Shown one piece after another: positions 1-64,000 of a DNA stretch of 64,000 nucleotides. Source of the DNA: Cyanobium sp. PCC 7001 (GTDB lineage: Bacteria > Cyanobacteriota > Cyanobacteriia > PCC-6307 > Cyanobiaceae); NCBI RefSeq assembly GCF_000155635.1, contig NZ_DS990556.1:1047051-1111050 (forward strand), read 5' to 3'. A model generated the notes under the pieces. That model made no database searches and was not told where the DNA came from. It saw only the letters and a list, made by a program, of their open reading frames with translations. The translations under genes and the position numbers were made by a program. How positions within the stretch are numbered: position 1 is the stretch's first letter; every line of letters starts with the position of its first letter.

Positions 1-311
1 TCAGCGGCTTCGGGGCCGTGGCGGCACGGATGGGCACCATGGGCCTGCCGCTCCCCGAGCTGCTTCTGGCCGGTGCCGTGGTGGCGATGGGGGTGGGCTC
101 GGCCCTGGTGATCAGCGGCTGGCGCCGCGGGCTCGGGGCGGTGCTGCTGCTGGTGTTTCTGGTTCCCGCCACGCTGGTGTTCCACACCGCCCTGGATGAT
201 CCCCAGGAACGCATCCAGCTGTTCAAGAACCTGGCCATCATGGGAGGACTGCTGCTGGTGCTCGACCGGGGCGGCGGCAGGTCCGAATCCGATCGGCGCT
301 CCCGCGGGTAG
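1..311 (+). CDS. DoxX family membrane protein, 3' part only
   Basis: The open frame runs in from the left edge, so the 5' end is missing. Before the first possible start (GTG at 18) the frame already reads SGFGAVAARMG, which fits the DoxX pattern in which a short loop precedes a Leu-Pro-rich segment. Two membrane segments are visible (about residues 8-30 and 37-55 from the GTG), then the family-like LFKNLAIMGGLLLVL stretch and a charged tail. DoxX-like proteins are small four-helix inner-membrane proteins linked to thiol and oxidative-stress balance in some bacteria; the role here is not known. The sigma-factor gene starts 26 bases downstream on the same strand. Confidence 0.7.
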   Translation, partial: SGFGAVAARMGTMGLPLPELLLAGAVVAMGVGSALVISGWRRGLGAVLLLVFLVPATLVFHTALDDPQERIQLFKNLAIMGGLLLVLDRGGGRSESDRRSRG

Positions 312-337
312 TCGTTCCAGTCCCAGCCATCGCCTCC

Positions 338-985
338 ATGGCCCTCGAGCCGATCCCCCCACCGGCCGGCCGGCTCCGAGACCCAAGCCCTGGTGGTAGG
401 ACCCCGGAGGCCGGAGCCGCGGGTGCGGAAGACCTCGCCATCGACCACGGCGATCTGGCGGCCCTCTACGACGCCTACGGTGCGGCGGTCTACCGCCTGG
501 CCCTGCGGCTGTGCCGCAGCAGCCACACGGCCGAGGACCTGGTGCAGGACGTGTTCCTGCGCTACTGGCAGCAGGGCCGCTACGACCCGAAGCGGGGGCC
601 TGTTTTGGCCTACCTGCTGCTGCTCACCCGCTCGATGGCCCTGAACCGGCTGGCCCAGGGGCGCAACCGCTGGCAGATCCTGCAGCGCTGGTCCAGTCAG
701 CTGCTGGCCCCCAGCGAGCCCAGTGCCCAGCACTGGGCCGAACTCAACGACCTGGGGGAGCGGATGCGTCAGGCCCTGGCCCAGATCACCGCCAACCAGC
801 GTCAGGTGCTGGAGCTGGCCTACTACCAGGGCCTGAGCCAGTCGGCCATCGCCGAGCGCCTGGCGATCCCCCTGGGCACGGTGAAAACCCGGTCCCGTCA
901 GGGGCTGCTGGCCCTGCGCCAGCACCTGGTGGATTTCCGAGGCGACGCCGCCGAACCCCTGCCCCTGCCCCGCTCCCGCCCGTGA
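338..985 (+). CDS. ECF-type RNA polymerase sigma factor
   Basis: A 215-residue sigma-70 family protein of extracytoplasmic-function type. Region 2 lies at about residues 42-110 (ALYDAYGAAVYRLALRL, then AEDLVQDVFLRYW, the core-binding and -10 recognition part). Region 4 lies at about 145-200 (ITANQRQVLELAYYQGLSQ, then AIAERLAIPLGTVKTRSRQG, the -35-binding helix-turn-helix). There is no region 1.1 or 3, as is normal for ECF factors. The first about 35 residues are Pro/Gly-rich, so the true start may be further in. The stop overlaps the next start as TGATG, and that gene encodes an RskA-type anti-sigma factor, so this sigma is probably held inactive at the membrane until a signal arrives. Its regulon may include the arsenic genes just downstream, but that is inference from position. 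Confidence 0.88.
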   Translation: MALEPIPPPAGRLRDPSPGGRTPEAGAAGAEDLAIDHGDLAALYDAYGAAVYRLALRLCRSSHTAEDLVQDVFLRYWQQGRYDPKRGPVLAYLLLLTRSMALNRLAQGRNRWQILQRWSSQLLAPSEPSAQHWAELNDLGERMRQALAQITANQRQVLELAYYQGLSQSAIAERLAIPLGTVKTRSRQGLLALRQHLVDFRGDAAEPLPLPRSRP

Positions 986-1704
986 TGCCGAACCCCGATC
1001 TGCCTCCTCCGGATCCCGCCACGATCGACGAGCTGCTGGCCGGCCATGCCCTGGGCGATCTCGATGAGGCCGAGCAGACGCTGCTGCGCCGGCACCTGGC
1101 CGCCGATCCCAGCCTGCACAGTCGGCTCGAGGAGCTGAGCACCACCCTGCAGCTGCTGCCCCTGGCGCTGCCGGAGCAGACCCTGCCACCGCACCGCCTC
1201 CGCGACAAGCTCCTGCGCGGCAGACTCCCCACCCCACGGGAGCCGGGAACCCCGCCGCGCCCCATCTGGGGAAAGCTCGTGATGGCGGCTCTGGCCGGCG
1301 GCCTCCTCGTGACGGGCCTGCAGGTGCACCAGCTGCGCCAGCAGCTGGCCCAGAGGGCCGAGCCAGCCCCGACACTGCCGGTGGCGCGGACCCTCACCAT
1401 GCGGGGGGAAGGAGCGGGCAGCACGGCGAGCGGCCAGGTGGTGGTGCAGTCCGGCCTGGGCTACAACCTCCTCAAGATCAAGGGTCTGCCGTCGCCGCCC
1501 CCCGACCACGTGTACCGGCTCTGGGCGGATGTGGACGGCCGCCAGGTGGGCTGTGTGCAGTTCGTTCCCGACGACATGGGGGTGGTGTCGATGCCCATTC
1601 CCACCGAGCCCTCCAGCCAGGCGCGACGGCTGAGCATCAGGCTCGAACCGCTGCGCCCCGGGGGCGAGCGACCCCAGGGTCCCCGCGTGCTCACCAGCGT
1701 CTGA
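985..1704 (+). CDS. Anti-sigma factor, RskA family
   Basis: A 239-residue single-pass membrane protein. Residues about 8-60 (IDELLAGHALGDLDEAEQ and following) match the helical anti-sigma domain that clamps ECF sigma factors; the zinc-binding HxxxCxxC motif of ZAS proteins is absent, as in RskA. A Pro/Arg linker leads to one membrane helix at about residues 92-112, then a periplasmic domain of the anti-sigma-K type (PPDHVYRLWADVDGRQVGC). The ATG shares its A with the sigma stop codon, showing translational coupling. In known systems release of the sigma needs proteolysis of the anti-sigma; the signal here is unknown. GTG at 982 is an alternative start one codon upstream. Confidence 0.85.
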   Translation: MPNPDLPPPDPATIDELLAGHALGDLDEAEQTLLRRHLAADPSLHSRLEELSTTLQLLPLALPEQTLPPHRLRDKLLRGRLPTPREPGTPPRPIWGKLVMAALAGGLLVTGLQVHQLRQQLAQRAEPAPTLPVARTLTMRGEGAGSTASGQVVVQSGLGYNLLKIKGLPSPPPDHVYRLWADVDGRQVGCVQFVPDDMGVVSMPIPTEPSSQARRLSIRLEPLRPGGERPQGPRVLTSV

Positions 1705-1711
1705 AGCCCCT

Positions 1712-2671
1712 GTGACCCAAGCCCCGAGCCTCACGGCCACCTCCTTCCCGCCGCTGCGGCGCCGGGAGCTCGCCTGCCTGCAGGTGAACCTGGGCTACCG
1801 CTGCAACCAGAGCTGCAGTCACTGCCATGTGAATGCAGGGCCCACCCGCACCGAGAGCATGGAGGCCGACACGGCCGCCCTGATTCCTGCCGTGCTCCAG
1901 GCCCGGGGCCTCACCACACTCGATCTCACCGGTGGCGCGCCGGAGCTCCATCCCCTGTTCCGCTCACTCGTGAGGGAGGCGCGGCAGCTGGGGGTCAGCG
2001 TGATCGACCGCTGCAACCTCACGATCCTGAGCGAACCGGGCCAGGAGGATCTGGCCGGCTTTCTGGCCGCCCAGGTGGTGGTGGTGGTGGCCTCGCTGCC
2101 CTGCTACTCCGCCGGCAACGTCGATCGCCAGCGGGGCGATGGGGTGTTCGAGCGCAGCATCACGGGCCTGCGGCAACTGAACGCCCTGGGCTACGGCGAC
2201 CCCGACTCCGGCCTGGAGCTCAACCTGGTGTACAACCCCCAGGGAGCAGCGCTGCCACCGCCCCAGCCCCAGCTGGAGGCCGACTACAAACGGGTGCTGG
2301 CGGCCGATTTCGGCATTCGCTTCAACCGCCTGTTCGCCCTGGCCAACATGCCGATCCAGCGCTTCGCCTCAGGCCTGGAACGGGCGGGACAGCTGGAGCC
2401 TTACAGGGAGCTGCTGCGCCGGAACCACAGGGACAGCAACCTGGAGGCGGTGATGTGCCGCAGCCTGATCAGCGTGGACTGGCAGGGATACCTCTACGAC
2501 TGCGACTTCAACCAGATGCTGGCGATGCCCGCCGGCGGCCGCCGCAACCCCCGCCCCCACCTCAGGGACCTGCTGAGTCAGGATCCCAGCGGCATGCCCA
2601 TCGCGGTGGACGACCACTGCTACGGCTGCACGGCCGGCAGCGGTTCCAGCTGCAGCGGTGCCCTCGGCTGA
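1712..2671 (+). CDS. arsS: Arsenosugar biosynthesis radical SAM protein ArsS
   Basis: A 319-residue radical SAM enzyme. The [4Fe-4S]-binding CxxxCxxC motif is at residues 31-38 (CNQSCSHC) after the first beta strand, followed by LDLTGGAPELHP, the SAM-contacting GGxPE-like segment. The C-terminal part contains further cysteines (DDHCYGCTAGSGSSC), the DUF3641-type region of ArsS. ArsS is proposed to transfer the 5'-deoxyadenosyl group of SAM to dimethylarsenite made by ArsM, the first step to arsenosugars. arsM follows directly, which is the usual gene order. The GTG start lies 7 bases after the anti-sigma stop, so it may be cotranscribed with the sigma/anti-sigma pair. Confidence 0.9.
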   Translation: MTQAPSLTATSFPPLRRRELACLQVNLGYRCNQSCSHCHVNAGPTRTESMEADTAALIPAVLQARGLTTLDLTGGAPELHPLFRSLVREARQLGVSVIDRCNLTILSEPGQEDLAGFLAAQVVVVVASLPCYSAGNVDRQRGDGVFERSITGLRQLNALGYGDPDSGLELNLVYNPQGAALPPPQPQLEADYKRVLAADFGIRFNRLFALANMPIQRFASGLERAGQLEPYRELLRRNHRDSNLEAVMCRSLISVDWQGYLYDCDFNQMLAMPAGGRRNPRPHLRDLLSQDPSGMPIAVDDHCYGCTAGSGSSCSGALG

Positions 2672-2693
2672 TTCGATCTTCCGTCCGTTCCCC

Positions 2694-3800
2694 ATGGTGT
2701 CCACCAGCCCCGACCAGACCAGCCGCGATCAGGCCATCACCAGCCAGGTGCGGGCGTACTACGGCGAGGTGCTGGGCAGCAGCGCCGACCTGCGCACCAG
2801 CGCCTGTTGCGACGCCAGCGCCGTGCCGGCGCAGCTGAAGCCCCTCCTGGCCCGGATCCACCCTGAGGTGCTGGAGCGTTACTACGGCTGTGGCCTGGTG
2901 GCGCCGCCGCTGCTGGAGGGGCTGCGGGTGCTGGATCTGGGCTGCGGCACCGGCCGCGATGTCTACCTGCTGGCCCAGCTGGTGGGCAGCCGCGGCGAGG
3001 TGGTGGGGGTGGACATGACGGCGGAGCAGCTGGCGGTGGCCCGCAGCCACCAGGCCTTCCATGCCGAGCAGTTCGGCTTCGCCAATGTGCACTTCCTGGA
3101 GGGCCGGATCGAGGCCCTGGATGCCCTCGAGCTGGAGCCCGCCAGCTTCGACCTGGTGATCTCCAACTGCGTGGTGAACCTCTCCACCGACAAGGCGGCC
3201 GTGCTGGAGGGGGTGCGCCGGCTGCTGCGGCCGGGAGGGGAGTTCTATTTCGCCGATGTCTATGCCGATCGGCGGGTGCCGGAGGCCCTGCGCCACGATC
3301 CGGTGCTCTACGGCGAATGCCTGGGCGGAGCCCTCTACTGGAACGATTTCCTCCGCCTGAGCCGCCGGGCCGGATTCGCCGATCCCAGGCTGGTGGAGCA
3401 CAGGCCTCTGGCCATCACCGATCCGCTGCTGGCCGAGCGCACCGGATCGGTGCGGTTCTTCTCGGCCACCTACCGCCTCTTCCACCTCGATGACCTGGAG
3501 GATGCCTGCGAAGACCACGGTCAGGCGGTGATCTACCGGGGCACGGTTCCCGGCCATCCCCATGGTTTCCGCCTCGACACCCACCACTGGATGGAAACCG
3601 GGCGGGTGTTTCCGGTGTGCGGCAACACCTACCGGATGCTCGCCGACACCCGTTTCGCTCCCCACTTTGACCTCATCGGCGACTTCAGCCGTCATTTCGG
3701 ACTGTTCCCCGGCTGCGGCGGTGCCCTGCCCTTCCGGAGCAGCACCTCGCTGGAGCAGGAGGAGACCGGGGCGGAATCGGACGGCGGCGGCTGCTGCTGA
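2694..3800 (+). CDS. arsM: Arsenite S-adenosylmethionine methyltransferase ArsM
   Basis: A 368-residue SAM-dependent methyltransferase that methylates As(III) to mono-, di- and trimethyl forms. The class I SAM motif is at residues 81-88 (DLGCGTGR). Cysteines at 38/39, 66, 159 (ISNCVVNLS) and 209 (YGECLGGALYW) correspond in order and context to the four As(III)-binding/catalytic cysteines of algal ArsM. The C-terminal extension (about 260-350) is typical of the long ArsM forms, and the protein ends in two more cysteines. I chose ATG 2694, 22 bases after arsS; an in-frame GTG at 2658 would overlap arsS and add a non-conserved leader. With ArsS it would convert arsenate taken up as a phosphate mimic to less toxic organoarsenicals. 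Confidence 0.9.
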   Translation: MVSTSPDQTSRDQAITSQVRAYYGEVLGSSADLRTSACCDASAVPAQLKPLLARIHPEVLERYYGCGLVAPPLLEGLRVLDLGCGTGRDVYLLAQLVGSRGEVVGVDMTAEQLAVARSHQAFHAEQFGFANVHFLEGRIEALDALELEPASFDLVISNCVVNLSTDKAAVLEGVRRLLRPGGEFYFADVYADRRVPEALRHDPVLYGECLGGALYWNDFLRLSRRAGFADPRLVEHRPLAITDPLLAERTGSVRFFSATYRLFHLDDLEDACEDHGQAVIYRGTVPGHPHGFRLDTHHWMETGRVFPVCGNTYRMLADTRFAPHFDLIGDFSRHFGLFPGCGGALPFRSSTSLEQEETGAESDGGGCC

Positions 3801-3834
3801 GGCCGGCGGCGCTGCACGCTCATCCCGATCCGCT

Positions 3835-3848
3835 GAGACCCTGGTCTC
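3835..3848. promoter_or_regulatory. Perfect palindrome upstream of the antiporter gene
   Basis: GAGACC-CT-GGTCTC is a perfect inverted repeat 58 bases before the antiporter start and 35 bases after arsM. The two-base centre is too short for an RNA hairpin loop, so a dimeric DNA-binding protein site is the better reading. No protein can be assigned from sequence. Confidence 0.3.
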
Positions 3849-3906
3849 TCCGCAGAATTCCTTGGCCCTTCGTCGATCAGAATCACGGATCTGCTGAAGC
3901 GGCCCC

Positions 3907-4998
3907 GTGTCGTCCTCCCTGGTGAGCGGTGTCCAGATCGTTCTGGGCATTGCTCTGCTCTTCGCTGGTGGAGAGCTGTTTGTGGCCGGGTCCGTCGCTC
4001 TCTCGCTGCTGCTGGGGATTCCCCAGATCGTGATCGGCCTCACGGTGGTGTCGCTGGGCACCAGCGCTCCCGAACTGTTCGTGAGCCTGATCTCCACCGT
4101 CCAGGGAAACCTGGGTAGCGCCGGCGCCGACAACCTGGCAGTGAGCAACATCGTGGGCAGCAACATCTTCAATGTGCTGGTGGTGCTCGGCCTCAGCGCG
4201 GTGATCGTGCCGCTGCGGGTGCGCAGCAGGCTGGTGCGGCGTGATGTGCCGCTGCTGCTGGGGGTGTCAATGGCGGTATGGGGCATGGCCTCCACCGGGC
4301 GGCTCACGTGGCAGGCCGGAACGGCGCTGCTGTTGGCCACCCTGATGAACCTGGTGTGGGAGATGCGCACCGCCCGCGAGAACCCCGATGAGGGCAATGA
4401 GATCAACGGGGGTGACGCCAGCCCCGCTCCTGTGGCAGCCGTCAAGCTGGCCGCCGGCCTGGCCCTGCTGGTTGGCGGCTCCCAGCTGCTGGTGGCGGGT
4501 GCCACCACCGCCGCCCTCGCCTTCGGGGTGAGCACCACGGTGATCGGCCTGACCGTGGTGGCCGCCGGCACCTCGATGCCGGAACTGGTCACCTCCGTGG
4601 TGGCGGCCTACCGGGGCAAGGCGGATCTGGCCATCGGCAACGTGATCGGCAGCAACCTGCTCAACCAGCTGGTGATCCTGGGGATCTGCGCGGTGGTGTC
4701 CGGGCCGCGGGGCCTGGAGGTGGACGCCGTGATGATCCAGCGCGACCTTCCGATCATGGTGCTCACCACGCTCGCCTGCCTGCCGATCTTCTGGAGCCAT
4801 GGGGTGATCAGCCGCCTGGAGGGGGGCGTGCTGCTGCTCCTCTATGGGGTGTATCTGGTGGAGCAGCTGCTGCTGAGCACGGCGCCCTCCCTACTGGGGG
4901 ACTTCCGGCTGATCACCCTGCTGGTGGTGGTGCCCGCCGTGCTGGTGGTGCTGGCCTGGCAGGTGATCGCCTGGCGCCAGCGGCGGCCCGAGGCTTGA
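3907..4998 (+). CDS. Calcium/sodium antiporter of the CaCA superfamily
   Basis: A 363-residue polytopic membrane protein with the two inverted alpha-repeats of the cation/Ca2+ exchanger family. Repeat 1 (about residues 35-95) has GLTVVSLGTSAPELFVSL and VSNIVGSNIFNVLVVLG; repeat 2 (about 200-255) has GLTVVAAGTSMPELVTSVV and IGNVIGSNLLNQLVILG. The Glu in each GTSxPE motif and the Asn/Ser residues form the ion site in known relatives. About ten membrane helices are expected, with a charged cytoplasmic loop in the middle (NPDEGNEINGGD). It probably expels Ca2+ in exchange for Na+ or H+. The GTG at 3907 is the first start in frame. It closes the plus-strand run at the left end of the window. Confidence 0.88.
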   Translation: MSSSLVSGVQIVLGIALLFAGGELFVAGSVALSLLLGIPQIVIGLTVVSLGTSAPELFVSLISTVQGNLGSAGADNLAVSNIVGSNIFNVLVVLGLSAVIVPLRVRSRLVRRDVPLLLGVSMAVWGMASTGRLTWQAGTALLLATLMNLVWEMRTARENPDEGNEINGGDASPAPVAAVKLAAGLALLVGGSQLLVAGATTAALAFGVSTTVIGLTVVAAGTSMPELVTSVVAAYRGKADLAIGNVIGSNLLNQLVILGICAVVSGPRGLEVDAVMIQRDLPIMVLTTLACLPIFWSHGVISRLEGGVLLLLYGVYLVEQLLLSTAPSLLGDFRLITLLVVVPAVLVVLAWQVIAWRQRRPEA

Positions 4999-5020
4999 AC
5001 GTTCGCCGAAGCCGGAGCTC

Positions 5021-5068
5021 TCAGTGCGCGGGTCAACGCACCGTTCAGTGCGCGGGGCAATGCACCAT
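5021..5068. repeat. Two-copy 24-base direct repeat
   Basis: TCAGTGCGCGGGTCAACGCA plus CCGT (5021-5044) is followed at once by a second copy (5045-5068) with three mismatches. A further CAGTGCACTG palindrome lies at about 5094-5103, just beyond the 3' end of the tRNA gene. The stretch does not code for anything I recognise. Confidence 0.6.
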
Positions 5069-5109
5069 GTGCGGCGATGGTCAGTTCCCTGAGCAGTGCA
5101 CTGTGCTGA

Positions 5110-5181
5110 TGGGTCGCCTGAGATTCGAACTCAGGACCAATCGGTTAAAAGCCGAGTGCTCTACCGCTGAGCTAGCGACCC
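5110..5181 (-). tRNA. trnK: tRNA-Lys (anticodon UUU)
   Basis: On the minus strand the sequence begins GGGTCGCTAGCTCAGCGGTA (acceptor stem and D arm), has the anticodon stem/loop CTCGG-CTTTTAA-CCGAT with anticodon TTT, and ends with the T arm GAGTTCGAATCTC and acceptor GCGACCC plus discriminator A. All four stems close. The gene is 72 bases and CCA is not encoded. A possible -10 element TACCTT (minus strand, 5203-5208) lies 21 bases upstream of the mature 5' end. The gene is isolated between the antiporter and the carbonic-anhydrase-like gene. Confidence 0.95.
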
Positions 5182-5276
5182 GCGCCCATTGGGCACCCAT
5201 GGAAGGTATCACCCCGCCATCACCTCCTCCAAGCGGGGCGGGAGCCCGGGAGAATGGAGGCCACTAGGCCCCGCCG

Positions 5277-5801
5277 ATGGCGCCCTTCCCCTGGCCCGAC
5301 CCGCAGATCCATCCCGACGCCTGGGTGGCCGCCAGCGCGGTGGTGATCGGCGCAGTGGAGCTGGCGGCCGGCGCCAGCCTCTGGCCCACGGCCGTGGCCC
5401 GGGGCGATGTCTGCCCGATCCGGATCGGCGCGGGCAGCAACGTGCAGGACGGCGCCGTGCTGCACGGCGATCCGGACCAGCCCGTGACCATCGGCGTGGA
5501 CGTGACCATCGGCCATCGGGCCGTGATCCATGGCGCCACCCTCGAGGACGGCTGCCTGATCGGCATCGGCGCGGTGGTGCTCAACGGCGTCACCGTGGGG
5601 GAGGGGGCCCTGGTGGGGGCTGGATCGGTGGTGACCCGGGACGTGCCGCCCGGAGCCCTGGTGATGGGAACGCCGGCAGCCGTGAAACGGCAACTCTCCC
5701 CGGAAGCGATCGCCGGCCAGCGCGAGCACGCCCGCCGCTACCGGCAACTGGCGATGGTCCACGCCGGCCGCGGGGAAGCCGATCAGCGGCCCTGGATCTA
5801 A
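5277..5801 (+). CDS. Gamma-carbonic-anhydrase family protein (hexapeptide repeat)
   Basis: A 174-residue left-handed beta-helix protein built from hexapeptide repeats such as [23 protein letters not shown] and [19 protein letters not shown]. Histidines in [10 protein letters not shown] and [10 protein letters not shown] are placed like the three zinc-binding histidines of gamma carbonic anhydrases (Cam, CcmM N-terminal domain). It lacks the Rubisco-like repeats of CcmM, so it is a stand-alone relative of the PaaY/YrdA group. The C-terminal 40 residues form the usual basic helix. Either CO2 hydration or another acyl-related role is possible; active carbonic anhydrase function cannot be told from sequence. 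Confidence 0.85.
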
Positions 5802-5852
5802 CAAACCCATGCAGACCAGCCCCTCGCCTGCTCTGGCGCGGGGCGCGGTCCG

Positions 5853-5858
5853 TAAGAT
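5853..5858 (+). promoter_or_regulatory. Probable -10 element for psbY
   Basis: TAAGAT fits the TANNNT -10 pattern and lies 25 bases before the psbY ATG, in the 82-base gap after the carbonic-anhydrase-like gene. No convincing -35 box is visible. Confidence 0.35.
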
Positions 5859-5883
5859 CGCCACACTTCCTTCTTGCCCTCCC

Positions 5884-6006
5884 ATGGACGCACGGCTGGT
5901 GCTGGTTGCCGCTCCGATCCTGCTCGCTGCCGCCTGGGCTGTGTTCCACATCGGCCGCGCCGCCGTGGGTCAGCTGCAGCTGATGATCAAGCGCGCCCGC
6001 GCCTGA
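5884..6006 (+). CDS. psbY: Photosystem II protein PsbY
   Basis: A 40-residue single-helix protein: [20 protein letters not shown] begins it, followed by [12 protein letters not shown] and a basic tail. Size, the Met-Asp start, the helix and the FxIGxAAxxQ motif match cyanobacterial PsbY, a low-molecular-mass subunit at the edge of photosystem II near cytochrome b559 in the thylakoid membrane. ATG 5884 follows a -10-like element at a typical distance. An in-frame ATG at 5809 would add 25 residues that do not look like PsbY. It ends 7 bases before trmFO. Confidence 0.85.
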
Positions 6007-6013
6007 GTCCGCC

Positions 6014-7405
6014 TTGACCCTTCTGGTGATAGGTGCCGGCCTGGCCGGCACCGAGGCGGCCTGGCAGATCGCACAATCCGGTCTGCCGGTGCGGCTGGTG
6101 GAGATGCGACCGGTGCGGCGCTCACCGGCCCACCACAGCGGCGAATTCGCCGAGCTGGTGTGCAGCAACAGCTTCGGTGCCCTCAGCAGCGACCGCGCCG
6201 CCGGCCTGCTGCAGCAGGAGCTGCGCAGCCTCGGCTCCTTGGTGATCGGCACCGCCGACCACCATGCCGTGCCGGCCGGTGGTGCCCTGGCCGTGGACCG
6301 GGGCCGCTACAGCGCCGCCCTCACCGAGGCGCTCGAACGGCATCCGCTGGTGACCGTGGAGCGGCGCGAGCAGACAGGGCTTCCCGCTGCCGACCAGATC
6401 GCGGTGCTGGCCACGGGTCCCCTCACCAGCGAACCCCTCGCCGAGCAGCTGCGGGCCTTCACCGGCCGCGCCGACTGCCACTTCTTCGATGCGGCGAGCC
6501 CGATCGTGGAGGGCGACAGCATCGATCTGGGCGTCGCCTTCCGCGCCTCCCGCTACGACAAGGGCGACGCCGACTACATCAACTGTCCGATGGGTCGGGA
6601 GCAGTACCTCGCCTTCCGCGCCGCGCTGCTGGCGGCCGAGCAGGCCGAACTCAAGGACTTCGAGAAGGAGAGTGCCAGCTTCTTCGAGGGGTGCCTGCCG
6701 ATCGAGGAGCTGGCCCGCCGCGGCGAGGACACCATGCGCTACGGCCCGCTCAAGCCGATCGGCCTCTGGGACCCCCGCTGGGGCGACGTGAACGACCGGG
6801 AGGTGCGCCGGGCCCGCCGGGCCTACGCCGTGGTGCAGCTCCGCCAGGAGGACAAGGACGGCCGGCTCTGGAACCTGGTGGGCTTTCAGACCAACCTCAA
6901 ATGGGGCGAGCAGAAGCGCGTGCTGCGGATGATTCCGGGGCTGGAGCAGGCGGAGTTCGTGCGTTTCGGGGTGATGCACCGCAACACCTTCCTGGAGGCG
7001 CCGCAGCTGCTCGATCCCACCCTGCAGTTCCGCCGCAGACCCACCCTGCTGGCGGCGGGCCAGATCACCGGCACCGAGGGCTACGCCGCAGCCGTGGCCG
7101 GCGGCTGGCTCGCCGGCACCAACGCCGCCCGCCTGGCCCGCGGCCTGGAGCCGCTCACCCTGCCGCCCACCACGATGATGGGCGCCCTCGCCCACTTCAT
7201 CGCCGAAGCCCCCTCCGGCAGGTTCCAGCCGATGCCGCCCAACTTCGGCCTGCTGCCGGAGCTGCCCGAGCGGATCCGCGACAAGCGCCGCCGCTACGGC
7301 GCCTACCGCGATCGGGCCCTGGCGGATCTGGACGCCTGGCGCCGGCACCACGGCGAGGCGCAACCCGCCCCCAGCGAGGCCCCCGTTCCGGTCGGCACGC
7401 CCTAG
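6014..7405 (+). CDS. trmFO: Methylenetetrahydrofolate-tRNA-(uracil-5-)-methyltransferase TrmFO
   Basis: A 463-residue FAD protein that makes ribothymidine at position 54 of tRNA using 5,10-methylenetetrahydrofolate. The N-terminal FAD-binding [16 protein letters not shown] (residues 4-19) and the family signature [12 protein letters not shown] (about 46-57) are present, as are [12 protein letters not shown] (about 242-255) and the C-terminal [21 protein letters not shown]-contact segment. The start is TTG at 6014, 7 bases after psbY; the Rossmann motif begins straight after it, so no upstream start is needed. The length is normal for the family, including the C-terminal Pro-rich tail. Confidence 0.93.
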
Positions 7406-7450
7406 GCGCCCCCTAACTTCGGTGCACCCCCACCCCTTCGAGCGCCCGCG

Positions 7451-9031
7451 GTGACCCTCGCCCCCTCCCCTGTCGACGCGCCTGCCGCTCATCACCAAGG
7501 GCCCTGGGATGTGATCGTGATCGGCGCCGGCATCGGCGGCCTGGTCACAGCCAGCCAGCTGGCCGCCAAGGGGGCGACGGTGCTGGTGCTGGAGCGCTAC
7601 CTGATCCCGGGGGGCAGCGGCGGCAGCTTCCGGCGCGAGGGCTACACCTTCGATGTGGGCGCCTCGATGATCTTCGGCTTCGGCACCCAGGGCCACACCA
7701 ACCTGCTCACCCGCGCCCTGGCCGACCTGGGCGAACACTGCGACACGATTCCGGATCCGGCCCAGCTGGCCTACCACCTGCCCGGCGGGCTGGAGGTGGC
7801 GGTGGACCGCGATTACGAACGGTTCATCGCCGATCTCACCGCCCTCTTTCCCCATGAGGCGCGCGGCATCCGGGCCTTCTACGACACCTGCTGGCAGGTG
7901 TTCCGCTGCCTCGATGCGATGCCGTTGCTGTCGCTGGAGGATCCGGCCTACCTGGCCAAGGTGTTCTTCCGGGCACCGCTGGCCTGCCTGGGCCTGGCCC
8001 GCTGGCTGCCGGTGAATGTGGGGTCGGTGGCGCGGCAGCACATCCGCGATGAGCGGCTGCTGAAGTTCATCGACATGGAGTGCTTCTGCTGGTCGGTGAT
8101 GCCGGCGGACCGCACACCGATGATCAATGCCGGCATGGTGTTCTCCGATCGCCACGCCGGCGGCATCAACTACCCCCGTGGTGGCGTGGGCACGATCGCC
8201 GAGAAGCTGGTGGCGGGGCTGGAACGCCATGGGGGCAGCATCCGCTACCGATCCCGGGTGACCCGGGTGCTGGTGGAGCAGGGCCACGCCGTGGGGGTGG
8301 AGCTGGCCAGTGGTGAGCAGCTCCACGCCCGGCGGGTGGTGAGCAACGCCACCCGCTGGGACACCTTCAGCGGCGAGGACTCACCGCGCAGCTCCCTCGT
8401 GGACGCGGCCCACACCCCTGCCGCGGAGGCCACCTGGCGGCGGCGCTACCGGCCCTCCTCCTCGTTCCTCTCGCTGCACCTGGGCATCGACGCCGCCTTG
8501 GTGCCCGAGGGGTTCCACTGCCACCACCTGCTGCTGGAGCGCTGGGAGGAAATGGAGGCGGAGCAGGGGGTGGTGTTCGTGTCGATGCCCACCCTGCTGG
8601 ATCCATCTCTGGCCCCCGAGGGGCGCCACATCCTTCACACCTTCACCCCCAGCGCCATGGAGGACTGGAAGGATCTCGGCCCCAGCGCCTACGCCGCCAA
8701 GAAGGAGGCCGACGCCGCCCGGCTGATCCAGCGGCTGGAGGCTCTGCTGCCCGGGCTGCAGGGGGCGATCCGCCATCGGGATGTGGGGACCCCCCGCACC
8801 CACCGCCGCTTCCTCGGCCGCAGCGGCGGCAGCTACGGACCGATCCCAGCCCTGAACCTGCCCGGACTGCTGCCGATGCCCTTCAACCGCACCGGTCTGC
8901 CCGGCCTCTACTGCGTGGGGGATTCCTGCTTTCCGGGCCAGGGGCTCAATGCGGTGGCCTTCAGTGGCTTCGCCTGCGCCCATCGCATCGGCGCCGATCT
9001 GGGGCTCAATCCCTGGGCCCTGCCCGCCTGA
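7451..9031 (+). CDS. crtH: Prolycopene (carotene) isomerase CrtH
   Basis: A 526-residue FAD-dependent oxidoreductase of the phytoene-desaturase/CrtISO family. The dinucleotide-binding motif is near the N terminus (DVIVIGAGIGGLVTASQLA, about residues 20-38), with PGGSGGSFRREGYTFDVGAS next, and the C-terminal FAD signature GLPGLYCVGDSCFPGQGLNA. The sequence YPRGGVGTIAEKL is typical of CrtISO. It converts poly-cis lycopene to all-trans lycopene, downstream of the plant-type CrtP/CrtQ desaturases used by cyanobacteria. Starts at GTG 7451; TAACTT at 7414-7419 is a possible -10 element. Slightly longer than some homologues because of an alanine/proline-rich first 18 residues. Confidence 0.92.
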   Translation: MTLAPSPVDAPAAHHQGPWDVIVIGAGIGGLVTASQLAAKGATVLVLERYLIPGGSGGSFRREGYTFDVGASMIFGFGTQGHTNLLTRALADLGEHCDTIPDPAQLAYHLPGGLEVAVDRDYERFIADLTALFPHEARGIRAFYDTCWQVFRCLDAMPLLSLEDPAYLAKVFFRAPLACLGLARWLPVNVGSVARQHIRDERLLKFIDMECFCWSVMPADRTPMINAGMVFSDRHAGGINYPRGGVGTIAEKLVAGLERHGGSIRYRSRVTRVLVEQGHAVGVELASGEQLHARRVVSNATRWDTFSGEDSPRSSLVDAAHTPAAEATWRRRYRPSSSFLSLHLGIDAALVPEGFHCHHLLLERWEEMEAEQGVVFVSMPTLLDPSLAPEGRHILHTFTPSAMEDWKDLGPSAYAAKKEADAARLIQRLEALLPGLQGAIRHRDVGTPRTHRRFLGRSGGSYGPIPALNLPGLLPMPFNRTGLPGLYCVGDSCFPGQGLNAVAFSGFACAHRIGADLGLNPWALPA

Positions 9032-9080
9032 GGGCGACAACGGCAGCGTCCTGGCTTCACGTTCACCCTGCGGCCCTTCA

Positions 9081-9086
9081 TAACGT
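9081..9086 (+). promoter_or_regulatory. Possible -10 element for the 9.1 kb gene
   Basis: TAACGT lies 22 bases before ATG 9109. It overlaps the alternative GTG start at 9085, which argues that the ATG is the real start if this element is used. Confidence 0.3.
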
Positions 9087-9108
9087 GGTGTCCTTCAGCC
9101 CCGTTCCG

Positions 9109-9417
9109 ATGGCCAGTGGTTCCGCCAACGTTCCCGAGCCGAGCCCACTGCCCAGCTCCCGGGAGCTGGCCTTCTACCTGGATCAGCGCGGTGGGATCGG
9201 TAAGCCCTGGCTGCTGCAGCTGCTGCGCCTCGCCAAGCTGAAGGAATCCAAGGACGACCTACCGCCCGAGGAGTATCTCGAACGGCTGCAGGAAGCCCAC
9301 GCGGACCTGATGCGGCTGGGCGAGTTCTGGAAGGGCCGCGAACAGGAGGTGTTCGGAGGCCGCTACCAGCCCTCGGCCGTGGTGGAACCCCTGCCCGGCT
9401 CCCCCGAGGACCGCTGA
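9109..9417 (+). CDS. Conserved-looking small protein, function unknown
   Basis: A 102-residue soluble protein without a recognised domain. After a Ser/Pro-rich start it has RELAFYLDQRGGIGKPWLLQ, a run of amphipathic helices (LLRLAKLKESKDDLPPEEYL, ERLQEAHADLMRLGEFW) and the basic GREQEVFGGRYQP. No signal peptide or membrane segment. The regular codon use and a fit to an all-helical fold make it a real gene, but I cannot name it. It is followed 13 bases later by a membrane protein, so the two may form an operon. Confidence 0.7.
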   Translation: MASGSANVPEPSPLPSSRELAFYLDQRGGIGKPWLLQLLRLAKLKESKDDLPPEEYLERLQEAHADLMRLGEFWKGREQEVFGGRYQPSAVVEPLPGSPEDR

Positions 9418-9430
9418 TCCGCTTCCCACC

Positions 9431-10012
9431 ATGACGCCGTCACCGGCCTCCACGCCCCTCGCCAGCCCGGACCGGGCCGAGCAGGAAAGCCGGCGATACC
9501 CGATGGCTCCGCTCATCCGGGGCACCCTGCTGACGCTGTATCTGGCTCTGGTGATCCCCCTGCCGGCCCTGGCGCCCGCGGGCAGCAGCCGCATGCTGCT
9601 GCTGGGGGCCCTCACGCTCGGCCTGGTGCTGGTGCTCGCCCTCACCAGCGAGCAGGTGGAAGTGGATCGCGAGGGCCTGCGGGTGGGGCATCCACCCTGG
9701 TGCCGCCCCTGGCTGCGGCGGGGCTGGCATCTGCCCTGGCACACCATCAGCGGTCTCACCCCGGTGACCACCAGCCAGGGCGGGCGGGTGTACTACGTGC
9801 GCGGGCAGGACGGATCGGCCTGGCTGCTGCCGCAACGGGTAGCCCGTTTCGACGACTTCCTGGGCCGGTTCGCCAGTGCCAGCGGACTGTCGGTGGAGGG
9901 GATCGGCCGGATCAGCCCGCCCTGGACCTACCAGCTGCTGGCCGTGCTCAGCGGACTGATGCTGGCCCTTGAACTGGCCTGGGCGTCAGGAATCCTGAAG
10001 CCCCCCAGCTAG
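9431..10012 (+). CDS. Membrane protein with a possible PH-like domain, function unknown
   Basis: A 193-residue protein with two adjacent membrane helices at about residues 28-48 and 55-72, a soluble beta-rich middle (EQVEVDREGLRVGHP, then ISGLTPVTTSQGGRVYYV) and a third helix near the C terminus (about 170-187). The arrangement resembles bacterial PH-like (YdbS/YcxB-type) membrane proteins; this is a fold guess, not a family match. Its TAG stop and the TAG stop of the convergent response-regulator gene share the four bases CTAG (10009-10012). Confidence 0.7.
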   Translation: MTPSPASTPLASPDRAEQESRRYPMAPLIRGTLLTLYLALVIPLPALAPAGSSRMLLLGALTLGLVLVLALTSEQVEVDREGLRVGHPPWCRPWLRRGWHLPWHTISGLTPVTTSQGGRVYYVRGQDGSAWLLPQRVARFDDFLGRFASASGLSVEGIGRISPPWTYQLLAVLSGLMLALELAWASGILKPPS

Positions 10013-10794
10013 GCCACCGAGTTGATCGGATTGCCGGGGTTGCCCATCTGCAGCAGCTCTCCATTGCCTGGAGCCACCTCGGGAAGGGTGTCGAGGCTGA
10101 ACCGGTAGCCCTGCTGGCGCACCGTGTCGATGCCCCCGCCTTCCCCCAGGCCGGCCTGTTCGAGCTTGCGGCGCAACGTGAGCACCTGGGTATCGACCGA
10201 CCGGGGCCCGCCACTGAACGGGGGCCAGGCCATGCGCAGCAGTTCCTGGCGGCTGCGGACCACGCCAGGGGGCATCAGCAGGGCGCAGAGCAGCGCGAAC
10301 TCCCGGGGGCTCAGCTCCACCGGCTGGTCGCGTAGGGTCACCTGCCGCAGCAGCAGATGCACCTCCAGCGGACCAACACACACCCTCTCCTGCAGGCCGG
10401 TGGCGCTGCGTCGCAGCAGGGTGCGGCAGCGGGCGGCCAGTTCCTCCAGCCCGAAGGGCTTGCGCAGCACGTCATCGGCGCCCGCATCGAGAAGGGTCAC
10501 CACCGGTTCGGAGCCGGTGCGGGCCGTGAGCACCATCACCGGGCATCGCAGCTGACTGGCGAGACGGAGGGCGCTGCTCTCATCGAGCAGTTCGGCGCTG
10601 ATCAGCAGATCGGGGGATTGGTCCCGGCACACCTCCAGAGCCTCGGTGGCGCTGGCCACGGCCGCGGCCAGGTGGCCATCCTGACGAAGACGCTGGGCCA
10701 GCACCGTGCGGAGCGTGGCGTGGGGGTCGACCACCAGCACACGCTTGGCCAGGTCTGGGGCAGGCTGCGGCGAAGGGGGTGGTTGGGCTGGCAC
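10009..10794 (-). CDS. OmpR/PhoB-type response regulator lacking the phospho-acceptor Asp
   Basis: A 261-residue two-domain regulator. Residues about 18-128 form a receiver domain: RVLVVDP (only one acidic residue of the usual pair), LTAR (conserved Thr) and RKPF (conserved Lys) are present, but the third strand reads PDLLISAELLD where the aspartate is expected at the Ala. The C-terminal winged helix (about 150-240) has ELSPREFALLCALLMPPG, SVDTQVLTLRRKLE and IDTVRQQGYRFSL, the normal OmpR DNA-binding signature. So DNA binding should be intact while Asp phosphorylation should not be possible. The start is GTG 10794. No kinase gene is adjacent. NblR and other atypical cyanobacterial regulators work without conventional phosphorylation, so this may too. 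Confidence 0.87.
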   Translation of the reverse strand: MPAQPPPSPQPAPDLAKRVLVVDPHATLRTVLAQRLRQDGHLAAAVASATEALEVCRDQSPDLLISAELLDESSALRLASQLRCPVMVLTARTGSEPVVTLLDAGADDVLRKPFGLEELAARCRTLLRRSATGLQERVCVGPLEVHLLLRQVTLRDQPVELSPREFALLCALLMPPGVVRSRQELLRMAWPPFSGGPRSVDTQVLTLRRKLEQAGLGEGGGIDTVRQQGYRFSLDTLPEVAPGNGELLQMGNPGNPINSVA

Positions 10795-11117
10795 CGTGGC
10801 GTGGGGTGGCGTGGGTCTGAGCCCCGATTCAACCCAAACTAACGGCCCTGCGGGACTTTCACCGGTATCGGTCGATGCGGTCAGGTTCGCGGCGGACAGT
10901 TTGGCCTGCGGCCGCGGGCAGGGAAGCGACGCTCCGAGGCCCTTCTGCTCGGGGGATCAGCCCCTCTGGTCCGCTTGTCCCGTGCCGTGATTTCTTCACG
11001 TGTTTCCTCCCGATGTACCGTCCATGGAGGCCCCCGGGTTCGGGGACCACGGTTCGGTCGCCAGCGGCGCAATCCGCCGGCATCATGGCCACAATGGTTG
11101 CAGGGTCACCCCCCACC
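10795..11117. other. 323-base intergenic region
   Basis: Divergent spacer between the response regulator (minus) and the DUF6761 gene (plus), so it must hold both promoters. The part next to the regulator is the least GC-rich (CCCGATTCAACCCAAACTAA at about 10824-10843). I see no tRNA-like fold, no convincing ORF and no clear -35/-10 pair. The frames that stay open here have no conserved features. Confidence 0.5.
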
Positions 11118-11390
11118 ATGACCGCGCTCCAGCATCCCGACGCCATCCGCCACTTCCAGTCGCTGTGCGATGCCTGCCAGGAGCTGGCCCATCGCTACCA
11201 CAGCCCGGCGGACATGCGCCTGTATGCCGACGGCTACCTGCACGCCCTGCGCCGCACCGCCGTGCTCGACCCGATCGCCCAGCGTCGGCTCGAGGAGCTG
11301 GTGGAGCGCTGGATCATGGATCCCTCCAGCTTCATCGGCGCCAACGGCGACCCCCGCACCCTCTACGAGAGCGAAACGGGCCGCCATTGA
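11118..11390 (+). CDS. DUF6761 family protein
   Basis: A 90-residue soluble helical protein: MTALQHPDAIRHFQSLCDAC, then DMRLYADGYLHALRR, LDPIAQRRLEELVERWIMDP, SSFIGANGD. The pattern of a short N-terminal helix, a DLRMYxDGYL-like motif and a Leu-Glu-rich helix followed by a DPS segment matches the small DUF6761 family, which I know only from cyanobacteria; its function is not established. The frame is open far upstream, but conservation starts at ATG 11118, which follows an A/C-rich stretch with no clear Shine-Dalgarno. Confidence 0.75.
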   Translation: MTALQHPDAIRHFQSLCDACQELAHRYHSPADMRLYADGYLHALRRTAVLDPIAQRRLEELVERWIMDPSSFIGANGDPRTLYESETGRH

Positions 11391-11454
11391 GGCGACCCGC
11401 CCCTGATCGAGGCGACGCGCCCCGGGAGCATGCCCGCAACCGCATGGCTGCCGC

Positions 11455-11778
11455 TCAGCTGGCGAGGGCCACTTCCAGTTGTTCGCGCAGTTCGCCGGAG
11501 TTGTACATCTCGATCAGGATGTCCGAGCCTCCGATGAACTCACCCTTCAGGTACACCTGGGGGATGGTGGGCCATTCCGAGTACTCCTTGATGCCCTGAC
11601 GGATCTCCGGATCGCTCAGCACATCGAACGTGTCGAAGGGAACGCCCAGGGCGTTGAGGATCTGGACCACGTTGTTCGAGAAGCCGCACTGCGGCATCAG
11701 CTTGGTGCCCTTCATGAACACCATGATCGGGCTGCTGGAAACGAGGGCGTCGATGCGCTGCTTGACGGATGCGTCCAT
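11455..11778 (-). CDS. grxD: Monothiol glutaredoxin, Grx4/GrxD family
   Basis: A 107-residue monothiol glutaredoxin with the CGFS active site in MKGTKLMPQCGFSNNVVQIL (about residues 23-42), the WPTIPQVYLKGEFIGGSDI segment with the cis-Pro and glutathione-binding GG, and the usual C-terminal helix. Such proteins carry a glutathione-ligated [2Fe-2S] cluster and deliver it or signal iron state, often as a heterodimer with BolA. bolA starts the same minus-strand unit, with its stop 4 bases before this ATG. An in-frame ATG further upstream (11817) would overlap bolA and is unlikely. Confidence 0.93.
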   Translation of the reverse strand: MDASVKQRIDALVSSSPIMVFMKGTKLMPQCGFSNNVVQILNALGVPFDTFDVLSDPEIRQGIKEYSEWPTIPQVYLKGEFIGGSDILIEMYNSGELREQLEVALAS

Positions 11779-11782
11779 GGGA

Positions 11783-12016
11783 TCAGCTGGGGGTTGACGT
11801 TTGCAGGGCCAGGGCATGGATGGCCTCGCTGGCCAGTTCCTGGCGCAGGGCGCCGTACACGAGCTGGTGCTGCCGGATGCGGGTCAGCCCGGCAAACGCA
11901 CTCGACACCACCGTCACCTGCAGATGATCACCACCGCCGGTGAGATCCTCCACATCGATGAGAGCGTCCGGCATGGCGCGCTGGATGGCGGCCTTGACCT
12001 GGTCAGGTTGCACCAT
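11783..12016 (-). CDS. bolA: BolA family protein
   Basis: A 77-residue protein with the BolA fold: [38 protein letters not shown], then [16 protein letters not shown]. The invariant His in the RIRQHQLVY segment, which helps ligate the cluster in BolA-monothiol-glutaredoxin pairs, is present. It sits directly upstream of the CGFS glutaredoxin gene, matching a common gene pair. Probable role: partner for [2Fe-2S] cluster trafficking and iron/redox signalling in the cytosol. Confidence 0.9.
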
Positions 12017-12059
12017 CGGGGTGTGAACGGGACGGGCGGAATCTAGGGGGTGGTGGCGA

Positions 12060-12614
12060 TCATCGGGTCGCCGCGGCCTGCCCGGCGGTGTAAGGGGTGG
12101 TGGCGAACCCGATCTCCACCAGCATCTGGTAGGCCTTGCGGCCTTCCTCGGTGGCCGGGGTCATCACCTTCACCACCTCCACCAGGAGGGGGACGGCCAC
12201 TTCGGGCTCGTTCTGGCGGCGGAAGAGGGCGGCCAGCCGGAGGTTGGTCTGGGCCAGGAGTTCGAGGGCCTGACGACCCTTCTGATCCATTTCCCGGGGG
12301 ATGCGGGCATCGAGGCCCCGGAAGGAACCGCTGAGGTCGCGGTAGAAGCCCAGCAGGCGGCGGCAGTAGTCGCGGGCCAGGTCGTACTGACGGCGAGCCT
12401 CGGGCAGGTTGCCGCTGGCGGCGGCGGCGTCGCCCTGGGCGAGCAGGCGGCGGGCCGCCTCCAGGCTGATCGGGCTCTGGGTGGCGGCGACGGTCTGCGC
12501 CGCCTCCTCCTGGGCCAGGGCCGGCAGGCCAGCGGCGGGGGCGAGAACAGCCAGGGCGGCCAGGGCGGTTCCGCACAGACGGCGGGAGGGCCTACGCACA
12601 GCAGATCGGACCAT
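12060..12614 (-). CDS. Secreted helical (TPR-like) protein, function unknown
   Basis: A 184-residue protein with a clear Sec signal peptide: basic [13 protein letters not shown], a hydrophobic stretch and an ALA-Q cleavage site near residue 35. The mature part is all helical, with repeats such as [20 protein letters not shown] and [20 protein letters not shown] that look like degenerate TPR units. It should be periplasmic or lumenal. No catalytic motif is visible. The ATG is only 9 bases from a -10-like TAGAGT (minus strand). The gene stands alone between bolA and the acyltransferase gene. Confidence 0.75.
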
Positions 12615-12623
12615 GAGGGCAAG

Positions 12624-12629
12624 ACTCTA
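12624..12629 (-). promoter_or_regulatory. Probable -10 element of the secreted-protein gene
   Basis: ACTCTA on the plus strand reads TAGAGT on the minus strand and ends 9 bases before the ATG. Transcription starting 6-8 bases downstream would give an almost leaderless mRNA. The same hexamer occurs before recR and the ABC1 kinase gene. Confidence 0.4.
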
Positions 12630-12697
12630 GAGGGACTGGGAGGGACCGCTTCTGGGCGCTGAAGCGGGAGCGCGGCAGGGAGCGTGCGGCCAGGACT

Positions 12698-12713
12698 GGG
12701 GCCTCGAGGCCCC
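12698..12713 (-). terminator. Hairpin behind the acyltransferase gene
   Basis: GGGGCC-TCGA-GGCCCC is a perfect 6-bp stem with a four-base loop, 34 bases after the stop of the minus-strand acyltransferase gene. It has no T tract, so it may slow or stabilise rather than terminate. Confidence 0.4.
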
Positions 12714-12747
12714 CCAACGCCAGCTCCCCAGAGCCCGACGAGAAGGC

Positions 12748-13551
12748 CTATCCGGAGGGCACCGGGGGATCGCCGTCCGGCGCGAGCGAAGCCGTGGCCC
12801 GGGCCTCGAGCAGGGTGAGGGCAGCGGCCAGGTCCTGGGTGAACGCCTGGGCCGCATCCCTCCCCTCCCCCTGAATCCACATCGGGGCTCCGAAGTGAAC
12901 GGCCGCCCGGTCACAGGGGCGGGGGGAGGGATGGGTGTAGGCCAGCCCCACCGGAACCACCGGCACGGACACCCCACGCCCGGCCGCGAGCAGGGCCAGC
13001 CGGGCCAGACCCTGGTGGAGACGGAGCGGCCCCTGCTCGCGGCGGATGCGGCCTTCGGGGAAGACCACCAGCTGCTCTCCGGCCGCCAACAGGTCCACGG
13101 CATAGCGCAGGCTCGCCAGGGACGGCCTGGCCTGGTTCACGGGGAAACAGCCGAGCCGCTGCAGGAACCAGCCCTGCAGGCTGCGCATCTCGTCGATGGT
13201 GACCATGAAGCGGCAGTCGCGGCCGGTGACGCGTCGGCCGGCCGCATGGGGCAGCAACAGGGCATCCCAGCGGGCCTTGTGGGTGGGGGCGAGCAGCACC
13301 GGGCCTGCCGCGGGCAGCAGCTCCCGGCCCTCCACCTGGATCGAGCGAAACCAGAGGGGCAGCACCAGATCCTGGGTGGTGACCATGGCCAGCGGGGCCA
13401 GCCAGGGGCTGATGCCGCGGCACACCTGCGCCTCCCGCGGACTGGTGCCGGCCAGGGCCGACCCCGGCCTGTCGCCAGGCGCGGCACTCCGGCCATCGCC
13501 CTCCGCCTCCGGCTGGGCCATCGGCGCCGTTCGCTCCCCGATCAAGGTCAT
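12748..13551 (-). CDS. 1-acyl-sn-glycerol-3-phosphate acyltransferase (PlsC family)
   Basis: A 267-residue LPLAT-family acyltransferase. The catalytic HX4D motif is THKARWD at about residue 104, followed by the [10 protein letters not shown] glycerol-phosphate-binding motif at about 178. A hydrophobic segment ([20 protein letters not shown]) near residue 65 probably anchors it to the membrane. The first about 45 residues are Gly/Pro/Asp-rich and not conserved-looking. It would acylate lysophosphatidate in membrane lipid synthesis; the precise acceptor is not certain because cyanobacteria often have several paralogues. ATG 13551 is the first good start; the gene is divergent from pdxJ, 110 bases apart. 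Confidence 0.83.
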
Positions 13552-13632
13552 GGGGCAAACGCTACGGAGCCCAGCCGCGTTCACACCGCCGCGGCGGGCA
13601 GTTGACCCTGCGGCCCACCGGGTGCCGCTCCA

Positions 13633-13638
13633 TAGGAT
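13633..13638 (+). promoter_or_regulatory. Possible -10 element for pdxJ
   Basis: TAGGAT fits TANNNT and ends 23 bases before the pdxJ ATG, inside the 110-base divergent spacer. Confidence 0.3.
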
Positions 13639-13661
13639 CCGGCAGGCCTTCTTCACCCGCC

Positions 13662-14411
13662 ATGGCCAGCCTCGGGGTCAACATCGATCACATCGCCAAC
13701 GTGCGCCAGGCCCGGCGCACCGTGGAGCCCGACCCGGTGACCTACGCCCTGCTGGCGGAGCTGGGCGGCGCCGACGGCATCACCGTGCACCTGCGCGAGG
13801 ACCGGCGTCACATCCAGGAGCGGGACGTGGAGCTGCTGCGGCAGACCGTGCGCAGCCGGCTCAACCTCGAGATGGCCGCCACCGCCGAGATGGAGGCGAT
13901 CGCCCTGCGCCTGCGGCCCGACATGGTGACCCTGGTGCCGGAGAAGCGGGAGGAGGTGACCACCGAGGGGGGGCTGGACGTGGCGGCCCAGACCGGCCCC
14001 CTCACCGCGATGGTGACGCGCCTGCAGCAGGCGGGCATCGGCGTGAGCCTGTTCGTGGATCCGGCCGCCGCCCAGCTGGAGGCCTGCCGGGCCATCGGCG
14101 CCCGCTGGGTGGAGCTGCACACCGGGGCCTATGCCGAGGCCGACTGGCAGAGGCAGAGCGACGAACTCGCCCGGCTCACCGAGGGCAGCTTCATCGCCCG
14201 CAGCCTCGGTCTGCGGGTGAATGCCGGCCATGGCCTCACCTACCAGAACGTGGAGCCGGTGGCGGCGATCGAGGGCATGGAGGAGCTCAACATCGGCCAC
14301 ACGATCGTGGCCCGCGCCCTCGCCGTGGGCCTCGAGCAGGCGGTGCGGGAGATGAAGGTGCTGGTTCAGAATCCCCGCCGCGACCCCCTGTTCGGCAGCC
14401 TGCAGCCATGA
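13662..14411 (+). CDS. pdxJ: Pyridoxine 5'-phosphate synthase PdxJ
   Basis: A 249-residue TIM-barrel enzyme that condenses 1-deoxyxylulose 5-phosphate with 3-amino-2-oxopropyl phosphate to form pyridoxine 5'-phosphate in the DXP-dependent vitamin B6 pathway. Conserved segments: [16 protein letters not shown] (3-18), [14 protein letters not shown] (catalytic His/Arg), LNLEMAAT with the catalytic Glu, [16 protein letters not shown], and the C-terminal [11 protein letters not shown] and [10 protein letters not shown] phosphate-binding loops. ATG 13662 directly precedes conserved sequence. Its stop overlaps the start of ycf54 as ATGA, so the two are translationally coupled. Confidence 0.95.
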
Positions 14412-14728
14412 CCACCTACCACTTCGTTGCCGCCAGCGAGCCGTTCCTCACCGTGGAGGAGCCGCTGGAGGAGGTGCTGCGGGAGCGGGTGCGGAACTAC
14501 GGCGAGAAGGGCAAGGCGATCGACTTCTGGCTCGTGCGCCGGCCCGCCTTTCTGGAGGCGCCGGCCCTCGCGGCCGACAGTGCCTCGGTGCCCAGACCGG
14601 CGGCGGCGGTGGTGTCCACCGACGAGAAGTTCATCACCTTTCTGAAGCTGCGCCTGGAGTTCGTGCTGGTGGGCCGCTTCGAGAGTCCGAGTGAGGCCAT
14701 CCCCGATGCCCTCGCCAGCCTGGACTGA
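14408..14728 (+). CDS. ycf54: Ycf54-like protein of the Mg-protoporphyrin monomethyl ester cyclase
   Basis: A 106-residue small protein matching the Ycf54/DUF2488 family: [20 protein letters not shown], then [23 protein letters not shown] and RRPAFLEAP, and a C-terminal [19 protein letters not shown]. Ycf54 is needed for stable and active AcsF/CycI, the oxygen-dependent ring-E cyclase of chlorophyll synthesis. The family is confined to oxygenic phototrophs. It is coupled to pdxJ by a 4-base overlap and is convergent with the next gene, 15 bases apart. Confidence 0.88.
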
Positions 14729-14743
14729 GGTCCGGGGACTCCT

Positions 14744-15091
14744 TCAGAACAGCCCGAAGAACCGCTTGCGGCTCCCTTCCGGCTGCTCGTCAGGAGCGGG
14801 CGCGGGCGGACGTCCCTGGCCGCCGTCCTGCTGGTAGCGGGGCTTGTTGTCGCCGATGGTGAGCAGCGCCTCCTTGTTCTTCCACCAGATCCAGTCACGG
14901 ATGGGCGGGGTGTCGCGCAATTGCTGGCGGGTGAGGCCGAGGCCGAGCTTGGCCGAGGCATCGAGCAGCACATCCAGCATCTGCTCCCCATCGCTGCAGC
15001 GGGCCAGGGACTCGTTGGTGCGCCGGGCGCCGTTGAGGGCCTTCACGAGCGCCTTGACCCGCTGACCCACCGGCAGCGACTGCAGATCCAT
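14744..15091 (-). CDS. Small cyanobacterial protein, function unknown
   Basis: A 115-residue soluble protein. The N-terminal two thirds is helical (MDLQSLPVGQRVKALVKALN, then GEQMLDVLLDASAKLGLGLT, RQQLRDTPPIRDWIWWKNKE), and the last 35 residues are a Gly/Pro/Gln-rich tail ending RKRFFGLF. The spacing of acidic and Leu residues in the helical part is weakly like a Nif11-type leader domain, but there is no GG cleavage site or Cys-rich core, so I do not call it a peptide precursor. ATG 15091 is preferred; the frame is open further upstream without conserved character. Confidence 0.65.
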   Translation of the reverse strand: MDLQSLPVGQRVKALVKALNGARRTNESLARCSDGEQMLDVLLDASAKLGLGLTRQQLRDTPPIRDWIWWKNKEALLTIGDNKPRYQQDGGQGRPPAPAPDEQPEGSRKRFFGLF

Positions 15092-15216
15092 GGCGGGCAC
15101 GGGCGGGGGGAAGCGAACCGTACCAGCGCTTTCCAGCGACGGGGGGAGACCCGTCCTGCCCCGGGGCTGACAATCCGACCCCGGCAAGGCAAGACTGGGC
15201 CCATCGCCCCGGATTG

Positions 15217-15900
15217 ATGTCGTCCCCCTCAGCCCCCACCCGCCACTGGGTCATCGGGGATGTTCATGGCTGTGCGCAGGCCCTCGAACAGCTGGTGGAC
15301 GACCTGCCGGCCCGCGATCGCCTCGTCCTCTGCGGCGACGTGATCAACCGGGGGCCCCAGATCGAGCGCAGCATGGAGCTGGCCTGGTCTTTGGTGTGCA
15401 GCGGACGGGCGGTATGGCTTCAGGGCAACCACGAGGCCGATCTGGTGGCCGCCCTGCGCCGCGGCGACTGGCAGGCCGAGCAGACCCTGGCGGGGTGCGA
15501 CACCTACCGGCAGCTCGGCGACCGCCGTTGCCGCATCTGGATGGAGCGGCTGGCCTCCCTCCCCCTCACCTACGCGGGTGACGGCTGGGTGGCCACCCAC
15601 GCCGGCTTCGATCCCACCACCTGGGAGCCCTCCCTCACCGTGCGGATGCCCTTCTGGGAGGCCTACGACGGCCGCTTCGGCGACGTGATCGTGGCCCACA
15701 CACCGGGCCACGCGGTGAGGCGGCAGGCCAGGGGAAAGATCGTGCTGATCGACACCGGCGCCTGCTACGGCGGCCTGCTCTCGGCCTACTGTCCCGAAAC
15801 CGGCTCCAGCCACAGCGTGCCGGGGGTGAAGCCCTGGTTCATGTCGGCGGGTCTCATCACCGGAACCCGCGGGACCCTGCAGCAGGTCTGCCGGTCCTGA
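15217..15900 (+). CDS. Calcineurin-like metallophosphoesterase
   Basis: A 227-residue PPP-type phosphatase. The metal-binding motifs occur in order: GDVHG (about residue 16), GDVINRGP (about 42; the usual GDxxDRG with Asn for Asp, as in some ApaH-like members) and GNHE (about 72), then a His in WVATHAGF and another in VAHTPGH. This set is shared by Ser/Thr phosphatases and diadenosine tetraphosphatases; the substrate cannot be told. ATG 15217 is preceded in frame by TTG 15214. It lies 9 bases before recC and is probably cotranscribed with the recCBD genes. Confidence 0.82.
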   Translation: MSSPSAPTRHWVIGDVHGCAQALEQLVDDLPARDRLVLCGDVINRGPQIERSMELAWSLVCSGRAVWLQGNHEADLVAALRRGDWQAEQTLAGCDTYRQLGDRRCRIWMERLASLPLTYAGDGWVATHAGFDPTTWEPSLTVRMPFWEAYDGRFGDVIVAHTPGHAVRRQARGKIVLIDTGACYGGLLSAYCPETGSSHSVPGVKPWFMSAGLITGTRGTLQQVCRS

Positions 15901-15909
15901 GCCCCTCCG

Positions 15910-18900
15910 GTGCTCACGGTCTTCCGCAGCAACCGCGCCGAAGTCCTGGCCGGCATCCTGGCCGCCCAGTTGCGCGATTCACCCCCGCCTCCGTTCGAAC
16001 CGGTGGAGGTGGTGGTGAACACCTGGCCCACCAGCCGCTGGCTCGGGGAGCAGCTGGCTGAGGAGCTGGGCGGCATCGCGGCCCACATCCGCTATCCCTT
16101 CCCCGGCAGCCAGTTGCGCAGGCTGGTGAACGCGGTGCTGGGGGAGGAGGCCGGCGGCCCCGACCCCTGGCGCGCCACCGAGCTGGTGTGGCCCGTGCTG
16201 GAGGCCCTGCCTGCGCTCGTGGACCAACCGGCGGCAGCCAGCCTGCGCCAGTGGCTGTACCGCCGCGGCGGCTCCTCCCGGGAGCTGACTCTGGCCCGCT
16301 GGCAGCTGGGCCGCAGCATCGCCGATGCGCTCGACGACTACGCCCTCTACCGCCCCGATCTGCTGCAGCAGTGGTGGGAGGGCGAGGAAGATGGCAGCGA
16401 CTGGCAGGCCCTGCTGGTGCGCCAGCTGCGCCAGCGGCTGGGGGAGAAGCCCTTCGCGCTGAAGGTGCGGGAGGCCATCGCCCGGCTGCGCGAGGCGCCG
16501 TGGACTCCGCCCGCGGACGGCCCCTGGCGGGGCGGCTGCCTGCGGCTGTTCGGCCTCAGCAGCATGGCTCCGGTGCAGGTGGAGCTGCTGCACGCCGTGA
16601 GCGCCCACCTGCCCGTGGACCTCTACCTGCTCACCCCCTGCCCCGACCTGTGGCAGCACTGCACCAACCGGCGCGCCCGCCTCAGCGACGCCGTGGCCCT
16701 GCGGGAGCCCCTCGGCGGCGACTGGGTCGCCGCGGCCGGCGGTCTCGAGGCCCGCTTCGGCCGGCTGGGGGCCGAATTCCAGCAGCTGCTGGAGGGCACC
16801 GGCGCCTGCCAGCTGGGCATGAGCTCCTATGGCGACGTCTTCCCGGAGCCCACCCGCCACCGGGCCCGTCCCGATCCAGCCACCGGTTCCGGCCCGGCGG
16901 CCTCCTGCGGGCCAGCCCCGTTGCTGCGGCAACTGCAGCGTCAGCTGGCGGATCCCGCCGCCGCACCTGCTCTGGAGCGCGCTCCCGGCGACAGCTCGCT
17001 CGAGTTCCACCCCTGCCCGGGGCGGCTGCGCCAGGTGGAGCTGGTGCGCGATCGCATCCTGCAGCTGCTGCACGACGACGACAGCCTCGAGCCCCGCGAC
17101 GTGCTGGTGATGACGCCCCAGGTGGATGGCTTCGCTCCCCTGGTGGCAGCGGTGTTCGGGGATCGGGACGCCACGGGCGTGGCCCTGGAGTGGCGCCTCA
17201 CCGACCGCAGCCAGCAGGAGCAGGCCGGCCTCGGGCGCACCCTGCTGGCCCTGCTGCGCCAGGCGGGCGAGCGCCTCACCGCCTCCTCGCTTCAGGCCCT
17301 GCTGGAGAGCGGCCCCCTGCGGGAACGGTTCGAGCTGGAGCGTGAGGCCATGCATGGCCTGCACCGCACCCTGCAGCAGGCGGGCTTCCGCTGGGGACTC
17401 GATGGCCAGGAGCGGGGCGGCGAGGCCACCGGCAGCCTGAGCTGGGCCATCGATCGGCTGTTGCTGGGTGTGGTGCTGCCGGAGCAGCCGGGGCTGGCTC
17501 CGGCGGACACCGCTCCCTTCGGCGCCGCGCCCGATCTGGAACGCCTGGGGCGATGGCTGCATCTGCTGCAACGGTTGCGCTCCTGGCTGCTGCAGTGGCG
17601 ACGGCCCCGAAGCTGTGCGGCCTGGGCCGCCAGCCTGCAGGCCGCCCTGGCCGAACTGTTCGGCGACGGTGGAGAGGCCGGCTGGGAGCTGCCCCAGGTG
17701 CTGGAGGCCATCGACGCCTGGCAGCAGGCGGCGGCGGGGTGTGAGCTGGAGCTGACGGCGCCGGTGGTGGCGGCGGTCCTGGAGGAGCGTCTGGCGGCTG
17801 ATGCGGGCCGGTTCGGCCACCGCAGCGGCGCGCTCACCATCAGTGCGCTCGAGCCGATGCGGGCGATTCCACACCGGGTGATCGTGCTGATGGGCCTGGA
17901 TGCCGGCTGCTTTCCCCGCCAGCGGCACCGCCCCGGCTTCCACCATCTGGAGCGGCAGCGGCAGCTGGGGGATCCGAGCCCGGCGGATCAGGACCGCTAC
18001 GCCCTGCTGGAGGCGGTGCTGTCGGCCCGCGACCACCTGCTGGTGACCTGGAACTGCCGCGACGAACGCAACGGCGAGCCCTTGCAGCCCGCCACCCCGG
18101 TGAGCCAGTGGATGGCCTGGCTCAAGCAGCAGCTGAAGGACCAGCCTGGGGAACTGACGGTGCTGCATCCGGCCAATCCCCTCGATCGCGGCAACTTCAT
18201 GGGTTCGAAGGAGCGCCCCCCCGCCTGCTGTGACCGGCGGCTGCTGGCGGCACGGCAGCGGCTGGACAGTCCGGACGACCGGCTGCTGCCGCGCCAGCTT
18301 GCGGCCAGCCAGCCCCCACAACCCGAGGCGGGCCCGCCGGCAGCCATGACCTTCGAGGACCTGCGCCAGTGGGCGATGCACCCGCAGGCGAGCTGGCTGC
18401 AGGGGCTGGGCCTGCTGCCGCGGGAATGGGCCGACGTGCTCGATGACCTGGACGCCGCCACCCTGGATGAGCGCCAGCGCTCACGGCTGCTGCGGGAGGC
18501 GCTGCGCCGTGAACCCGCCGCCGACCTGGCGACGGATCCGGAGCAGGCCGATCCCGGCGACGCCGAGGCCTGGCTGCGGTTGCAGCGCGGCCGCAATCTG
18601 CTGCCCCCGGCGGCGGGGGGCGTGCTGGAGGCCCGGCAGCTGGCCCAGCGCTGGAGCGATCTGCAGAGCACGCTGGAGGGGCTCGGCAGCCCGCGGCAGC
18701 AACCGGCCGAGTCGGGACCGTGGCTGGCGACCCTGAACTGGCACGGGGACACGGTGGTGGTGGTTCACACCGCCAGGCCCCGCAGCCACCACCGGCTGGA
18801 TCTGTGGCTGCAGCTGCTGCTGGCGGCGGCCGACGGCCAGGAGCCCCGGGCCGGCGTGGTGGTGGCCCGGGGCGACAGGGGCTTCGGGGAGCAGCTGCGC

Positions 18901-19200
18901 CTTCGCCCCCCCGAGGCCGCCGAGGCCCGGAGCGAGCTGGCGCGGCTCGCCGCCCTGCGGGAGCGCTGGCGGCACCGCTGCTGGCCGGTGCCGCCAGAGA
19001 CCGGCTGGGCTCTGCTCAGCCGCGGCCGATCCGCCGCCGTCGACTGCTGGGAGGGAACGTTTCAGCTGCGGGGGGAACGGGAGGAGCCCGAGCAGGCCCT
19101 CTGCTTCGGCCGGGATCTCCCCGCCGGCCAGCTGCTGGAGGACGCAGCCGAAGCCAGGGCGGAGGAGCTGCTCGGTGGTCTGCTGGAGCACCGGGCATGA
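15910..19200 (+). CDS. recC: Exodeoxyribonuclease V subunit RecC
   Basis: A 1,096-residue protein, close to the usual RecC length of about 1,100. The N terminus (LTVFRSNRAEVLAGILAAQL, then VVVNTWPTSRWLGEQLAEEL) and the middle (ALTISALEPMRAIPHRVIVL, MGLDAGCFPRQRHRPGFHHL) are typical. RecC has helicase-like and nuclease-like folds that have lost catalysis; here too no Walker A lysine is visible. In E. coli RecC splits the duplex and reads Chi. GTG 15910 starts the gene. It overlaps recB by 4 bases (ATGA). The middle linker around residues 310-350 (Pro/Ala-rich) is the least conserved part. Confidence 0.93.
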   Translation: MLTVFRSNRAEVLAGILAAQLRDSPPPPFEPVEVVVNTWPTSRWLGEQLAEELGGIAAHIRYPFPGSQLRRLVNAVLGEEAGGPDPWRATELVWPVLEALPALVDQPAAASLRQWLYRRGGSSRELTLARWQLGRSIADALDDYALYRPDLLQQWWEGEEDGSDWQALLVRQLRQRLGEKPFALKVREAIARLREAPWTPPADGPWRGGCLRLFGLSSMAPVQVELLHAVSAHLPVDLYLLTPCPDLWQHCTNRRARLSDAVALREPLGGDWVAAAGGLEARFGRLGAEFQQLLEGTGACQLGMSSYGDVFPEPTRHRARPDPATGSGPAASCGPAPLLRQLQRQLADPAAAPALERAPGDSSLEFHPCPGRLRQVELVRDRILQLLHDDDSLEPRDVLVMTPQVDGFAPLVAAVFGDRDATGVALEWRLTDRSQQEQAGLGRTLLALLRQAGERLTASSLQALLESGPLRERFELEREAMHGLHRTLQQAGFRWGLDGQERGGEATGSLSWAIDRLLLGVVLPEQPGLAPADTAPFGAAPDLERLGRWLHLLQRLRSWLLQWRRPRSCAAWAASLQAALAELFGDGGEAGWELPQVLEAIDAWQQAAAGCELELTAPVVAAVLEERLAADAGRFGHRSGALTISALEPMRAIPHRVIVLMGLDAGCFPRQRHRPGFHHLERQRQLGDPSPADQDRYALLEAVLSARDHLLVTWNCRDERNGEPLQPATPVSQWMAWLKQQLKDQPGELTVLHPANPLDRGNFMGSKERPPACCDRRLLAARQRLDSPDDRLLPRQLAASQPPQPEAGPPAAMTFEDLRQWAMHPQASWLQGLGLLPREWADVLDDLDAATLDERQRSRLLREALRREPAADLATDPEQADPGDAEAWLRLQRGRNLLPPAAGGVLEARQLAQRWSDLQSTLEGLGSPRQQPAESGPWLATLNWHGDTVVVVHTARPRSHHRLDLWLQLLLAAADGQEPRAGVVVARGDRGFGEQLRLRPPEAAEARSELARLAALRERWRHRCWPVPPETGWALLSRGRSAAVDCWEGTFQLRGEREEPEQALCFGRDLPAGQLLEDAAEARAEELLGGLLEHRA

Positions 19201-22200
19201 CCAGCCGCTTCGAGGCCCACACCTTTCCGCTCGAGCCGGGCCTGCGGCTGCTCGAGGCCAGCGCCGGCACGGGCAAGACCTTCTCCCTGGCCCATCTGGT
19301 GCTCCGGTACGTGAGTGAGGCCGAGGTGCCGCTGCGTCAGCTGCTGGTGGTGACCTTCACCAATGCGGCAGCCGCGGAGCTGCGGGACAGGATCGGGCAG
19401 CGTCTGCAAACAGCCCTCGGCCACCTCGATCGCGGGGAGGCGGCCGTCGAGACCGGGAACCCGGTTGATCCCAGCCTGGAGGCCTGGCTGCAGTGGGCAC
19501 GGCCCCGGGCCGCCCTGCTGCGGGCGCCGCTGCTGCTGGCCCTGGAGGACCTGGATGGCGCCGACATCACCACCATCCATGGCTTCTGCCTGCGCACCCT
19601 GCAGCGCCAGGCCCTGGAAGCGGGCCAACCGCCGGAGCTCCAGCTCGACAGCGACGCCGCACCGCTGGTGCGCCAGGTGTGCCACGACTACTGGCGCCAG
19701 CAGGTGCTTGCCCTGCCGCCGCACCTGCTCGACGGGGTGCAGCGCCTGGTGAAGGGTCCGGAGGCGCTGGTGGATGTGCTGCAGACGCTGGATGGCGATC
19801 CGGCCCTGGCGGTGGATCCGTTGCCGGACGGCATGGAGGCAGACCAGCCCCTGGCCCCGCAGCTGGAGAGCCTGTGGCAGAGCCGCTGGGACCGGTTTCA
19901 GCTGCTGTGGCAGCAGCACGGCGAGGCCCTGGAGGCGGAGCTGCGCGCCGCGGCCGGGCACTGGCGTGACCTGGGGGCCAGCAAGACCACCCCCTACAGC
20001 CCCAAACCCCGGAAGGACCGCTGCCAGGCCCTGAGCCAGTGGATCCAGCACCAGGGCAGCAAGGGGGACTACGCCGCCACCCTCGAGCAGAAGGAGCTGA
20101 AGGAGTACTTCCATCCCGGTGCCTTCCTGAAGGTGGCGCGGCCGATCGAGGCCACCGCATCGGGCCCGGCGGCCAGGGAACCGAGCCTCCCCCAGCGGCC
20201 CCTGCTGGAAGCGGTGGCCGACCTCCGGGAAGGGCCGGCGGAGGCCGTGCTCCTGCACGCCGCCCACTGGGGCCGCCGCGAGCTGGCGCACCGACGCGAG
20301 CGCCAGGGGCGCATGGGCTACGGCCAGCTGCTCGAAAGCCTGGATCCGGGTGACGACCCCGAGGCGCCGTGCCCCCTGCTGGACGCCGTGGGGGAGCGCT
20401 ACAGCGCCGTGCTGGTGGATGAATTCCAGGACACCGACCCGATCCAGTGGCGGATCCTGAGCCGGGCCTTCGACGCCCGGCGGCACCGACTGGTGCTGGT
20501 GGGTGATCCCAAGCAGGCCATCTACCGCTTCCGCGGCGGCGAACTGGCCACCTACCGGCTGGCCTACCGGCAGGCCGCGGCCGATGGCGGCATCAGCCGC
20601 CTCGACACCAACTACCGCGCCACCCCCTCCCTCATCGCCGGCCTCAATGCCCTGATGGCGCCAGGCCTGCCGCGCTCGGGCCTGGCGGTTCCGCCGGTGC
20701 AGCCCCCGCCCTCCCCATCTGGGTGGTCCGCCCCAGGGGGGGAGGGCGGGGATGCCCCAACGCTGTCCCTGCTCTGGCTGGGCAGCGACCGGCCGGCCGG
20801 CGAGGCGCCCCCCACCACCTCCGCCGTGGAGCAGGAGCTGCCGGATCGGGTGGCCAGGCTGGTGGCCGCCGAGATCCGGACCGGAGAAGCGCCCGCTGAT
20901 CTCTGTCTGCTGGTGAGCACCCATCGCCAGGCCGGCCAGCTGCGGGTGGCCCTGGCCCGCGCCGGCATCGCCAGCCGGCTGGTGAGCGATGGGGATGTGT
21001 TCGCCAGCGATGGCGCCACGGCGCTGCAGCGGCTGCTCGATGGCCTGGCCCATCCCGGCGATCCCCGCCGCCTGCGGCTGCTGGCGGCATCACCGCTGCT
21101 GGGCTGGAGTGCCGGCGCCATCGCCGCCGCCGGGGCGGAGCAGTGGAGTGCGCTGAGCGAGAAACTGCTGCGGGGCCGCGACGGGCTGCCGCGACTGGGG
21201 CTGCTGGGGGTGCTGGCGGCGCTGCTCGACGACGAGGGGCTGGCCAGGCTTGGACTGGAGGGCCGGGTGCTGGCCGATCTCAACCAGTGCGCCCTGTTGC
21301 TGCAGGAGCGGATCCACACCGACCAGCTGGGGGCGGACGCCGCTGCGGAGTGGTTGCGGCAGCGGCGTCTGGCGCCGGACCCCTCCCCCCCGGAGAGCCA
21401 CCAGCCCAACAGCGATGTGGAGGATGAGGCGGTGTGGGTGGTGACGGTGCACCGCAGCAAGGGCCTCGAATACCCCGTGGTGATCTGCCCGTACCTGTGG
21501 AAGGCTCCCCATGCCAATCCCAGGGGCCTGGGCCTGCGCTGGCAGCCCTCCGATCGCACGGGCCCGGTGCTCGACCTGCACCTGGGCAGCCGCTGGGGCC
21601 GGGGCCACCAGGCCCTGGAGCAGCACCGGGCGGCGGAGCTGCAGGAGGCGGAGCGGCGCGCCTATGTGGCCTGCACCCGGGCCAAGCGACGCCTGCTGCT
21701 GGCCTGGGGTCCGGTGAAGGGGCAGGCGGGCAACCCCCTGCATCCCTGGCTGCTGGCGGCCCAGGCTGCCCTTGCGGATGCCGATGATGACCCCTACGCC
21801 ACCCAGGGGGATGGGGAACTGCGCCAGGCCCTGGAGCTGGGGCTGGCCGCGCGCCAGGTGCCGATGGTGCTGATGACGGTGCCTCCCGCCGCCGGGCCAC
21901 TCCCGGGGAGACCCCCAGCCACCGCAACGGAACCCCTGACGCTGGGGCCGGTGCCGCAGCGGCGCCTCGATCACAGCTGGGGCCGCAGCAGCTACACCAG
22001 CTGGACCCGGGGCAGCCACGCCGCCGCTCCCCAGGCCCTGGAGGAGGGGCGGGAAACGGATGCTCTGGCGAGGGAACCCGAGCTGGCGGCCGTGGACCAG
22101 GAGCCCTGGCCCGGGGAGAGTCCGCTGGCGGACATCCCGCGGGGGTCCCGGGCCGGCGACTGTCTGCACCGGATCCTCGAAAGCCTCGACTACCAGCGTC

Positions 22201-22943
22201 CGGCCACGCAGCAGTCCGAGGCGGTGCGGCGGGAGCTGGAGCGCAGCGGCATCGGCCGTGACCATCTGGAGGACGTGCTCAGCGGCGTGGAGCGCCTGCG
22301 GCTGAGCCCGATGGGCGGGCCCCTCGGCGACTTCCGGCTGGCCGGGCTGGAGCGCGGATCCCGCATCAACGAGATGAACTTCGATCTCACCCTGGGCCCG
22401 GTCACCAGCGACTCCCTGGCCCGCCCCTTCCGCGACCACCCGGGCGGCAGCTTCGGGGCCGGCTACGCCGACCAGCTGGCGGCGCTGTCCGTGCAGGGCC
22501 GCGGCTTCCTCACGGGCTCGATCGATCTGGTGTTCTGCCATCAGGGCCGCTGGTGGGTGGCCGACTGGAAGAGCAACTGGCTCGGCGAACGTGGAGCCGA
22601 CGGCCAGCCCCTGCACTGCGGCCCGCGGCACTACGGAGCCGCGGCGCTCGCCGCCCTGATGGCCGCCAACCACTACCCCCTGCAGGCCCATCTCTACCTG
22701 GTGGCGCTGCACCGGTACCTGCGCTGGCGTCTGCGGGGCTACGACCCGGCCCGCCACCTGGGCGGCTATGCCTACGTGTTCCTGCGCGGCCTTGCGGAGC
22801 CGTCGGAAGCGCTCCGGCAGCGGGCTGGAGAAGGCGCGGTGCTGCCGGGCCTGGCCGTGGAGTGTCCACCGCTGGAGCGCCTGCTGGCCCTCGACCGGGC
22901 CCTGAACCCGGCCCTGGCCCGCTCCAGGGAGACAGCCGCATGA
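19197..22943 (+). CDS. recB: Exodeoxyribonuclease V subunit RecB
   Basis: A 1,248-residue UvrD-type helicase-nuclease. Walker A is at residues 21-28 (ASAGTGKT), motif Ia at about 50 (LLVVTFTNAAAAELRDRIG), motif II at about 407 (VDEFQDTDPIQW), motif III at about 440 (LVGDPKQAIYRFRGG) and motif V/VI further on (VTVHRSKGLEYPVV; RRAYVACTRAKRRLLL). The C-terminal RecB nuclease has GSIDLVF at about 1,107 and VADWKSN at about 1,121, the acidic residues and Lys of the metal site. It unwinds and cuts DNA ends with RecC and RecD for recombinational repair. Both gene borders are ATGA overlaps. The large open frame starting upstream (18720) is only the shadow of recC. Confidence 0.95.
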   Translation: MTSRFEAHTFPLEPGLRLLEASAGTGKTFSLAHLVLRYVSEAEVPLRQLLVVTFTNAAAAELRDRIGQRLQTALGHLDRGEAAVETGNPVDPSLEAWLQWARPRAALLRAPLLLALEDLDGADITTIHGFCLRTLQRQALEAGQPPELQLDSDAAPLVRQVCHDYWRQQVLALPPHLLDGVQRLVKGPEALVDVLQTLDGDPALAVDPLPDGMEADQPLAPQLESLWQSRWDRFQLLWQQHGEALEAELRAAAGHWRDLGASKTTPYSPKPRKDRCQALSQWIQHQGSKGDYAATLEQKELKEYFHPGAFLKVARPIEATASGPAAREPSLPQRPLLEAVADLREGPAEAVLLHAAHWGRRELAHRRERQGRMGYGQLLESLDPGDDPEAPCPLLDAVGERYSAVLVDEFQDTDPIQWRILSRAFDARRHRLVLVGDPKQAIYRFRGGELATYRLAYRQAAADGGISRLDTNYRATPSLIAGLNALMAPGLPRSGLAVPPVQPPPSPSGWSAPGGEGGDAPTLSLLWLGSDRPAGEAPPTTSAVEQELPDRVARLVAAEIRTGEAPADLCLLVSTHRQAGQLRVALARAGIASRLVSDGDVFASDGATALQRLLDGLAHPGDPRRLRLLAASPLLGWSAGAIAAAGAEQWSALSEKLLRGRDGLPRLGLLGVLAALLDDEGLARLGLEGRVLADLNQCALLLQERIHTDQLGADAAAEWLRQRRLAPDPSPPESHQPNSDVEDEAVWVVTVHRSKGLEYPVVICPYLWKAPHANPRGLGLRWQPSDRTGPVLDLHLGSRWGRGHQALEQHRAAELQEAERRAYVACTRAKRRLLLAWGPVKGQAGNPLHPWLLAAQAALADADDDPYATQGDGELRQALELGLAARQVPMVLMTVPPAAGPLPGRPPATATEPLTLGPVPQRRLDHSWGRSSYTSWTRGSHAAAPQALEEGRETDALAREPELAAVDQEPWPGESPLADIPRGSRAGDCLHRILESLDYQRPATQQSEAVRRELERSGIGRDHLEDVLSGVERLRLSPMGGPLGDFRLAGLERGSRINEMNFDLTLGPVTSDSLARPFRDHPGGSFGAGYADQLAALSVQGRGFLTGSIDLVFCHQGRWWVADWKSNWLGERGADGQPLHCGPRHYGAAALAALMAANHYPLQAHLYLVALHRYLRWRLRGYDPARHLGGYAYVFLRGLAEPSEALRQRAGEGAVLPGLAVECPPLERLLALDRALNPALARSRETAA

Positions 22944-24586
22944 CGGACTCCAGCCCACTGCCGCAGAGTCCCGCCTGGCTGGAGGCCGTGGCGGGGGGGC
23001 TGGCGGAGGCCCTGCCGCGCCTGTACGGCTGCCCAGCCGATCCGGCCATCCCGGCGGTGATCGACGCCATGGCGCGGGCCCTGGCCGATGGAGAGCTGGA
23101 GCTGCCACTTCCCGACCCGGAGCAGCGGCGGCACCTGGCCGCATCGCCGCTGTGCAGCGGGCCGTGGAGTCCGCTGGTGCTCGACGGCGATCGCCTGCTC
23201 TGGCGGCGCTGGCACCAGCAGCGGCAGGGGGTGCTGGAGAGCCTGGGCCGGCGGGCCGGACCGGCCGCCGCGCACCCCTGCAGCCTCGAGCAGGCCAGGC
23301 AGCAGGCCGCCGGGCACGGCGAGGGCCTCGACGCCGAACAGCGCCGGGCGGTGGCAGCGGTGCTGCACTACGGGCTGGTGCTGCTCGAAGGCGGTCCGGG
23401 CACCGGCAAGACCAGCACCGTGACCCGCATGCTGGCGGCTCTGCGGGCCCACGCCCCCGGGGCGCGGATGCAGCTGGCGGCGCCCACCGGCAAGGCGGCG
23501 GCACGGCTGCGGGCCGCCATCGCCGGCGCCGGGAGCGGCCTTGCCCTGCCCTGCAGCACGCTGCACCGGCTGCTGGAGAGCCAGGGCGAGCGGTTCGCAC
23601 GCCACCGCCACCACCCGCTCGAGCTCGACCTGCTGGTGATCGACGAGGTGTCGATGGTGGATCTGGCCCTGATGGGCGCCGTGCTGGACGCCCTGCCGGC
23701 CCGTTGCCGCCTCGTGCTCGTCGGCGATGCCGCCCAGCTGCCGCCGGTGCGGCCGGGGGCCGTGCTGGTGGAACTCCAGAGCCCCCGCTGGCGGGGCGCC
23801 CTGGGCGGTGCCGTGGTGGAGCTGCGCACCACCTACCGCAACAACGGGGCCATCGCCCAGGTGGCAGGGCAGCTGCGGCGCCAGGGCGCCGAGCCGGGCG
23901 AGCTGGGGGCCGCCACCAGCTGGCGCGGCCTCCGCTCCACCCTGGAGCAGCTGCCGGCCAACGCCAACCTCGGCTGGCGGCCCGCCTCACCACGGCGCCT
24001 GCCTCCGGAGCTGCTGGAGCGGCTGCGGCAGCACCAGCTGCAGCTGCAGCGGCTGGCCCTGAGCCTGGAGCCGGGCGATCGCTCCGCCGCACGGGCCCTG
24101 CTGCAGGAGCTCGACACCCTGCTGGTGCTGAGCCCCGTGCGGCGGGGGCGCTGGGGCGTGGAGGCCGTCCACCGGGCCCTCCTGGGTGACACCGTGGAGC
24201 AGCCGATCCAGGCCTGGCCGATCGGCACACCGGTGCTCTGCCAGCGCAATCTCGGCGACCTGGGGCTGGCCAATGGAGACGTGGGCATCCTGGTGGGTGC
24301 CGCCGCTGCTGCCGGGGCCGGCCGAAGCCCAGGCGGTGAAGGCCGGCGGGTGCTGTTCGCGCCAGGCGGTGACGGGGAGCTGCTCTGGCTGCACCCGGCC
24401 CAGCTGCCGGATCCCCAGCCTGCCCTGGCGCTCACCGTGCACAAGGCCCAGGGCAGCGAGGCCCTGGAGGTGTGGGTGCTGATGCCGGACAGCAGCCGTC
24501 CCACCGACCGGCTGCTCTACACCGCCCTCACCCGGGCTCGGCAGCAGGCCCAGTTGATCACCCCGCCCATCACCCCGGCGCCCTGA
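22940..24586 (+). CDS. recD: Exodeoxyribonuclease V subunit RecD
   Basis: A 548-residue SF1B helicase, somewhat shorter than E. coli RecD (608). The N-terminal about 130 residues form the RecBC-binding helical domain. Walker A is at about 151-158 (GGPGTGKT), motif Ia follows (LAAPTGKAAARLRAAIAGA), motif II is VIDEVSMVDL at about 233, motif III is LVGDAAQLPPV and motif V/VI is ALTVHKAQGSEALEV with LLYTALTRARQQ. It is the 5'-3' motor of the complex. Translation is coupled to recB by an ATGA overlap, giving equal amounts of the subunits. Confidence 0.94.
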   Translation: MTDSSPLPQSPAWLEAVAGGLAEALPRLYGCPADPAIPAVIDAMARALADGELELPLPDPEQRRHLAASPLCSGPWSPLVLDGDRLLWRRWHQQRQGVLESLGRRAGPAAAHPCSLEQARQQAAGHGEGLDAEQRRAVAAVLHYGLVLLEGGPGTGKTSTVTRMLAALRAHAPGARMQLAAPTGKAAARLRAAIAGAGSGLALPCSTLHRLLESQGERFARHRHHPLELDLLVIDEVSMVDLALMGAVLDALPARCRLVLVGDAAQLPPVRPGAVLVELQSPRWRGALGGAVVELRTTYRNNGAIAQVAGQLRRQGAEPGELGAATSWRGLRSTLEQLPANANLGWRPASPRRLPPELLERLRQHQLQLQRLALSLEPGDRSAARALLQELDTLLVLSPVRRGRWGVEAVHRALLGDTVEQPIQAWPIGTPVLCQRNLGDLGLANGDVGILVGAAAAAGAGRSPGGEGRRVLFAPGGDGELLWLHPAQLPDPQPALALTVHKAQGSEALEVWVLMPDSSRPTDRLLYTALTRARQQAQLITPPITPAP

Positions 24587-24604
24587 GGTCCCCAGACTGG
24601 TGCC

Positions 24605-24988
24605 ATGCCATCCCTTCCTCCCGATCGATCTCACCACCCCGACCAGCCCACGCAGCGGGTGCTGCGCCCCTGGGGGTGGTTCGAGACCCTGGGAGAGGGA
24701 CCCGGCTACCGGGTGAAGCGTCTGCAGCTGGAGCCGGGTCAGCGGCTGAGCCGGCAGCGCCACCGCCACCGCTGCGAACACTGGGTGGTGGTGGCCGGCG
24801 AGGGGGAGCTGGAGGTGGAGGGCAGCACCGTGGCTGCCCAACCCGGCACGAGCCTGTGGATCCCCCTCGGTGCGGTGCATCGTGCCCATGCCGTGGGGGC
24901 AGGTCCGCTGGTGATCGTGGAGGTGCAGCGCGGCGAGATCCTCAGCGAGGAGGACATCGAGCGGCTGGCCGACGACTACGGGCGCTGA
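24605..24988 (+). CDS. Cupin, mannose-6-phosphate isomerase type II-like
   Basis: A 127-residue single-domain cupin. It starts with RVLRPWGWFETLGEGPGYRV, the entry motif of the C-terminal isomerase domain of ManC/AlgA-type proteins, followed by the metal-binding cupin motif GQRLSRQRHRHRCEHWVVV (His and Glu ligands) and the second motif GTSLWIPLGAVHRAHAVG. Stand-alone versions are common in cyanobacteria; likely mannose-6-phosphate isomerase or a related sugar-binding role in polysaccharide synthesis. It follows recD by 18 bases but no functional link is evident. Confidence 0.85.
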   Translation: MPSLPPDRSHHPDQPTQRVLRPWGWFETLGEGPGYRVKRLQLEPGQRLSRQRHRHRCEHWVVVAGEGELEVEGSTVAAQPGTSLWIPLGAVHRAHAVGAGPLVIVEVQRGEILSEEDIERLADDYGR

Positions 24989-25260
24989 CTGTGGACGCGG
25001 GAGGTTCAGGTGTTAGTGTCTGTTTTCACCCTTTTTCAAGGGCACGGCAGTACTGCGCCCCTAACGCGTACTTACAAGGACCTAAGCGCATCAGGCGCGA
25101 AGCATCGACAGCAAGGCAATCGGCCCAACGCCCAGCCTCACCGTCGTGAACGTCATCGAACGGCGGGAGCCAACAGCGACGACTCCACCTTGCGACCCAG
25201 AGCCATTCAGCCTCTGGTCACTGCCAGCCTGCGTAGAAGGATCACATCAGGCTCCGGCCT
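24989..25260 (+). promoter_or_regulatory. Long leader region of the DEAD-box helicase gene
   Basis: A 272-base gap with markedly lower GC than the genes around it. TAGTGT at 25014-25019 fits a -10 element; if used, the mRNA leader would be about 235 bases. Within it are a small hairpin CCCTT-TTTC-AAGGG (25029-25042) and the palindrome GCAGTACTGC (25047-25056). Leaders of this kind precede cold-inducible helicase genes such as crhR and csdA and often control them after transcription. No coding frame in it looks real. Confidence 0.45.
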
Positions 25261-27114
25261 GTGCAGGCCCCATTGACTTCCGTGACTGAACCGATCAGCG
25301 GCACCGCTTCCGTGTGCTCTGAATCCCTCGCCGACCCCTCGCTGAGCGCATCCGCCGTGGGCGATCCCAGCCAGAGCCTTCCCTCTGCCTCCCCCGAGTC
25401 CGGCCCCCAGGCCGACGCGCCCACCGGCGGGTTCGCCGGCTTCGGCTTCGGCCCCGAGATCCTCGAGGCCCTCGCCGCCATCGGCTACAGCGAGCCCTCC
25501 CCGATCCAGAAGGCCGCCATTCCCGAGCTGATGCTGGGCCGGGATCTGGTGGGCCAGGCCCAGACCGGCACCGGCAAGACCGCCGCCTTCGCCCTGCCGC
25601 TGCTGGCGGGCCTCGATGCCGAGCAGCGCAAACCCCAGGTGCTGGTGCTCGCCCCGACGCGGGAACTGGCCCTGCAGGTGGCCGAATCGTTCAACAGCTA
25701 CGCCGCCCAGCTGCCCCAGGTGCGCACGGTGGCCGTGTATGGCGGCGCCGACTTCCGCGACCAGATCCACCATCTGCGCCGCGGTGCCCAGGTCGTGGTG
25801 GGCACCCCTGGCCGGGTGATGGATCACATGCGCCAGGGCACCCTCGACCTCTCCGAACTGCGCTCGCTGGTGCTGGACGAGGCCGATGAGATGCTGCGGA
25901 TGGGCTTCATCGACGATGTGGAGTGGGTGCTGGGCCAGCTGCCCGAACAGCGCCAGGTGGTGCTGTTCTCCGCCACGATGCCCGCCGAGATCCGGCGGAT
26001 CTCCCAGCAGTACCTCAACGGTCCCGCCGAGATCACCATCAGGACCAAGGCCGCGGATGCCAGCCGCATCCGTCAGCGTTTCCTCACGGTGCCCGCCCCG
26101 CTCAAGCTCGCCGCCCTGGAGCGGGTGCTGGAGAGCGAGACCAGCGAGGGCGTGATCATCTTCGCCCGCACCAAGGCCATCACCCTCACCGTGGCCGAAT
26201 CGCTGGAAGCCCACGGTTATGACGTGGCCGTGCTCAACGGCGACGTTCCCCAGGCCCAGCGGGAGCGCACGATCGAACGGCTCAAGAACGGCCAGGTGGA
26301 CGTGCTCGTGGCCACCGACGTGGCCGCCAGGGGCCTTGACGTGGAGCGGATCGGCCTGGTGATCAACTACGACATCCCCTTCGACGGGGAGGCCTACGTG
26401 CACCGCATCGGCCGCACCGGCAGGGCCGGTCGCAGCGGTGAGGCCATCCTCTTCCTCACCCCCCGGGAGCGCCGTTTCCTCGGCGGACTCGAGCGGGCCG
26501 CGGGCAAGCCGATCGAACCGATGGAGGTGCCCAGCAACGCCACCATCAACCAGAACCGGCTCGATCGCCTGCGCCAGCGCCTCACCAACGCCCTGCACAA
26601 GAGCGCGGTGAGCCCCGAGGAGCAGGCCCTGCTCAGTGAGATCGTGCAGCGGGTGGCCCAGGAACAGACCTGCACCCCGGAGCAGCTGGCCCTGGCCGCC
26701 CTGGAGCTCAGCCTCGGCGGCAAGCCGCTGCTGCTGCACGGCAATGACGACTTCACCCAGGTGCGCTCCCAGGGTCCGAACCGCCGTGACGGCCGCGAGA
26801 GCCGCGATGGCAGGGACTTCGGCAACCGGGAGCCGCGCCGGGGCCGCAGCGAGCGACCCGTGGGCGCCCCCGAGCCCGACATGGAGCGCTTCCGGGTTGA
26901 GCTCGGCTGGCGGGACCGCATCAAACCCGGCAACCTGGTGGGCGCGATCGCCAACGAGACGGGGCTCCAGGGCCGGGCGATCGGCCGGATTCAGATCTTC
27001 GACACCCACAGCATCATCGATCTGCCCAAGGGGATGCCGGAAGACATCTTCCAGGGCCTGCGCAACCTCAGGGTCCTGAACAAGCCTCTTCAGATTTCCC
27101 GCTTCCGGGGCTGA
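25261..27114 (+). CDS. DEAD-box ATP-dependent RNA helicase, CsdA/DeaD type
   Basis: A 617-residue RNA helicase. The Q motif is GYSEPSPIQKAAIP (about residues 76-89), then AQTGTGKTAA, PTRELALQ, TPGRVMDH, the DEAD box LDEADEML, SATMP, ATDVAARGLD and HRIGRTGRAGR in standard order. An Arg/Gly-rich linker (about 500-540) precedes a C-terminal DbpA-type RNA-binding domain (FRVELGWRDRIKPGNLVGAI, about 540-617), which links it to CsdA/DeaD, involved in ribosome assembly and cold adaptation. The first 55 residues are Ser/Pro-rich. GTG 25261 is the first start; GTG 25282 is possible. Confidence 0.92.
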   Translation: MQAPLTSVTEPISGTASVCSESLADPSLSASAVGDPSQSLPSASPESGPQADAPTGGFAGFGFGPEILEALAAIGYSEPSPIQKAAIPELMLGRDLVGQAQTGTGKTAAFALPLLAGLDAEQRKPQVLVLAPTRELALQVAESFNSYAAQLPQVRTVAVYGGADFRDQIHHLRRGAQVVVGTPGRVMDHMRQGTLDLSELRSLVLDEADEMLRMGFIDDVEWVLGQLPEQRQVVLFSATMPAEIRRISQQYLNGPAEITIRTKAADASRIRQRFLTVPAPLKLAALERVLESETSEGVIIFARTKAITLTVAESLEAHGYDVAVLNGDVPQAQRERTIERLKNGQVDVLVATDVAARGLDVERIGLVINYDIPFDGEAYVHRIGRTGRAGRSGEAILFLTPRERRFLGGLERAAGKPIEPMEVPSNATINQNRLDRLRQRLTNALHKSAVSPEEQALLSEIVQRVAQEQTCTPEQLALAALELSLGGKPLLLHGNDDFTQVRSQGPNRRDGRESRDGRDFGNREPRRGRSERPVGAPEPDMERFRVELGWRDRIKPGNLVGAIANETGLQGRAIGRIQIFDTHSIIDLPKGMPEDIFQGLRNLRVLNKPLQISRFRG

Positions 27115-27126
27115 GGCTGGACGGCG

Positions 27127-27147
27127 ACCCCCGGGCGTTCCGGGGGT
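27127..27147. terminator. Hairpin terminator between convergent genes
   Basis: ACCCCCGG-GCGTT-CCGGGGGT is a perfect 8-bp GC-rich stem with a 5-base loop, 12 bases after the helicase stop and abutting the stop of the minus-strand small ORF. It lacks a long T run in either direction but can serve both genes. Confidence 0.6.
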
Positions 27148-27348
27148 TCAGGCACAGAGGCGGGTCACCGAGGCACAGGTGCAGGTGGTGATGTCGGTGA
27201 CCGCCATGGTTTCCACAGCGGCGATCAGGGAGGCCTGCACCTCCTCGGTTTCGCTCAGCACAAGGCTCTGCAGAAGGTCGAATCGATCCTGCGGAGCCAG
27301 CTCTCCATCCTCGCTCCAGGCGAGGCTCCAGGGGACAGGGGCCGTCAT
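27148..27348 (-). CDS. Small ORF with a cysteine-bearing C terminus, unknown
   Basis: Encodes 66 residues. The first two thirds is acidic and helical (DRFDLLQSLVLSETEEVQAS, LIAAVETMAV) and the tail is Thr/Cys-rich: TDITTCTCASVTRLCA with three cysteines. This leader-plus-Cys-tail layout resembles ribosomal peptide precursors, but there is no GG site and no modifying enzyme nearby, so it stays an unknown. It has only a weak Shine-Dalgarno (AGCAGAG). The terminator hairpin right at its stop and the open frame between two well-spaced genes support it being real. Confidence 0.5.
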   Translation of the reverse strand: MTAPVPWSLAWSEDGELAPQDRFDLLQSLVLSETEEVQASLIAAVETMAVTDITTCTCASVTRLCA

Positions 27349-27424
27349 CTCTGCTTCGGGATCGGATCAGGATTTGCTGACAATGAACCAGTCTTGGGGA
27401 TCGCCCGCGCTTCTACAGGGTCTT

Positions 27425-27453
27425 TTCACAACACCTTCAATCTTCGCCATAGT
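27425..27453 (+). promoter_or_regulatory. Promoter of the RNA-binding protein gene
   Basis: TTCACA (27425-27430), a 17-base spacer and CATAGT (27448-27453) match a sigma-70-type promoter (5/6 and 4/6 of consensus). It would give a leader of about 125 bases before the ATG at 27584. The area is AT-rich compared with the rest of the window. Confidence 0.5.
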
Positions 27454-27583
27454 CCGGCAGGGCAAGCCCTAGGCTGGTGGGCGATTCCAGGCGTTCTTGC
27501 GCCCTCATGGGTCGTCCAGCCATCCCTGGCCCTCCCTGGGACTCGCAGCATCTCCCGAATCAGTTCCAGGTTTTGCTCCATTA

Positions 27584-27943
27584 ATGACCATCTACGTTGG
27601 CAACCTCTCGTTCCAGGCAGAACGCGAGGACCTGCTCGATCTCTTCGGCCAGTACGGAGAGGTGCGTCAGTGCAGCCTTCCGCTCGACCGCGAGACCGGC
27701 CGCAAGCGCGGCTTCGCCTTTGTTGAACTCGCCAACGACGCCGACGAACAGAAGGCGATCGACGATCTCCAGGACGTGGAGTGGATGGGTCGGATGATCC
27801 GCGTCAACAAGGCCACTCCGCGGGAAGGAGGCGGCGGCAACCGCGGCGGCTACGGCGGCGGGAACCGCGGCGGTGGTGGCGGCGGCTACGGCGGAGGTGG
27901 CGGTGGCGGTGGCGGTGGCGGTGGCGGCGGCAACCGTTGGTGA
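27584..27943 (+). CDS. Glycine-rich RRM-type RNA-binding protein (Rbp family)
   Basis: A 119-residue protein with one RRM: RNP2 is IYVGNLSF (residues 3-10) and RNP1 is RGFAFVEL (about 43-50). The C-terminal 38 residues are almost all Gly with a few Asn/Arg/Tyr (GGNRGGYGGGNRGGGGGGYG and a further poly-Gly run), like cyanobacterial cold-induced Rbp proteins. These bind RNA and are implicated in cold response and mRNA localisation to thylakoids. ATG 27584 starts right at the RRM; an upstream in-frame ATG at 27497 is not supported. Located after the DEAD-box helicase gene, another cold-type RNA function. Confidence 0.92.
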   Translation: MTIYVGNLSFQAEREDLLDLFGQYGEVRQCSLPLDRETGRKRGFAFVELANDADEQKAIDDLQDVEWMGRMIRVNKATPREGGGGNRGGYGGGNRGGGGGGYGGGGGGGGGGGGGGNRW

Positions 27944-28087
27944 TGTGATCGCCGGGCCGGCGGAGCCGATCTGATCCCGGAAATCCCCCACTCCGCCCCC
28001 CGCGCCTGGCCCATGGCCGGCCCGGGGCGGAGCGGACCCCGGCGCGGGAGAGTGGGCCCTGCGTGAATCCGCATCGCGACGACGCCC

Positions 28088-29890
<1,803 letters not shown>

Positions 29891-29943
29891 GGGCAGCCGC
29901 AGCAACCGGCTCAACGGCGACCGGCCGCGTCGCTGCCGTGGAA

Positions 29944-29949
29944 TAGCTT
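29944..29949 (+). promoter_or_regulatory. Possible -10 element of the LCP gene
   Basis: TAGCTT fits TANNNT and ends only 6 bases before the ATG at 29956, so transcripts from it would be leaderless. Confidence 0.3.
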
Positions 29950-29955
29950 TTCGGG

Positions 29956-30876
29956 ATGAAGACGTCGGCGCGCCCGCAGGCTCCCCATCGACCGCCCCCA
30001 CGGCGGCGGCGGCGCGCACCGGTGCTGCTGGCGATGCTGATCGGGATGGGTGGAGGGCTTCTGGCCTCGATGCCGCTGGCGGACTGGCTGAGCGGGGCCC
30101 AGCTGCCGGAGAACCCCCGCATCACCAATCCCTTCACCGCCTGGCGGGGGATCGGCGATCAGAACATCCTCGTGCTCGGCACCGATGTGGGCGGGGGCAA
30201 CACCGATGTGATCGCCACCCTGAGGATCGAGGGCGGCACCACCCACATCACCCAGGTCCCCCGCGACACCTACATCGAACCGGAGGGTTACGGGCCCCAG
30301 AAGATCAACGCCCTCTATGCCATCGGCGGCACCGATCTGCTGGAGCAGGAGCTCTCCCGCAAGCTGGGCCGGCCGATCACCCATCACGTGGTGGTGAACC
30401 TGCGGGCGATCCGCCACATGGCCGATGCCCTCGGGGGCATTGAAGTGGATGTGCCCAAGCGCATGCGCTACACCGATCGCAGCCAGGGGCTGTACATCGA
30501 TCTCCAGCCTGGCCCCCAGCTGCTGAAGGGCAACGACCTGGAGGGATTCCTGCGCTTCCGCCATGACGAGTGGGGCGACATCGGCCGGATCGAGCGCCAG
30601 CAGCTGGCCCTCAAGGCCCTGTTCAGGAAGCTCACCAGGCCGGAGAATCTGGTGCGCCTGCCCGTGCTGCTGAACGCGGGCGGCAAGGACGTGAAGACCG
30701 ACCTCGGCCCGATGGAACTGGGTGGCCTGATCACCGCCATGGGCACCACCGAACTCAAGACCGAACGGCTGGGGGGCCGGCCCTTCATGCTCAACGGCAT
30801 CAGCTACTGGGAGGCCGATTGGCCCAGGGCCGGGGACGCGGCCGATCCCGGTTTCGACAACCGCTACCTCTACTGA
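29956..30876 (+). CDS. LytR-CpsA-Psr (LCP) family protein
   Basis: A 306-residue membrane-anchored protein: an Arg-rich N terminus, one membrane helix (about 22-42), then the LCP catalytic domain outside. Family motifs: NILVLGTDVGGGNTDVIATL, ITQVPRDTYI, KINALYAIGG, the loop ALGGIEVDVPKRMRY and FRHDEWGDIGRIERQQ, whose Asp and Arg residues bind the polyprenyl pyrophosphate substrate. LCP enzymes attach glycopolymers to peptidoglycan. In cyanobacteria they are thought to link wall-bound polysaccharide. Its end overlaps the convergent FAD-oxidoreductase gene by 7 bases. Confidence 0.9.
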   Translation: MKTSARPQAPHRPPPRRRRRAPVLLAMLIGMGGGLLASMPLADWLSGAQLPENPRITNPFTAWRGIGDQNILVLGTDVGGGNTDVIATLRIEGGTTHITQVPRDTYIEPEGYGPQKINALYAIGGTDLLEQELSRKLGRPITHHVVVNLRAIRHMADALGGIEVDVPKRMRYTDRSQGLYIDLQPGPQLLKGNDLEGFLRFRHDEWGDIGRIERQQLALKALFRKLTRPENLVRLPVLLNAGGKDVKTDLGPMELGGLITAMGTTELKTERLGGRPFMLNGISYWEADWPRAGDAADPGFDNRYLY

Positions 30877-31862
30877 GGGATCGCCCTGGCCAGAGCGCGC
30901 GCCTTCCCGGGCACCTGGCTGAAGGCGGCGGTGAAGCCAGTGAACACCCACAGCCCATCGGCCCCGGGCACCGCACCCACCAGGGGCACCGCATCGGTGC
31001 AGAAGGGCACCGGCACCTGCAGGTAGCGGCCGGCGGCGGCGCCCAGGTGCCGCTCCAGTCCCGCCAGTCCCCGCCGCAGCCATCCCTCCATCCGCTCAGG
31101 ATCGGGTGGCCCGGACAGCGGATCCACCCGGCTGATCTGGCCGGCCAGCCAGCGGCCGCCCGTGCTCACCACTCCGGCATCCACCACCCAAGCGGGTTCC
31201 GTGAGTTGCGCCGCACGGCGCTCCAATTCCAGCCGCTGGAAGCGGCGGGGCACCACCAGCTCCGCCGGCCAGCGCACCGATGGCGGCGGTGGCCTGTCCA
31301 GCTCCAGCACGCCCGCCCAGCTGGTGCGCAGACGCGGGTCCAGTTCGGGCCAGAGGCTGCGGCAACCGGATCCCGCAGCCAGCACCACCTGCCGGGCCTC
31401 CAGCACCGTGTCCTCCTCCAGCGCCAGCGCCCAGCCCGGTGAACCATCGGGGCGCGGCAGGCTCTCCAGCCGGCCTGCCCGGGCCTGGAGCCGTTCCACC
31501 CCCGCAGCGGCGAGGGCGGCCGGCAGAGCCGCCAGGAAGGCGGGGGCCTCCACCTGGGCCACCGGCAGCGGCAGGCGCTCGAGTAGGGGCTCCAGACCGC
31601 GACCGCCCCCAGGAACGCTGGCCAGCCGCGCCCAGCGCCAGCGCAGCCCCAGGGCGCCATGGCGCAACTGCAGCGCGAGCCAGGGGAGCGCCGCCGGCAG
31701 GGCCATCACGCCGTAGCTCAGGGCCGTGGCCGAGCTGTCACCGGCGTCGAGCACCAGCACGGAGGAGAATCGCTCAGCCAGCTCGAGGGCCAGCAGGCCA
31801 CCGGCAAGCCCACCACCCACCACCACCACATCCCAGGGCCCGGTCCGGCGATCCGTGGGCAC
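30870..31862 (-). CDS. FAD-dependent oxidoreductase (DAO family)
   Basis: A 330-residue protein with an N-terminal Rossmann motif VVVVGGGLAGGLLALELAER (residues 11-30) and acidic residue in SSVLVLDAG, typical of D-amino-acid-oxidase-fold enzymes. A second conserved piece is LEARQVVLAAGSGCRSLWP, and the C-terminal LVGAVPGADGLWVFTGFTAA carries the FAD-contact Gly-rich turn. It may oxidise an amine or amino acid; the substrate is unknown. It is minus strand, between the LCP gene (convergent) and the psbP-like gene, whose stop lies 11 bases upstream of this start. Confidence 0.8.
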   Translation of the reverse strand: MPTDRRTGPWDVVVVGGGLAGGLLALELAERFSSVLVLDAGDSSATALSYGVMALPAALPWLALQLRHGALGLRWRWARLASVPGGGRGLEPLLERLPLPVAQVEAPAFLAALPAALAAAGVERLQARAGRLESLPRPDGSPGWALALEEDTVLEARQVVLAAGSGCRSLWPELDPRLRTSWAGVLELDRPPPPSVRWPAELVVPRRFQRLELERRAAQLTEPAWVVDAGVVSTGGRWLAGQISRVDPLSGPPDPERMEGWLRRGLAGLERHLGAAAGRYLQVPVPFCTDAVPLVGAVPGADGLWVFTGFTAAFSQVPGKARALARAIPQ

Positions 31863-31873
31863 CGGATCGTTGA

Positions 31874-32452
31874 TCAGACCAGCAGGGTGAAGGATGTGAC
31901 CACCTGATGGAACAGCTCCTTCACCTTGTTCCAGCGGATCTCGTTGGTGCTGGCGGCGAAGGTGTAGAGGCGCCCCCGGTCCACCACCACCGTGGCCAGC
32001 TCGTGACGGTCCCGGTCCCCCAGGTGGACGGCGTACTCGAGGTCGTAGAAGGTGCGGCCGTCCTGGTCGCGCTCGTCGGCCTCCAGCAGCTCGGCCTGGC
32101 GGCCGCTCCCCTCCGGCGCGATCACAGCCCGCCGCAGCCGCTCACCCACGGCCACCGCGCTGCCCAGGTCGGAGAGATCCCCGTCGGTGCCCACCTCGGA
32201 GATCACCAGGCTGAGGGTTTCATCGCTGTTGATCAGGTCGTGAAACACCAGCTGGGGCCCCTCGCTCACCTGCACCCGCGTCCAGCCGGTGGGGTAGAGG
32301 AAGGCGAAACGGCCATCGGGATTCTGGTAGCGGTTCAGACCGGCGGCCGCGGCGCTGCAGCCCACCAGCACCAGCGCCAGCAGCAGGGCCACCGCCCCCC
32401 GCAGCAGGAAACGCGGCTGCAGGCGCGGCACCGGTGCGGAGTGGCTGGTCAT
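31874..32452 (-). CDS. Photosystem II lipoprotein CyanoP (PsbP-like)
   Basis: A 192-residue protein with a lipoprotein signal: basic start, hydrophobic LLRGAVALLLALVLVGC with the lipidated Cys at residue 32. The mature part is a PsbP domain: LNRYQNPDGRFAFLYPTGW, VFHDLINSDETLSLVISEV, GRTFYDLEYAVHL, LYTFAASTNEIRWNKVKELF. CyanoP sits on the lumenal side of thylakoids and helps early PSII assembly. Start ATG 32452; a longer frame to 32503 lacks signal character. It is divergent from recR, 101 bases apart. Confidence 0.9.
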   Translation of the reverse strand: MTSHSAPVPRLQPRFLLRGAVALLLALVLVGCSAAAAGLNRYQNPDGRFAFLYPTGWTRVQVSEGPQLVFHDLINSDETLSLVISEVGTDGDLSDLGSAVAVGERLRRAVIAPEGSGRQAELLEADERDQDGRTFYDLEYAVHLGDRDRHELATVVVDRGRLYTFAASTNEIRWNKVKELFHQVVTSFTLLV

Positions 32453-32525
32453 GGGGACGGGCAGGCAAGGCTGGGCCCATTCTGCGCGGCGCCCCCTCCG
32501 CACACGGCCCCTGGGATGCCCCGCC

Positions 32526-32531
32526 TAGAGT
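32526..32531 (+). promoter_or_regulatory. Probable -10 element for recR
   Basis: TAGAGT, 22 bases before the inferred CTG start of recR. It is the same hexamer, in the same CCTAGAGTCTG context, as the one before the ABC1 kinase gene. Confidence 0.4.
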
Positions 32532-32553
32532 CTGATCACCTGCGCTGGCCCCC

Positions 32554-33153
32554 CTGAGCGGTTTCACGCGCCCGCTGGCCCGGCTGATCGAGCAGTTCGA
32601 GAGACTGCCCGGGGTCGGTCCCCGCACCGCCCAGCGGCTCGCCCTGCATCTGCTGCGCCAGCCCGAGGAGCAGATCCGGGCCTTCGCCGATGCGCTGCTG
32701 GCCGCCCGCAGCCAGGTGGGGCAATGCCAGCGCTGTTTCCACCTCTCCGCCGAACCGCTCTGCGAGATCTGCCGCAACGAGGAACGGCGCAACGGCCAGC
32801 TCTGCGTGGTGGCCGATTCCCGCGATCTTCTGGCGATGGAGCGGACGCGGGAGTTCCGAGGGGGCTACCACGTGCTGGGCGGACTGATCTCCCCCATGGA
32901 CGGCATCGGTCCGGAACTGCTGCAGATCCAGCCCCTGGTGCAGCGGGTGGCGGCCGACGGCGTGGAGGAAGTGATTCTGGCGCTCACACCGAGCGTGGAG
33001 GGGGACACCACCAGCCTCTACCTGGCCCGTCTGCTCAAACCCTTCACCACCGTGAGCCGGATCGCCTACGGCCTGCCGGTGGGCAGTGAGCTGGAGTATG
33101 CCGATGAGGTGACCCTGGCCCGGGCCTTCGAAGGGCGGCGGCAGGTGGAATGA
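32554..33153 (+). CDS. recR: Recombination protein RecR, apparent CTG start
   Basis: A 199-residue RecR: the N-terminal helix-hairpin-helix ([20 protein letters not shown]), the zinc finger [16 protein letters not shown] (about 57-72) and the Toprim domain ([35 protein letters not shown]) are complete. It acts with RecO/RecF to load RecA at gaps. The reading frame has a stop at 32533 and then no ATG, GTG or TTG until GTG 32716, which would delete the whole HhH domain. CTG 32554, giving [11 protein letters not shown], is therefore the best start. It overlaps the TGA of a 13-codon ORF starting at ATG 32516 as CTGA. A sequencing error is an alternative. Confidence 0.85.
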
Positions 33154-33264
33154 ACCCCACAGCGCAGGCCGCCCAGCCCCATCGCCCCAGGCCAAGCCAG
33201 GCTCCATCACCGTCTCCGTCTCCGGCGGCCCCTCCCGTGATCGTCCCGTGACCTGTCCACAGCG

Positions 33265-34209
33265 ATGAGCCCCGCCTCCAGCCGCGGAAGCACCAGCCGC
33301 TACAGCGCGATCCCTCCGGCCGAACGGCTGCCGGAGTGGCTGCGACGGCCGGTCGGGGAGGCGTCCCGCCTGGAGGCGGTGCAGGGGGTGGTGAAGCAGC
33401 AGCGGCTGCACACCATCTGCGAGGAGGGCCGCTGCCCCAACCGCGGGGAGTGCTACGCCGCCGGCACCGCCACCTTCCTGCTGGGCGGACCGATCTGCAC
33501 CCGCAGCTGCGCCTTCTGCCAGGTGGAGAAGGGCCTGGCCCCGGTGCCGGTGGATGGGGGCGAGGCCGAGCGCGTGGCCGAAGCGGTGGCCAGTCTGCAG
33601 CTGCGCTACGTGGTGCTCACCGCCGTCGCCCGCGACGACCTGGTCGACCATGGCGCCGGCCTGTTCACCGCCACCATGGCGGCGATCCGGCGCCGCACTC
33701 CGGCGGTGGCGATCGAGGTGCTCACGCCGGACTTCTGGGGCGGCAACGCGGATCCGGTGGCTGCTGTGCGAGCCCAGCGCCAGCGGCTGGCCAGCGTGCT
33801 GGCCGCCGCGCCGGTGTGCTTCAACCACAACCTGGAGACGGTGGAGCGGCTGCAGGGGGAGGTACGACGCGGCGCCACCTACCGGCGCTCCCTGGGGCTG
33901 CTCGCGGCGGCCCGGGAGCTGGCGCCTGAGATCCCCACCAAGAGCGGCCTGATGCTGGGTCTGGGGGAGAGTTTCGAGGAGGTGGTGGCCAGCCTCCAGG
34001 ACCTGCGGGCCGTGGACTGCCAGCGCCTCACGCTGGGGCAGTACCTGCGGCCGTCGCTGGCCCACCTGCCCGTGGCCCGCTACTGGCGGCCCGAGGAGTT
34101 CGAGCGGCTGGCGGCGGTGGCCCGGGATCTGGGCTTCGCGCAGGTGCGCAGCGGCCCTCTGGTGCGCAGCAGCTACCACGCCGGCGAGGACGACACCCCT
34201 GCCCCCTGA
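33265..34209 (+). CDS. lipA: Lipoyl synthase LipA
   Basis: A 314-residue radical SAM enzyme inserting two sulfurs into protein-bound octanoate. Both clusters are visible: the auxiliary cluster [12 protein letters not shown] (C-x4-C-x5-C, about residues 52-63) and the radical SAM motif CTRSCAFC (about 78-85). The C-terminal RSSY motif that ligates the auxiliary cluster occurs as VRSSYHAGE. Other family segments are [28 protein letters not shown] and [11 protein letters not shown]. The length and order are normal. It follows recR by 111 bases. Starts at ATG 33265; a few N-terminal residues are Ser/Arg-rich. Confidence 0.95.
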
Positions 34210-34720
34210 GCCGTTCGGGCCGACACGGAATTCCGGCATCAGAGTGAAGTTGACGAGATGTTGACGTTGAACGCCAACGTTCAGCAGCACGAAGAAGCCA
34301 TGGCTAGGTTTCAGTTTGGATGGGTGCTCGATGGCCAGAATCTTGCACAACCAATCTTGGTCAACCAACTTGGTCAACCAATCGTGTTCGTCCAATCGTG
34401 CACAACCGCCGGATCAACAGGCTCCATCGAACCACTTGATCCATCATCCGTACTCAGCATCCGGACTGACCAGCCTGATCCAACAATCTGACCGAACAGC
34501 CTGACCGATCTGACCAATCTGACCGAACAGCTTGTCCCAGCCGCCCTTGATCAAGCTGCCCGATCACCAACCATGATCATCGATCGCCTGGAATGCCACT
34601 GGAAAGCCAGCACCATGAAGGATTCATCCTGAACTCACTGCAGCGTTGCCTGGCGTTGGCGCTCAGAGAGCCCTGGCACCCGCGGCGACGATGTTCTGTT
34701 CGCTGAGACGGGGATCGGTG
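34210..34720. repeat. Repeat-bearing, AT-richer intergenic region
   Basis: A 511-base spacer whose composition clearly differs from the flanks. It contains degenerate short repeats: CAATCTGACCGAACAGCCTG (34484-34503) and CAATCTGACCGAACAGCTTG (34515-34534) differ at one base and are 31 bases apart; TTGGTCAACCAA-type units recur at 34357-34382; TGATCCA/TGACCA units continue in between. A 77-codon frame (34258-34491) crosses it but its product is low-complexity and follows the repeats, so I do not call it. It may be a decayed gene, a small-RNA locus or an inserted repeat cluster. Confidence 0.55.
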
Positions 34721-35056
34721 ATGACGTGGCTGAATCTGAGTCCAACGGCCCTGATGCTGCTCGGCGGCGTCATCCTCACCCTCGGTGATCTGGCCATCAA
34801 GACATGGATCATCCAGCAGAATCGCCCCGCCTTCTGGCTGGGCATGGCCATCTACATGGCCGGCATGGCCGTGCTTGCCCACACCTTCCGCCACCGCAAC
34901 ATCGCGACGGCATCGATCATCTGCGTGGTGTTCAACGTGATCACGCTGATCATCGCCACACGCTTTCTCTATGGAGAAACCATCAGCCGCCAGCAATATC
35001 TGGGCATGGGCGTGGGTGTGATGGCGATCGTGATCCTGGAAATGGAGTCGTCCTGA
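34721..35056 (+). CDS. Small DMT/SMR-like four-helix membrane protein
   Basis: A 111-residue protein with four membrane helices (about 7-26, 33-54, 59-78, 86-106), the size and plan of small-multidrug-resistance transporters. Helix 1 (LMLLGGVILTLGDLAIKTWI) lines up with EmrE-type helix 1 but lacks the essential Glu; an Asp lies nearby. The C-terminal LYGETISRQQYLGMGVGVMA resembles the last helix of DMT proteins. So it is related by fold, but drug/proton antiport is doubtful. The start may also be ATG 34691. It directly follows the repeat-rich spacer and nearly touches the convergent DJ-1/PfpI gene. Confidence 0.7.
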   Translation: MTWLNLSPTALMLLGGVILTLGDLAIKTWIIQQNRPAFWLGMAIYMAGMAVLAHTFRHRNIATASIICVVFNVITLIIATRFLYGETISRQQYLGMGVGVMAIVILEMESS

Positions 35057-35059
35057 AGT

Positions 35060-35758
35060 TCAGGCCCGCGCCGCCATCCCGGCCTGCAACCGCTCCAGCA
35101 GGGCCCGGGCCGCCGGATCGGAGGAGGCGGGATTCTGGCCGGTGATCAACGGCCCGTCCTCCAGCACGTGGGGCTGCCAGTCCGCTGCAGCGGCGTAACG
35201 GCCCCCCAGAGCCTTCAGTCTGTCCTCCACCAGGAAGGGCACCACCTCGGTGAGCCCCACGGCCGCCTCCTCGCTGTTGCTGAAGCCCGTCACACGGCGC
35301 CCCGCCACCAGCGGTTCACCTGCCGGAGTGGTGGCCGCCTGGAGCACCGCAGAGGCATGGCATACGGCCGCCACGGGTTTCCCCTGGGCCACGAAGGCCT
35401 CGATCAGGGCGCGGACGGTGGGGTCGTGGGCCAGGTCCCAGAGGGGACCATGGCCTCCGGGAAAGAACACCGCCTCGAAGCTGTCGGCCCGCACCTGCGC
35501 CAGGGGCAGCGTGGCGGCCAGGGCCTCCTGAGCGGCAGGGTCGGCCTGGAACCGCCGGGTGGCATCCGTCTGGAAGTCGGGGGCGCTGCTCTTGGGATCC
35601 AGTGGCGGCTGGCCGCCCAGGGGCGAGGCGAGGGTCACGACGGCGCCGGCATCGCGGAGCACGTAGTACGGGGCGGCCAGCTCCTCCAGCCAGAACCCGG
35701 TCGGCTCGCCGGTGTCTCCCAACCGGTCGTGGGAGGTGAGCACCATGAGGATGCGCAT
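35060..35758 (-). CDS. DJ-1/PfpI family protein (type 1 glutamine amidotransferase-like)
   Basis: A 232-residue protein of the Hsp31/GATase1-like group. The nucleophile elbow is VAAVCHASAVL with Cys-His, and EAVFFPGGHGPLWDL contains the conserved Gly/His turn. The N-terminal MRILMVLTSHDRLGDTGEPT GF region with an acidic residue completes the usual triad environment. Members act as glyoxalase III or protein/nucleotide deglycases and as stress chaperones. The stop of the upstream convergent membrane protein gene is 3 bases away. Confidence 0.86.
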   Translation of the reverse strand: MRILMVLTSHDRLGDTGEPTGFWLEELAAPYYVLRDAGAVVTLASPLGGQPPLDPKSSAPDFQTDATRRFQADPAAQEALAATLPLAQVRADSFEAVFFPGGHGPLWDLAHDPTVRALIEAFVAQGKPVAAVCHASAVLQAATTPAGEPLVAGRRVTGFSNSEEAAVGLTEVVPFLVEDRLKALGGRYAAAADWQPHVLEDGPLITGQNPASSDPAARALLERLQAGMAARA

Positions 35759-35928
35759 CGACAGGATCTCCTGCAGGACTCCTTCCTCGGCGCACCCTAC
35801 CGGCTCTGGCTCGGGGCCCTGATCGGAATCCTGATCGGGGGCCGTGCAGAGGTTGGCGGAACGTGCAGACGCTGTTGGTGCTCGGCTCGGGCCGTGGCTA
35901 GGTGTGGGGGCGTTGCTCCTTCTTCAGC

Positions 35929-36513
35929 ATGAGCCTCTCGGCGGTTGAGTGCCCCAATGGCGTCTGCCACAGCTTTCATGGCGGTCACACCGTGGCCCGC
36001 ACCGATCTGGATGACAGTCTTCAGCGCCACGGCCGCGACTGGTGCGAGCGCCTGGCCGAGCGGGTCTACGAACTCTCGGTGGACAGCTTCAGCCAGAGCG
36101 TGACCCCCCACCTGCACCAGCCGGGCTGGCAGCGCCGCCATCTCGACTGGGAGTTCCGGCTGCAGGGGGAGGAGGCCGAACCGGAGCGCACGGTGGTGGA
36201 CGGGGCGATCAACGCAGTGGAGAGCTTCCTGCGCAGCCATGAGGTGCAGCGGCTGTTCGTGCGGGAACTGGTGCAGGGCACCCTGGCAGCAACCGGCTCC
36301 AACGGCTCGCTGCGCGCCCAGGTGCTGCAGCAGCTGATCGAACGGGAGCTGCTGGTGCTGCTGAAGGAACAGCGCGACGACCTGCTGGACCGCGTGGCGG
36401 TGGCCATGCTCGAGGAGGGCGATGGCCAGTTCGAAACGGTGCGGGCCCTGGCGGGCGAATCGCTGGACCAGGTCGAGCACCTGCTGCTGAACCACGCCGA
36501 AGCCTCACGCTGA
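35929..36513 (+). CDS. Conserved-looking protein, function unknown
   Basis: A 194-residue soluble protein. The N-terminal part has CPNGVCHSFHGGHTVARTDL; the rest is helical and acidic (WCERLAERVYELSVDSFSQS, LRSHEVQRLFVRELVQGTLA, LLVLLKEQRDDLLDRVAVAM, GESLDQVEHLLLNHAEA). No catalytic motif, signal or membrane segment. The two nearby Cys and His residues at the N terminus could bind a metal, but this is a guess. I chose ATG 35929 over an in-frame ATG at 35902. It converges on the next gene with 27 bases between stops. Confidence 0.65.
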   Translation: MSLSAVECPNGVCHSFHGGHTVARTDLDDSLQRHGRDWCERLAERVYELSVDSFSQSVTPHLHQPGWQRRHLDWEFRLQGEEAEPERTVVDGAINAVESFLRSHEVQRLFVRELVQGTLAATGSNGSLRAQVLQQLIERELLVLLKEQRDDLLDRVAVAMLEEGDGQFETVRALAGESLDQVEHLLLNHAEASR

Positions 36514-36540
36514 GTCCAGGCCCTGCGGCCGCAGCCCCGC

Positions 36541-37116
36541 TCAGGGCGCCGCCGCCTGGAGCAGGGCGGGCCCGTCGGCCTGGAGCAGGGCCGCTTCCAT
36601 GGCCGCGGCCTGCCGCGGCACCCAGGCCCCCAGCTGCGCGGCCGCCTGGGGCCCATAGAAGCGGCGGCCGTAGATCAGGCCCACCCCCTGGCCCTGATGC
36701 AGGAGCAGGCGAGTGGCGGCGAACTCGCTGAAGCCGGGCCGCTGGAAGCGCGCCACGATCAGGTGTTCGGCAGGCTGCCCGGCCTTGCGGGGCAGGGAGG
36801 CGGTGCGCAGGATGCGGGCTCCGGCCTGGCGATAGGCGGCCAGCACGTGGTTGGCGTGGGCCGCCAGCTGCTCTTCGGCCGTGATGCCGGGGTACCGCCA
36901 CAGTGTGACCATCTCGCTCCAGCGGCGCAGATCCTCCTGGCCGGCTGGGGTGAACTCGTGCTGTCCCGCCCTCGCCCAGCGCAGCCAGTAGCGCTGACCG
37001 GCCAGGCTCAGGGATGGAGTCCCCTGGTTGCCGCTGCCGGCGGGCTGGGCCCCCGCCAGGGGGCACGCCAACCCGGCCACCAGCAGCACAACCAGCGGCG
37101 TCACAGCCCGCCCCAT
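36541..37116 (-). CDS. Secreted protein, function unknown
   Basis: A 191-residue protein with a signal peptide (MGRAVTPLVVLLVAGLACPL, cleavage near AGA-Q at about 23). The mature domain begins SLSLAGQRYWLRWARAGQHE, then RRWSEMVTLWRYPGITAEEQ and ATRLLLHQGQGVGLIYGRRF, a mixed alpha/beta region that looks folded. No family is recognised. It lies 17 bases downstream of glutamate decarboxylase on the same strand, so it could share its transcript. An earlier start in frame would overlap gadB. Confidence 0.68.
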   Translation of the reverse strand: MGRAVTPLVVLLVAGLACPLAGAQPAGSGNQGTPSLSLAGQRYWLRWARAGQHEFTPAGQEDLRRWSEMVTLWRYPGITAEEQLAAHANHVLAAYRQAGARILRTASLPRKAGQPAEHLIVARFQRPGFSEFAATRLLLHQGQGVGLIYGRRFYGPQAAAQLGAWVPRQAAAMEAALLQADGPALLQAAAP

Positions 37117-37133
37117 GGCCCGGAGCCCCCGGC

Positions 37134-38522
37134 TCACAGGTGGTTGTAGGAGGCCGCTTCGGCGGCGGAGAGGGGCACCGCCCGGGGATGACGGCTGAGG
37201 TGCTCCACCGCCTGACGGATGTCCTGCAGCAGCAGGTCCGCCATTTCCCGCGTGAAACCCCGCTTGACCAGGATGCGCTGGAAGGGGGTGGCGGCGAGGC
37301 TGCCCGTGAACGGATAGGCAGGCACCTGCCAGCCCCGCACCCGCAGCCGATCGGCCAGGTCGTAGAGGCTGAAGCCCGGATCCTGCCCCGGCGCCAGCCG
37401 CCACACCACGGCGGGGATGCCGCGGTGGGGGTTGCCATCGTGCAGCACCTCGAACAGCGGCATCGCCTGCAGTGCGGAGGCCACCACCTGCGCCACGGCG
37501 TGGGACACGGCATGGATGCGGCGGTACCCCTCCCGACCCAGCTGCACGAAGGTGAAGTACTGGGCGATCACCTGACCGGCGGGCCGGGAGAAATTGATCT
37601 GGAAGGTGGGCATGTCGCCACCCAGATAGCTCACCTTGAACACCAGCTCGCTGGGAAGGTCGCTCGCCTGCCGCCACAGCACCCAGCCCACCCCCAGGGG
37701 GGCGAGGCCGAACTTGTGGCCCGAGGCGTTGATCGACTTCACCCGCTCCAGCCGGAAATCCCAGGGGGGCAGGTGGGGAGCGGTGAAGGGCGCCAGAAAG
37801 CCCCCACTGGCCGCATCCACATGGATGGGAATGTCGAGGCCGGAGCGCTGCTGCAGGCCGTCGAGGGCGGCACTGAGGCTGGCCACATCCTCATAGAGCC
37901 CGTGATAGGTCACCCCCAGGGTGGGCACCACCATGATCGTGTTCTCATCCACCTGGCTGAGCACGTCCTCCGGGGTGAGGCAAAGCTTGCCGGGCTCCAT
38001 GGTGATCTCGCGCAGCTCGATGTCCCAGTAGCGGGCGAACTTGTGCCAGCAGATCTGCACGCTGCCGCACACCATGTTGGGGTTGTCCGTGGGCCTGCCG
38101 GCGGCCTGCTGGCGGGCGCGCCAGCGCCACTTCGCGGCCATCCCACCCAGCATGGCGGCCTCGCTGCTGCCGATGGTGGAGCAGCCGATGGCGCCGGCCG
38201 GGGCATGCCAGAGGTCAGCCAGCAGGGCCACACAGCGGCGTTCCAGCTCCGCCGTCTGCGGGTACTCGTCCTTGTCGATCAGGTTCTTGTCCATGGCCAG
38301 ATCCATCAGGGCATGCACCTGGGCGCCCTCGGTGGTCTGGCAGAAGGTGGCGAGGTTCTGCTTGCTGTTGCCATCGAGCAGCAGCTCGTCGCTGATGATC
38401 TCCGCGGTGGCCGCGGGCTCCTGGCCGTGCTGGGGGAAGCGGTCGCGGGGCAGGGGGCGGGTGGACTCCTCGCTGTGAAGCACCGCGTCAGCGCGGTTGG
38501 GATGCGTGAGGTGCAGGGCCAT
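37134..38522 (-). CDS. gadB: Glutamate decarboxylase
   Basis: A 462-residue PLP-dependent decarboxylase that converts glutamate to GABA and CO2, consuming a proton. The PLP lysine is in SINASGHKFGLAPLGVGWVL (about residue 275), with the pyridine-binding Asp/Ala in IPIHVDAASGGFLAPF and the substrate-loop CSTIGSSEAAMLGG. N-terminal FPQHGQEP and TTEGAQVHALMDLAMDKNLI are typical of the GAD family. In cyanobacteria GAD can open the GABA shunt or serve in acid stress. ATG 38522 gives a normal length. It probably starts the unit that also contains the secreted protein gene. Confidence 0.95.
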   Translation of the reverse strand: MALHLTHPNRADAVLHSEESTRPLPRDRFPQHGQEPAATAEIISDELLLDGNSKQNLATFCQTTEGAQVHALMDLAMDKNLIDKDEYPQTAELERRCVALLADLWHAPAGAIGCSTIGSSEAAMLGGMAAKWRWRARQQAAGRPTDNPNMVCGSVQICWHKFARYWDIELREITMEPGKLCLTPEDVLSQVDENTIMVVPTLGVTYHGLYEDVASLSAALDGLQQRSGLDIPIHVDAASGGFLAPFTAPHLPPWDFRLERVKSINASGHKFGLAPLGVGWVLWRQASDLPSELVFKVSYLGGDMPTFQINFSRPAGQVIAQYFTFVQLGREGYRRIHAVSHAVAQVVASALQAMPLFEVLHDGNPHRGIPAVVWRLAPGQDPGFSLYDLADRLRVRGWQVPAYPFTGSLAATPFQRILVKRGFTREMADLLLQDIRQAVEHLSRHPRAVPLSAAEAASYNHL

Positions 38523-38648
38523 CCGTCCGCGGGGGATCCACTGGCCTCAAGCTATGCAGACCTGCCCGATCCGGCCGTGGGCAGGGCCGGCCTGCCGCCT
38601 GCTGGATTGCGGGCCATCGGGTATTGGCCCCGGGAGCCGCTGCCCTGC

Positions 38649-39191
38649 TCACCAGACCTCCGCTCTGCAGAGAGCAGGAACACAGCTTGAACACCCTGGG
38701 ATCGGCGGGATCGGATCGCCCGACAGAGACTGAACCATCCAACCTTCCGGCTGGGACAGGGGGAAAGGAGCTGGCACCCTGCTCGCGTCAACCGGAGCGA
38801 ATCCGACCTTCCCGTAGAAGCGGGGATCGCCGTAGGTGAGCACAAGCTCGATGCCGTCGCGCTTCAACACCGCCAGACCGTGCCGGATCAGGCTCTGACC
38901 GAGGCCCCGGCGCTGATAATCGGTGCGGATCGCCACCGGAGCCAGCAGGAACGCCGTGATGGCGCTCTCGAACCTGATGCGCGACAGGATGATGCTGCCG
39001 ACCAGTTCGTCCTGGTCTCGGGCAACGAAGCCATAGAGGTCGGAGTGTGGCGTGCTCCTCAGGAGTTCTCCGGCCAGGGCACCCACAGCCCGTCCCTCAG
39101 CCTCGCCTTCTGAATCGGAAAACGTTCTGACGAATAGCTGCTCCACCGCATCGGCATCGCAGCGATCGCAGGAGGAAATGGTCATGCTCAT
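38649..39191 (-). CDS. GNAT family N-acetyltransferase (YhbS-like)
   Basis: A 180-residue acetyltransferase. The acetyl-CoA-binding motif A is in LLAPVAIRTDYQRRGLGQSL (with RRGLG), and motif B follows in VLTYGDPRFYGKVGFAPVDA. The end WMVQSLSGDPIPPIPGCSSC and NN-less tail match YhbS-type proteins. The substrate is unknown. Codons are slightly less GC-biased than neighbours, in keeping with the accessory character of 34-40 kb. The ATG (39191) follows an AT-rich stretch (39192-39280) with no gene; I see no clear promoter there. Confidence 0.85.
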   Translation of the reverse strand: MSMTISSCDRCDADAVEQLFVRTFSDSEGEAEGRAVGALAGELLRSTPHSDLYGFVARDQDELVGSIILSRIRFESAITAFLLAPVAIRTDYQRRGLGQSLIRHGLAVLKRDGIELVLTYGDPRFYGKVGFAPVDASRVPAPFPLSQPEGWMVQSLSGDPIPPIPGCSSCVPALCRAEVW

Positions 39192-39280
39192 GACATGACC
39201 ACGACGGGATCACCATCGCCCAACGCCTCAATCCTTGTTGACAACTTCTTGTCGACTGCCGACTTCATACCACCAACCAT

Positions 39281-39711
39281 CTAGAACGTTTTCACGATCG
39301 CGCCGCCGTCCACGACAAGAGCCGTGCCGGTGATGGAGCTGCCGGCCTCACTGACGAGAAGCAGGGCGGGCAGCACCAGTTCGCGGGGTTCATTCACCCC
39401 AGCGACCCAGAGCGGTTCGCTCGGCGAAGCGGTCCAGGGCCTGCTCGCTGAAGTTCACGGCCGACAACGCCGTGGCAATCGGTCCGGGGGCCAGGCAGTT
39501 CACTGTGATGCCGAACGGCCCGAGTTTGATGGCATTGGCGCGCGCCAGCCCAAGCAGGGCACTCTTCGTGGCTGAGGGCACACGTCGTCCGGCAACCGAT
39601 GTGAACGCGAATAGAGAGGACGTGTCGATGATTCGCCCCAAAAGGCGCTCTTCCAGCAGCATTGTTGAGCAGCACGGCGACGCGGCCGCTGAGGTCAAAC
39701 AGGCCTGACAT
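39281..39711 (-). pseudogene. Decayed short-chain dehydrogenase/reductase
   Basis: The minus strand starts as a normal SDR (MSGLFDLSGRVAV at 39711), then jumps straight to LLNNA, so roughly 100 codons covering the NAD-binding and central region are missing. A change of frame follows, after which RIIDTSSLFAFTSVAGRR, the YxxxK-equivalent region SATKSALLGLARANAIK and ITVNCLAPGPIATAL read as a C-terminal SDR half. A tandem TGAA duplication (39389-39396) breaks the frame again at GRWGE; beyond it EPRELVLPALLLVSEAGSSI and TGTALVVDGGAIVKTF run to the stop. Even the catalytic Tyr is gone (PSATK). Clearly non-functional. Confidence 0.85.
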
Positions 39712-39729
39712 GGGGGGAGGCGCTGGGCC

Positions 39730-40356
39730 CTACGTCGTCGTGGCGGACGCGGAAAAACCGTTCTCCACGACCAGCTCCTCCAGCGGCAGCTGGCCGGGCT
39801 TGGGCCAGGGCTCCTTGGTTCCCCTGCCGATCGCCACCATCGGGCCCATCACATGATCGGGAGGCAGCTGGATCAGCTCGGCCACCTTCTCGATGTCGAA
39901 GCCGATCATCGGGCAGCTCTGGTAACCCATGCCGGTGGCCGCCAGCATCAGGGTCTGCATGGCCAGGCCGATCGAGCGCTGGGCCTCATCGCGCTGCAGC
40001 CACTCACGGCCTTCGTGGAACGGACCCATCCACCCCACCAGCAGTTCGGCCACCTCCCTGGGGGCGTTGGCCCAGTAGCGCTCGGGGTTCTTGGCAAAGG
40101 CCTTCACATCCGCCGTGAACAGCACCAGCAGCGAGGCGTCGGTGATCTGGGCCTGGTCGTTGCCGTGATCCCGGCGGATCCTGGCCCGCAGCTCCGGATC
40201 GCGCAGGATCACGAAGCGCCAGTGCTGGATGTTGAAGCTGGTGGGGGCCTGGATCGTGGCCTCCAGCAACCGGCGCTCCTCCTCGGCGCTGAACCGGTGG
40301 CTCGGATCGAACTGCTTCACCGAGCGCCGCGCGTCGATCGCCTCGATCACATCCAC
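39730..40356 (-). CDS. Nitroreductase family protein
   Basis: A 208-residue FMN-dependent oxidoreductase. N-terminal IDARRSVKQFDPSHRF carries the FMN-phosphate-binding RRS, then LLEATIQAPTSFNIQHWRFV is the family signature, and GLAMQTLMLAATGMGYQSCP with MIGFDIEKV the C-terminal FMN site. Such enzymes reduce nitroaromatics or quinones with NAD(P)H; the physiological substrate is unknown. It lies just upstream of the decayed SDR gene, 18 bases away, on the same strand. Confidence 0.9.
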   Translation of the reverse strand: MDVIEAIDARRSVKQFDPSHRFSAEEERRLLEATIQAPTSFNIQHWRFVILRDPELRARIRRDHGNDQAQITDASLLVLFTADVKAFAKNPERYWANAPREVAELLVGWMGPFHEGREWLQRDEAQRSIGLAMQTLMLAATGMGYQSCPMIGFDIEKVAELIQLPPDHVMGPMVAIGRGTKEPWPKPGQLPLEELVVENGFSASATTT

Positions 40357-40512
40357 GGGATCACATCCACTTGGTCACACCCACTCAATACCACCGCTAT
40401 CGCCTCTTGCCACCATTGCCATCGCTGTCGTCAGGGCTCCCCACCAGCAGGTCGCATCCAACCCAGGACCGGGCGGCCGCAGCGATCCAGGTCGTAGCGC
40501 CGCAGATCCTGA

Positions 40513-40662
40513 TCAGGGCAGGGTGAACCCCGAGGTGTTGAGGTGCTTGAGATCGAGCATCACCACGGTGGACCACACCACCACGGCCAGGCCCGCCAGG
40601 GAGCCCAGCACCACCAGAACCCTGATCAGGCCCGCCTTCAGGGCATCGCTGTTGTTCGTCAC
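40513..40662 (-). CDS. 49-residue single-helix membrane protein
   Basis: A short frame starting at GTG 40662 and ending TGA at 40513. The product begins MTNNSDALKAGLIRVLVVLG, continues SLAGLAVVVWSTVVMLDLKH and ends LNTSGFTLP. It has one strong membrane helix (about 13-36) flanked by a basic residue inside and a polar C-terminal tail, like many small thylakoid or inner-membrane subunits. It lies 21 bases after the stop of the 174-residue gene and fits as the last gene of the long minus-strand run beginning at lysA. I do not recognise the family. Confidence 0.65.
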   Translation of the reverse strand: MTNNSDALKAGLIRVLVVLGSLAGLAVVVWSTVVMLDLKHLNTSGFTLP

Positions 40663-40683
40663 CGGCCAGGCGCGCAGGGACGT

Positions 40684-41208
40684 TCACTGTGTCACGCCAC
40701 ACCGGAGCCCCAGGCGTCGGCCGCTGCGGGCCAGCCCCTCGGCGCAGCTGCCCTGCATCAGCAGGCCGGCACCGCCCCACACCAGCCTGGCGGGCAGATC
40801 GGCCGGGCCGGCTCCGAGCTCCCGCAGCGGCCGGAACCCCAGCTGACGGAAGTAGCGCACCAGCCGGCGATGCTGGCGGTCGCCATCGCGGATCGCCAGC
40901 AGCCGGGCCTGCCGGCAGGGCGTTCTCTCCAGCGCCCAGGCAAAGGTGGCCGCCCAGATCAGTGCCCCCACCGCCGCGGTGCGTTCGCCCTGCACCCGCA
41001 TCGTGTCCAGCCGCAGCCCATCCGCCACGGGCAGGGCCCAGCCCTTCAGCTCCCCCAGCAGGATCAGCCTGGAGTCCTCGCGGCGGGCCACCCCCGCCCG
41101 CAGGCTCCAGGCCACGCCGCCAGGACGCCCCACCTGCAGGCGCAGCAGCAGCTGCCGCCGGCCCGCCTCCTGCTCGATCTGCTCGAGGCTGGGGGCGGCA
41201 GGGCTCAT
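40684..41208 (-). CDS. Protein of unknown function, alpha/beta
   Basis: A 174-residue soluble protein. The N-terminal half has beta strands (LLLRLQVGRPGGVAWSLRAG, RLILLGELKGWALPV); the C-terminal half has VGALIWAATFAWALERTPCR, LLAIRDGDRQHRRLVRYFRQ and LGFRPLRELGA. The last motif, an Arg-rich helix followed by a LGF turn, resembles the C-terminal half of GNAT folds, but no acetyl-CoA motif is present. It is coupled to the GST-DUF952 gene by an ATGA overlap (41205-41208), so the two are probably made together. Confidence 0.7.
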   Translation of the reverse strand: MSPAAPSLEQIEQEAGRRQLLLRLQVGRPGGVAWSLRAGVARREDSRLILLGELKGWALPVADGLRLDTMRVQGERTAAVGALIWAATFAWALERTPCRQARLLAIRDGDRQHRRLVRYFRQLGFRPLRELGAGPADLPARLVWGGAGLLMQGSCAEGLARSGRRLGLRCGVTQ

Positions 41209-42206
41209 GGCTGGAGGGGTTCGCGGCGCCAGGGATCGGCCCGCAGCACCGCCTCCAGCGGCAGCGGACCATAGAGGTGGGGGAAGAGCTCCGAACCGCC
41301 GGGGGCGGGCTCGGCCCGCACGGGCACGCCTGCCTCCTCCAGCCGCCGGGGATCCAGGGTGAGCAGCACCAGCGGGCCTGCATCCCGGAAGAAGCGCTCC
41401 GCCGTGGCCTCCACCTGGTGGGCGTAGCTGGCGTGGATGAAGCCCACCTCCTCCAGCGCCAGGCCGCGGGTGGAACGGGCATACATCCCGGCCTGGTGCG
41501 CCTGGCGCCACTCCGGTTCCAGGGCCAGGTGATAGAGCCAACGGGGCGAGCGCCAGGGCCGGCGTTCGGCCCAGGGCGAAGCCATCACCGCCGCCAGCTC
41601 GGGGCCCTGCAGGAATCGGGCCAGCCAGGCCTGCAGCACCGCCAGATCGGATCGGGCATCAAACCCTTCCGGGTCGGCCAGGCGGAACTGGCGCACGAAG
41701 GGCAGCAGGGCCCAGTCGGCCAGGCTGGGACGCGGGCCCAGCAGCCAGCCACCGCCCTGCAGACGCCGGTTCCAGCCGCTGAGGATCCTCAGGGCCTCCT
41801 GGCGATGCTCCGTTCGCCGCGCGTCCCCTTCCGCGCCGAAACGGCTGGCGTACTTGGTGCGATCGAGATGGTGCTTGAAGGGTCCGTCGTTCTCGGCGAT
41901 CAGCGCCTCCTGCTCGGCGGCCGCAGCATCGCCACCGGACGCAAGCCAGCCATGGGGATCGCGGCGGGCCAGGGCCCAGCGCATGATCGCCAGGCTCTCC
42001 TCGAGCACTGCCCCCGAGGGCTCCACCAGCACCGGCACCGTGCCCTTCGGCGACGCCTCCAGCAGCTCCGGAGGCTTGCTCCCCAGGCTCACCTCCCGCA
42101 GCTCCAGACCGCGGCCCGGCCGCAGCCCCGCCGCCGCCAGGGCCAACCGGGCGCGGATGGCGTAGGGACAGCGGCGAAAGCTGTAGAGCTGGAGCTGGGC
42201 CGTCAC
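41205..42206 (-). CDS. Glutathione S-transferase fused to a DUF952 domain
   Basis: A 333-residue fusion. Residues about 1-85 are a thioredoxin-like GST N domain (LQLYSFRRCPYAIRARLALA with a Cys-Pro-Tyr, then KGTVPVLVEPSGAVLEESLA with the cis-Pro and Glu-Ser glutathione site). A helical C domain runs to about 205. Residues about 225-333 are a DUF952 domain (WLYHLALEPEWRQAHQAGMY, GFIHASYAHQVEATAERFF, ELFPHLYGPLPLEAV). DUF952 is usually a separate protein of unknown role. GTG 42206 is chosen because the longer frame overlaps trhO. It overlaps the next gene by ATGA. Confidence 0.82.
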   Translation of the reverse strand: MTAQLQLYSFRRCPYAIRARLALAAAGLRPGRGLELREVSLGSKPPELLEASPKGTVPVLVEPSGAVLEESLAIMRWALARRDPHGWLASGGDAAAAEQEALIAENDGPFKHHLDRTKYASRFGAEGDARRTEHRQEALRILSGWNRRLQGGGWLLGPRPSLADWALLPFVRQFRLADPEGFDARSDLAVLQAWLARFLQGPELAAVMASPWAERRPWRSPRWLYHLALEPEWRQAHQAGMYARSTRGLALEEVGFIHASYAHQVEATAERFFRDAGPLVLLTLDPRRLEEAGVPVRAEPAPGGSELFPHLYGPLPLEAVLRADPWRREPLQP

Positions 42207-42219
42207 GGCAGGGGCACGG

Positions 42220-43164
42220 TCATCGCTGCGGGAAGGCCCGGCCGAGGTGCGCCTCACCACGCCTGCGGGCCAGGGCCATCTGCTTCTGGCGCTCGGCGAA
42301 GCGGGCTCGGTCGAGGGGTCCCCGCTGCCCCTCGCAGTGGCGGCAGCTCACCCCCTCCACATAGCTGGGCAGCTGGCGGTCAGCGGGGGTGAGGGGACGG
42401 CGGCAGGCATGGCAGAGGCGGGCCTCACCCGGCTCGAGCCGGTGGTTCACCGCCACCCGCTGGTCGAACACGAAGCACTCGCCCTGCCAGCGACTGCCGG
42501 CCTGCGGCCGCTCCTCCAGGTAGCGCAGGATGCCGCCATGCAGGTGATGCACCGCCTCGAAGCCCTGCTGCAGCAGGTGGGCCGTGGCCTTTTCGCAGCG
42601 GATGCCGCCGGTGCAGTAGAGGGCGATCGCCTCGGGGCGCTGCTGGTCCACCAGGGGCTTCAGCTCCCGCTCCACCCAGGCGGGGAACTCCCGGAAGCTG
42701 GTGGTTCCGGGGTCGATCGCCCCCTCGAAGCGGCCCAGCGCCACCTCGTAGGCATTGCGGGTGTCGATCACCAGGGTGCGGGGATCGGTGATCAGGGCAT
42801 CCCACTCCTGCGGATCCACATGGGCACCCACCGCGGTGGCGAGGTACGGCTGCAGGGCCGGGTCCCCCATCGTGACGATCTCGCGCTTGAGCCGCACCTT
42901 GAAGCGGTGGAACGGTTGCACCGGTGCCGCGGCCCGCTTCTCCCGCAGCGCCGCCAGCCTGGGATCGGCGCGCAGCTCCTGCAGCAGGGCCTCCACCCCG
43001 GCCTCAGGACCACTCACGGTGCCGTTCACCCCTTCGGGAGCCAGCAGCACCGAGCCCTTCACCCCGGCCTCCTCACCGCAGGCCAGCAGGCGCCGCCGCA
43101 GGGACGGCAGCTCCGCCGCCGCAAACGGGGCGAAGCGGTAGAACGCCGCCACCCGCAGGCTCAC
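42220..43164 (-). CDS. trhO: tRNA uridine(34) hydroxylase, rhodanese-type TrhO
   Basis: A 314-residue protein. An N-terminal acylphosphatase-like domain ([19 protein letters not shown]) precedes a rhodanese domain with the catalytic Cys in [20 protein letters not shown] (about 180-199) and a Cys-rich C-terminal zinc site ([26 protein letters not shown]). TrhO/YceA-type enzymes hydroxylate U34 of some tRNAs using prephenate-independent O2 chemistry. The GTG start overlaps the bioB stop as GTGA, so it is coupled to biotin synthase. Full length for the family. Confidence 0.9.
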
Positions 43165-44120
43165 GCCGCCACCTGCACGCCCGCTGCGGCCAGCAGCTCC
43201 CGGTCGGCCGCCGCCGCCGGGTTGGCGGTGGTGAGCAGGGTGTCGCCGTAGAAGATCGAGTTAGCCCCGGCCAGCAGGCAGAGCACCTGGGCCTCCCGGC
43301 TCATCTGCTCGCGCCCGGCGCTGAGCCGCACCCGGCTGTGGGGCATGAGGATGCGGGCGGTGGCCACCATGCGCACCAGCTCCAGCGGATCCACCGCAGG
43401 CTGGTCTTCCAGAGGGGTGCCCTCCACCGCCACCAGAGCGTTGATCGGCACGCTCTCAGGATGGGGATCGAGCGTGGCGAGCACCTGGAGCAGGCCGGCC
43501 CGGTCAGCCACCCCCTCGCCCATGCCGATGATGCCGCCACAGCAGAGGGTCACCCCGGCACGGCGCACCCGGGCCAGGGTTTCGAGCCGCTCCTGGTAGG
43601 TGCGGGTGGTGATGATGCGCGCGTAGTGCTCGGGGCTGGTGTCGAGATTGTGGTTGTAGGCGGTGAGGCCCGCCTCCGCCAGCCGGGCCGCCTGGGCATC
43701 GGTGAGCATCCCGGCAGTGACGCAGGCCTCCATCCCCAGCTCGCGCACGCCCCGCACCATCTGCAGCATCGCCTCGAACGGGGCCCCATCGCGGATCTCA
43801 CGCCAGGCCCAGCCCATGCAGAAGCGGTGGGCGCCGGCATCGCGGGCCGCCCGGGCCCGCGCCAGCACCGGTTCCACCTCCAGCTCCGGCCGGCCGCTCA
43901 TGTCGCTGCTGTGGTGCATCGACTGGGGGCAGTAGGCGCAGTCCTCCTCGCAGCCTCCGGTCTTCACGCTCAGCAGGGAGGCCAGCTGCACCCGGTAGCC
44001 GGGATTGGCGGCGCGGTGCACCTGCTGGGCCTGCCAGAGCAGGTCCATCAGCGGCAGCTCCAGCAGGGTCTGGATCTCGGCGCGGGTCCAGTCGTGCCGC
44101 GTGGCAGGGCGGGTGGTCAA
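43161..44120 (-). CDS. bioB: Biotin synthase BioB
   Basis: A 319-residue radical SAM enzyme that inserts sulfur into dethiobiotin. The radical SAM cluster motif is CEEDCAYC in [19 protein letters not shown] (about 50-68), and the second cluster uses the Cys of [19 protein letters not shown] and the Arg in [31 protein letters not shown] is another signature. The start appears to be TTG 44120 ([11 protein letters not shown]); a longer frame runs into uppS. The gap to uppS is 37 bases. It is coupled to trhO. Confidence 0.94.
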
Positions 44121-44157
44121 AGCGGAAGGCAAGGGGGGTAGGGGAGGGCCGGGCCCT

Positions 44158-44934
44158 TCAGCAGGCCGGGTCGACACCGCCGAAACGACGCTGACGGTTC
44201 TGATAATCCAGCAGGGCCGAGAGCAGGGCTTCGGCGTTGAAGTCCGGCCAGAGCACCTCGGTGATGTGCAGTTCGGCATAGGCCAGCTGCCACAGCAGGA
44301 AGTTGCTGATCCGCTGCTCGCCGCTGGTGCGGATCAGCAGATCGGGGTCGAGCTGGCCGGCGGTGTGCAGCTCGGCGGCGAAACAGCCTTCGTCGATGCT
44401 GGCTGGATCGAGCTCACCCCGGGCGGCGCGCTCGGCCAGGCGCCGCGCCGCCCGCACCAGCTCCGCCCTGCCGCCGTAGTTGGTGCAGACGTTGAAACGG
44501 ATGCCGCCGTTCCCGGCCGTGCGGACGGTGGCATCGGCGATCAGATGCTGCAGCCTGTGGGGGAGGGGTTCGAGATCCCCGAGGAAGCTGATGCGCACCT
44601 GCTCGCGCTCCAGACCCTCGATCTCACGCTCGAGCACCCGCTCGAACAGGGCCATCAGGAAGTTCACCTCCTCGCCGGGCCGGTTCCAGTTCTCGGTGGA
44701 GAAGGCGTAGGCCGTGAGGGCTCCCACTCCCCAGTCGCTGCAGAGGCGCAGGGTGCGCTTGAGGGCCTCCACGCCTTCCCGGTGCCCCATCACCCGGGGC
44801 AGACCGCGGCGCCGGGCCCAGCGGCCGTTGCCATCCATGATCACGGCCACATGGGAGGGCAGACGGGCAGGGTCCAGCCCCGCTGGTAACGGATGCTGCT
44901 GCCTGGGGGTGCTGGTCGCCAGGGCGCGACTCAT
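44158..44934 (-). CDS. uppS: Isoprenyl transferase (undecaprenyl diphosphate synthase) UppS
   Basis: A 258-residue cis-prenyltransferase. [20 protein letters not shown] (about 33-52) holds the catalytic Asp and pyrophosphate-binding residues; [14 protein letters not shown], then [20 protein letters not shown] and the end [20 protein letters not shown] are all family hallmarks. It makes the C55 lipid carrier for peptidoglycan and polysaccharides. It overlaps cdaA as ATGA (44931-44934), a close and probably old link between c-di-AMP synthesis and the wall. Confidence 0.95.
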
Positions 44935-45773
44935 CCGCGGGTATCCGGCGTGTCCTTGGCCACGCTACGCCCGCCCGCCAGGGCCAGCGACTGGGTGAGC
45001 AGATCGTGAAGGCGGCTGCTGGTGATCGGCCGCTCCAGCCGGCCCTGGCTCGCCAGGGCCAGGGTGCCCGTTTCCTCGGACACCACGATCGCCAGGCAGC
45101 GGTCGAAGCGCTCGGTGAGGCCCATGGCGGCGAGATGGCGGGTGCCGTAGCGGTTCAGCCCCTGGCGCGAGAGGGGCAGGATCACTCCGGCCGCCAGGAT
45201 CCGGTTGCCCTTCACCAGCACGGCGCCGTCATGGAGCGGCGTATCCGCCGCGAACAGACTGAGCAGCAGATCCACCGAGAGCTGACCGTCGATCGGCAGG
45301 CCCGGGTTGAGGAAGTCCTCGGGGCGCAGATCGCTGCCGAGATCCACCACGATCAGGGCGCCGCGGCGGGCCTGCGAGAGGCGTCCCGCCGCCTCACTGA
45401 GCACCGCCACCGATCCGGAGGCCAGCTGGTCACGCCGGCGGCTGCCGAACAGCACCCCCAGCCGGCCCGTGCCGAGCAGTTCCATCAGGCGGCGCAGTTC
45501 CCCCTGCCAGAGGATGGCCAGGGCCAGGCTGCAGGCCAGCACCAGGGCATCCACCAGTTTGGTGGTGAGGGGCAGGTTGGCGTAGCGCTGCACCAGCCAC
45601 GCCATCGCCACCAGCAGCAGGTAGCCCCGCAGCAACCAGAGCGTGCGGGCCTCGGTGACGCGCCCGAGCACCACCACGCCCAGGGCCGTGGCGCAGACCA
45701 GGTCGAGGAGCAGGCGCAGATCAACGAGCCGAAGCCAACCTCCAAGCCACGGCCCGGTCACGCCTGAACCCAA
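44931..45773 (-). CDS. cdaA: Diadenylate cyclase CdaA
   Basis: A 280-residue membrane enzyme. Three N-terminal helices (about 10-30, 36-55, 70-92) are followed by a DAC domain: [20 protein letters not shown] with the DGA motif and [15 protein letters not shown] with the RHR/RHxA motif; both are needed to make c-di-AMP from two ATP. In cyanobacteria c-di-AMP controls K+ balance, night survival and carbon use. It lies 8 bases after lysA and overlaps uppS. No glmM or cdaR gene is next to it, unlike in Firmicutes. Confidence 0.93.
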
Positions 45774-45781
45774 TCCTCGGC

Positions 45782-47200
45782 TCAGATTACCGGCGTGAGG
45801 CGGGCGGGCAGCACGTCGTAGCGCAGTAGGTCTTCCGGCTGCTCCCGCCGCTGCACCAGGTCGGCCATGCCGTCATGCACCAGCACCGCCGCCGGCCGTG
45901 GAATGCGGTTGTAGTTGGAGGCCATCGAGGCGTTGTAGGCGCCGGTGGCGAACACCGCCAGCAGGTCGCCGCTGGTGGCGGGAGGCAGGGCGATGTCCTT
46001 GAGCAGCACGTCGCCCGACTCGCAGTGCTTGCCGGCCACGGTGACCGTTTCGCTGGCCTCGGCGCCGGGGCGGTCGGCCAGCACCGCTGTGTACGGCGAC
46101 TGGTAGGTGATCGGTCGGGGGTTGTCGCTCATGCCCCCATCCACCGCCAGATAGGTGCGCAGGCCGGGAATGGTCTTGCGGCTGCCCACGGTGTAGAGGG
46201 TGAGTCCCGCCGTGGCCACCAGCGAGCGGCCCGGCTCGCACAGCAGCCGGGGCAGCTCGAGGTTGCGGTCGCGGCAGGCCTGGGCCACCGCCCCGGCCAC
46301 GGTGCGCACCCAGTCTTCGATGGTCGGCGGATCGTCGCTGACCACGTAGCGGATGCCGAGGCCACCGCCCACGTTGAGATCCGTCACGGGGTGGCCGAGG
46401 CTGCGGGCGAGCTGCAGGCCGTCGGCCATCACGCCGGCCAGATCGCGATGGGGCTGGAGCTCGAAGATCTGGGAACCGATGTGGGCATGCAGACCCGTGA
46501 GGCGCGCCCAGCCGCAGGCCGCCAGGTGCTGAAGCACGGTCTCGAGCTGGTCGGGGTCGAAGCCGAACTTGCTGTCGAGGTGGCCCGTGCGGATGTACTC
46601 GTGGGTGTGGCACTCGATGCCGGGAGTGAACCGCAGCATCAGCCGCACCGGCTGCCTCAGCTGCGGGGCCAGCTCGGTGAGCAACTCGATGTCACGCCAG
46701 TTGTCAGCCACCACGGTGACGCCGCGGTCGGCGGCCAGGGCCAGCTCCTCGAGGCTCTTGTTGTTGCCGTGGAGCACGATCCGCTCGGGGGGCATGCCGC
46801 CCGCCAGGGCCGTGAGCAGCTCTCCCGCCGACACGGCATCGAGGCCCAGCCCCTCCTGGGCCACCAGGGCCGTGATCGCCACGGAGCTGTTCGCCTTGGA
46901 GGCATAGAGCGCCAGCGAGGGGCCCGGGTAGGCCTGGCTGAGGGCCCGGCTGTAGGCCCGGCAGCTGGCCCGCAGGGTGGCCTCATCCAGCACATACAAC
47001 GGTGTGCCGAAGGTGCGGGCCAGGTCGCTGAGCACACAGCCACCCACCTGCAGGCGGCCCTTGACATCCACCTCCGTGGTGATGGGGGTGAGGTTGCGGT
47101 TGGGGCTGGCGGGATCCCGACCGGGCTCGAAGGGCTCGGGTCCGGCTGCCTGAACCGGGGGGGCCTCCACCGCGGCGGCGGATTCGCTGGACATCACCAT
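45782..47200 (-). CDS. lysA: Diaminopimelate decarboxylase LysA
   Basis: A 472-residue PLP enzyme making L-lysine from meso-diaminopimelate. The PLP lysine is in LALYASKANSSVAITALVAQ, the phosphate-binding Gly-rich loop is LNVGGGLGIRY, and the catalytic Cys region is CEPGRSLVATAGLTLYTVGS with later CESGDVLLKDIALP. The start is ATG 47200 or 47194; the first about 45 residues are Ala/Pro-rich. It heads the minus-strand run and is divergent from rimI, 116 bases apart. Confidence 0.95.
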   Translation of the reverse strand: MVMSSESAAAVEAPPVQAAGPEPFEPGRDPASPNRNLTPITTEVDVKGRLQVGGCVLSDLARTFGTPLYVLDEATLRASCRAYSRALSQAYPGPSLALYASKANSSVAITALVAQEGLGLDAVSAGELLTALAGGMPPERIVLHGNNKSLEELALAADRGVTVVADNWRDIELLTELAPQLRQPVRLMLRFTPGIECHTHEYIRTGHLDSKFGFDPDQLETVLQHLAACGWARLTGLHAHIGSQIFELQPHRDLAGVMADGLQLARSLGHPVTDLNVGGGLGIRYVVSDDPPTIEDWVRTVAGAVAQACRDRNLELPRLLCEPGRSLVATAGLTLYTVGSRKTIPGLRTYLAVDGGMSDNPRPITYQSPYTAVLADRPGAEASETVTVAGKHCESGDVLLKDIALPPATSGDLLAVFATGAYNASMASNYNRIPRPAAVLVHDGMADLVQRREQPEDLLRYDVLPARLTPVI

Positions 47201-47316
47201 GGGCTTCCGCCGTGCTCGCTCCTGCCCTCAGAATGTACGGAAGTGATGCGCCAGGCAGCGGTCTGGGTGGGAGCGTGCCCACAGGCCATGCGGAAGCGGG
47301 CGGGGAGGACGTTGGG

Positions 47317-47817
47317 GTGAAACCTCTTCAGCCGGCTCTGCAGCCGGGTTCCCTGGGCCCCGATCACCTCGAGGCCTGCCTGGAGCTGGATCAGGCCAGC
47401 CTTGATAGGCTCTGGACCCCGGCACAGTGGCGGCAGGAACTCGGCGACGGCCTGCGGCTGAAGCGGGCCCTCTGGCGCGGCCCGCAGCTGGTGGCCATGG
47501 CCTGCGGCTCGCTCGTGCTGGATGAACTGCACATCACCCTGGTGGCGGTGCGGCCCTCTCAGCGCCGTCAGGGACTGGGACGCCGCGTGCTGGAGGACCT
47601 GCTGCGCGAAGCCCGGCGACGGGGGGCCGGGGCCGCCACCCTCGAGGTGGCGGCCACCAATGCGGCTGCCCTGGGCCTCTACAGCCAGCTGGGATTCCGG
47701 ATCCTGGGCCGTCGTCGCGGTTACTACCGCGACGGGGCGGACGCCCTGATCCAATGGGCCACCCTGACGGAGTCCGCAGGACACGAGCTGGACAACACGG
47801 CTGGACAACACGCCTAA
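47317..47817 (+). CDS. rimI: Ribosomal-protein-alanine N-acetyltransferase (RimI-like)
   Basis: A 166-residue GNAT protein. The acetyl-CoA motif A is ITLVAVRPSQRRQGLGRRVL with RRQGLG, then LEVAATNAAALGLYSQLGFR is the RimI-type NxxAxxLYxxxGF motif and RRRGYYRDGADALIQW the typical tail. It would acetylate the N terminus of ribosomal protein S18 or act more broadly. GTG 47317 seems best; starting earlier adds non-conserved residues. It is followed by a hairpin and T run. Confidence 0.8.
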   Translation: MKPLQPALQPGSLGPDHLEACLELDQASLDRLWTPAQWRQELGDGLRLKRALWRGPQLVAMACGSLVLDELHITLVAVRPSQRRQGLGRRVLEDLLREARRRGAGAATLEVAATNAAALGLYSQLGFRILGRRRGYYRDGADALIQWATLTESAGHELDNTAGQHA

Positions 47818-47992
47818 GCAGTGCGGATAACCGCCGTTTTGTATTGCTCAATCGGCTGAATCCGCCGATCTGAGTTGCAATGAAAAGCCGCTCCTGGCCT
47901 GCAATCACTGGCTTTTGATCATTGGTCGTCCGGCAACCACACCATCCGTCCAACCCTGATAGGTTGGTTCAACTTGCACCAGGCCCCGCCCC
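47818..47992 (+). promoter_or_regulatory. rimI terminator and clpC promoter region
   Basis: The 175-base, AT-richer gap holds a small hairpin GCGG-ATAA-CCGC (47823-47834) followed by CGTTTT, a weak terminator for rimI; a second hairpin ATCGGC-TGAATCC-GCCGAT (47851-47869); and the inverted repeat CCAACC-CTGATA-GGTTGG (47950-47967), which overlaps the -10-like TAGGTT (47960-47965) 27 bases before clpC. The last repeat is either an operator over the promoter or a hairpin at the mRNA 5' end. Confidence 0.45.
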
Positions 47993-50524
47993 ATGTTCGA
48001 GCGGTTTACCGAGAAGGCCATCAAGGTGATCATGCTGGCCCAGGAAGAGGCCCGCCGCCTTGGGCACAACTTCGTGGGCACCGAGCAGATCCTGCTGGGA
48101 CTGATCGGGGAAGGCACCGGCGTCGCCGCCAAGGTGCTCAAGTCGATGGGCGTGAACCTCAAGGACGCCCGGGTCGAGGTGGAGAAGATCATCGGCCGAG
48201 GCTCCGGCTTCGTGGCCGTGGAGATTCCCTTCACCCCCAGGGCCAAGCGGGTGCTGGAGCTGTCCCTGGAGGAGGCACGCCAGCTGGGCCACAACTACAT
48301 CGGCACCGAGCATCTGCTGCTGGGCCTGATCCGTGAGGGCGAGGGTGTGGCCGCCCGTGTCCTGGAGAACCTCGGCGTCGATCTCGCCAAGGTGCGCACC
48401 CAGGTGATCCGCATGCTCGGCGAGACCGCCGAGGTGGCGGCCGGCGGTGGCGGCAAGGGCTCCACCAAGACCCCCACCCTCGATGAGTTCGGCAGCAACC
48501 TCACCCAGCAGGCGGCCGACGGCAAGCTCGACCCCGTTGTGGGGCGTCAGCACGAGATCGAGCGGGTCATCCAGATCCTCGGCCGCCGCACCAAGAACAA
48601 TCCCGTGCTGATCGGCGAGCCCGGCGTCGGCAAGACCGCCATTGCCGAGGGCCTGGCCCAGCGCATCAACTCCGGCGACGTGCCCGACATCCTCGAGGAG
48701 AAGCGGGTGCTCACCCTGGACATCGGCCTGCTGGTGGCGGGCACCAAGTACCGGGGCGAGTTCGAGGAGCGCCTCAAGAAGATCATGGAGGAGATCCGGG
48801 GTGCCGGCAATGTCATCCTCGTGATCGACGAGGTGCACACCCTGATCGGCGCCGGCGCCGCCGAGGGCGCCATCGACGCCGCCAACATCCTCAAACCGGC
48901 CCTGGCCCGCGGCGAGCTGCAGTGCATCGGTGCCACCACCCTCGACGAGTACCGCAAGCACATCGAACGCGACGCCGCCCTCGAGCGGCGCTTCCAGCCG
49001 GTGATGGTGGGTGAACCCTCCGTGGAGGACACCATCGAGATCCTCCGGGGTCTGAAGGAGCGCTACGAGGAGCACCACCGCCTCAAGATCGCCGACGAGG
49101 CCCTGATCGCCGCCGCCACCCTGGGCGACCGCTACATCTCCGACCGGTTCCTGCCCGACAAGGCCATCGATCTGATCGATGAGGCGGGCAGCCGCGTGCG
49201 GCTGATGAATTCCAAGCTGCCTCCGGCCGCCAAGGAGGTGGACAAGCAGCTGCGCGCCGTGCAGAAGCAGAAGGAGGAGGCCGTGCGCGAGCAGGACTTC
49301 ACCAAGGCCGGTGAACTGCGCGACCGGGAGGTGGAGCTGCGGGAGCAGATCCGCACGATCCTGCAGGCCCGCAAGGATGAGGAACCGGCCACTGCCGAAG
49401 CCTCCGGCGAGACTCCCGCTCCGGTCGCCACCGACGACGCCGACCGTTCGCCGATGGTGTCGGAAGAGGACATCGCCCACATCGTGGCCTCCTGGACCGG
49501 CGTGCCGGTGCAGAAGCTCACCGAGAGCGAGTCGGCCAAGCTGCTCAACATGGAGGAGACCCTCCACCAGCGTCTGATCGGCCAGGACGAGGCCGTCAAG
49601 GCCGTGTCCCGGGCCATCCGCCGGGCGCGGGTTGGCCTGAAGAACCCCAACCGTCCGATCGCCAGCTTCATCTTCTCCGGCCCCACCGGCGTCGGCAAGA
49701 CCGAGCTCACCAAGTCGCTGGCGGCCTACTTCTTCGGCAGCGAGGAGGCGATGATCCGCCTCGACATGTCGGAATTCATGGAGCGCCACACGGTCAGCAA
49801 GCTGATCGGCTCCCCCCCTGGCTACGTGGGCTTCAACGAAGGGGGCCAGCTCACCGAAGCCGTCCGGCGCCGTCCCTACACGGTGGTGCTGTTCGACGAG
49901 ATCGAGAAGGCCCATCCCGACGTGTTCAACCTGCTGCTGCAGCTTCTGGAAGACGGCCGCCTCACCGATTCCAAGGGCCGCACGGTGGACTTCAAGAACA
50001 CCCTGATCATCATGACCTCGAACATCGGTTCGAAGGTGATCGAGAAAGGTGGCGGTGGCCTGGGCTTCGAGTTCTCCGGCAGCGATGCCGAGGAAACGCA
50101 GTACAACCGGATCCGCTCCCTGGTGAACGAAGAGCTCAAGCAGTACTTCCGCCCTGAGTTCCTCAACCGGCTCGACGAGATCATCGTCTTCCGCCAGCTC
50201 ACCCGCGATGAGGTCAAGGAGATCGCCGAGATCATGCTGAAGGAGGTGTTCGGACGCATGGACGAGAAGGGCATCCACCTCTCCGTCACCGAGGCGTTCA
50301 AGGAGCGGCTGGTGGAGGAGGGTTACAACCCCTCCTACGGCGCACGCCCCCTGCGGCGTGCCGTGATGCGGCTTCTGGAGGATTCCCTGGCCGAGGAGTT
50401 CCTCTCCGGCCGGATCGGCGAAGGCGATTCCGCTGTTGTCGATGTCAACGACGACAAGCAGGTGGTGATCCTCAAGCAGAACGCCATCCCCGCCATCCCC
50501 GAGCTGGCCGGCGCCGGCGCCTGA
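47993..50524 (+). CDS. clpC: ATP-dependent Clp protease ATP-binding subunit ClpC
   Basis: An 843-residue class I Hsp100 unfoldase. Two Clp-N repeats ([40 protein letters not shown]), AAA-1 with [18 protein letters not shown] and [12 protein letters not shown], a UVR/middle domain ([20 protein letters not shown]) and AAA-2 with [20 protein letters not shown] are complete and in order. ClpC partners ClpP/ClpR in protein quality control and is the chloroplast-type essential form in cyanobacteria. ATG 47993 starts in the conserved [20 protein letters not shown] sequence. Confidence 0.97.
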
Positions 50525-50554
50525 GTCGCCGAGCCACGCCGGCGGCCCAGCCCC

Positions 50555-50604
50555 ATCCCCCCGCAATGCCACAGGACCCCAGGCCTGAGGCGGAGCGGGG
50601 GGAT
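50555..50604. promoter_or_regulatory. Perfect inverted repeat between clpC and the next gene
   Basis: ATCCCCCCGC (50555-50564) and GCGGGGGGAT (50595-50604) form a perfect 10-bp stem around a 30-base loop. It begins 30 bases after the clpC stop and ends 3 bases before the -10-like element of the next gene. It may end clpC transcripts or be a binding site over the promoter. Confidence 0.45.
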
Positions 50605-50607
50605 CTT

Positions 50608-50613
50608 TACACT
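50608..50613 (+). promoter_or_regulatory. Probable -10 element of the dehydrogenase operon
   Basis: TACACT fits TANNNT and ends 6 bases before the ATG at 50620, so the mRNA should begin at or very near the start codon. Confidence 0.4.
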
Positions 50614-50619
50614 TGAGCC

Positions 50620-51684
50620 ATGCCCCAGCGTTCCAGGCGCACGGCCGGCCAGTCCGCCACCCACACCCCACAGCAGGCAGCGTCCCCCAACGGTCAGACC
50701 CACCACATCGCGCCGGCGGCGGTGATCCGAGGCGAGGGGGCCTGGCGGCGCTCCCTGCCGCGGATCACCGCCCTCTGCCAGCGGCCTCTCCTGCTCGGCC
50801 GGGGGGAAGCCACCGCCCCGCTGCGGGAGCAGCTGGCCAACGACCTGCGCCAGGCCGGGCTGGAAGCCCGCCACGAGCGGCTGCAGTGGGACTGCTGCGA
50901 ACCGGACCTGCAGCGGCTGGGCGCCGCCCTCTGCAATCCGGCGGGTGGGCCGCCGCTGGATGCCGTGATCGCCTGCGGCGGGGGCAAGGTGCTCGATGCC
51001 GGCAAGCTGCTCGCCGATCGGCACGGCCTGGCCTGCATCACCGTGCCCACCAGTGCCGCCACCTGTGCCGGCTGGACCGCGCTGGCCAACATCTACAGCC
51101 CGGAAGGGGCCTTTCTGCGGGATGTGGAACTGCGGCGCTGTCCGGAGCTGCTGGTGTTCGACCACGCCCTGGTGCGCACGGCCCCGCCCCGCACCCTGGC
51201 CAGCGGCATCGCCGACGCCCTGGCCAAGTGGTACGAAGCCTCGGTGAGTTCCGGGGGCAGCAGCGACGGGCTGATTCAGCAGGCGGTGCAGATGGCCCGG
51301 GTGCTGCGCGACCAGCTCCTGCTCGATGCCGAAACCGCCCTGGCCGATCCCGCCAGTGAGGCCTGGGTGCGGGTGGCCGAAGCCAGCGCCCTCAGCGCCG
51401 GCCTGATCGGCGGCCTCGGCGGTGCCCGCTGCCGCACCGTGGCCGCCCACGCGGTGCACAACGGCCTCACCCAGCTGGCCGCCAGCCACGGCGCCCTCCA
51501 CGGCGAAAAGGTGGGCTTCGGCATCCTGGTGCAGCTGCGGCTGGAGGAGGTGCTGGGGCAGAACCAGCTGGCCGGCCAGGCGCGGCGCCAGCTGCTGCCA
51601 CTGTTCGAGCGCCTCGGCATTCCCCGCAGCCTCAACGCGCTGGGGCTGGGCCACACCACCCTGCAGAGCTGCAGCAGCCTGTGA
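50620..51684 (+). CDS. Iron-containing alcohol/glycerol dehydrogenase family, frameshifted at its 3' end
   Basis: A 354-residue product of the Fe-ADH/GldA superfamily. DAVIACGGGKVLDAGKLLAD (NAD-binding GGGK), CITVPTSAATCAGWTALANI, and the metal-site helices VAAHAVHNGLTQL and HGEKVGFGILVQL with His residues are present. The frame stops early at LQSCSSL. The expected last 40 residues (CDFACAPGSDLHHLPFPVAS) lie in the +1 frame at once downstream. So the gene is either truncated by a one-base insertion (or two-base loss) near 51665-51683 or the sequence has an error there. The substrate is unknown. Confidence 0.8.
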   Translation: MPQRSRRTAGQSATHTPQQAASPNGQTHHIAPAAVIRGEGAWRRSLPRITALCQRPLLLGRGEATAPLREQLANDLRQAGLEARHERLQWDCCEPDLQRLGAALCNPAGGPPLDAVIACGGGKVLDAGKLLADRHGLACITVPTSAATCAGWTALANIYSPEGAFLRDVELRRCPELLVFDHALVRTAPPRTLASGIADALAKWYEASVSSGGSSDGLIQQAVQMARVLRDQLLLDAETALADPASEAWVRVAEASALSAGLIGGLGGARCRTVAAHAVHNGLTQLAASHGALHGEKVGFGILVQLRLEEVLGQNQLAGQARRQLLPLFERLGIPRSLNALGLGHTTLQSCSSL

Positions 51685-51796
51685 TTTCGCCTGCGCCCCC
51701 GGCTCCGACCTGCATCACCTGCCCTTCCCGGTGGCCAGCGGCGATCTGCTGGCCGCTCTGGTGAGCACCTGCAGCGGCGAGCGGAGGCCGGCGTGA
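51662..51796 (+). other. Out-of-frame C-terminal tail of the dehydrogenase gene
   Basis: In the +1 frame this stretch reads AAACDFACAPGSDLHHLPFP and VASGDLLAALVSTCSGERRP and stops at TGA 51794-51796. That stop overlaps the GTG start of the hydrolase gene as GTGA, as expected for an intact operon, which shows that this was the original 3' end. The repeated CTGCAGAGCTGCAGCAGCC sequence at the break is a plausible slippage site. Confidence 0.75.
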
Positions 51797-52722
51797 TCCG
51801 CCACCAGGCCAGCCGCGAGCTGGTGGATCGGGCGGCCCACCGGCTCCTCGATCCCCTCGGCCGCAGTCTGGCCGGGGCTGTGCAGTGGTGGCCGCTGGAG
51901 GGCTTCGACGAGCTCTGGCCCGTGGCGGTGCTGGGGGAGGGACCGCCCGTGCTGCTGCTGCACGGCTTCGACAGCTCCTTCCTGGAGTTCCGCCGCCTGG
52001 CTCCGCTGCTGGCAGAGCGGCACCGGCTGATCATCCCGGACCTGTTCGGCTTCGGCTTCTGCCCGCGCGATCCCCAGGCGGCGTATGGCCCCGCCGCGGT
52101 GCTGGCCCATCTGGAGGCCCTGCTCGATGGGCTGGAGGCCCGGGGGCTCGCCGGTGAGGGGGAAGCGGCCCAACCCCTGGGGCTGATCGGGGCCTCGATG
52201 GGAGGCTCGGTAGCCGTGGAACTGGCCCGGCGCCGGCCTGGCCGCTTCAGCAGGCTGCTGCTGCTGGCTCCAGCCGGTCTCACCGGCCGGCCGATGCCGC
52301 TGCCACCGGTGCTCGACGGGCTGGGCGTGCGCTTCCTGGCCTCGCCTGGGGTACGGCGCGGACTCTGCCGCAGCGCCTTCGCCCAGCCCGATCGGGATGT
52401 GGGCCCTGCCGAACTGGAGATCGCCTCGCTGCACCTGGCCACGCCGGGATGGGGCGAGGCTCTGCGGCGCTTCGCCCGCTCCGGCGGTTTCGCCGGTTGC
52501 GGACAGCCGCTGCCGCCACTGCCGATCCAGGTGCTGTGGGGCGCCAACGACCGCATCCTGCGCCCACCCCAGAAGCGGGCGGCCCTGGCCCTGCTGGGCG
52601 AGCGGGTGCAGGAGCTGGCCGACTGCGGCCATCTCCCCCACATCGACCAGCCCGAGCGGGTGGCCAGCACCTGGCACAGTCCCGACCCGGCGCCAGCCGC
52701 CGTGGCCGCCGGGCATGGCTGA
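51793..52722 (+). CDS. Alpha/beta hydrolase
   Basis: A 309-residue serine-hydrolase-fold protein. The oxyanion HGFDSSFLEF (about residue 57), nucleophile elbow GASMGGSVA (Ser at about 137), acid Asp in LWGANDRIL (about 251) and His in CGHLPHIDQP (about 279) give a full catalytic triad. It resembles C-C bond hydrolases and haloperoxidase-like enzymes widespread in cyanobacteria; the substrate is unknown. GTG 51793 overlaps the restored dehydrogenase frame, and its stop overlaps the DUF2993 gene by 8 bases, so the three are one operon. Confidence 0.85.
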   Translation: MIRHQASRELVDRAAHRLLDPLGRSLAGAVQWWPLEGFDELWPVAVLGEGPPVLLLHGFDSSFLEFRRLAPLLAERHRLIIPDLFGFGFCPRDPQAAYGPAAVLAHLEALLDGLEARGLAGEGEAAQPLGLIGASMGGSVAVELARRRPGRFSRLLLLAPAGLTGRPMPLPPVLDGLGVRFLASPGVRRGLCRSAFAQPDRDVGPAELEIASLHLATPGWGEALRRFARSGGFAGCGQPLPPLPIQVLWGANDRILRPPQKRAALALLGERVQELADCGHLPHIDQPERVASTWHSPDPAPAAVAAGHG

Positions 52723-53350
52723 GGCCGGCCTGCGGCGCAGCGGCCCGGCCCTGCAGCTGCTGGCGGCGGCGCTGCGCCTCTGGATCCGGCAGCAGTGCGA
52801 CGCCATCGACCAGCTGGAGCTGGCCCTGGACGGATCGGCCCTGCAGCTGCTGCGGGGCCATCTCGAGGGCGTGCGCCTGCAGGCCAGGCGGGTGCGGTAC
52901 CAGGGGCTGGAGCTGGAGAGCGTGACGCTGCGGAGCGAGCCGATCCAGGTGCAGCTGGGCCAGGTGCTGCGGGGACAGCCCCTGCAGCTGGATCACCCCT
53001 TCGGCATCCGGGGCCTGGTGCAGTTCAGCCCGGAGGGGCTGGAGCGGTCGCTGGCCCAGGAGTCCTGGCGCCCCCTGGCGGTGAGCCTGTCCGAGACGCT
53101 GCTGGGCAGCGAGCCGCCCCTGCAGGTCACGCTGCTGCCGCCCGACTCTCTGGTGTTCAGGAGCCATGCCGCCGCCCCCGAGCGGGAGCTGGAGACCCGG
53201 CTGCAGGCGGAGCAGGGCAGCATTGCCCTGAGGCGCGCCGACGGCACCACCGCCCTGCTGCTGCCGATGGATCCGGCCATCACCATCGAGCGCGCCGCGG
53301 TGGAGGGCGGGCTGGTGGTGCTGGAAGGAGCAGCCCTGGTGACGCCCTAG
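52715..53350 (+). CDS. DUF2993 (LmeA-like) phospholipid-binding protein
   Basis: A 211-residue protein of the DUF2993 type: LALDGSALQLLRGHLEGVRL, QARRVRYQGLELESVTLRSE, PIQVQLGQVLRGQPLQL and FGIRGLVQFSPEGLERSLAQ are characteristic alternating strands. The related mycobacterial LmeA binds phospholipid in the periplasm; the cyanobacterial homologues have no assigned role. No clear signal peptide is seen, only a helical start. It ends the operon and is convergent with cdsA, overlapping by 4 bases. Confidence 0.75.
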   Translation: MAEAGLRRSGPALQLLAAALRLWIRQQCDAIDQLELALDGSALQLLRGHLEGVRLQARRVRYQGLELESVTLRSEPIQVQLGQVLRGQPLQLDHPFGIRGLVQFSPEGLERSLAQESWRPLAVSLSETLLGSEPPLQVTLLPPDSLVFRSHAAAPERELETRLQAEQGSIALRRADGTTALLLPMDPAITIERAAVEGGLVVLEGAALVTP

Positions 53351-54192
53351 GCGCCGAGCAGCGGCAGCACCAGCGTGACCAGGGAGTACACCACCGCCGG
53401 CACGAACAGGTAACTGTCGATCCGATCGAGGATGCCGCCATGGCCCGGGATGGCGTCGCCGGAGTCCTTCAGGCCCGCGTCCCGCTTCATCATCGATTCG
53501 GTGAGATCCCCCACCAGGGCGAAGAGGGCCACCACGGCGCCCAGGCCGGCGCCGATCAGCCAGCCCCAGCTCCAGCCGATCCAGGTGCCGCCCACGGCCC
53601 CCACGGCCATGGCGCAGCCCACCCCGCCCAGGGCGCCCTCCACGGTCTTGCCGGGCGAGATCGGCGACAGGGGCCGCCGCCCGAAGCGCCGGCCGATGGC
53701 ATAGGAGCCGATGTCCGTGGCCACGATCAGGAAGCAGGCCAGCAGGGTCAGGGCCAGGCCGGACTCGGGCAGATCGCGCAGCTTGATCCAGTGGCTGGGC
53801 AGGAAGCCCAGGTAGAAGAGCCCGAACACCGACGCCGCGATGTCGGCGATGGTGCCGGTGACCGGCTGCAGCAGCAGCCAGCCGCAGATCACCGCGCCGG
53901 AGGCCGGCAGCACCGCCGCCGCCACGTCGCCCGCCAGCCAGCTGCCGCCGCTGGCCAGCTGGGTGGTGACCAGCAGCAGCTGCACCGCCACCAGGGTGGT
54001 CTTGGTGGCGGGCCGGATGCCCTTGAACTGGGCCATGCGGAAGAACTCCAGCAGGCCCAGGTGCACGATCACCCCCACCGCCACGGTGAACCACCAGCCG
54101 CCGAGCATCACCACCACGAAGCCGAAGGCTCCGGCGGCCCAGCCGCTCACCAGGCGGGGCAGGGACGTGGTGGTGCGGGGCTGGGGGATCAC
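53347..54192 (-). CDS. cdsA: Phosphatidate cytidylyltransferase CdsA
   Basis: A 281-residue polytopic enzyme with about eight membrane helices that makes CDP-diacylglycerol from phosphatidate and CTP. The family signature is DLTESMMKRDAGLKDSGDAI followed by PGHGGILDRIDS near the C terminus, with the metal-binding Asp residues. LSPISPGKTVEGALGGVGCA is also typical. The GTG start overlaps the cbiT stop as GTGA. Confidence 0.93.
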   Translation of the reverse strand: MIPQPRTTTSLPRLVSGWAAGAFGFVVVMLGGWWFTVAVGVIVHLGLLEFFRMAQFKGIRPATKTTLVAVQLLLVTTQLASGGSWLAGDVAAAVLPASGAVICGWLLLQPVTGTIADIAASVFGLFYLGFLPSHWIKLRDLPESGLALTLLACFLIVATDIGSYAIGRRFGRRPLSPISPGKTVEGALGGVGCAMAVGAVGGTWIGWSWGWLIGAGLGAVVALFALVGDLTESMMKRDAGLKDSGDAIPGHGGILDRIDSYLFVPAVVYSLVTLVLPLLGA

Positions 54193-54818
54193 GGCCGCTC
54201 CGCCGCGATCAGGAACAGGGGCTCGGCGGCGGCCAGCTTGGCCTGGCTGCCGCGTCGCTGCATGCGGTGCACGGTGGCCTGCACCACCTGCACGTCGCGG
54301 GCCGCCAGCTGTCCGAGGGTGTCGGTGGCATCCACCAGCCCCTCCAGGCTGGCGGTGCTGATCACCAGCCTGCCCTCGGGCTGGAGCACCCCCCACACCT
54401 GCCGCAGCACATCGCCGAGGGGGCGGCCGACCTCCAGCAGCACCCGGTCGGGGGCGCCCGGCAGGGCGGCCAGGTCCTCCGGCGCCGCCCCGGCATGGAT
54501 GTGGAGATTGGTGATCCCGAAGCGCTGGCGGTTCTGCTCCAGCAGCGCGATCGCCTCGGGGTCGCGCTCGAGGGTGTGCACCTGGCCGCGGGGCATGAGG
54601 CGGGCGATTTCGAGGGCCAGGGCGCCGGTGCCGCCGCCCACATCCCACACCAGCGAATCAGCCCGGGGCCGCAGGTGGGCCAGCAGCATCACCCGCAGTT
54701 CCATCGGGGTGGGGCTGAACCCGGGTGCCGCGTCGAAGGCCCCATCGGGCAGGCCGGGGGTGACGAAGTCCCATTGGTAGGGCGGGGTCGAGGACGCAGC
54801 GCTGGGGTCGTCGATCAC
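54189..54818 (-). CDS. cbiT: Cobalt-precorrin-type C15-methyltransferase CbiT
   Basis: A 209-residue SAM methyltransferase. WDFVTPGLPDGAFDAAPGFS and PTPMELRVMLLAHLRPRADS precede the SAM motif VWDVGGGTGALALEIARLMP, then VHTLERDPEAIALLEQNRQR and LVISTASLEGLVDATDTLGQ. It fits the CbiT/decarboxylating half of CobL in the (pseudo)cobalamin ring pathway, and in cyanobacteria this half is often separate. The GTG start at 54818 is chosen to precede conserved sequence; a longer frame to 54902 is possible. No other corrin genes are in the window. Confidence 0.82.
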   Translation of the reverse strand: MIDDPSAASSTPPYQWDFVTPGLPDGAFDAAPGFSPTPMELRVMLLAHLRPRADSLVWDVGGGTGALALEIARLMPRGQVHTLERDPEAIALLEQNRQRFGITNLHIHAGAAPEDLAALPGAPDRVLLEVGRPLGDVLRQVWGVLQPEGRLVISTASLEGLVDATDTLGQLAARDVQVVQATVHRMQRRGSQAKLAAAEPLFLIAAERP

Positions 54819-54943
54819 CGGCCAGGACTTCAGAACAGGCGGAGCAGGTTCAGGGTGGCACAGGGCGTCGGGCCATGCTGGGCCCCAGGCCGTGCCGGGC
54901 ACTGGCAGGCCGAGCGGGGCCCATCAGGCTCGGCAGCGCGGCC

Positions 54944-56338
54944 TCAGCTCCTCACAACCCTCACCGTATCAGCGATCTGGCCCGGCCAGAGCCGCTGCTG
55001 CTGCTGCAGCCAGACCACCCTGGCCCCATCCAGCCGTTCCCCTGGAATCAGCAGGGGAATCCCCGGCGGATAGGGGCAGAGGGGTTCAGCGGCAATGCGC
55101 CCTGCTGCCGCTGCCAGGGGCAGCGTCTCGGCAGGGGCACGCCAGGCGGTGGCGATGGGCTGCTCCGGTTCCGCCACCGGCGGCAGGGGTGGCGGCGAGA
55201 AGGCCGGCAGCGGGTCGCCCCCCAGGGCCTGGCGCAGGCCCACCAGGGCCCGGGGGAGCTCCCACACCACCCGCCGCGGCGGTGCCGTGCCCAGGCAGAA
55301 GGTGAGGGTGCCGGGTTCCGGCAGCTCCGCGATCACCCCCCGGGCCAGCAACCAGGCATCCGCCTCCAGGCCATTGATGCCGAGGGCAGCGGTGTGGAGC
55401 ACCAGCCGCAGCGGATCCTGGCCGTCCACCAGGGGCAGGGCCAGGGCACGGAGGCGGCGGCGCAGCTGGGCAGCGATCGCCAGGGCGCGGCTCCGCTGCC
55501 GCCGCCCCGCGCCGCTGTGGGGATGGCGCAGGCTCATCGCCGCCGAATGCAGCAGCAGGGCGCTCGGACTGGAGGTCTGCAGCCACAGCAGGGCCCGGGC
55601 GAGGGCATCGGCATCCAGCCGCGGCCCCTGGGCCAGCAGGGCGGCACTCTGGGCGAGGCCGCCGCCAGCCTTCTGGCAGGAGAGCACCACCAGGTCGGCC
55701 CCGGCGGCCAGGGCCTCCCCCTGCCCATGGGCCTGGTCCACCAGCAGCGGCAGGCCGGCCCCATGCACCAACGGCACCAGCGCCTCCAGATCGGCGCCGA
55801 ATCCCTGGTAGGTGGGACTCACCAGCACCACCGCCGCAAGCGGCCCATCGGCCAGGGCGGCCAGGAGCGCCCGGCTGAGGTGCTCGGCGCGGGGGGGAAG
55901 CCACAGCCCGGTGGCTGGATCGAAGGGAGGCGTGAACAGCACCGGCTGCAGCTGGCCGAGCACGCAGGCGTGCAGCAGGGAACGGTGCAGGTTGCGCGGC
56001 AGCAGCACGCGACTGCCGGGAGGGGCCAGGGCAAGCAGGGCCGCCTGCAGCAGGCCACTGGCGCCGTTCACCCCGAACCAGCAGCGCTCCGCCCCGAGCA
56101 GGGCGGCGCAGGCCCGCTGCTCCTCGGCCACCAGCCCCTCGGCCTCCAGCGGGCCTCCGATCTCCGGCAGCTCAGGCAGATCCCAGCTGCCGGGCCGTTC
56201 CCGCAGCAGACGGGCCAGTGCCGGCGTGAGCCCACGGCCGCGGCCGTGGGCCGGCAGGTGCAGCGCCAGAGGATGGGAAACGGAGAGGCGGGGGAACACC
56301 AGCGTGGGGGCGCCGCCATCGGGCGCAGCGGGGTGCAC
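54944..56338 (-). CDS. Orn/Lys/Arg decarboxylase-like PLP enzyme
   Basis: A 464-residue fold-type I PLP protein. SHPLALHLPAHGRGRGLTPA, WDLPELPEIGGPLEAEG, and CWFGVNGASGLLQAALLALA match the major domain of bacterial Orn/Lys/Arg decarboxylases (usually DLTELPGLDNLH and FLVNGSTxG). LLVDQAHGQGEALAAGADLV holds the PLP-binding Asp and SCQKAGGGLAQSAALL the Schiff-base Lys. The C-terminal domain is short. Likely a decarboxylase (lysine, arginine or ornithine); the substrate cannot be told. Starts GTG 56338. Confidence 0.85.
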   Translation of the reverse strand: MHPAAPDGGAPTLVFPRLSVSHPLALHLPAHGRGRGLTPALARLLRERPGSWDLPELPEIGGPLEAEGLVAEEQRACAALLGAERCWFGVNGASGLLQAALLALAPPGSRVLLPRNLHRSLLHACVLGQLQPVLFTPPFDPATGLWLPPRAEHLSRALLAALADGPLAAVVLVSPTYQGFGADLEALVPLVHGAGLPLLVDQAHGQGEALAAGADLVVLSCQKAGGGLAQSAALLAQGPRLDADALARALLWLQTSSPSALLLHSAAMSLRHPHSGAGRRQRSRALAIAAQLRRRLRALALPLVDGQDPLRLVLHTAALGINGLEADAWLLARGVIAELPEPGTLTFCLGTAPPRRVVWELPRALVGLRQALGGDPLPAFSPPPLPPVAEPEQPIATAWRAPAETLPLAAAAGRIAAEPLCPYPPGIPLLIPGERLDGARVVWLQQQQRLWPGQIADTVRVVRS

Positions 56339-56394
56339 GGCAGGGGCGCAGTGGGGTCAGGACGAGGGGCGGACCCAGCGCCGGCCGTGGTTCC

Positions 56395-56400
56395 TAGAGT
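56395..56400 (+). promoter_or_regulatory. Probable -10 element of the ABC1 kinase gene
   Basis: TAGAGT in TTCCTAGAGTCTG, ending 12 bases before the ATG at 56413. This closely repeats the arrangement at recR. Confidence 0.4.
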
Positions 56401-56412
56401 CTGCCCATCCAC

Positions 56413-58110
56413 ATGGCCATCCCCTTGACCACCGCTGTGAGGCCCGCTGGGGCGCCTCCGGAGCCACCGGCCTACGACCCCCGGGCGGATCGCCGCTGGT
56501 TGCTGGCGCGCCCCTGGATGTTCGTCAGCAGGCTCAGCACGGTGCTCTGGCAGCTGCTCAGCCTCGCCCTGGTGCTGGTGGTGCAGGCCAACAGCAGCGA
56601 CCGTCAGGTGCAGCAGCGGCTCGGCAAGCGCATCCTCACGACCCTCACCAACCTGGGCCCCTGTTTCATCAAGGTGGGACAGGCCCTCTCCACCCGTCCC
56701 GACCTGGTGCGGCGCGACTGGCTCGAGCAGCTGATCCAGCTCCAGGACAACCTGCCCGCCTTCCCCCTGGCGGTGGCCCTGCGCACGATCGAGGAGGAGC
56801 TGGGCGCTCCAGCCAGCACCCTGTATGCCACCTTCCCGGACTATCCGGTGGCGGCCGCCAGTCTGGGCCAGGTGTACAAGGCCCGGCTCGACAACGGCCA
56901 CTGGGTGGCGGTGAAGGTGCAGCGCCCCAATCTGCCGCTGATCCTGCGGCGCGATCTGGTGATCATCCGTCTGCTGGCGGTGCTCTGCGCGCCGCTGCTG
57001 CCTCTGAACCTGGGCTTCGGGCTGGACGAGATCATCGACGAGTTCGGCCAGACCCTGTTCGACGAGATCGACTACCGCAAGGAGGCTGACAACGCCGACC
57101 GCTTCGCGGCCCTGTTCAGCGACAACCCCGAGGTGACGGTGCCGGCGGTGGAGCGCAGCCTCAGCACCCGGCGGGTGCTCACCACCAGCTGGATCCACGG
57201 CACCAAGCTGCAGGAACGGCACGTGCTCGAGGCGCGCCATCTCGATCCCACCGCCCTGATCCGCACCGGCGTGGTGGCGGGCCTGCGTCAGCTGCTGGAG
57301 TTCGGCTACTTCCACGCCGATCCCCACCCGGGCAACCTCTTCGCCCTGCCGGGCCGCACCGGGCCGCTGGGCCATGTGGCCTACGTGGACTTCGGCATGA
57401 TGGATTCCATCAGCGATGCCGACCGGCTCACCCTCACCGGCGCGGTGGTGCACCTGATCAACAAGGACTTCCGGGCCCTGGCGCAGGACTTCGTGGCCCT
57501 GGGCTTCCTCAACCCCGACGCCGACCTCGAACCGATCATCCCCGCCCTGGAGGAAGTGCTGGGTGGAGCCCTGGGGGAGAACGTGGGCAACTTCAACTTC
57601 AAGGCGGTCACCGACCGCTTCTCGGAGCTGGTGTTCGACTACCCCTTCCGGGTGCCGGTGCGTTTCGCCCTGATCATCCGGGCGGTGGTGAGCCAGGAGG
57701 GTCTGGCCCTGCGGCTCGACCCCGACTTCAAGATCATCCGGGTGGCCTACCCCTACGTGGCCCGCCGCCTGCTGGCCGGCGACACCGCCGAGATGCGCGA
57801 CAAGCTCCTGGACGTGCTGTTCGACCGTGACGGCAGGCTGCAGATCGAGCGGCTGGAAAGCCTGCTGGCGGTGCTGGAGAACGACGGGCCGGGCCCTGAT
57901 CTGCTGCCGGTGATGGGCTCTGGCCTGAAGCTCCTGCTCGGCCCGGAAGGGGACAGCCTGCGGCAGCGGCTGCTGCTCACCCTGGTGCGGGACGATCGGC
58001 TCCAGACCGAGGATCTGCGGGCCCTCGCCGGTCTGCTGCGGCGCACCTTCAGTGCCCGCAAACTGGCGAGCGGCCTGCTGGCCAGACTGAACCCTCTGGC
58101 CGCGGCCTAG
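56413..58110 (+). CDS. ABC1/AarF (UbiB-like) atypical kinase
   Basis: A 565-residue protein of the UbiB/ABC1K family. Signature motifs: the KxGQ motif in GPCFIKVGQALSTRPDLVRR (about 86-105), the Ala-rich nucleotide loop VAAASLGQVYKARLDNGHWV, VAVKVQRPNLP, FDEIDYRKEADNADRF and the catalytic YFHADPHPGNLFALPG (about 303-318) with VDFGMMDSISDADRL. In cyanobacteria and chloroplasts such kinases affect prenyl-lipid (plastoquinone, tocopherol) homeostasis. A membrane helix near the N terminus (about 40-60) and two near the C terminus are possible. Confidence 0.9.
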   Translation: MAIPLTTAVRPAGAPPEPPAYDPRADRRWLLARPWMFVSRLSTVLWQLLSLALVLVVQANSSDRQVQQRLGKRILTTLTNLGPCFIKVGQALSTRPDLVRRDWLEQLIQLQDNLPAFPLAVALRTIEEELGAPASTLYATFPDYPVAAASLGQVYKARLDNGHWVAVKVQRPNLPLILRRDLVIIRLLAVLCAPLLPLNLGFGLDEIIDEFGQTLFDEIDYRKEADNADRFAALFSDNPEVTVPAVERSLSTRRVLTTSWIHGTKLQERHVLEARHLDPTALIRTGVVAGLRQLLEFGYFHADPHPGNLFALPGRTGPLGHVAYVDFGMMDSISDADRLTLTGAVVHLINKDFRALAQDFVALGFLNPDADLEPIIPALEEVLGGALGENVGNFNFKAVTDRFSELVFDYPFRVPVRFALIIRAVVSQEGLALRLDPDFKIIRVAYPYVARRLLAGDTAEMRDKLLDVLFDRDGRLQIERLESLLAVLENDGPGPDLLPVMGSGLKLLLGPEGDSLRQRLLLTLVRDDRLQTEDLRALAGLLRRTFSARKLASGLLARLNPLAAA

Positions 58111-58137
58111 GGTCGGCCCCACCCCTGTGCTCGTGCC

Positions 58138-58608
58138 GTGATCGACCCTGCGCCCATCGACCTGCAGGACGCCAGCCTCGATGCGGCGAGCGGGTTCTAC
58201 GGCGATCTCGACCCCAGCGAGATCCTGCTGGAGTACGCGCCGCTGATCCAGCCCCCCTACCTGGTGGCGGGGCTGGGCCTGGCGATCGGCGTGCTCTGCG
58301 GCCTCACCTTCGCCCGGCTGGTGCAGGACCGGCTCGAGAGCTGGAAACAGGACCGTCTGGCCCTGCTGCCCCTGGGCACCGCCAGCACCACCCTCCCCTA
58401 CATCGGTGTGGTGATCGGTGTGACGCTGTTCATCGGTGGCAGCCTGCAGGTGTTCGGTTTTGCCTCCGGTGCTGCCCTGCTGGTGTCGTTCGTGCTCTCG
58501 ATCGGCACCGCCGGAGCCCTCTGGGTGCAGCTGGAGCGGCTGATGGCCCAGGTGGAGAACGGCACCTTCAGCGCCGTGGACTTCGACAACTTCGACCAAT
58601 TCTTCTGA
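58138..58608 (+). CDS. Conserved-looking membrane protein, function unknown
   Basis: A 156-residue protein with an acidic N terminus (IDPAPIDLQDASLDAASGFY, GDLDPSEILLEYAPLIQPP) and about three membrane helices (about 39-62, 86-108, 112-134), ending with an acidic FSAVDFDNFDQFF. Lengthy regular helices and even codon use support a real gene. No family recognised. It is 27 bases after the ABC1 kinase gene; TAGGGT just after the kinase stop could be a -10, but co-transcription is as likely. Confidence 0.68.
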   Translation: MIDPAPIDLQDASLDAASGFYGDLDPSEILLEYAPLIQPPYLVAGLGLAIGVLCGLTFARLVQDRLESWKQDRLALLPLGTASTTLPYIGVVIGVTLFIGGSLQVFGFASGAALLVSFVLSIGTAGALWVQLERLMAQVENGTFSAVDFDNFDQFF

Positions 58609-58673
58609 CGTTCGCCCCGTACGGCGTAACAAGGCTGGCCGGCGGCTTCGAAGCCACCTAACCCAGGGGGAGT

Positions 58674-61600
58674 GTGGATGGCGCTCCGGTGGCCCTCGTG
58701 GTGCTTCTGGTCGGCCTGGCGATCGTCGTCGGACTGATCACGCTGCTGGAACGGCCAAGCGGGACCCCAAGCCGGACCCCAAGCCGTTTCCCTGCCGCCC
58801 AGGGGGAGGATCGCCAAGGCCCGCTGCGGGGGCTGGAGCAGCGCCTGGAACGGCAGGAGGCGGCGCTGGCGGCGCTGGTGATGCGCTTCGAGCGGCTGGA
58901 GCTGAAGCTCGATGAGCTCACGGCGGGGGGCAGCGGACCGGCCCGCTCCAGCGCGATGGCCAGCGCCGCTGCCGAACCGACAGAACCGACGGCCTACCTG
59001 CCGGAGCTCCCCCCACCGGCGCAACAGGACGTACGACCCGTCGAACCAGCGCCGCCACCGCCTCCACCCCCGCCCAGGCGGTCCGAGCCGGCGGGCACCC
59101 CAGCCCCGCGTCGGGCCGCCATGGCTCCGCCCCCACCGGATCGCCCCCGCGCGCCCCGAACGCCGCCTCCCCGCTGGCGAGCCCGCTGGCGGCGGCTGGA
59201 ACGGCAGCTGATCGCCAACTGGACCGGCCTGCTCGGCGTGGTGGTTGTGGTGGTGGGCGTGACCTTCGGCGCGATCAACGTCGCCCTGCAGTTCAACGCC
59301 TGGCAGCGATTCGTCGCCACGCTGCTGATCGCCGCCGCCCTGGCCCTGCCCTCCCTGCTGACGCGGCCGGGCTCCCGCTGGCATCGGCTCAGCAGCTGGA
59401 TGCGCAGCGGTGGCGGTGGCTTGCTGCTGTTCGCCTGCACCGCCGCGGGCGGCCTGCCCCAGCTGGGCATGCAGTGGATCGAGGATCCGGCCCAGAGCCT
59501 GGCCCTGCTCTGCCTGGCCATGGCGGTGAACCTGCTGCTGGCCACCACCACCGCCCAGCAGACGGTGGCCGGTCTGCATGTGGTGGTGTGCCTGCTGCCA
59601 CTCACGCTGGTCCCCCAGAACGGCCTGATCCTGGCGGTGGCCAGCCTGGTGGCCGTGGTGGGGGTGGTGCTCCCCCTGGGGCGGCCCTGGTACGGGCACC
59701 GGCTGCTGGTGGCCCTGGCCTACGGCACCTTCCACGGCAGTTGGGTGGTTCGCGCCCTGCCCCAGCTGACGGAGGACGCCTCCCTGCGCAACCAGGCGGC
59801 CCTGGCCGCTGCCCTGGTGTTCGCCGGCGGCACCGTGCTGCTGCAGCGCCCCCAGCGGCTACGCCAGCACGGCCTGGGGTTGCCGCTGGCGGTGCAACTG
59901 GTGAACAGTGGCGGACTGGGACTGGCCCTGCTGTTCGAGCCGGCCCAGATCGGCGGGCGGGGGCTGGGCCTGGCCATGGCCGCGGGGCTGATGGCCCTGC
60001 TGAGCCGGCGGGCGCGGAGCACGGAGCTGCCCTGGCTGCGGCGCTGCAACGCGCTGGTGGCCCAGGTCTTCGTGCTCGCTGCCCTGCTGAGCCTGGGGCC
60101 CTGGGTGGCCAACGCCACCCTGCTGGCAGCGGTGGTGCTGCTGGAGTGCCTGGCCGTGCTGCTGCTGAGCCATGGCGATCCCGACGGGGTGATCCGGCAA
60201 CTGGGCTGGTGGCTGAGCCTGGTGGCCGGAGCGGCCCTGGCCCTGGTGGCGCTGGGGGATCACCTGGTGCTGCTGGCTTCGGGGGTGCCCAGCCGGGATC
60301 CGGGGACTGTGCTGGTGCTGCGCCTGCAGAACTGCGGGGTGCTGCTGGGCTGCGGTGGCCTGGCGCTGGCCATGCAGAGACGGCTGCGGACCGAACCCCT
60401 GCCGGTCGCACCGGCCCTGGGCTGGATCGCGGCAACCCTGCTGTGGCTGGGCGCGGGCGTGATCGCCCCCTCCGCCTGGCAGCCGCCGCTGAGCGTGGCC
60501 GTGCTGGCTGGTGCCCTGCTGCTGGGGCGACACTGGCAGCTGGCCGGCGTGGTGCCGGGGCTGGCGGCCGCCATCACCGTGCTCCATCTCCAGAGCTGGC
60601 TCCGGCTGCTGAGCCAGCTTCCCTGGCCGCCCGGGAGCCTGGCGGCGCTGACGCTGCCCCCCCTGCTGCTGGCGCTCCTGCTGCTGTGGGACCGGCAGCG
60701 GGGGGGCTGCCGGGCTCTGGCCTGGGTGCTGCTCACCCTCAGCGGCGGGGTGTGGATCCTGCAGACGCTGGTGGTGCTGGGGCCTGGCCCGGCCCCACAG
60801 GAGCTGGTGGGCCATGCCGTGCTGCTGCTGGCGGGCGGCACGGCGCTGCTGGGCGTGCAGCTGGCGATCCAGAAGGCGGGGCTGGAGGTTCCCGGGCCCC
60901 AGCTGATGGGCTGGCTGGCCCCGGCCCTGCTGCTGGTGGGCAGCCTCGGCTGCCTGCCGCAACCCTGGCCCGAGATCGGCGCCACGGCACTGCTGCAGCT
61001 GACGCTGCTGCTGGGGCGCTGGCGTCGACCGGCGGGGCTGCTGGCCGGTGCCATGGCCGCCACGGCCGTGCTGGTGCTGGGCACCTGGCTGTGGATGCTG
61101 CCGCCGGATGTGTGGCCCTGGCGGACGCTGCTGCCGCACCTGCTGCCCCTGGTGCTCGTGATCCAGGGCCTCTTCCTGCGCCACAGCCCAGGCCCCCGTC
61201 GATGCGCCTGGACCTTGCTGCAGCTCACGGCTCTGGCCCTGCTGTTCAGCGCGGGGCTCGCCTGGCTGGAGGGGCCCGAGGTGGTGCAGAGCCGCGCCGC
61301 CACGCTGGTGGTGGGCGGCCAGCTGCTGGCCCTGCTGGCGTGGCGCCTGCAGGCGGCGGCCATCCCCCAGCCCCTGCCCCAGGCCTTCGCCTGGCAGGCC
61401 GCGGCCCTCACCACCGTTGGGGTGGGTGTGGCCCTGCCGGCCCCCTGGCGGGGTGTGGGGGGTCTGGTGGCCTTCGGCAGCCTGCTCGGCCAGGCGGGGC
61501 GCTGGCGGCCGGCGGGTCTTCCAGCCGCCAGCGCCAGCGGCGTGGCCCTCCTGCATGGCCTGCTCTGGCTGTGGCTGCTGCGCTTCCAGCCCTGGCCCCC

Positions 61601-62783
61601 GGCTGCGGTGCTGCGGATCCAGGCGCCCCTGGCGGCCCTGGCCCTGCTGCTGTGGCTGGTAGATCGGCGCCGCGCCGTTGCCGATGGCACGCCGCCCCAC
61701 CCGCTGGCGGTGGACCTGCTGGGGATCGGCGCCGGGCTGGCGAGCTGGCTGCTGCTGGCACCGGTCTCGAATCTGATTCCTCCGGTGGCCTGGCTGCTGC
61801 TGGCACCGCTTGCCCTCGAGCTGGCGGCCCGGCTGCCGGTGGCCCAGGCCCGCCATGCCCTGCTCTGCGGGGTGGGCTACCTCCTCGCCTTCGCGATCGG
61901 CTACGTGCTGCTGATCAGCCAGAGCCCCGCCCTGGTGCAGTTCGGTGCCCTCAGCCTGCCCGGCCGCCTCGGCATCGAGCTGCTGGCCCTGGCGGTGCTG
62001 CTCTACGGGTGGTTCATCCCAGCGGGTTCCGGCCTGGCCAGACTGCGACTGTGGCAGCGGCTGCGCCCCCTGCTGCTGGAGGCCCTGCTGCTCACGCTGG
62101 TGGTCACCGTGCTCAGCGAGCTGGCGGTGCTCTGGCGGCCGGCGGCCTGGGCGGCCCTGGCCCTGCTGCTGATCACCCGCCCGGTGCGGCGGCTGTTCGC
62201 CGTGCGGCTGCAGATCTACGCGGTGCTGCTCTACTGGCTGAGCCTGGGCACCCTGCTCGCCGTGCTGAGCACGCTGCAGTCCCCGGCCATGGCCTGGTAT
62301 CTCCAGCCGGGCCAGATCGCCCTGGTGACGATGGCCCTGCAGGTCGGCTTCATCCTCACCACCCACGGGCAGCTGGATCCGGCCGAGCTGGCCGCCTGCG
62401 AAGCCTGGGGGCCGCTGCGCTGGATCGGTGAACGGGTGAGCCACCGGCCCCACCGCTGGCTCTACCTGCCGCTGTTCGCCGTGGTGGCCTACTACCTCTG
62501 GCTCCGGTACGACCGTGCCCTGCTCACCCTGCTGTGGACGGCGGAAGCCTTCGTCATCTACGGGCTGAGCGCGGTGCTGCGCGACGGCAAGTTCCGGTTG
62601 CTGGCCCTGATCGCCCTGGGGGCCTGCCTGCTGCGCCTGGTGGCCATCGACATGGCCCAGGCCAATCTCGGCATCCGCGCGGTGGTGTTCATCGGCGTCG
62701 GCCTGCTGATGCTGGGGATGAATGCCCTCTACAACCGTTTCCGCAGCCGCTTCGAGAGCGGCGGCCCGGAGCCCGAACCGTGA
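58674..62783 (+). CDS. DUF2339 multi-pass membrane protein (1,369 residues)
   Basis: A very large membrane protein. An N-terminal helix (about 5-25) is followed by a coiled-coil-like stretch (GLEQRLERQEAALAALVMRF, ERLELKLDEL) and a Pro-rich linker (about 95-175). The remainder, from NWTGLLGVVVVVVGVTFGAI onward, has about 30 hydrophobic helices, the plan of DUF2339 proteins. The function of DUF2339 is not established. GTG 58674 follows a purine-rich AGGGGGAG site. Its stop overlaps the M48 protease start as TGATG. A 12-base repeat encoding TPSR twice occurs at about residue 30. Confidence 0.82.
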   Translation: MDGAPVALVVLLVGLAIVVGLITLLERPSGTPSRTPSRFPAAQGEDRQGPLRGLEQRLERQEAALAALVMRFERLELKLDELTAGGSGPARSSAMASAAAEPTEPTAYLPELPPPAQQDVRPVEPAPPPPPPPPRRSEPAGTPAPRRAAMAPPPPDRPRAPRTPPPRWRARWRRLERQLIANWTGLLGVVVVVVGVTFGAINVALQFNAWQRFVATLLIAAALALPSLLTRPGSRWHRLSSWMRSGGGGLLLFACTAAGGLPQLGMQWIEDPAQSLALLCLAMAVNLLLATTTAQQTVAGLHVVVCLLPLTLVPQNGLILAVASLVAVVGVVLPLGRPWYGHRLLVALAYGTFHGSWVVRALPQLTEDASLRNQAALAAALVFAGGTVLLQRPQRLRQHGLGLPLAVQLVNSGGLGLALLFEPAQIGGRGLGLAMAAGLMALLSRRARSTELPWLRRCNALVAQVFVLAALLSLGPWVANATLLAAVVLLECLAVLLLSHGDPDGVIRQLGWWLSLVAGAALALVALGDHLVLLASGVPSRDPGTVLVLRLQNCGVLLGCGGLALAMQRRLRTEPLPVAPALGWIAATLLWLGAGVIAPSAWQPPLSVAVLAGALLLGRHWQLAGVVPGLAAAITVLHLQSWLRLLSQLPWPPGSLAALTLPPLLLALLLLWDRQRGGCRALAWVLLTLSGGVWILQTLVVLGPGPAPQELVGHAVLLLAGGTALLGVQLAIQKAGLEVPGPQLMGWLAPALLLVGSLGCLPQPWPEIGATALLQLTLLLGRWRRPAGLLAGAMAATAVLVLGTWLWMLPPDVWPWRTLLPHLLPLVLVIQGLFLRHSPGPRRCAWTLLQLTALALLFSAGLAWLEGPEVVQSRAATLVVGGQLLALLAWRLQAAAIPQPLPQAFAWQAAALTTVGVGVALPAPWRGVGGLVAFGSLLGQAGRWRPAGLPAASASGVALLHGLLWLWLLRFQPWPPAAVLRIQAPLAALALLLWLVDRRRAVADGTPPHPLAVDLLGIGAGLASWLLLAPVSNLIPPVAWLLLAPLALELAARLPVAQARHALLCGVGYLLAFAIGYVLLISQSPALVQFGALSLPGRLGIELLALAVLLYGWFIPAGSGLARLRLWQRLRPLLLEALLLTLVVTVLSELAVLWRPAAWAALALLLITRPVRRLFAVRLQIYAVLLYWLSLGTLLAVLSTLQSPAMAWYLQPGQIALVTMALQVGFILTTHGQLDPAELAACEAWGPLRWIGERVSHRPHRWLYLPLFAVVAYYLWLRYDRALLTLLWTAEAFVIYGLSAVLRDGKFRLLALIALGACLLRLVAIDMAQANLGIRAVVFIGVGLLMLGMNALYNRFRSRFESGGPEPEP

Positions 62784-63706
62784 TGCGGCGGCCGTCCCCC
62801 CGTCTGGCCGTGCTGCTGACCCTGCTGGGAGCAGGTGCTGGCCTGATCGCCCTGCTGGTGCAGGGCCAGCCCCAGCGGCTGCGGCCATCCCTCGCTCCGG
62901 CGGCCCGGCTGCTGGGCACCCCCTTCCAGCTCGCCGATCGCCTGGCCAGCCGGATGGTGCCGGTGGACGCCCTGGACGAGCGGGAGCTGGGCACGGTGCT
63001 CCACGCCCGCTACGCCGCCCGCATCCAGGCGGGGGATCCCGACCAGGCCTACCTCGACGCCCTGATGGAGGACCTGAAACCCCATCGGCGCCGCCCGCTG
63101 CACTACCGCGCCTACGCCGTGGGGCCCTGCGGCACGATCAACGCCGCGGCGCTGCCCGGCGGGATTGTGCTTGTGTGCCGCGAGCTGCTGCAGGGCATGG
63201 GCAGCGAAGCGGAGGTGGTGGGCGTTCTGGCCCACGAGATCGGCCACCTGGAGCTCGGTCACGGCTTCGATCTGGTACGGGGCGAATTGCTGGCCCGCCG
63301 CAGCCGCACGGTGCTGCTGGGCCGCCTCGCCGACCAGATGGTCGGGATTCTGGTGCGCCGGCGCTACAGCCAGGCGGCCGAGAGCGAGAGCGACGCCTAT
63401 GCCTTCGCGCTCCTGCTCGACAGCCTCTACGACCCCGCGGCCCTGGCCAGGGGGTTCCGCACCCTGATCGCCGACCGAGGACACGCGCGGCCGGTGGGGC
63501 TGCTGGGCGAGCTCTCCGCCAGCCATCCACCCTCGGAGCTCAGGCGGCAGCTTTATGCCGAACGTGCCCGGGCCTGGTGGCACAGCCACGGGAGCCAGCG
63601 GCGTTACCGCGGCACCCGCAACCTGAGAGAACGCCGCACCCTCAGGCAGCGGGAGCACGCCGAAGAATGGGCAAGCGGCCAGGAGGGGACTCAGGCCACC
63701 AGGTAG
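62783..63706 (+). CDS. M48-type zinc metalloprotease
   Basis: A 307-residue membrane-anchored peptidase. A basic start and one hydrophobic segment (about 8-27) precede the catalytic domain: HEIGHLELGH (zinc-binding HExxH, about residue 151) and ESESDAYAF with the third ligand Glu (about 205). YAVGPCGTINAAALPGGIVL and VCRELLQGMGSEAEVVGVLA are typical M48 flanks; INA.ALPGG is the family hallmark. It probably acts in the periplasm on misfolded or lipoproteins. The ATG shares its A with the DUF2339 stop. Its end overlaps the convergent sigma factor gene by 16 bases. Confidence 0.88.
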   Translation: MRRPSPRLAVLLTLLGAGAGLIALLVQGQPQRLRPSLAPAARLLGTPFQLADRLASRMVPVDALDERELGTVLHARYAARIQAGDPDQAYLDALMEDLKPHRRRPLHYRAYAVGPCGTINAAALPGGIVLVCRELLQGMGSEAEVVGVLAHEIGHLELGHGFDLVRGELLARRSRTVLLGRLADQMVGILVRRRYSQAAESESDAYAFALLLDSLYDPAALARGFRTLIADRGHARPVGLLGELSASHPPSELRRQLYAERARAWWHSHGSQRRYRGTRNLRERRTLRQREHAEEWASGQEGTQATR

Positions 63707-64000
63707 CCCTCAAGCCGGCGCGACTGGGAGCGGATTCCCTCGAGGGCCTTGCGCTCGAGATTGCGGGTCTTGTCGCGGCTCATGCCCAGGTTCTTGGCGA
63801 TGGAGCTGAGGCTCATCGGTTCGGTGAGGCCCTGACCCTCGGGATCCAGGCCGTAGCGCATCTTCAGCACCCGCCCCTGCAGCTCCGGCAGTTGCTCCAG
63901 CAGCGCCCGCAGGTCTCCCTTCAGGCACTCCCCGTCCACACGCTCCTCCGGCAGCTCCCCATCCCCCGCCAGCAGATCCAGCAGCTCCGTGTCCTCCCCA
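63691..64000 (-). CDS. Group 1/2 sigma-70 factor, C-terminal part
   Basis: The gene runs in from beyond the right edge; about 102 codons are visible. Region 4 reads LRALLEQLPELQGRVLKMRY, GLDPEGQGLTEPMSLSSIAK and NLGMSRDKTRNLERKALEGI, the -35-recognition helix-turn-helix of RpoD-like factors, with an acidic linker (GEDTELLDLLAGDGELPEE) before it. It belongs to the primary or alternative group 2 (SigA/B/C/D-type) sigma factors of cyanobacteria; the exact group cannot be told without region 2. Confidence 0.88.
   Translation of the reverse strand, partial: GEDTELLDLLAGDGELPEERVDGECLKGDLRALLEQLPELQGRVLKMRYGLDPEGQGLTEPMSLSSIAKNLGMSRDKTRNLERKALEGIRSQSRRLEGYLVA

Follow-up and report, generated by a model that had tools for sequence, protein, structure and literature searches.

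Where does recR begin when its reading frame offers no ATG, GTG or TTG at the conserved N terminus? The question is raised by a stretch of 64,000 nucleotides (here referred to as the window) from a 2.83-Mb genome in two contigs, which by its recR is closest, among named relatives, to Cyanobium and Synechococcus. On the plus strand of the window, the recR frame is closed by a TGA stop at 32533 to 32535 and then reads TCA CCT GCG CTG GCC CCC CTG AGC GGT TTC ACG. The first ATG, GTG or TTG in this frame is a GTG at 32716 to 32718, which lies 54 codons 3' of the second of these CTG codons (32554 to 32556) and past the RecR_HhH domain, so that a start there would delete this domain. Read from CTG 32554, the coding sequence extends to 33153 (199 codons plus stop), and its product is RecR: it scores 255.6 bits with TIGR00615 (cut-off, 162.55), and the Pfam domains RecR_HhH (residues 9 to 51), RecR_ZnF, Toprim_4 and RecR_C are all above their cut-offs. 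When alignments to solved RecR structures were extended without gaps, the N terminus fell within about 1 residue of theirs, with query residue 6 matching chain residue 6 in 8a93_C and query residue 7 matching chain residue 6 in 2v1c_A. The other in-frame CTG, at 32545 to 32547, was rejected as a start because CTG occurs at that position in none of the other 105 loci that have CTG at the proposed start. Divergent from recR, a gene on the minus strand (31874 to 32503) looks by eye like a small lipoprotein, with an LVLVGC motif. In four Cyanobiaceae loci (L018, L019, L208 and L209), RecR is 18 to 28 residues longer than in the window; the extra length is an in-frame insertion near residue 135, before the conserved EVILALTPS part, with a variable sequence in which P, D, T and A are abundant.

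We compared the codon at the proposed start (codon 0) in 117 Cyanobiaceae genomes, comprising all 13 genomes of a genus sample and 104 more from a family sample. The family sample gave a recR match in 109 of 121 genomes, of which 4 overlapped with the genus set and another, G031, was dropped since its contig begins inside recR; the 12 genomes with no recR match were not counted. Codon 0 was CTG in 106 genomes, GTG in 5, TTG in 5 and ATG in 1. The interval from the preceding in-frame stop, or from the edge of the locus, to codon +6 is free of ATG, GTG and TTG in 78 of the 106 CTG loci, and in 4 of the 106 an in-frame stop lies just two codons before the CTG. Counting against this, some in-frame canonical codon is found upstream in 28 of the CTG loci, mostly far away; 67 of the 106 have less than 300 bases of upstream sequence, in which distant upstream codons are not visible. 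Leucine is encoded at codon 0 in 110 of 116 full-length rows, by CTG in 105 and by TTG in 5 and never by CTA, CTC, CTT or TTA; 43 of the rows with CTG at codon 0 are AT-rich, and among their 676 leucine codons in codons 1 to 109 just 53 are CTG. An internal leucine should vary, and the exchange of codon 0 only among CTG, GTG, TTG and ATG therefore points to start-codon behavior. The first-pass annotation had taken CTG 32554 as the start on the grounds that the frame, after the stop at 32533, lacked any ATG, GTG or TTG until past the HhH domain and that this CTG gave the expected N terminus. Its reading of the frame is correct, the N terminus agrees with the solved structures, and the 117 genomes strongly support the start. 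It had also suggested comparing this codon in relatives, where an ATG would have indicated a base error in the assembly; a single genome has one.

To measure the conservation of codon 0, we built a tree of the 116 recR sequences without their first three codons. Bases 1, 2 and 3 of codon 0 changed 4, 0 and 0 times on this tree, against a median of 26 changes at third positions and 24 to 51 at 18 fourfold-like sites. Relatives thus retain the weak codon more strictly than neutral sites. Avoidance of ATG in particular is, from these sequences, shown only weakly within Cyanobiaceae: ATG arose once at codon 0, and fourfold-like sites underwent a mean of 2.8 C-to-A changes each.

Other cyanobacteria were drawn from a phylum sample of 146 genomes, 144 of them with recR. 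We included all 59 genomes that belong to the same class but to other families, and among the 79 genomes with a recR match outside the class we examined 21, hand-picked for family spread. Outside Cyanobiaceae, the start was assigned to the most downstream canonical codon in positions -4 to +3, or else to an ACG at position 1 or 0, or else to position 2. In 50 of the 59 other-family genomes, positions -4 to +3 at the conserved N terminus contain no ATG, GTG or TTG, and the codon at position 2 is GTT in 26, ATT in 19, and GTC, CTG, GCT, AAT and ATA in one each. An ACG stands at position 1 in 21 of these 50, always 7 to 8 nt after a Shine-Dalgarno core (21/21), and it does so in all 18 genomes of the sample that carry the family label f7. 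The ACG is probably the better start candidate in such loci, with the GTT three bases on as the alternative. The nine canonical loci are spread over seven family labels (f10, f11, f12, f13, f18, f19 and f21), and their presence, together with that of the 11 among the 117 Cyanobiaceae, indicates that a canonical start is tolerated. Outside the class, the recR start is ATG, GTG or TTG in 21 of the 21 genomes examined. In the accepted taxonomy, the lineages of the Cyanobacteriota outside the class are non-photosynthetic, so a weak recR start seems to be characteristic of the oxygenic class. The lack of a canonical codon at the conserved N terminus, by which genes with near-cognate starts are recognized, is found at recR in the window, in most of the family and in most of the other families' genomes sampled from the class. 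As judged by sequence comparison, these data confirm that the weak CTG start is real and belongs to a class-wide pattern larger than the first-pass annotation had seen.

We then considered how these starts are paired with ribosome binding sites, defining a Shine-Dalgarno core as AGGA, GGAG or GAGG located 4 to 18 nt before the start. In a class set of 58 distinct loci (one duplicate start region left out), a core precedes 45 of 49 weak starts and 0 of 9 canonical ones (Fisher P = 6.7e-8, kinship inflating such P values). In a set of 38 named loci (L060 to L100 minus L061, L090 and L099), the corresponding counts are 30 of 31 and 0 of 7 (Fisher P = 6.3e-7, with kinship ignored), and two of these seven canonical loci, L081 and L091, which have TTG at -4 or -3, may be misassigned. 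The 80 named loci were used only for this set because many of them repeat genomes of the other sample. The pairing of weak recR starts with Shine-Dalgarno cores outside Cyanobiaceae is nearly complete, and the association of cores with weak codons while canonical ones go unpaired suggests that the strength of the start is tuned. Within Cyanobiaceae, a core is found in 8 of the 106 CTG loci, and the window has no AGGA, GGAG or GAGG at -18 to -4 of CTG 32554. In the consulted sections of Belinky et al. (PMC5622118), genome-wide Shine-Dalgarno compensation is described for GUG and UUG, and switches from AUG to CUG are put at 2 in 61,358 ancestral AUG starts.

As controls, we scored recO, ruvC, infC and lipA by whether a canonical codon lies in frame near the N terminus, a criterion that does not prove the start. 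Of 30 infC loci in Cyanobiaceae, 29 are readable and all 29 are canonical (27 ATG and 2 TTG), and the infC gene of the window's own genome starts with ATG. In the class sample, an in-frame canonical codon lies within 40 codons upstream of infC in 28 of 28 readable loci out of 30, the start position itself not being judged. For lipA, which adjoins recR, 39 loci were looked at; the search pattern found 27, one of which was masked, and an in-frame canonical codon is present upstream in all 26 readable loci. Both recO and ruvC have one at or near the N terminus in 30 of 30 Cyanobiaceae loci each. These recO and ruvC starts (L419 to L478) are often GTG or TTG, so several recombination genes seem to have starts weaker than ATG. 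For recA, 1 of 30 Cyanobiaceae loci lacks a canonical codon in the stretch viewed, the true start lying 5' of the matched part. A comparison of gene starts across the whole window with two relatives listed a few other frames lacking a nearby canonical codon; it is noisy, and yields no counts, because wrong-frame open reading frames in GC-rich DNA align too.

The exception was recF, which was read from tblastn matches. At the aligned start of 29 Cyanobiaceae recF loci (L390 to L418), we found ATT in 14 and ATC in 11 (together 25/29); of the rest, two have ATG at the aligned start, and in L396 and L408 an ATG lies one or five codons before it. Some in-frame canonical codon lies within 30 codons upstream in 6 of the 25 ATT or ATC loci. 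In the window's genome, recF (L402, G000:C1 near 1529217) has ATC at the aligned start and a GTG 22 codons upstream. In other cyanobacterial families of the class, the aligned start is ATG in 20 and GTG in 10 of 30 loci. Two of the three RecFOR genes are therefore near-cognate at the aligned start in Cyanobiaceae, and recO is not. With AUU or AUC in recF and a canonical codon in recO, gap repair may be throttled jointly at its RecF-RecR arm.

If only a few copies of RecR were needed, any start codon would serve and CTG might merely persist under relaxed selection. The frequent TTG and GTG starts of recO and ruvC in the same family fit this account, on the assumption that demand for these proteins is low. 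However, CTG is more conserved than the fourfold-like sites, not less; outside the family, moreover, Shine-Dalgarno cores go with the weak codons and not with the canonical ones, which suggests tuned strength. We consider relaxed selection an unlikely explanation.

A second account holds that the CTGAGCGGC stretch is kept as a DNA or RNA element, such as an operator, an early transcribed region or a ribosome contact, and that the weak start is a by-product. Codons 1 and 2 lend it some weight. In the 43 AT-rich rows, they are AGC in 34 and GGC in 27, far above usage elsewhere in the same rows (AGC in 33 of 200 serine codons and GGC in 49 of 269 glycine codons), and since AGC GGC is conserved at the DNA level even in AT-rich genomes, the constraint may lie partly on the sequence around the start and not on its weakness. 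Yet codon 0 is replaced by GTG, TTG or ATG in 11 of 117 genomes, as a start codon would be, and the other families lack the motif although 50 of 59 lack a canonical start. Nor was any consensus RNA pair found at -16 to +45 (RNAalifold, 98 unique rows). Such an element therefore seems a rather improbable source of the pattern.

The region upstream of the start bears on whether recR is instead coupled to a preceding reading frame. A -10-like promoter element, TAGAGT, lies at 32526 to 32531 on the plus strand, and a TANANT sequence occurs 16 to 24 nt before the CTG in 94 of the 106 CTG loci, compared with about 4.5 expected from shuffling; the commonest spacing is 21 to 22 nt. An A at -15 is conserved in 82% of the 106 loci. 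In the window this A is at 32538, about 7 bases 3' of TAGAGT, and from the -10 spacing and its conservation we infer a transcript beginning there, with a predicted 16-nt leader (32538 to 32553, plus strand) that would not contain the ATG at 32516. In L115, the sole locus of the 117 with ATG at codon 0, a TAGATT lies about 38 nt upstream, compared with the common 21 to 22, which corresponds to a longer leader.

That ATG opens a 13-codon open reading frame on the plus strand (32516 to 32557, with its TGA at 32555 to 32557), which overlaps the recR start as CTGA. In a coupling model, ribosomes would read this frame, stop at the TGA and restart at the overlapping CTG. The overlap is indeed present in the window. 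CTGA is found at the start in 104 of the 106 CTG loci, however, because codon 1 begins with A, and an in-frame ATG lies within 45 codons before that TGA in just 22 of the 104, at scattered distances; the nearest is 13 codons away in only 2 of the 106, the window and L151. In the nearest relative (L010, with a RecR 99% identical), the nearest ATG in that frame is 196 codons away. In the window, moreover, the 13-codon frame forms the 3' part of an open frame of 216 amino acids in that phase (31907 to 32557), and ATG 32516 lies 5' of the conserved -10-like box and hence upstream of the predicted transcript. We judge it to be a chance frame; an upstream frame that is both conserved and on the predicted recR transcript, as ATGA or CTGA coupling would demand, was not found here. 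The CTGA overlap that the first-pass annotation had likened to ATGA couplings thus exists as described, and the coupling itself, to which we assign a very slim probability, is unsupported. Its reservation that TAGAGT lies inside the small frame, and that the leader might exclude this frame, was well placed, given the conservation of the box and the predicted transcript. A sequence error, in which one C is missing from the six-C run at 32549 to 32554 so that ATG 32516 reads into recR, is allowed on paper by the relation of the two frames, but an assembly error at CTG 32554 is very unlikely, with a probability close to nil, because 106 of 117 genomes share the CTG behind differing leaders, and 78 of these 106 lack a canonical codon as far as the stop or edge.

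The explanation we favor, and hold to be probable on comparative and analogical grounds, is that recR has a selected near-cognate CUG start on a short leader that keeps RecR initiation low and is likely discriminated against by IF3. Translation of a short mRNA would begin at this CUG, placed by comparison, after a leader of some 16 nt, and would give an N terminus of fMet-Ser-Gly-Phe-Thr-Arg-Pro, fMet being presumed. Selection would keep the start weak, so that RecR initiation, and presumably RecR dosage, would remain low. Most other cyanobacteria of the class would reach a weak start by different codons, AUU, GUU and probably ACG, together with a Shine-Dalgarno core. Dosage would be limited at initiation by the mismatch between initiator tRNA and codon and by putative IF3 discrimination, as in infC of Escherichia coli and sigR of Streptomyces. 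By the figures in the consulted part of PMC11497404, which cites earlier work, CUG accounts for 0.024% of start codons in bacteria, and its output is 0.86% of that from AUG. The conserved weak start suggests that evolution has kept RecR production low or conditional. On the precedent of infC and sigR, the start codon most likely holds RecR output down, and IF3 would determine how far.

An extension that we put forward tentatively, as a possibility short of an even chance, is that the RecF-RecR arm of the oxygenic class is under an initiation-fidelity throttle, in which weaker IF3 discrimination would raise both proteins without new transcription. Here, recR would be near-cognate in most of the class with a varying codon (CUG, AUU, GUU and probably, in f7, ACG), and recF would join it with AUU or AUC in Cyanobiaceae. 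If this were true, translation fidelity would be coupled to recombinational repair, with light or oxidative stress as an example of a trigger. A case in which the start stays weak across a class while its codon changes, and which involves two partners of one repair pathway, offers a natural test of whether weakness itself is selected. In practical terms, RecR, and in picocyanobacteria also RecF, will likely be cut short, overextended or overlooked by gene finders limited to ATG, GTG and TTG. In the consulted part of one review (PMC5101192), three cyanobacterial strains are said to lack recR; a six-frame search finds recR in all 59 other-family genomes of the class, so in those strains the gene may have gone unannotated because its start is weak.

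We found no description of a non-AUG recR start in cyanobacteria, or of its class-wide pattern, in the literature searched, which covered few subscription papers. A study on bacterial genes preferring non-AUG starts, which PMC9845219 cites as arXiv 2008.10758, reportedly deals, to judge from its title, with start-codon preference by gene family. Proteogenomics in Nostoc 7120 identified ATT and ATA starts, and the main text of that report, in the portion consulted, does not mention recR (PMC8557916). Conserved non-canonical starts are well characterized in few bacterial genes, according to the consulted sections of PMC5472188. One described there is infC of Escherichia coli, which has an ATT start and is under IF3 autocontrol; as presented in those sections, its near-cognate start serves translational control, as we propose for recR. 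RecR is not a translation factor, unlike the infC product, so no autoregulation loop is expected, and, unlike in E. coli, infC itself is canonical in the sampled Cyanobiaceae and in the window's genome. The pcnB gene of E. coli starts with AUU. It resembles recR in having a near-cognate start in a gene unrelated to translation, a likeness drawn from its description.

The closest counterpart is sigR of Streptomyces, in which the start is GTC in 32 of 34 species and GTT in the other 2, with an extensive ribosome site; IF3 repression was demonstrated by experiment, and replacing the GTC leads to overproduction of SigR (PMC5472188, consulted sections). As far as that account goes, sigR is like recR in that the non-canonical start of one gene is conserved across a group, and its pairing of a weak codon and a strong ribosome site, which gene finders misannotate, fits the recR pattern outside Cyanobiaceae, where 45 of 49 weak starts have a core to offset them. 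Unlike sigR so described, recR in Cyanobiaceae is usually without one (98 of 106 CTG loci), and this low frequency counts against the favored explanation, under which enough RecR would have to be made without a core. On the same description, sigR is a regulatory gene of one genus whose control by IF3 is experimental, whereas recR is a repair gene in which the weak start is class-wide and the identity of the codon varies.
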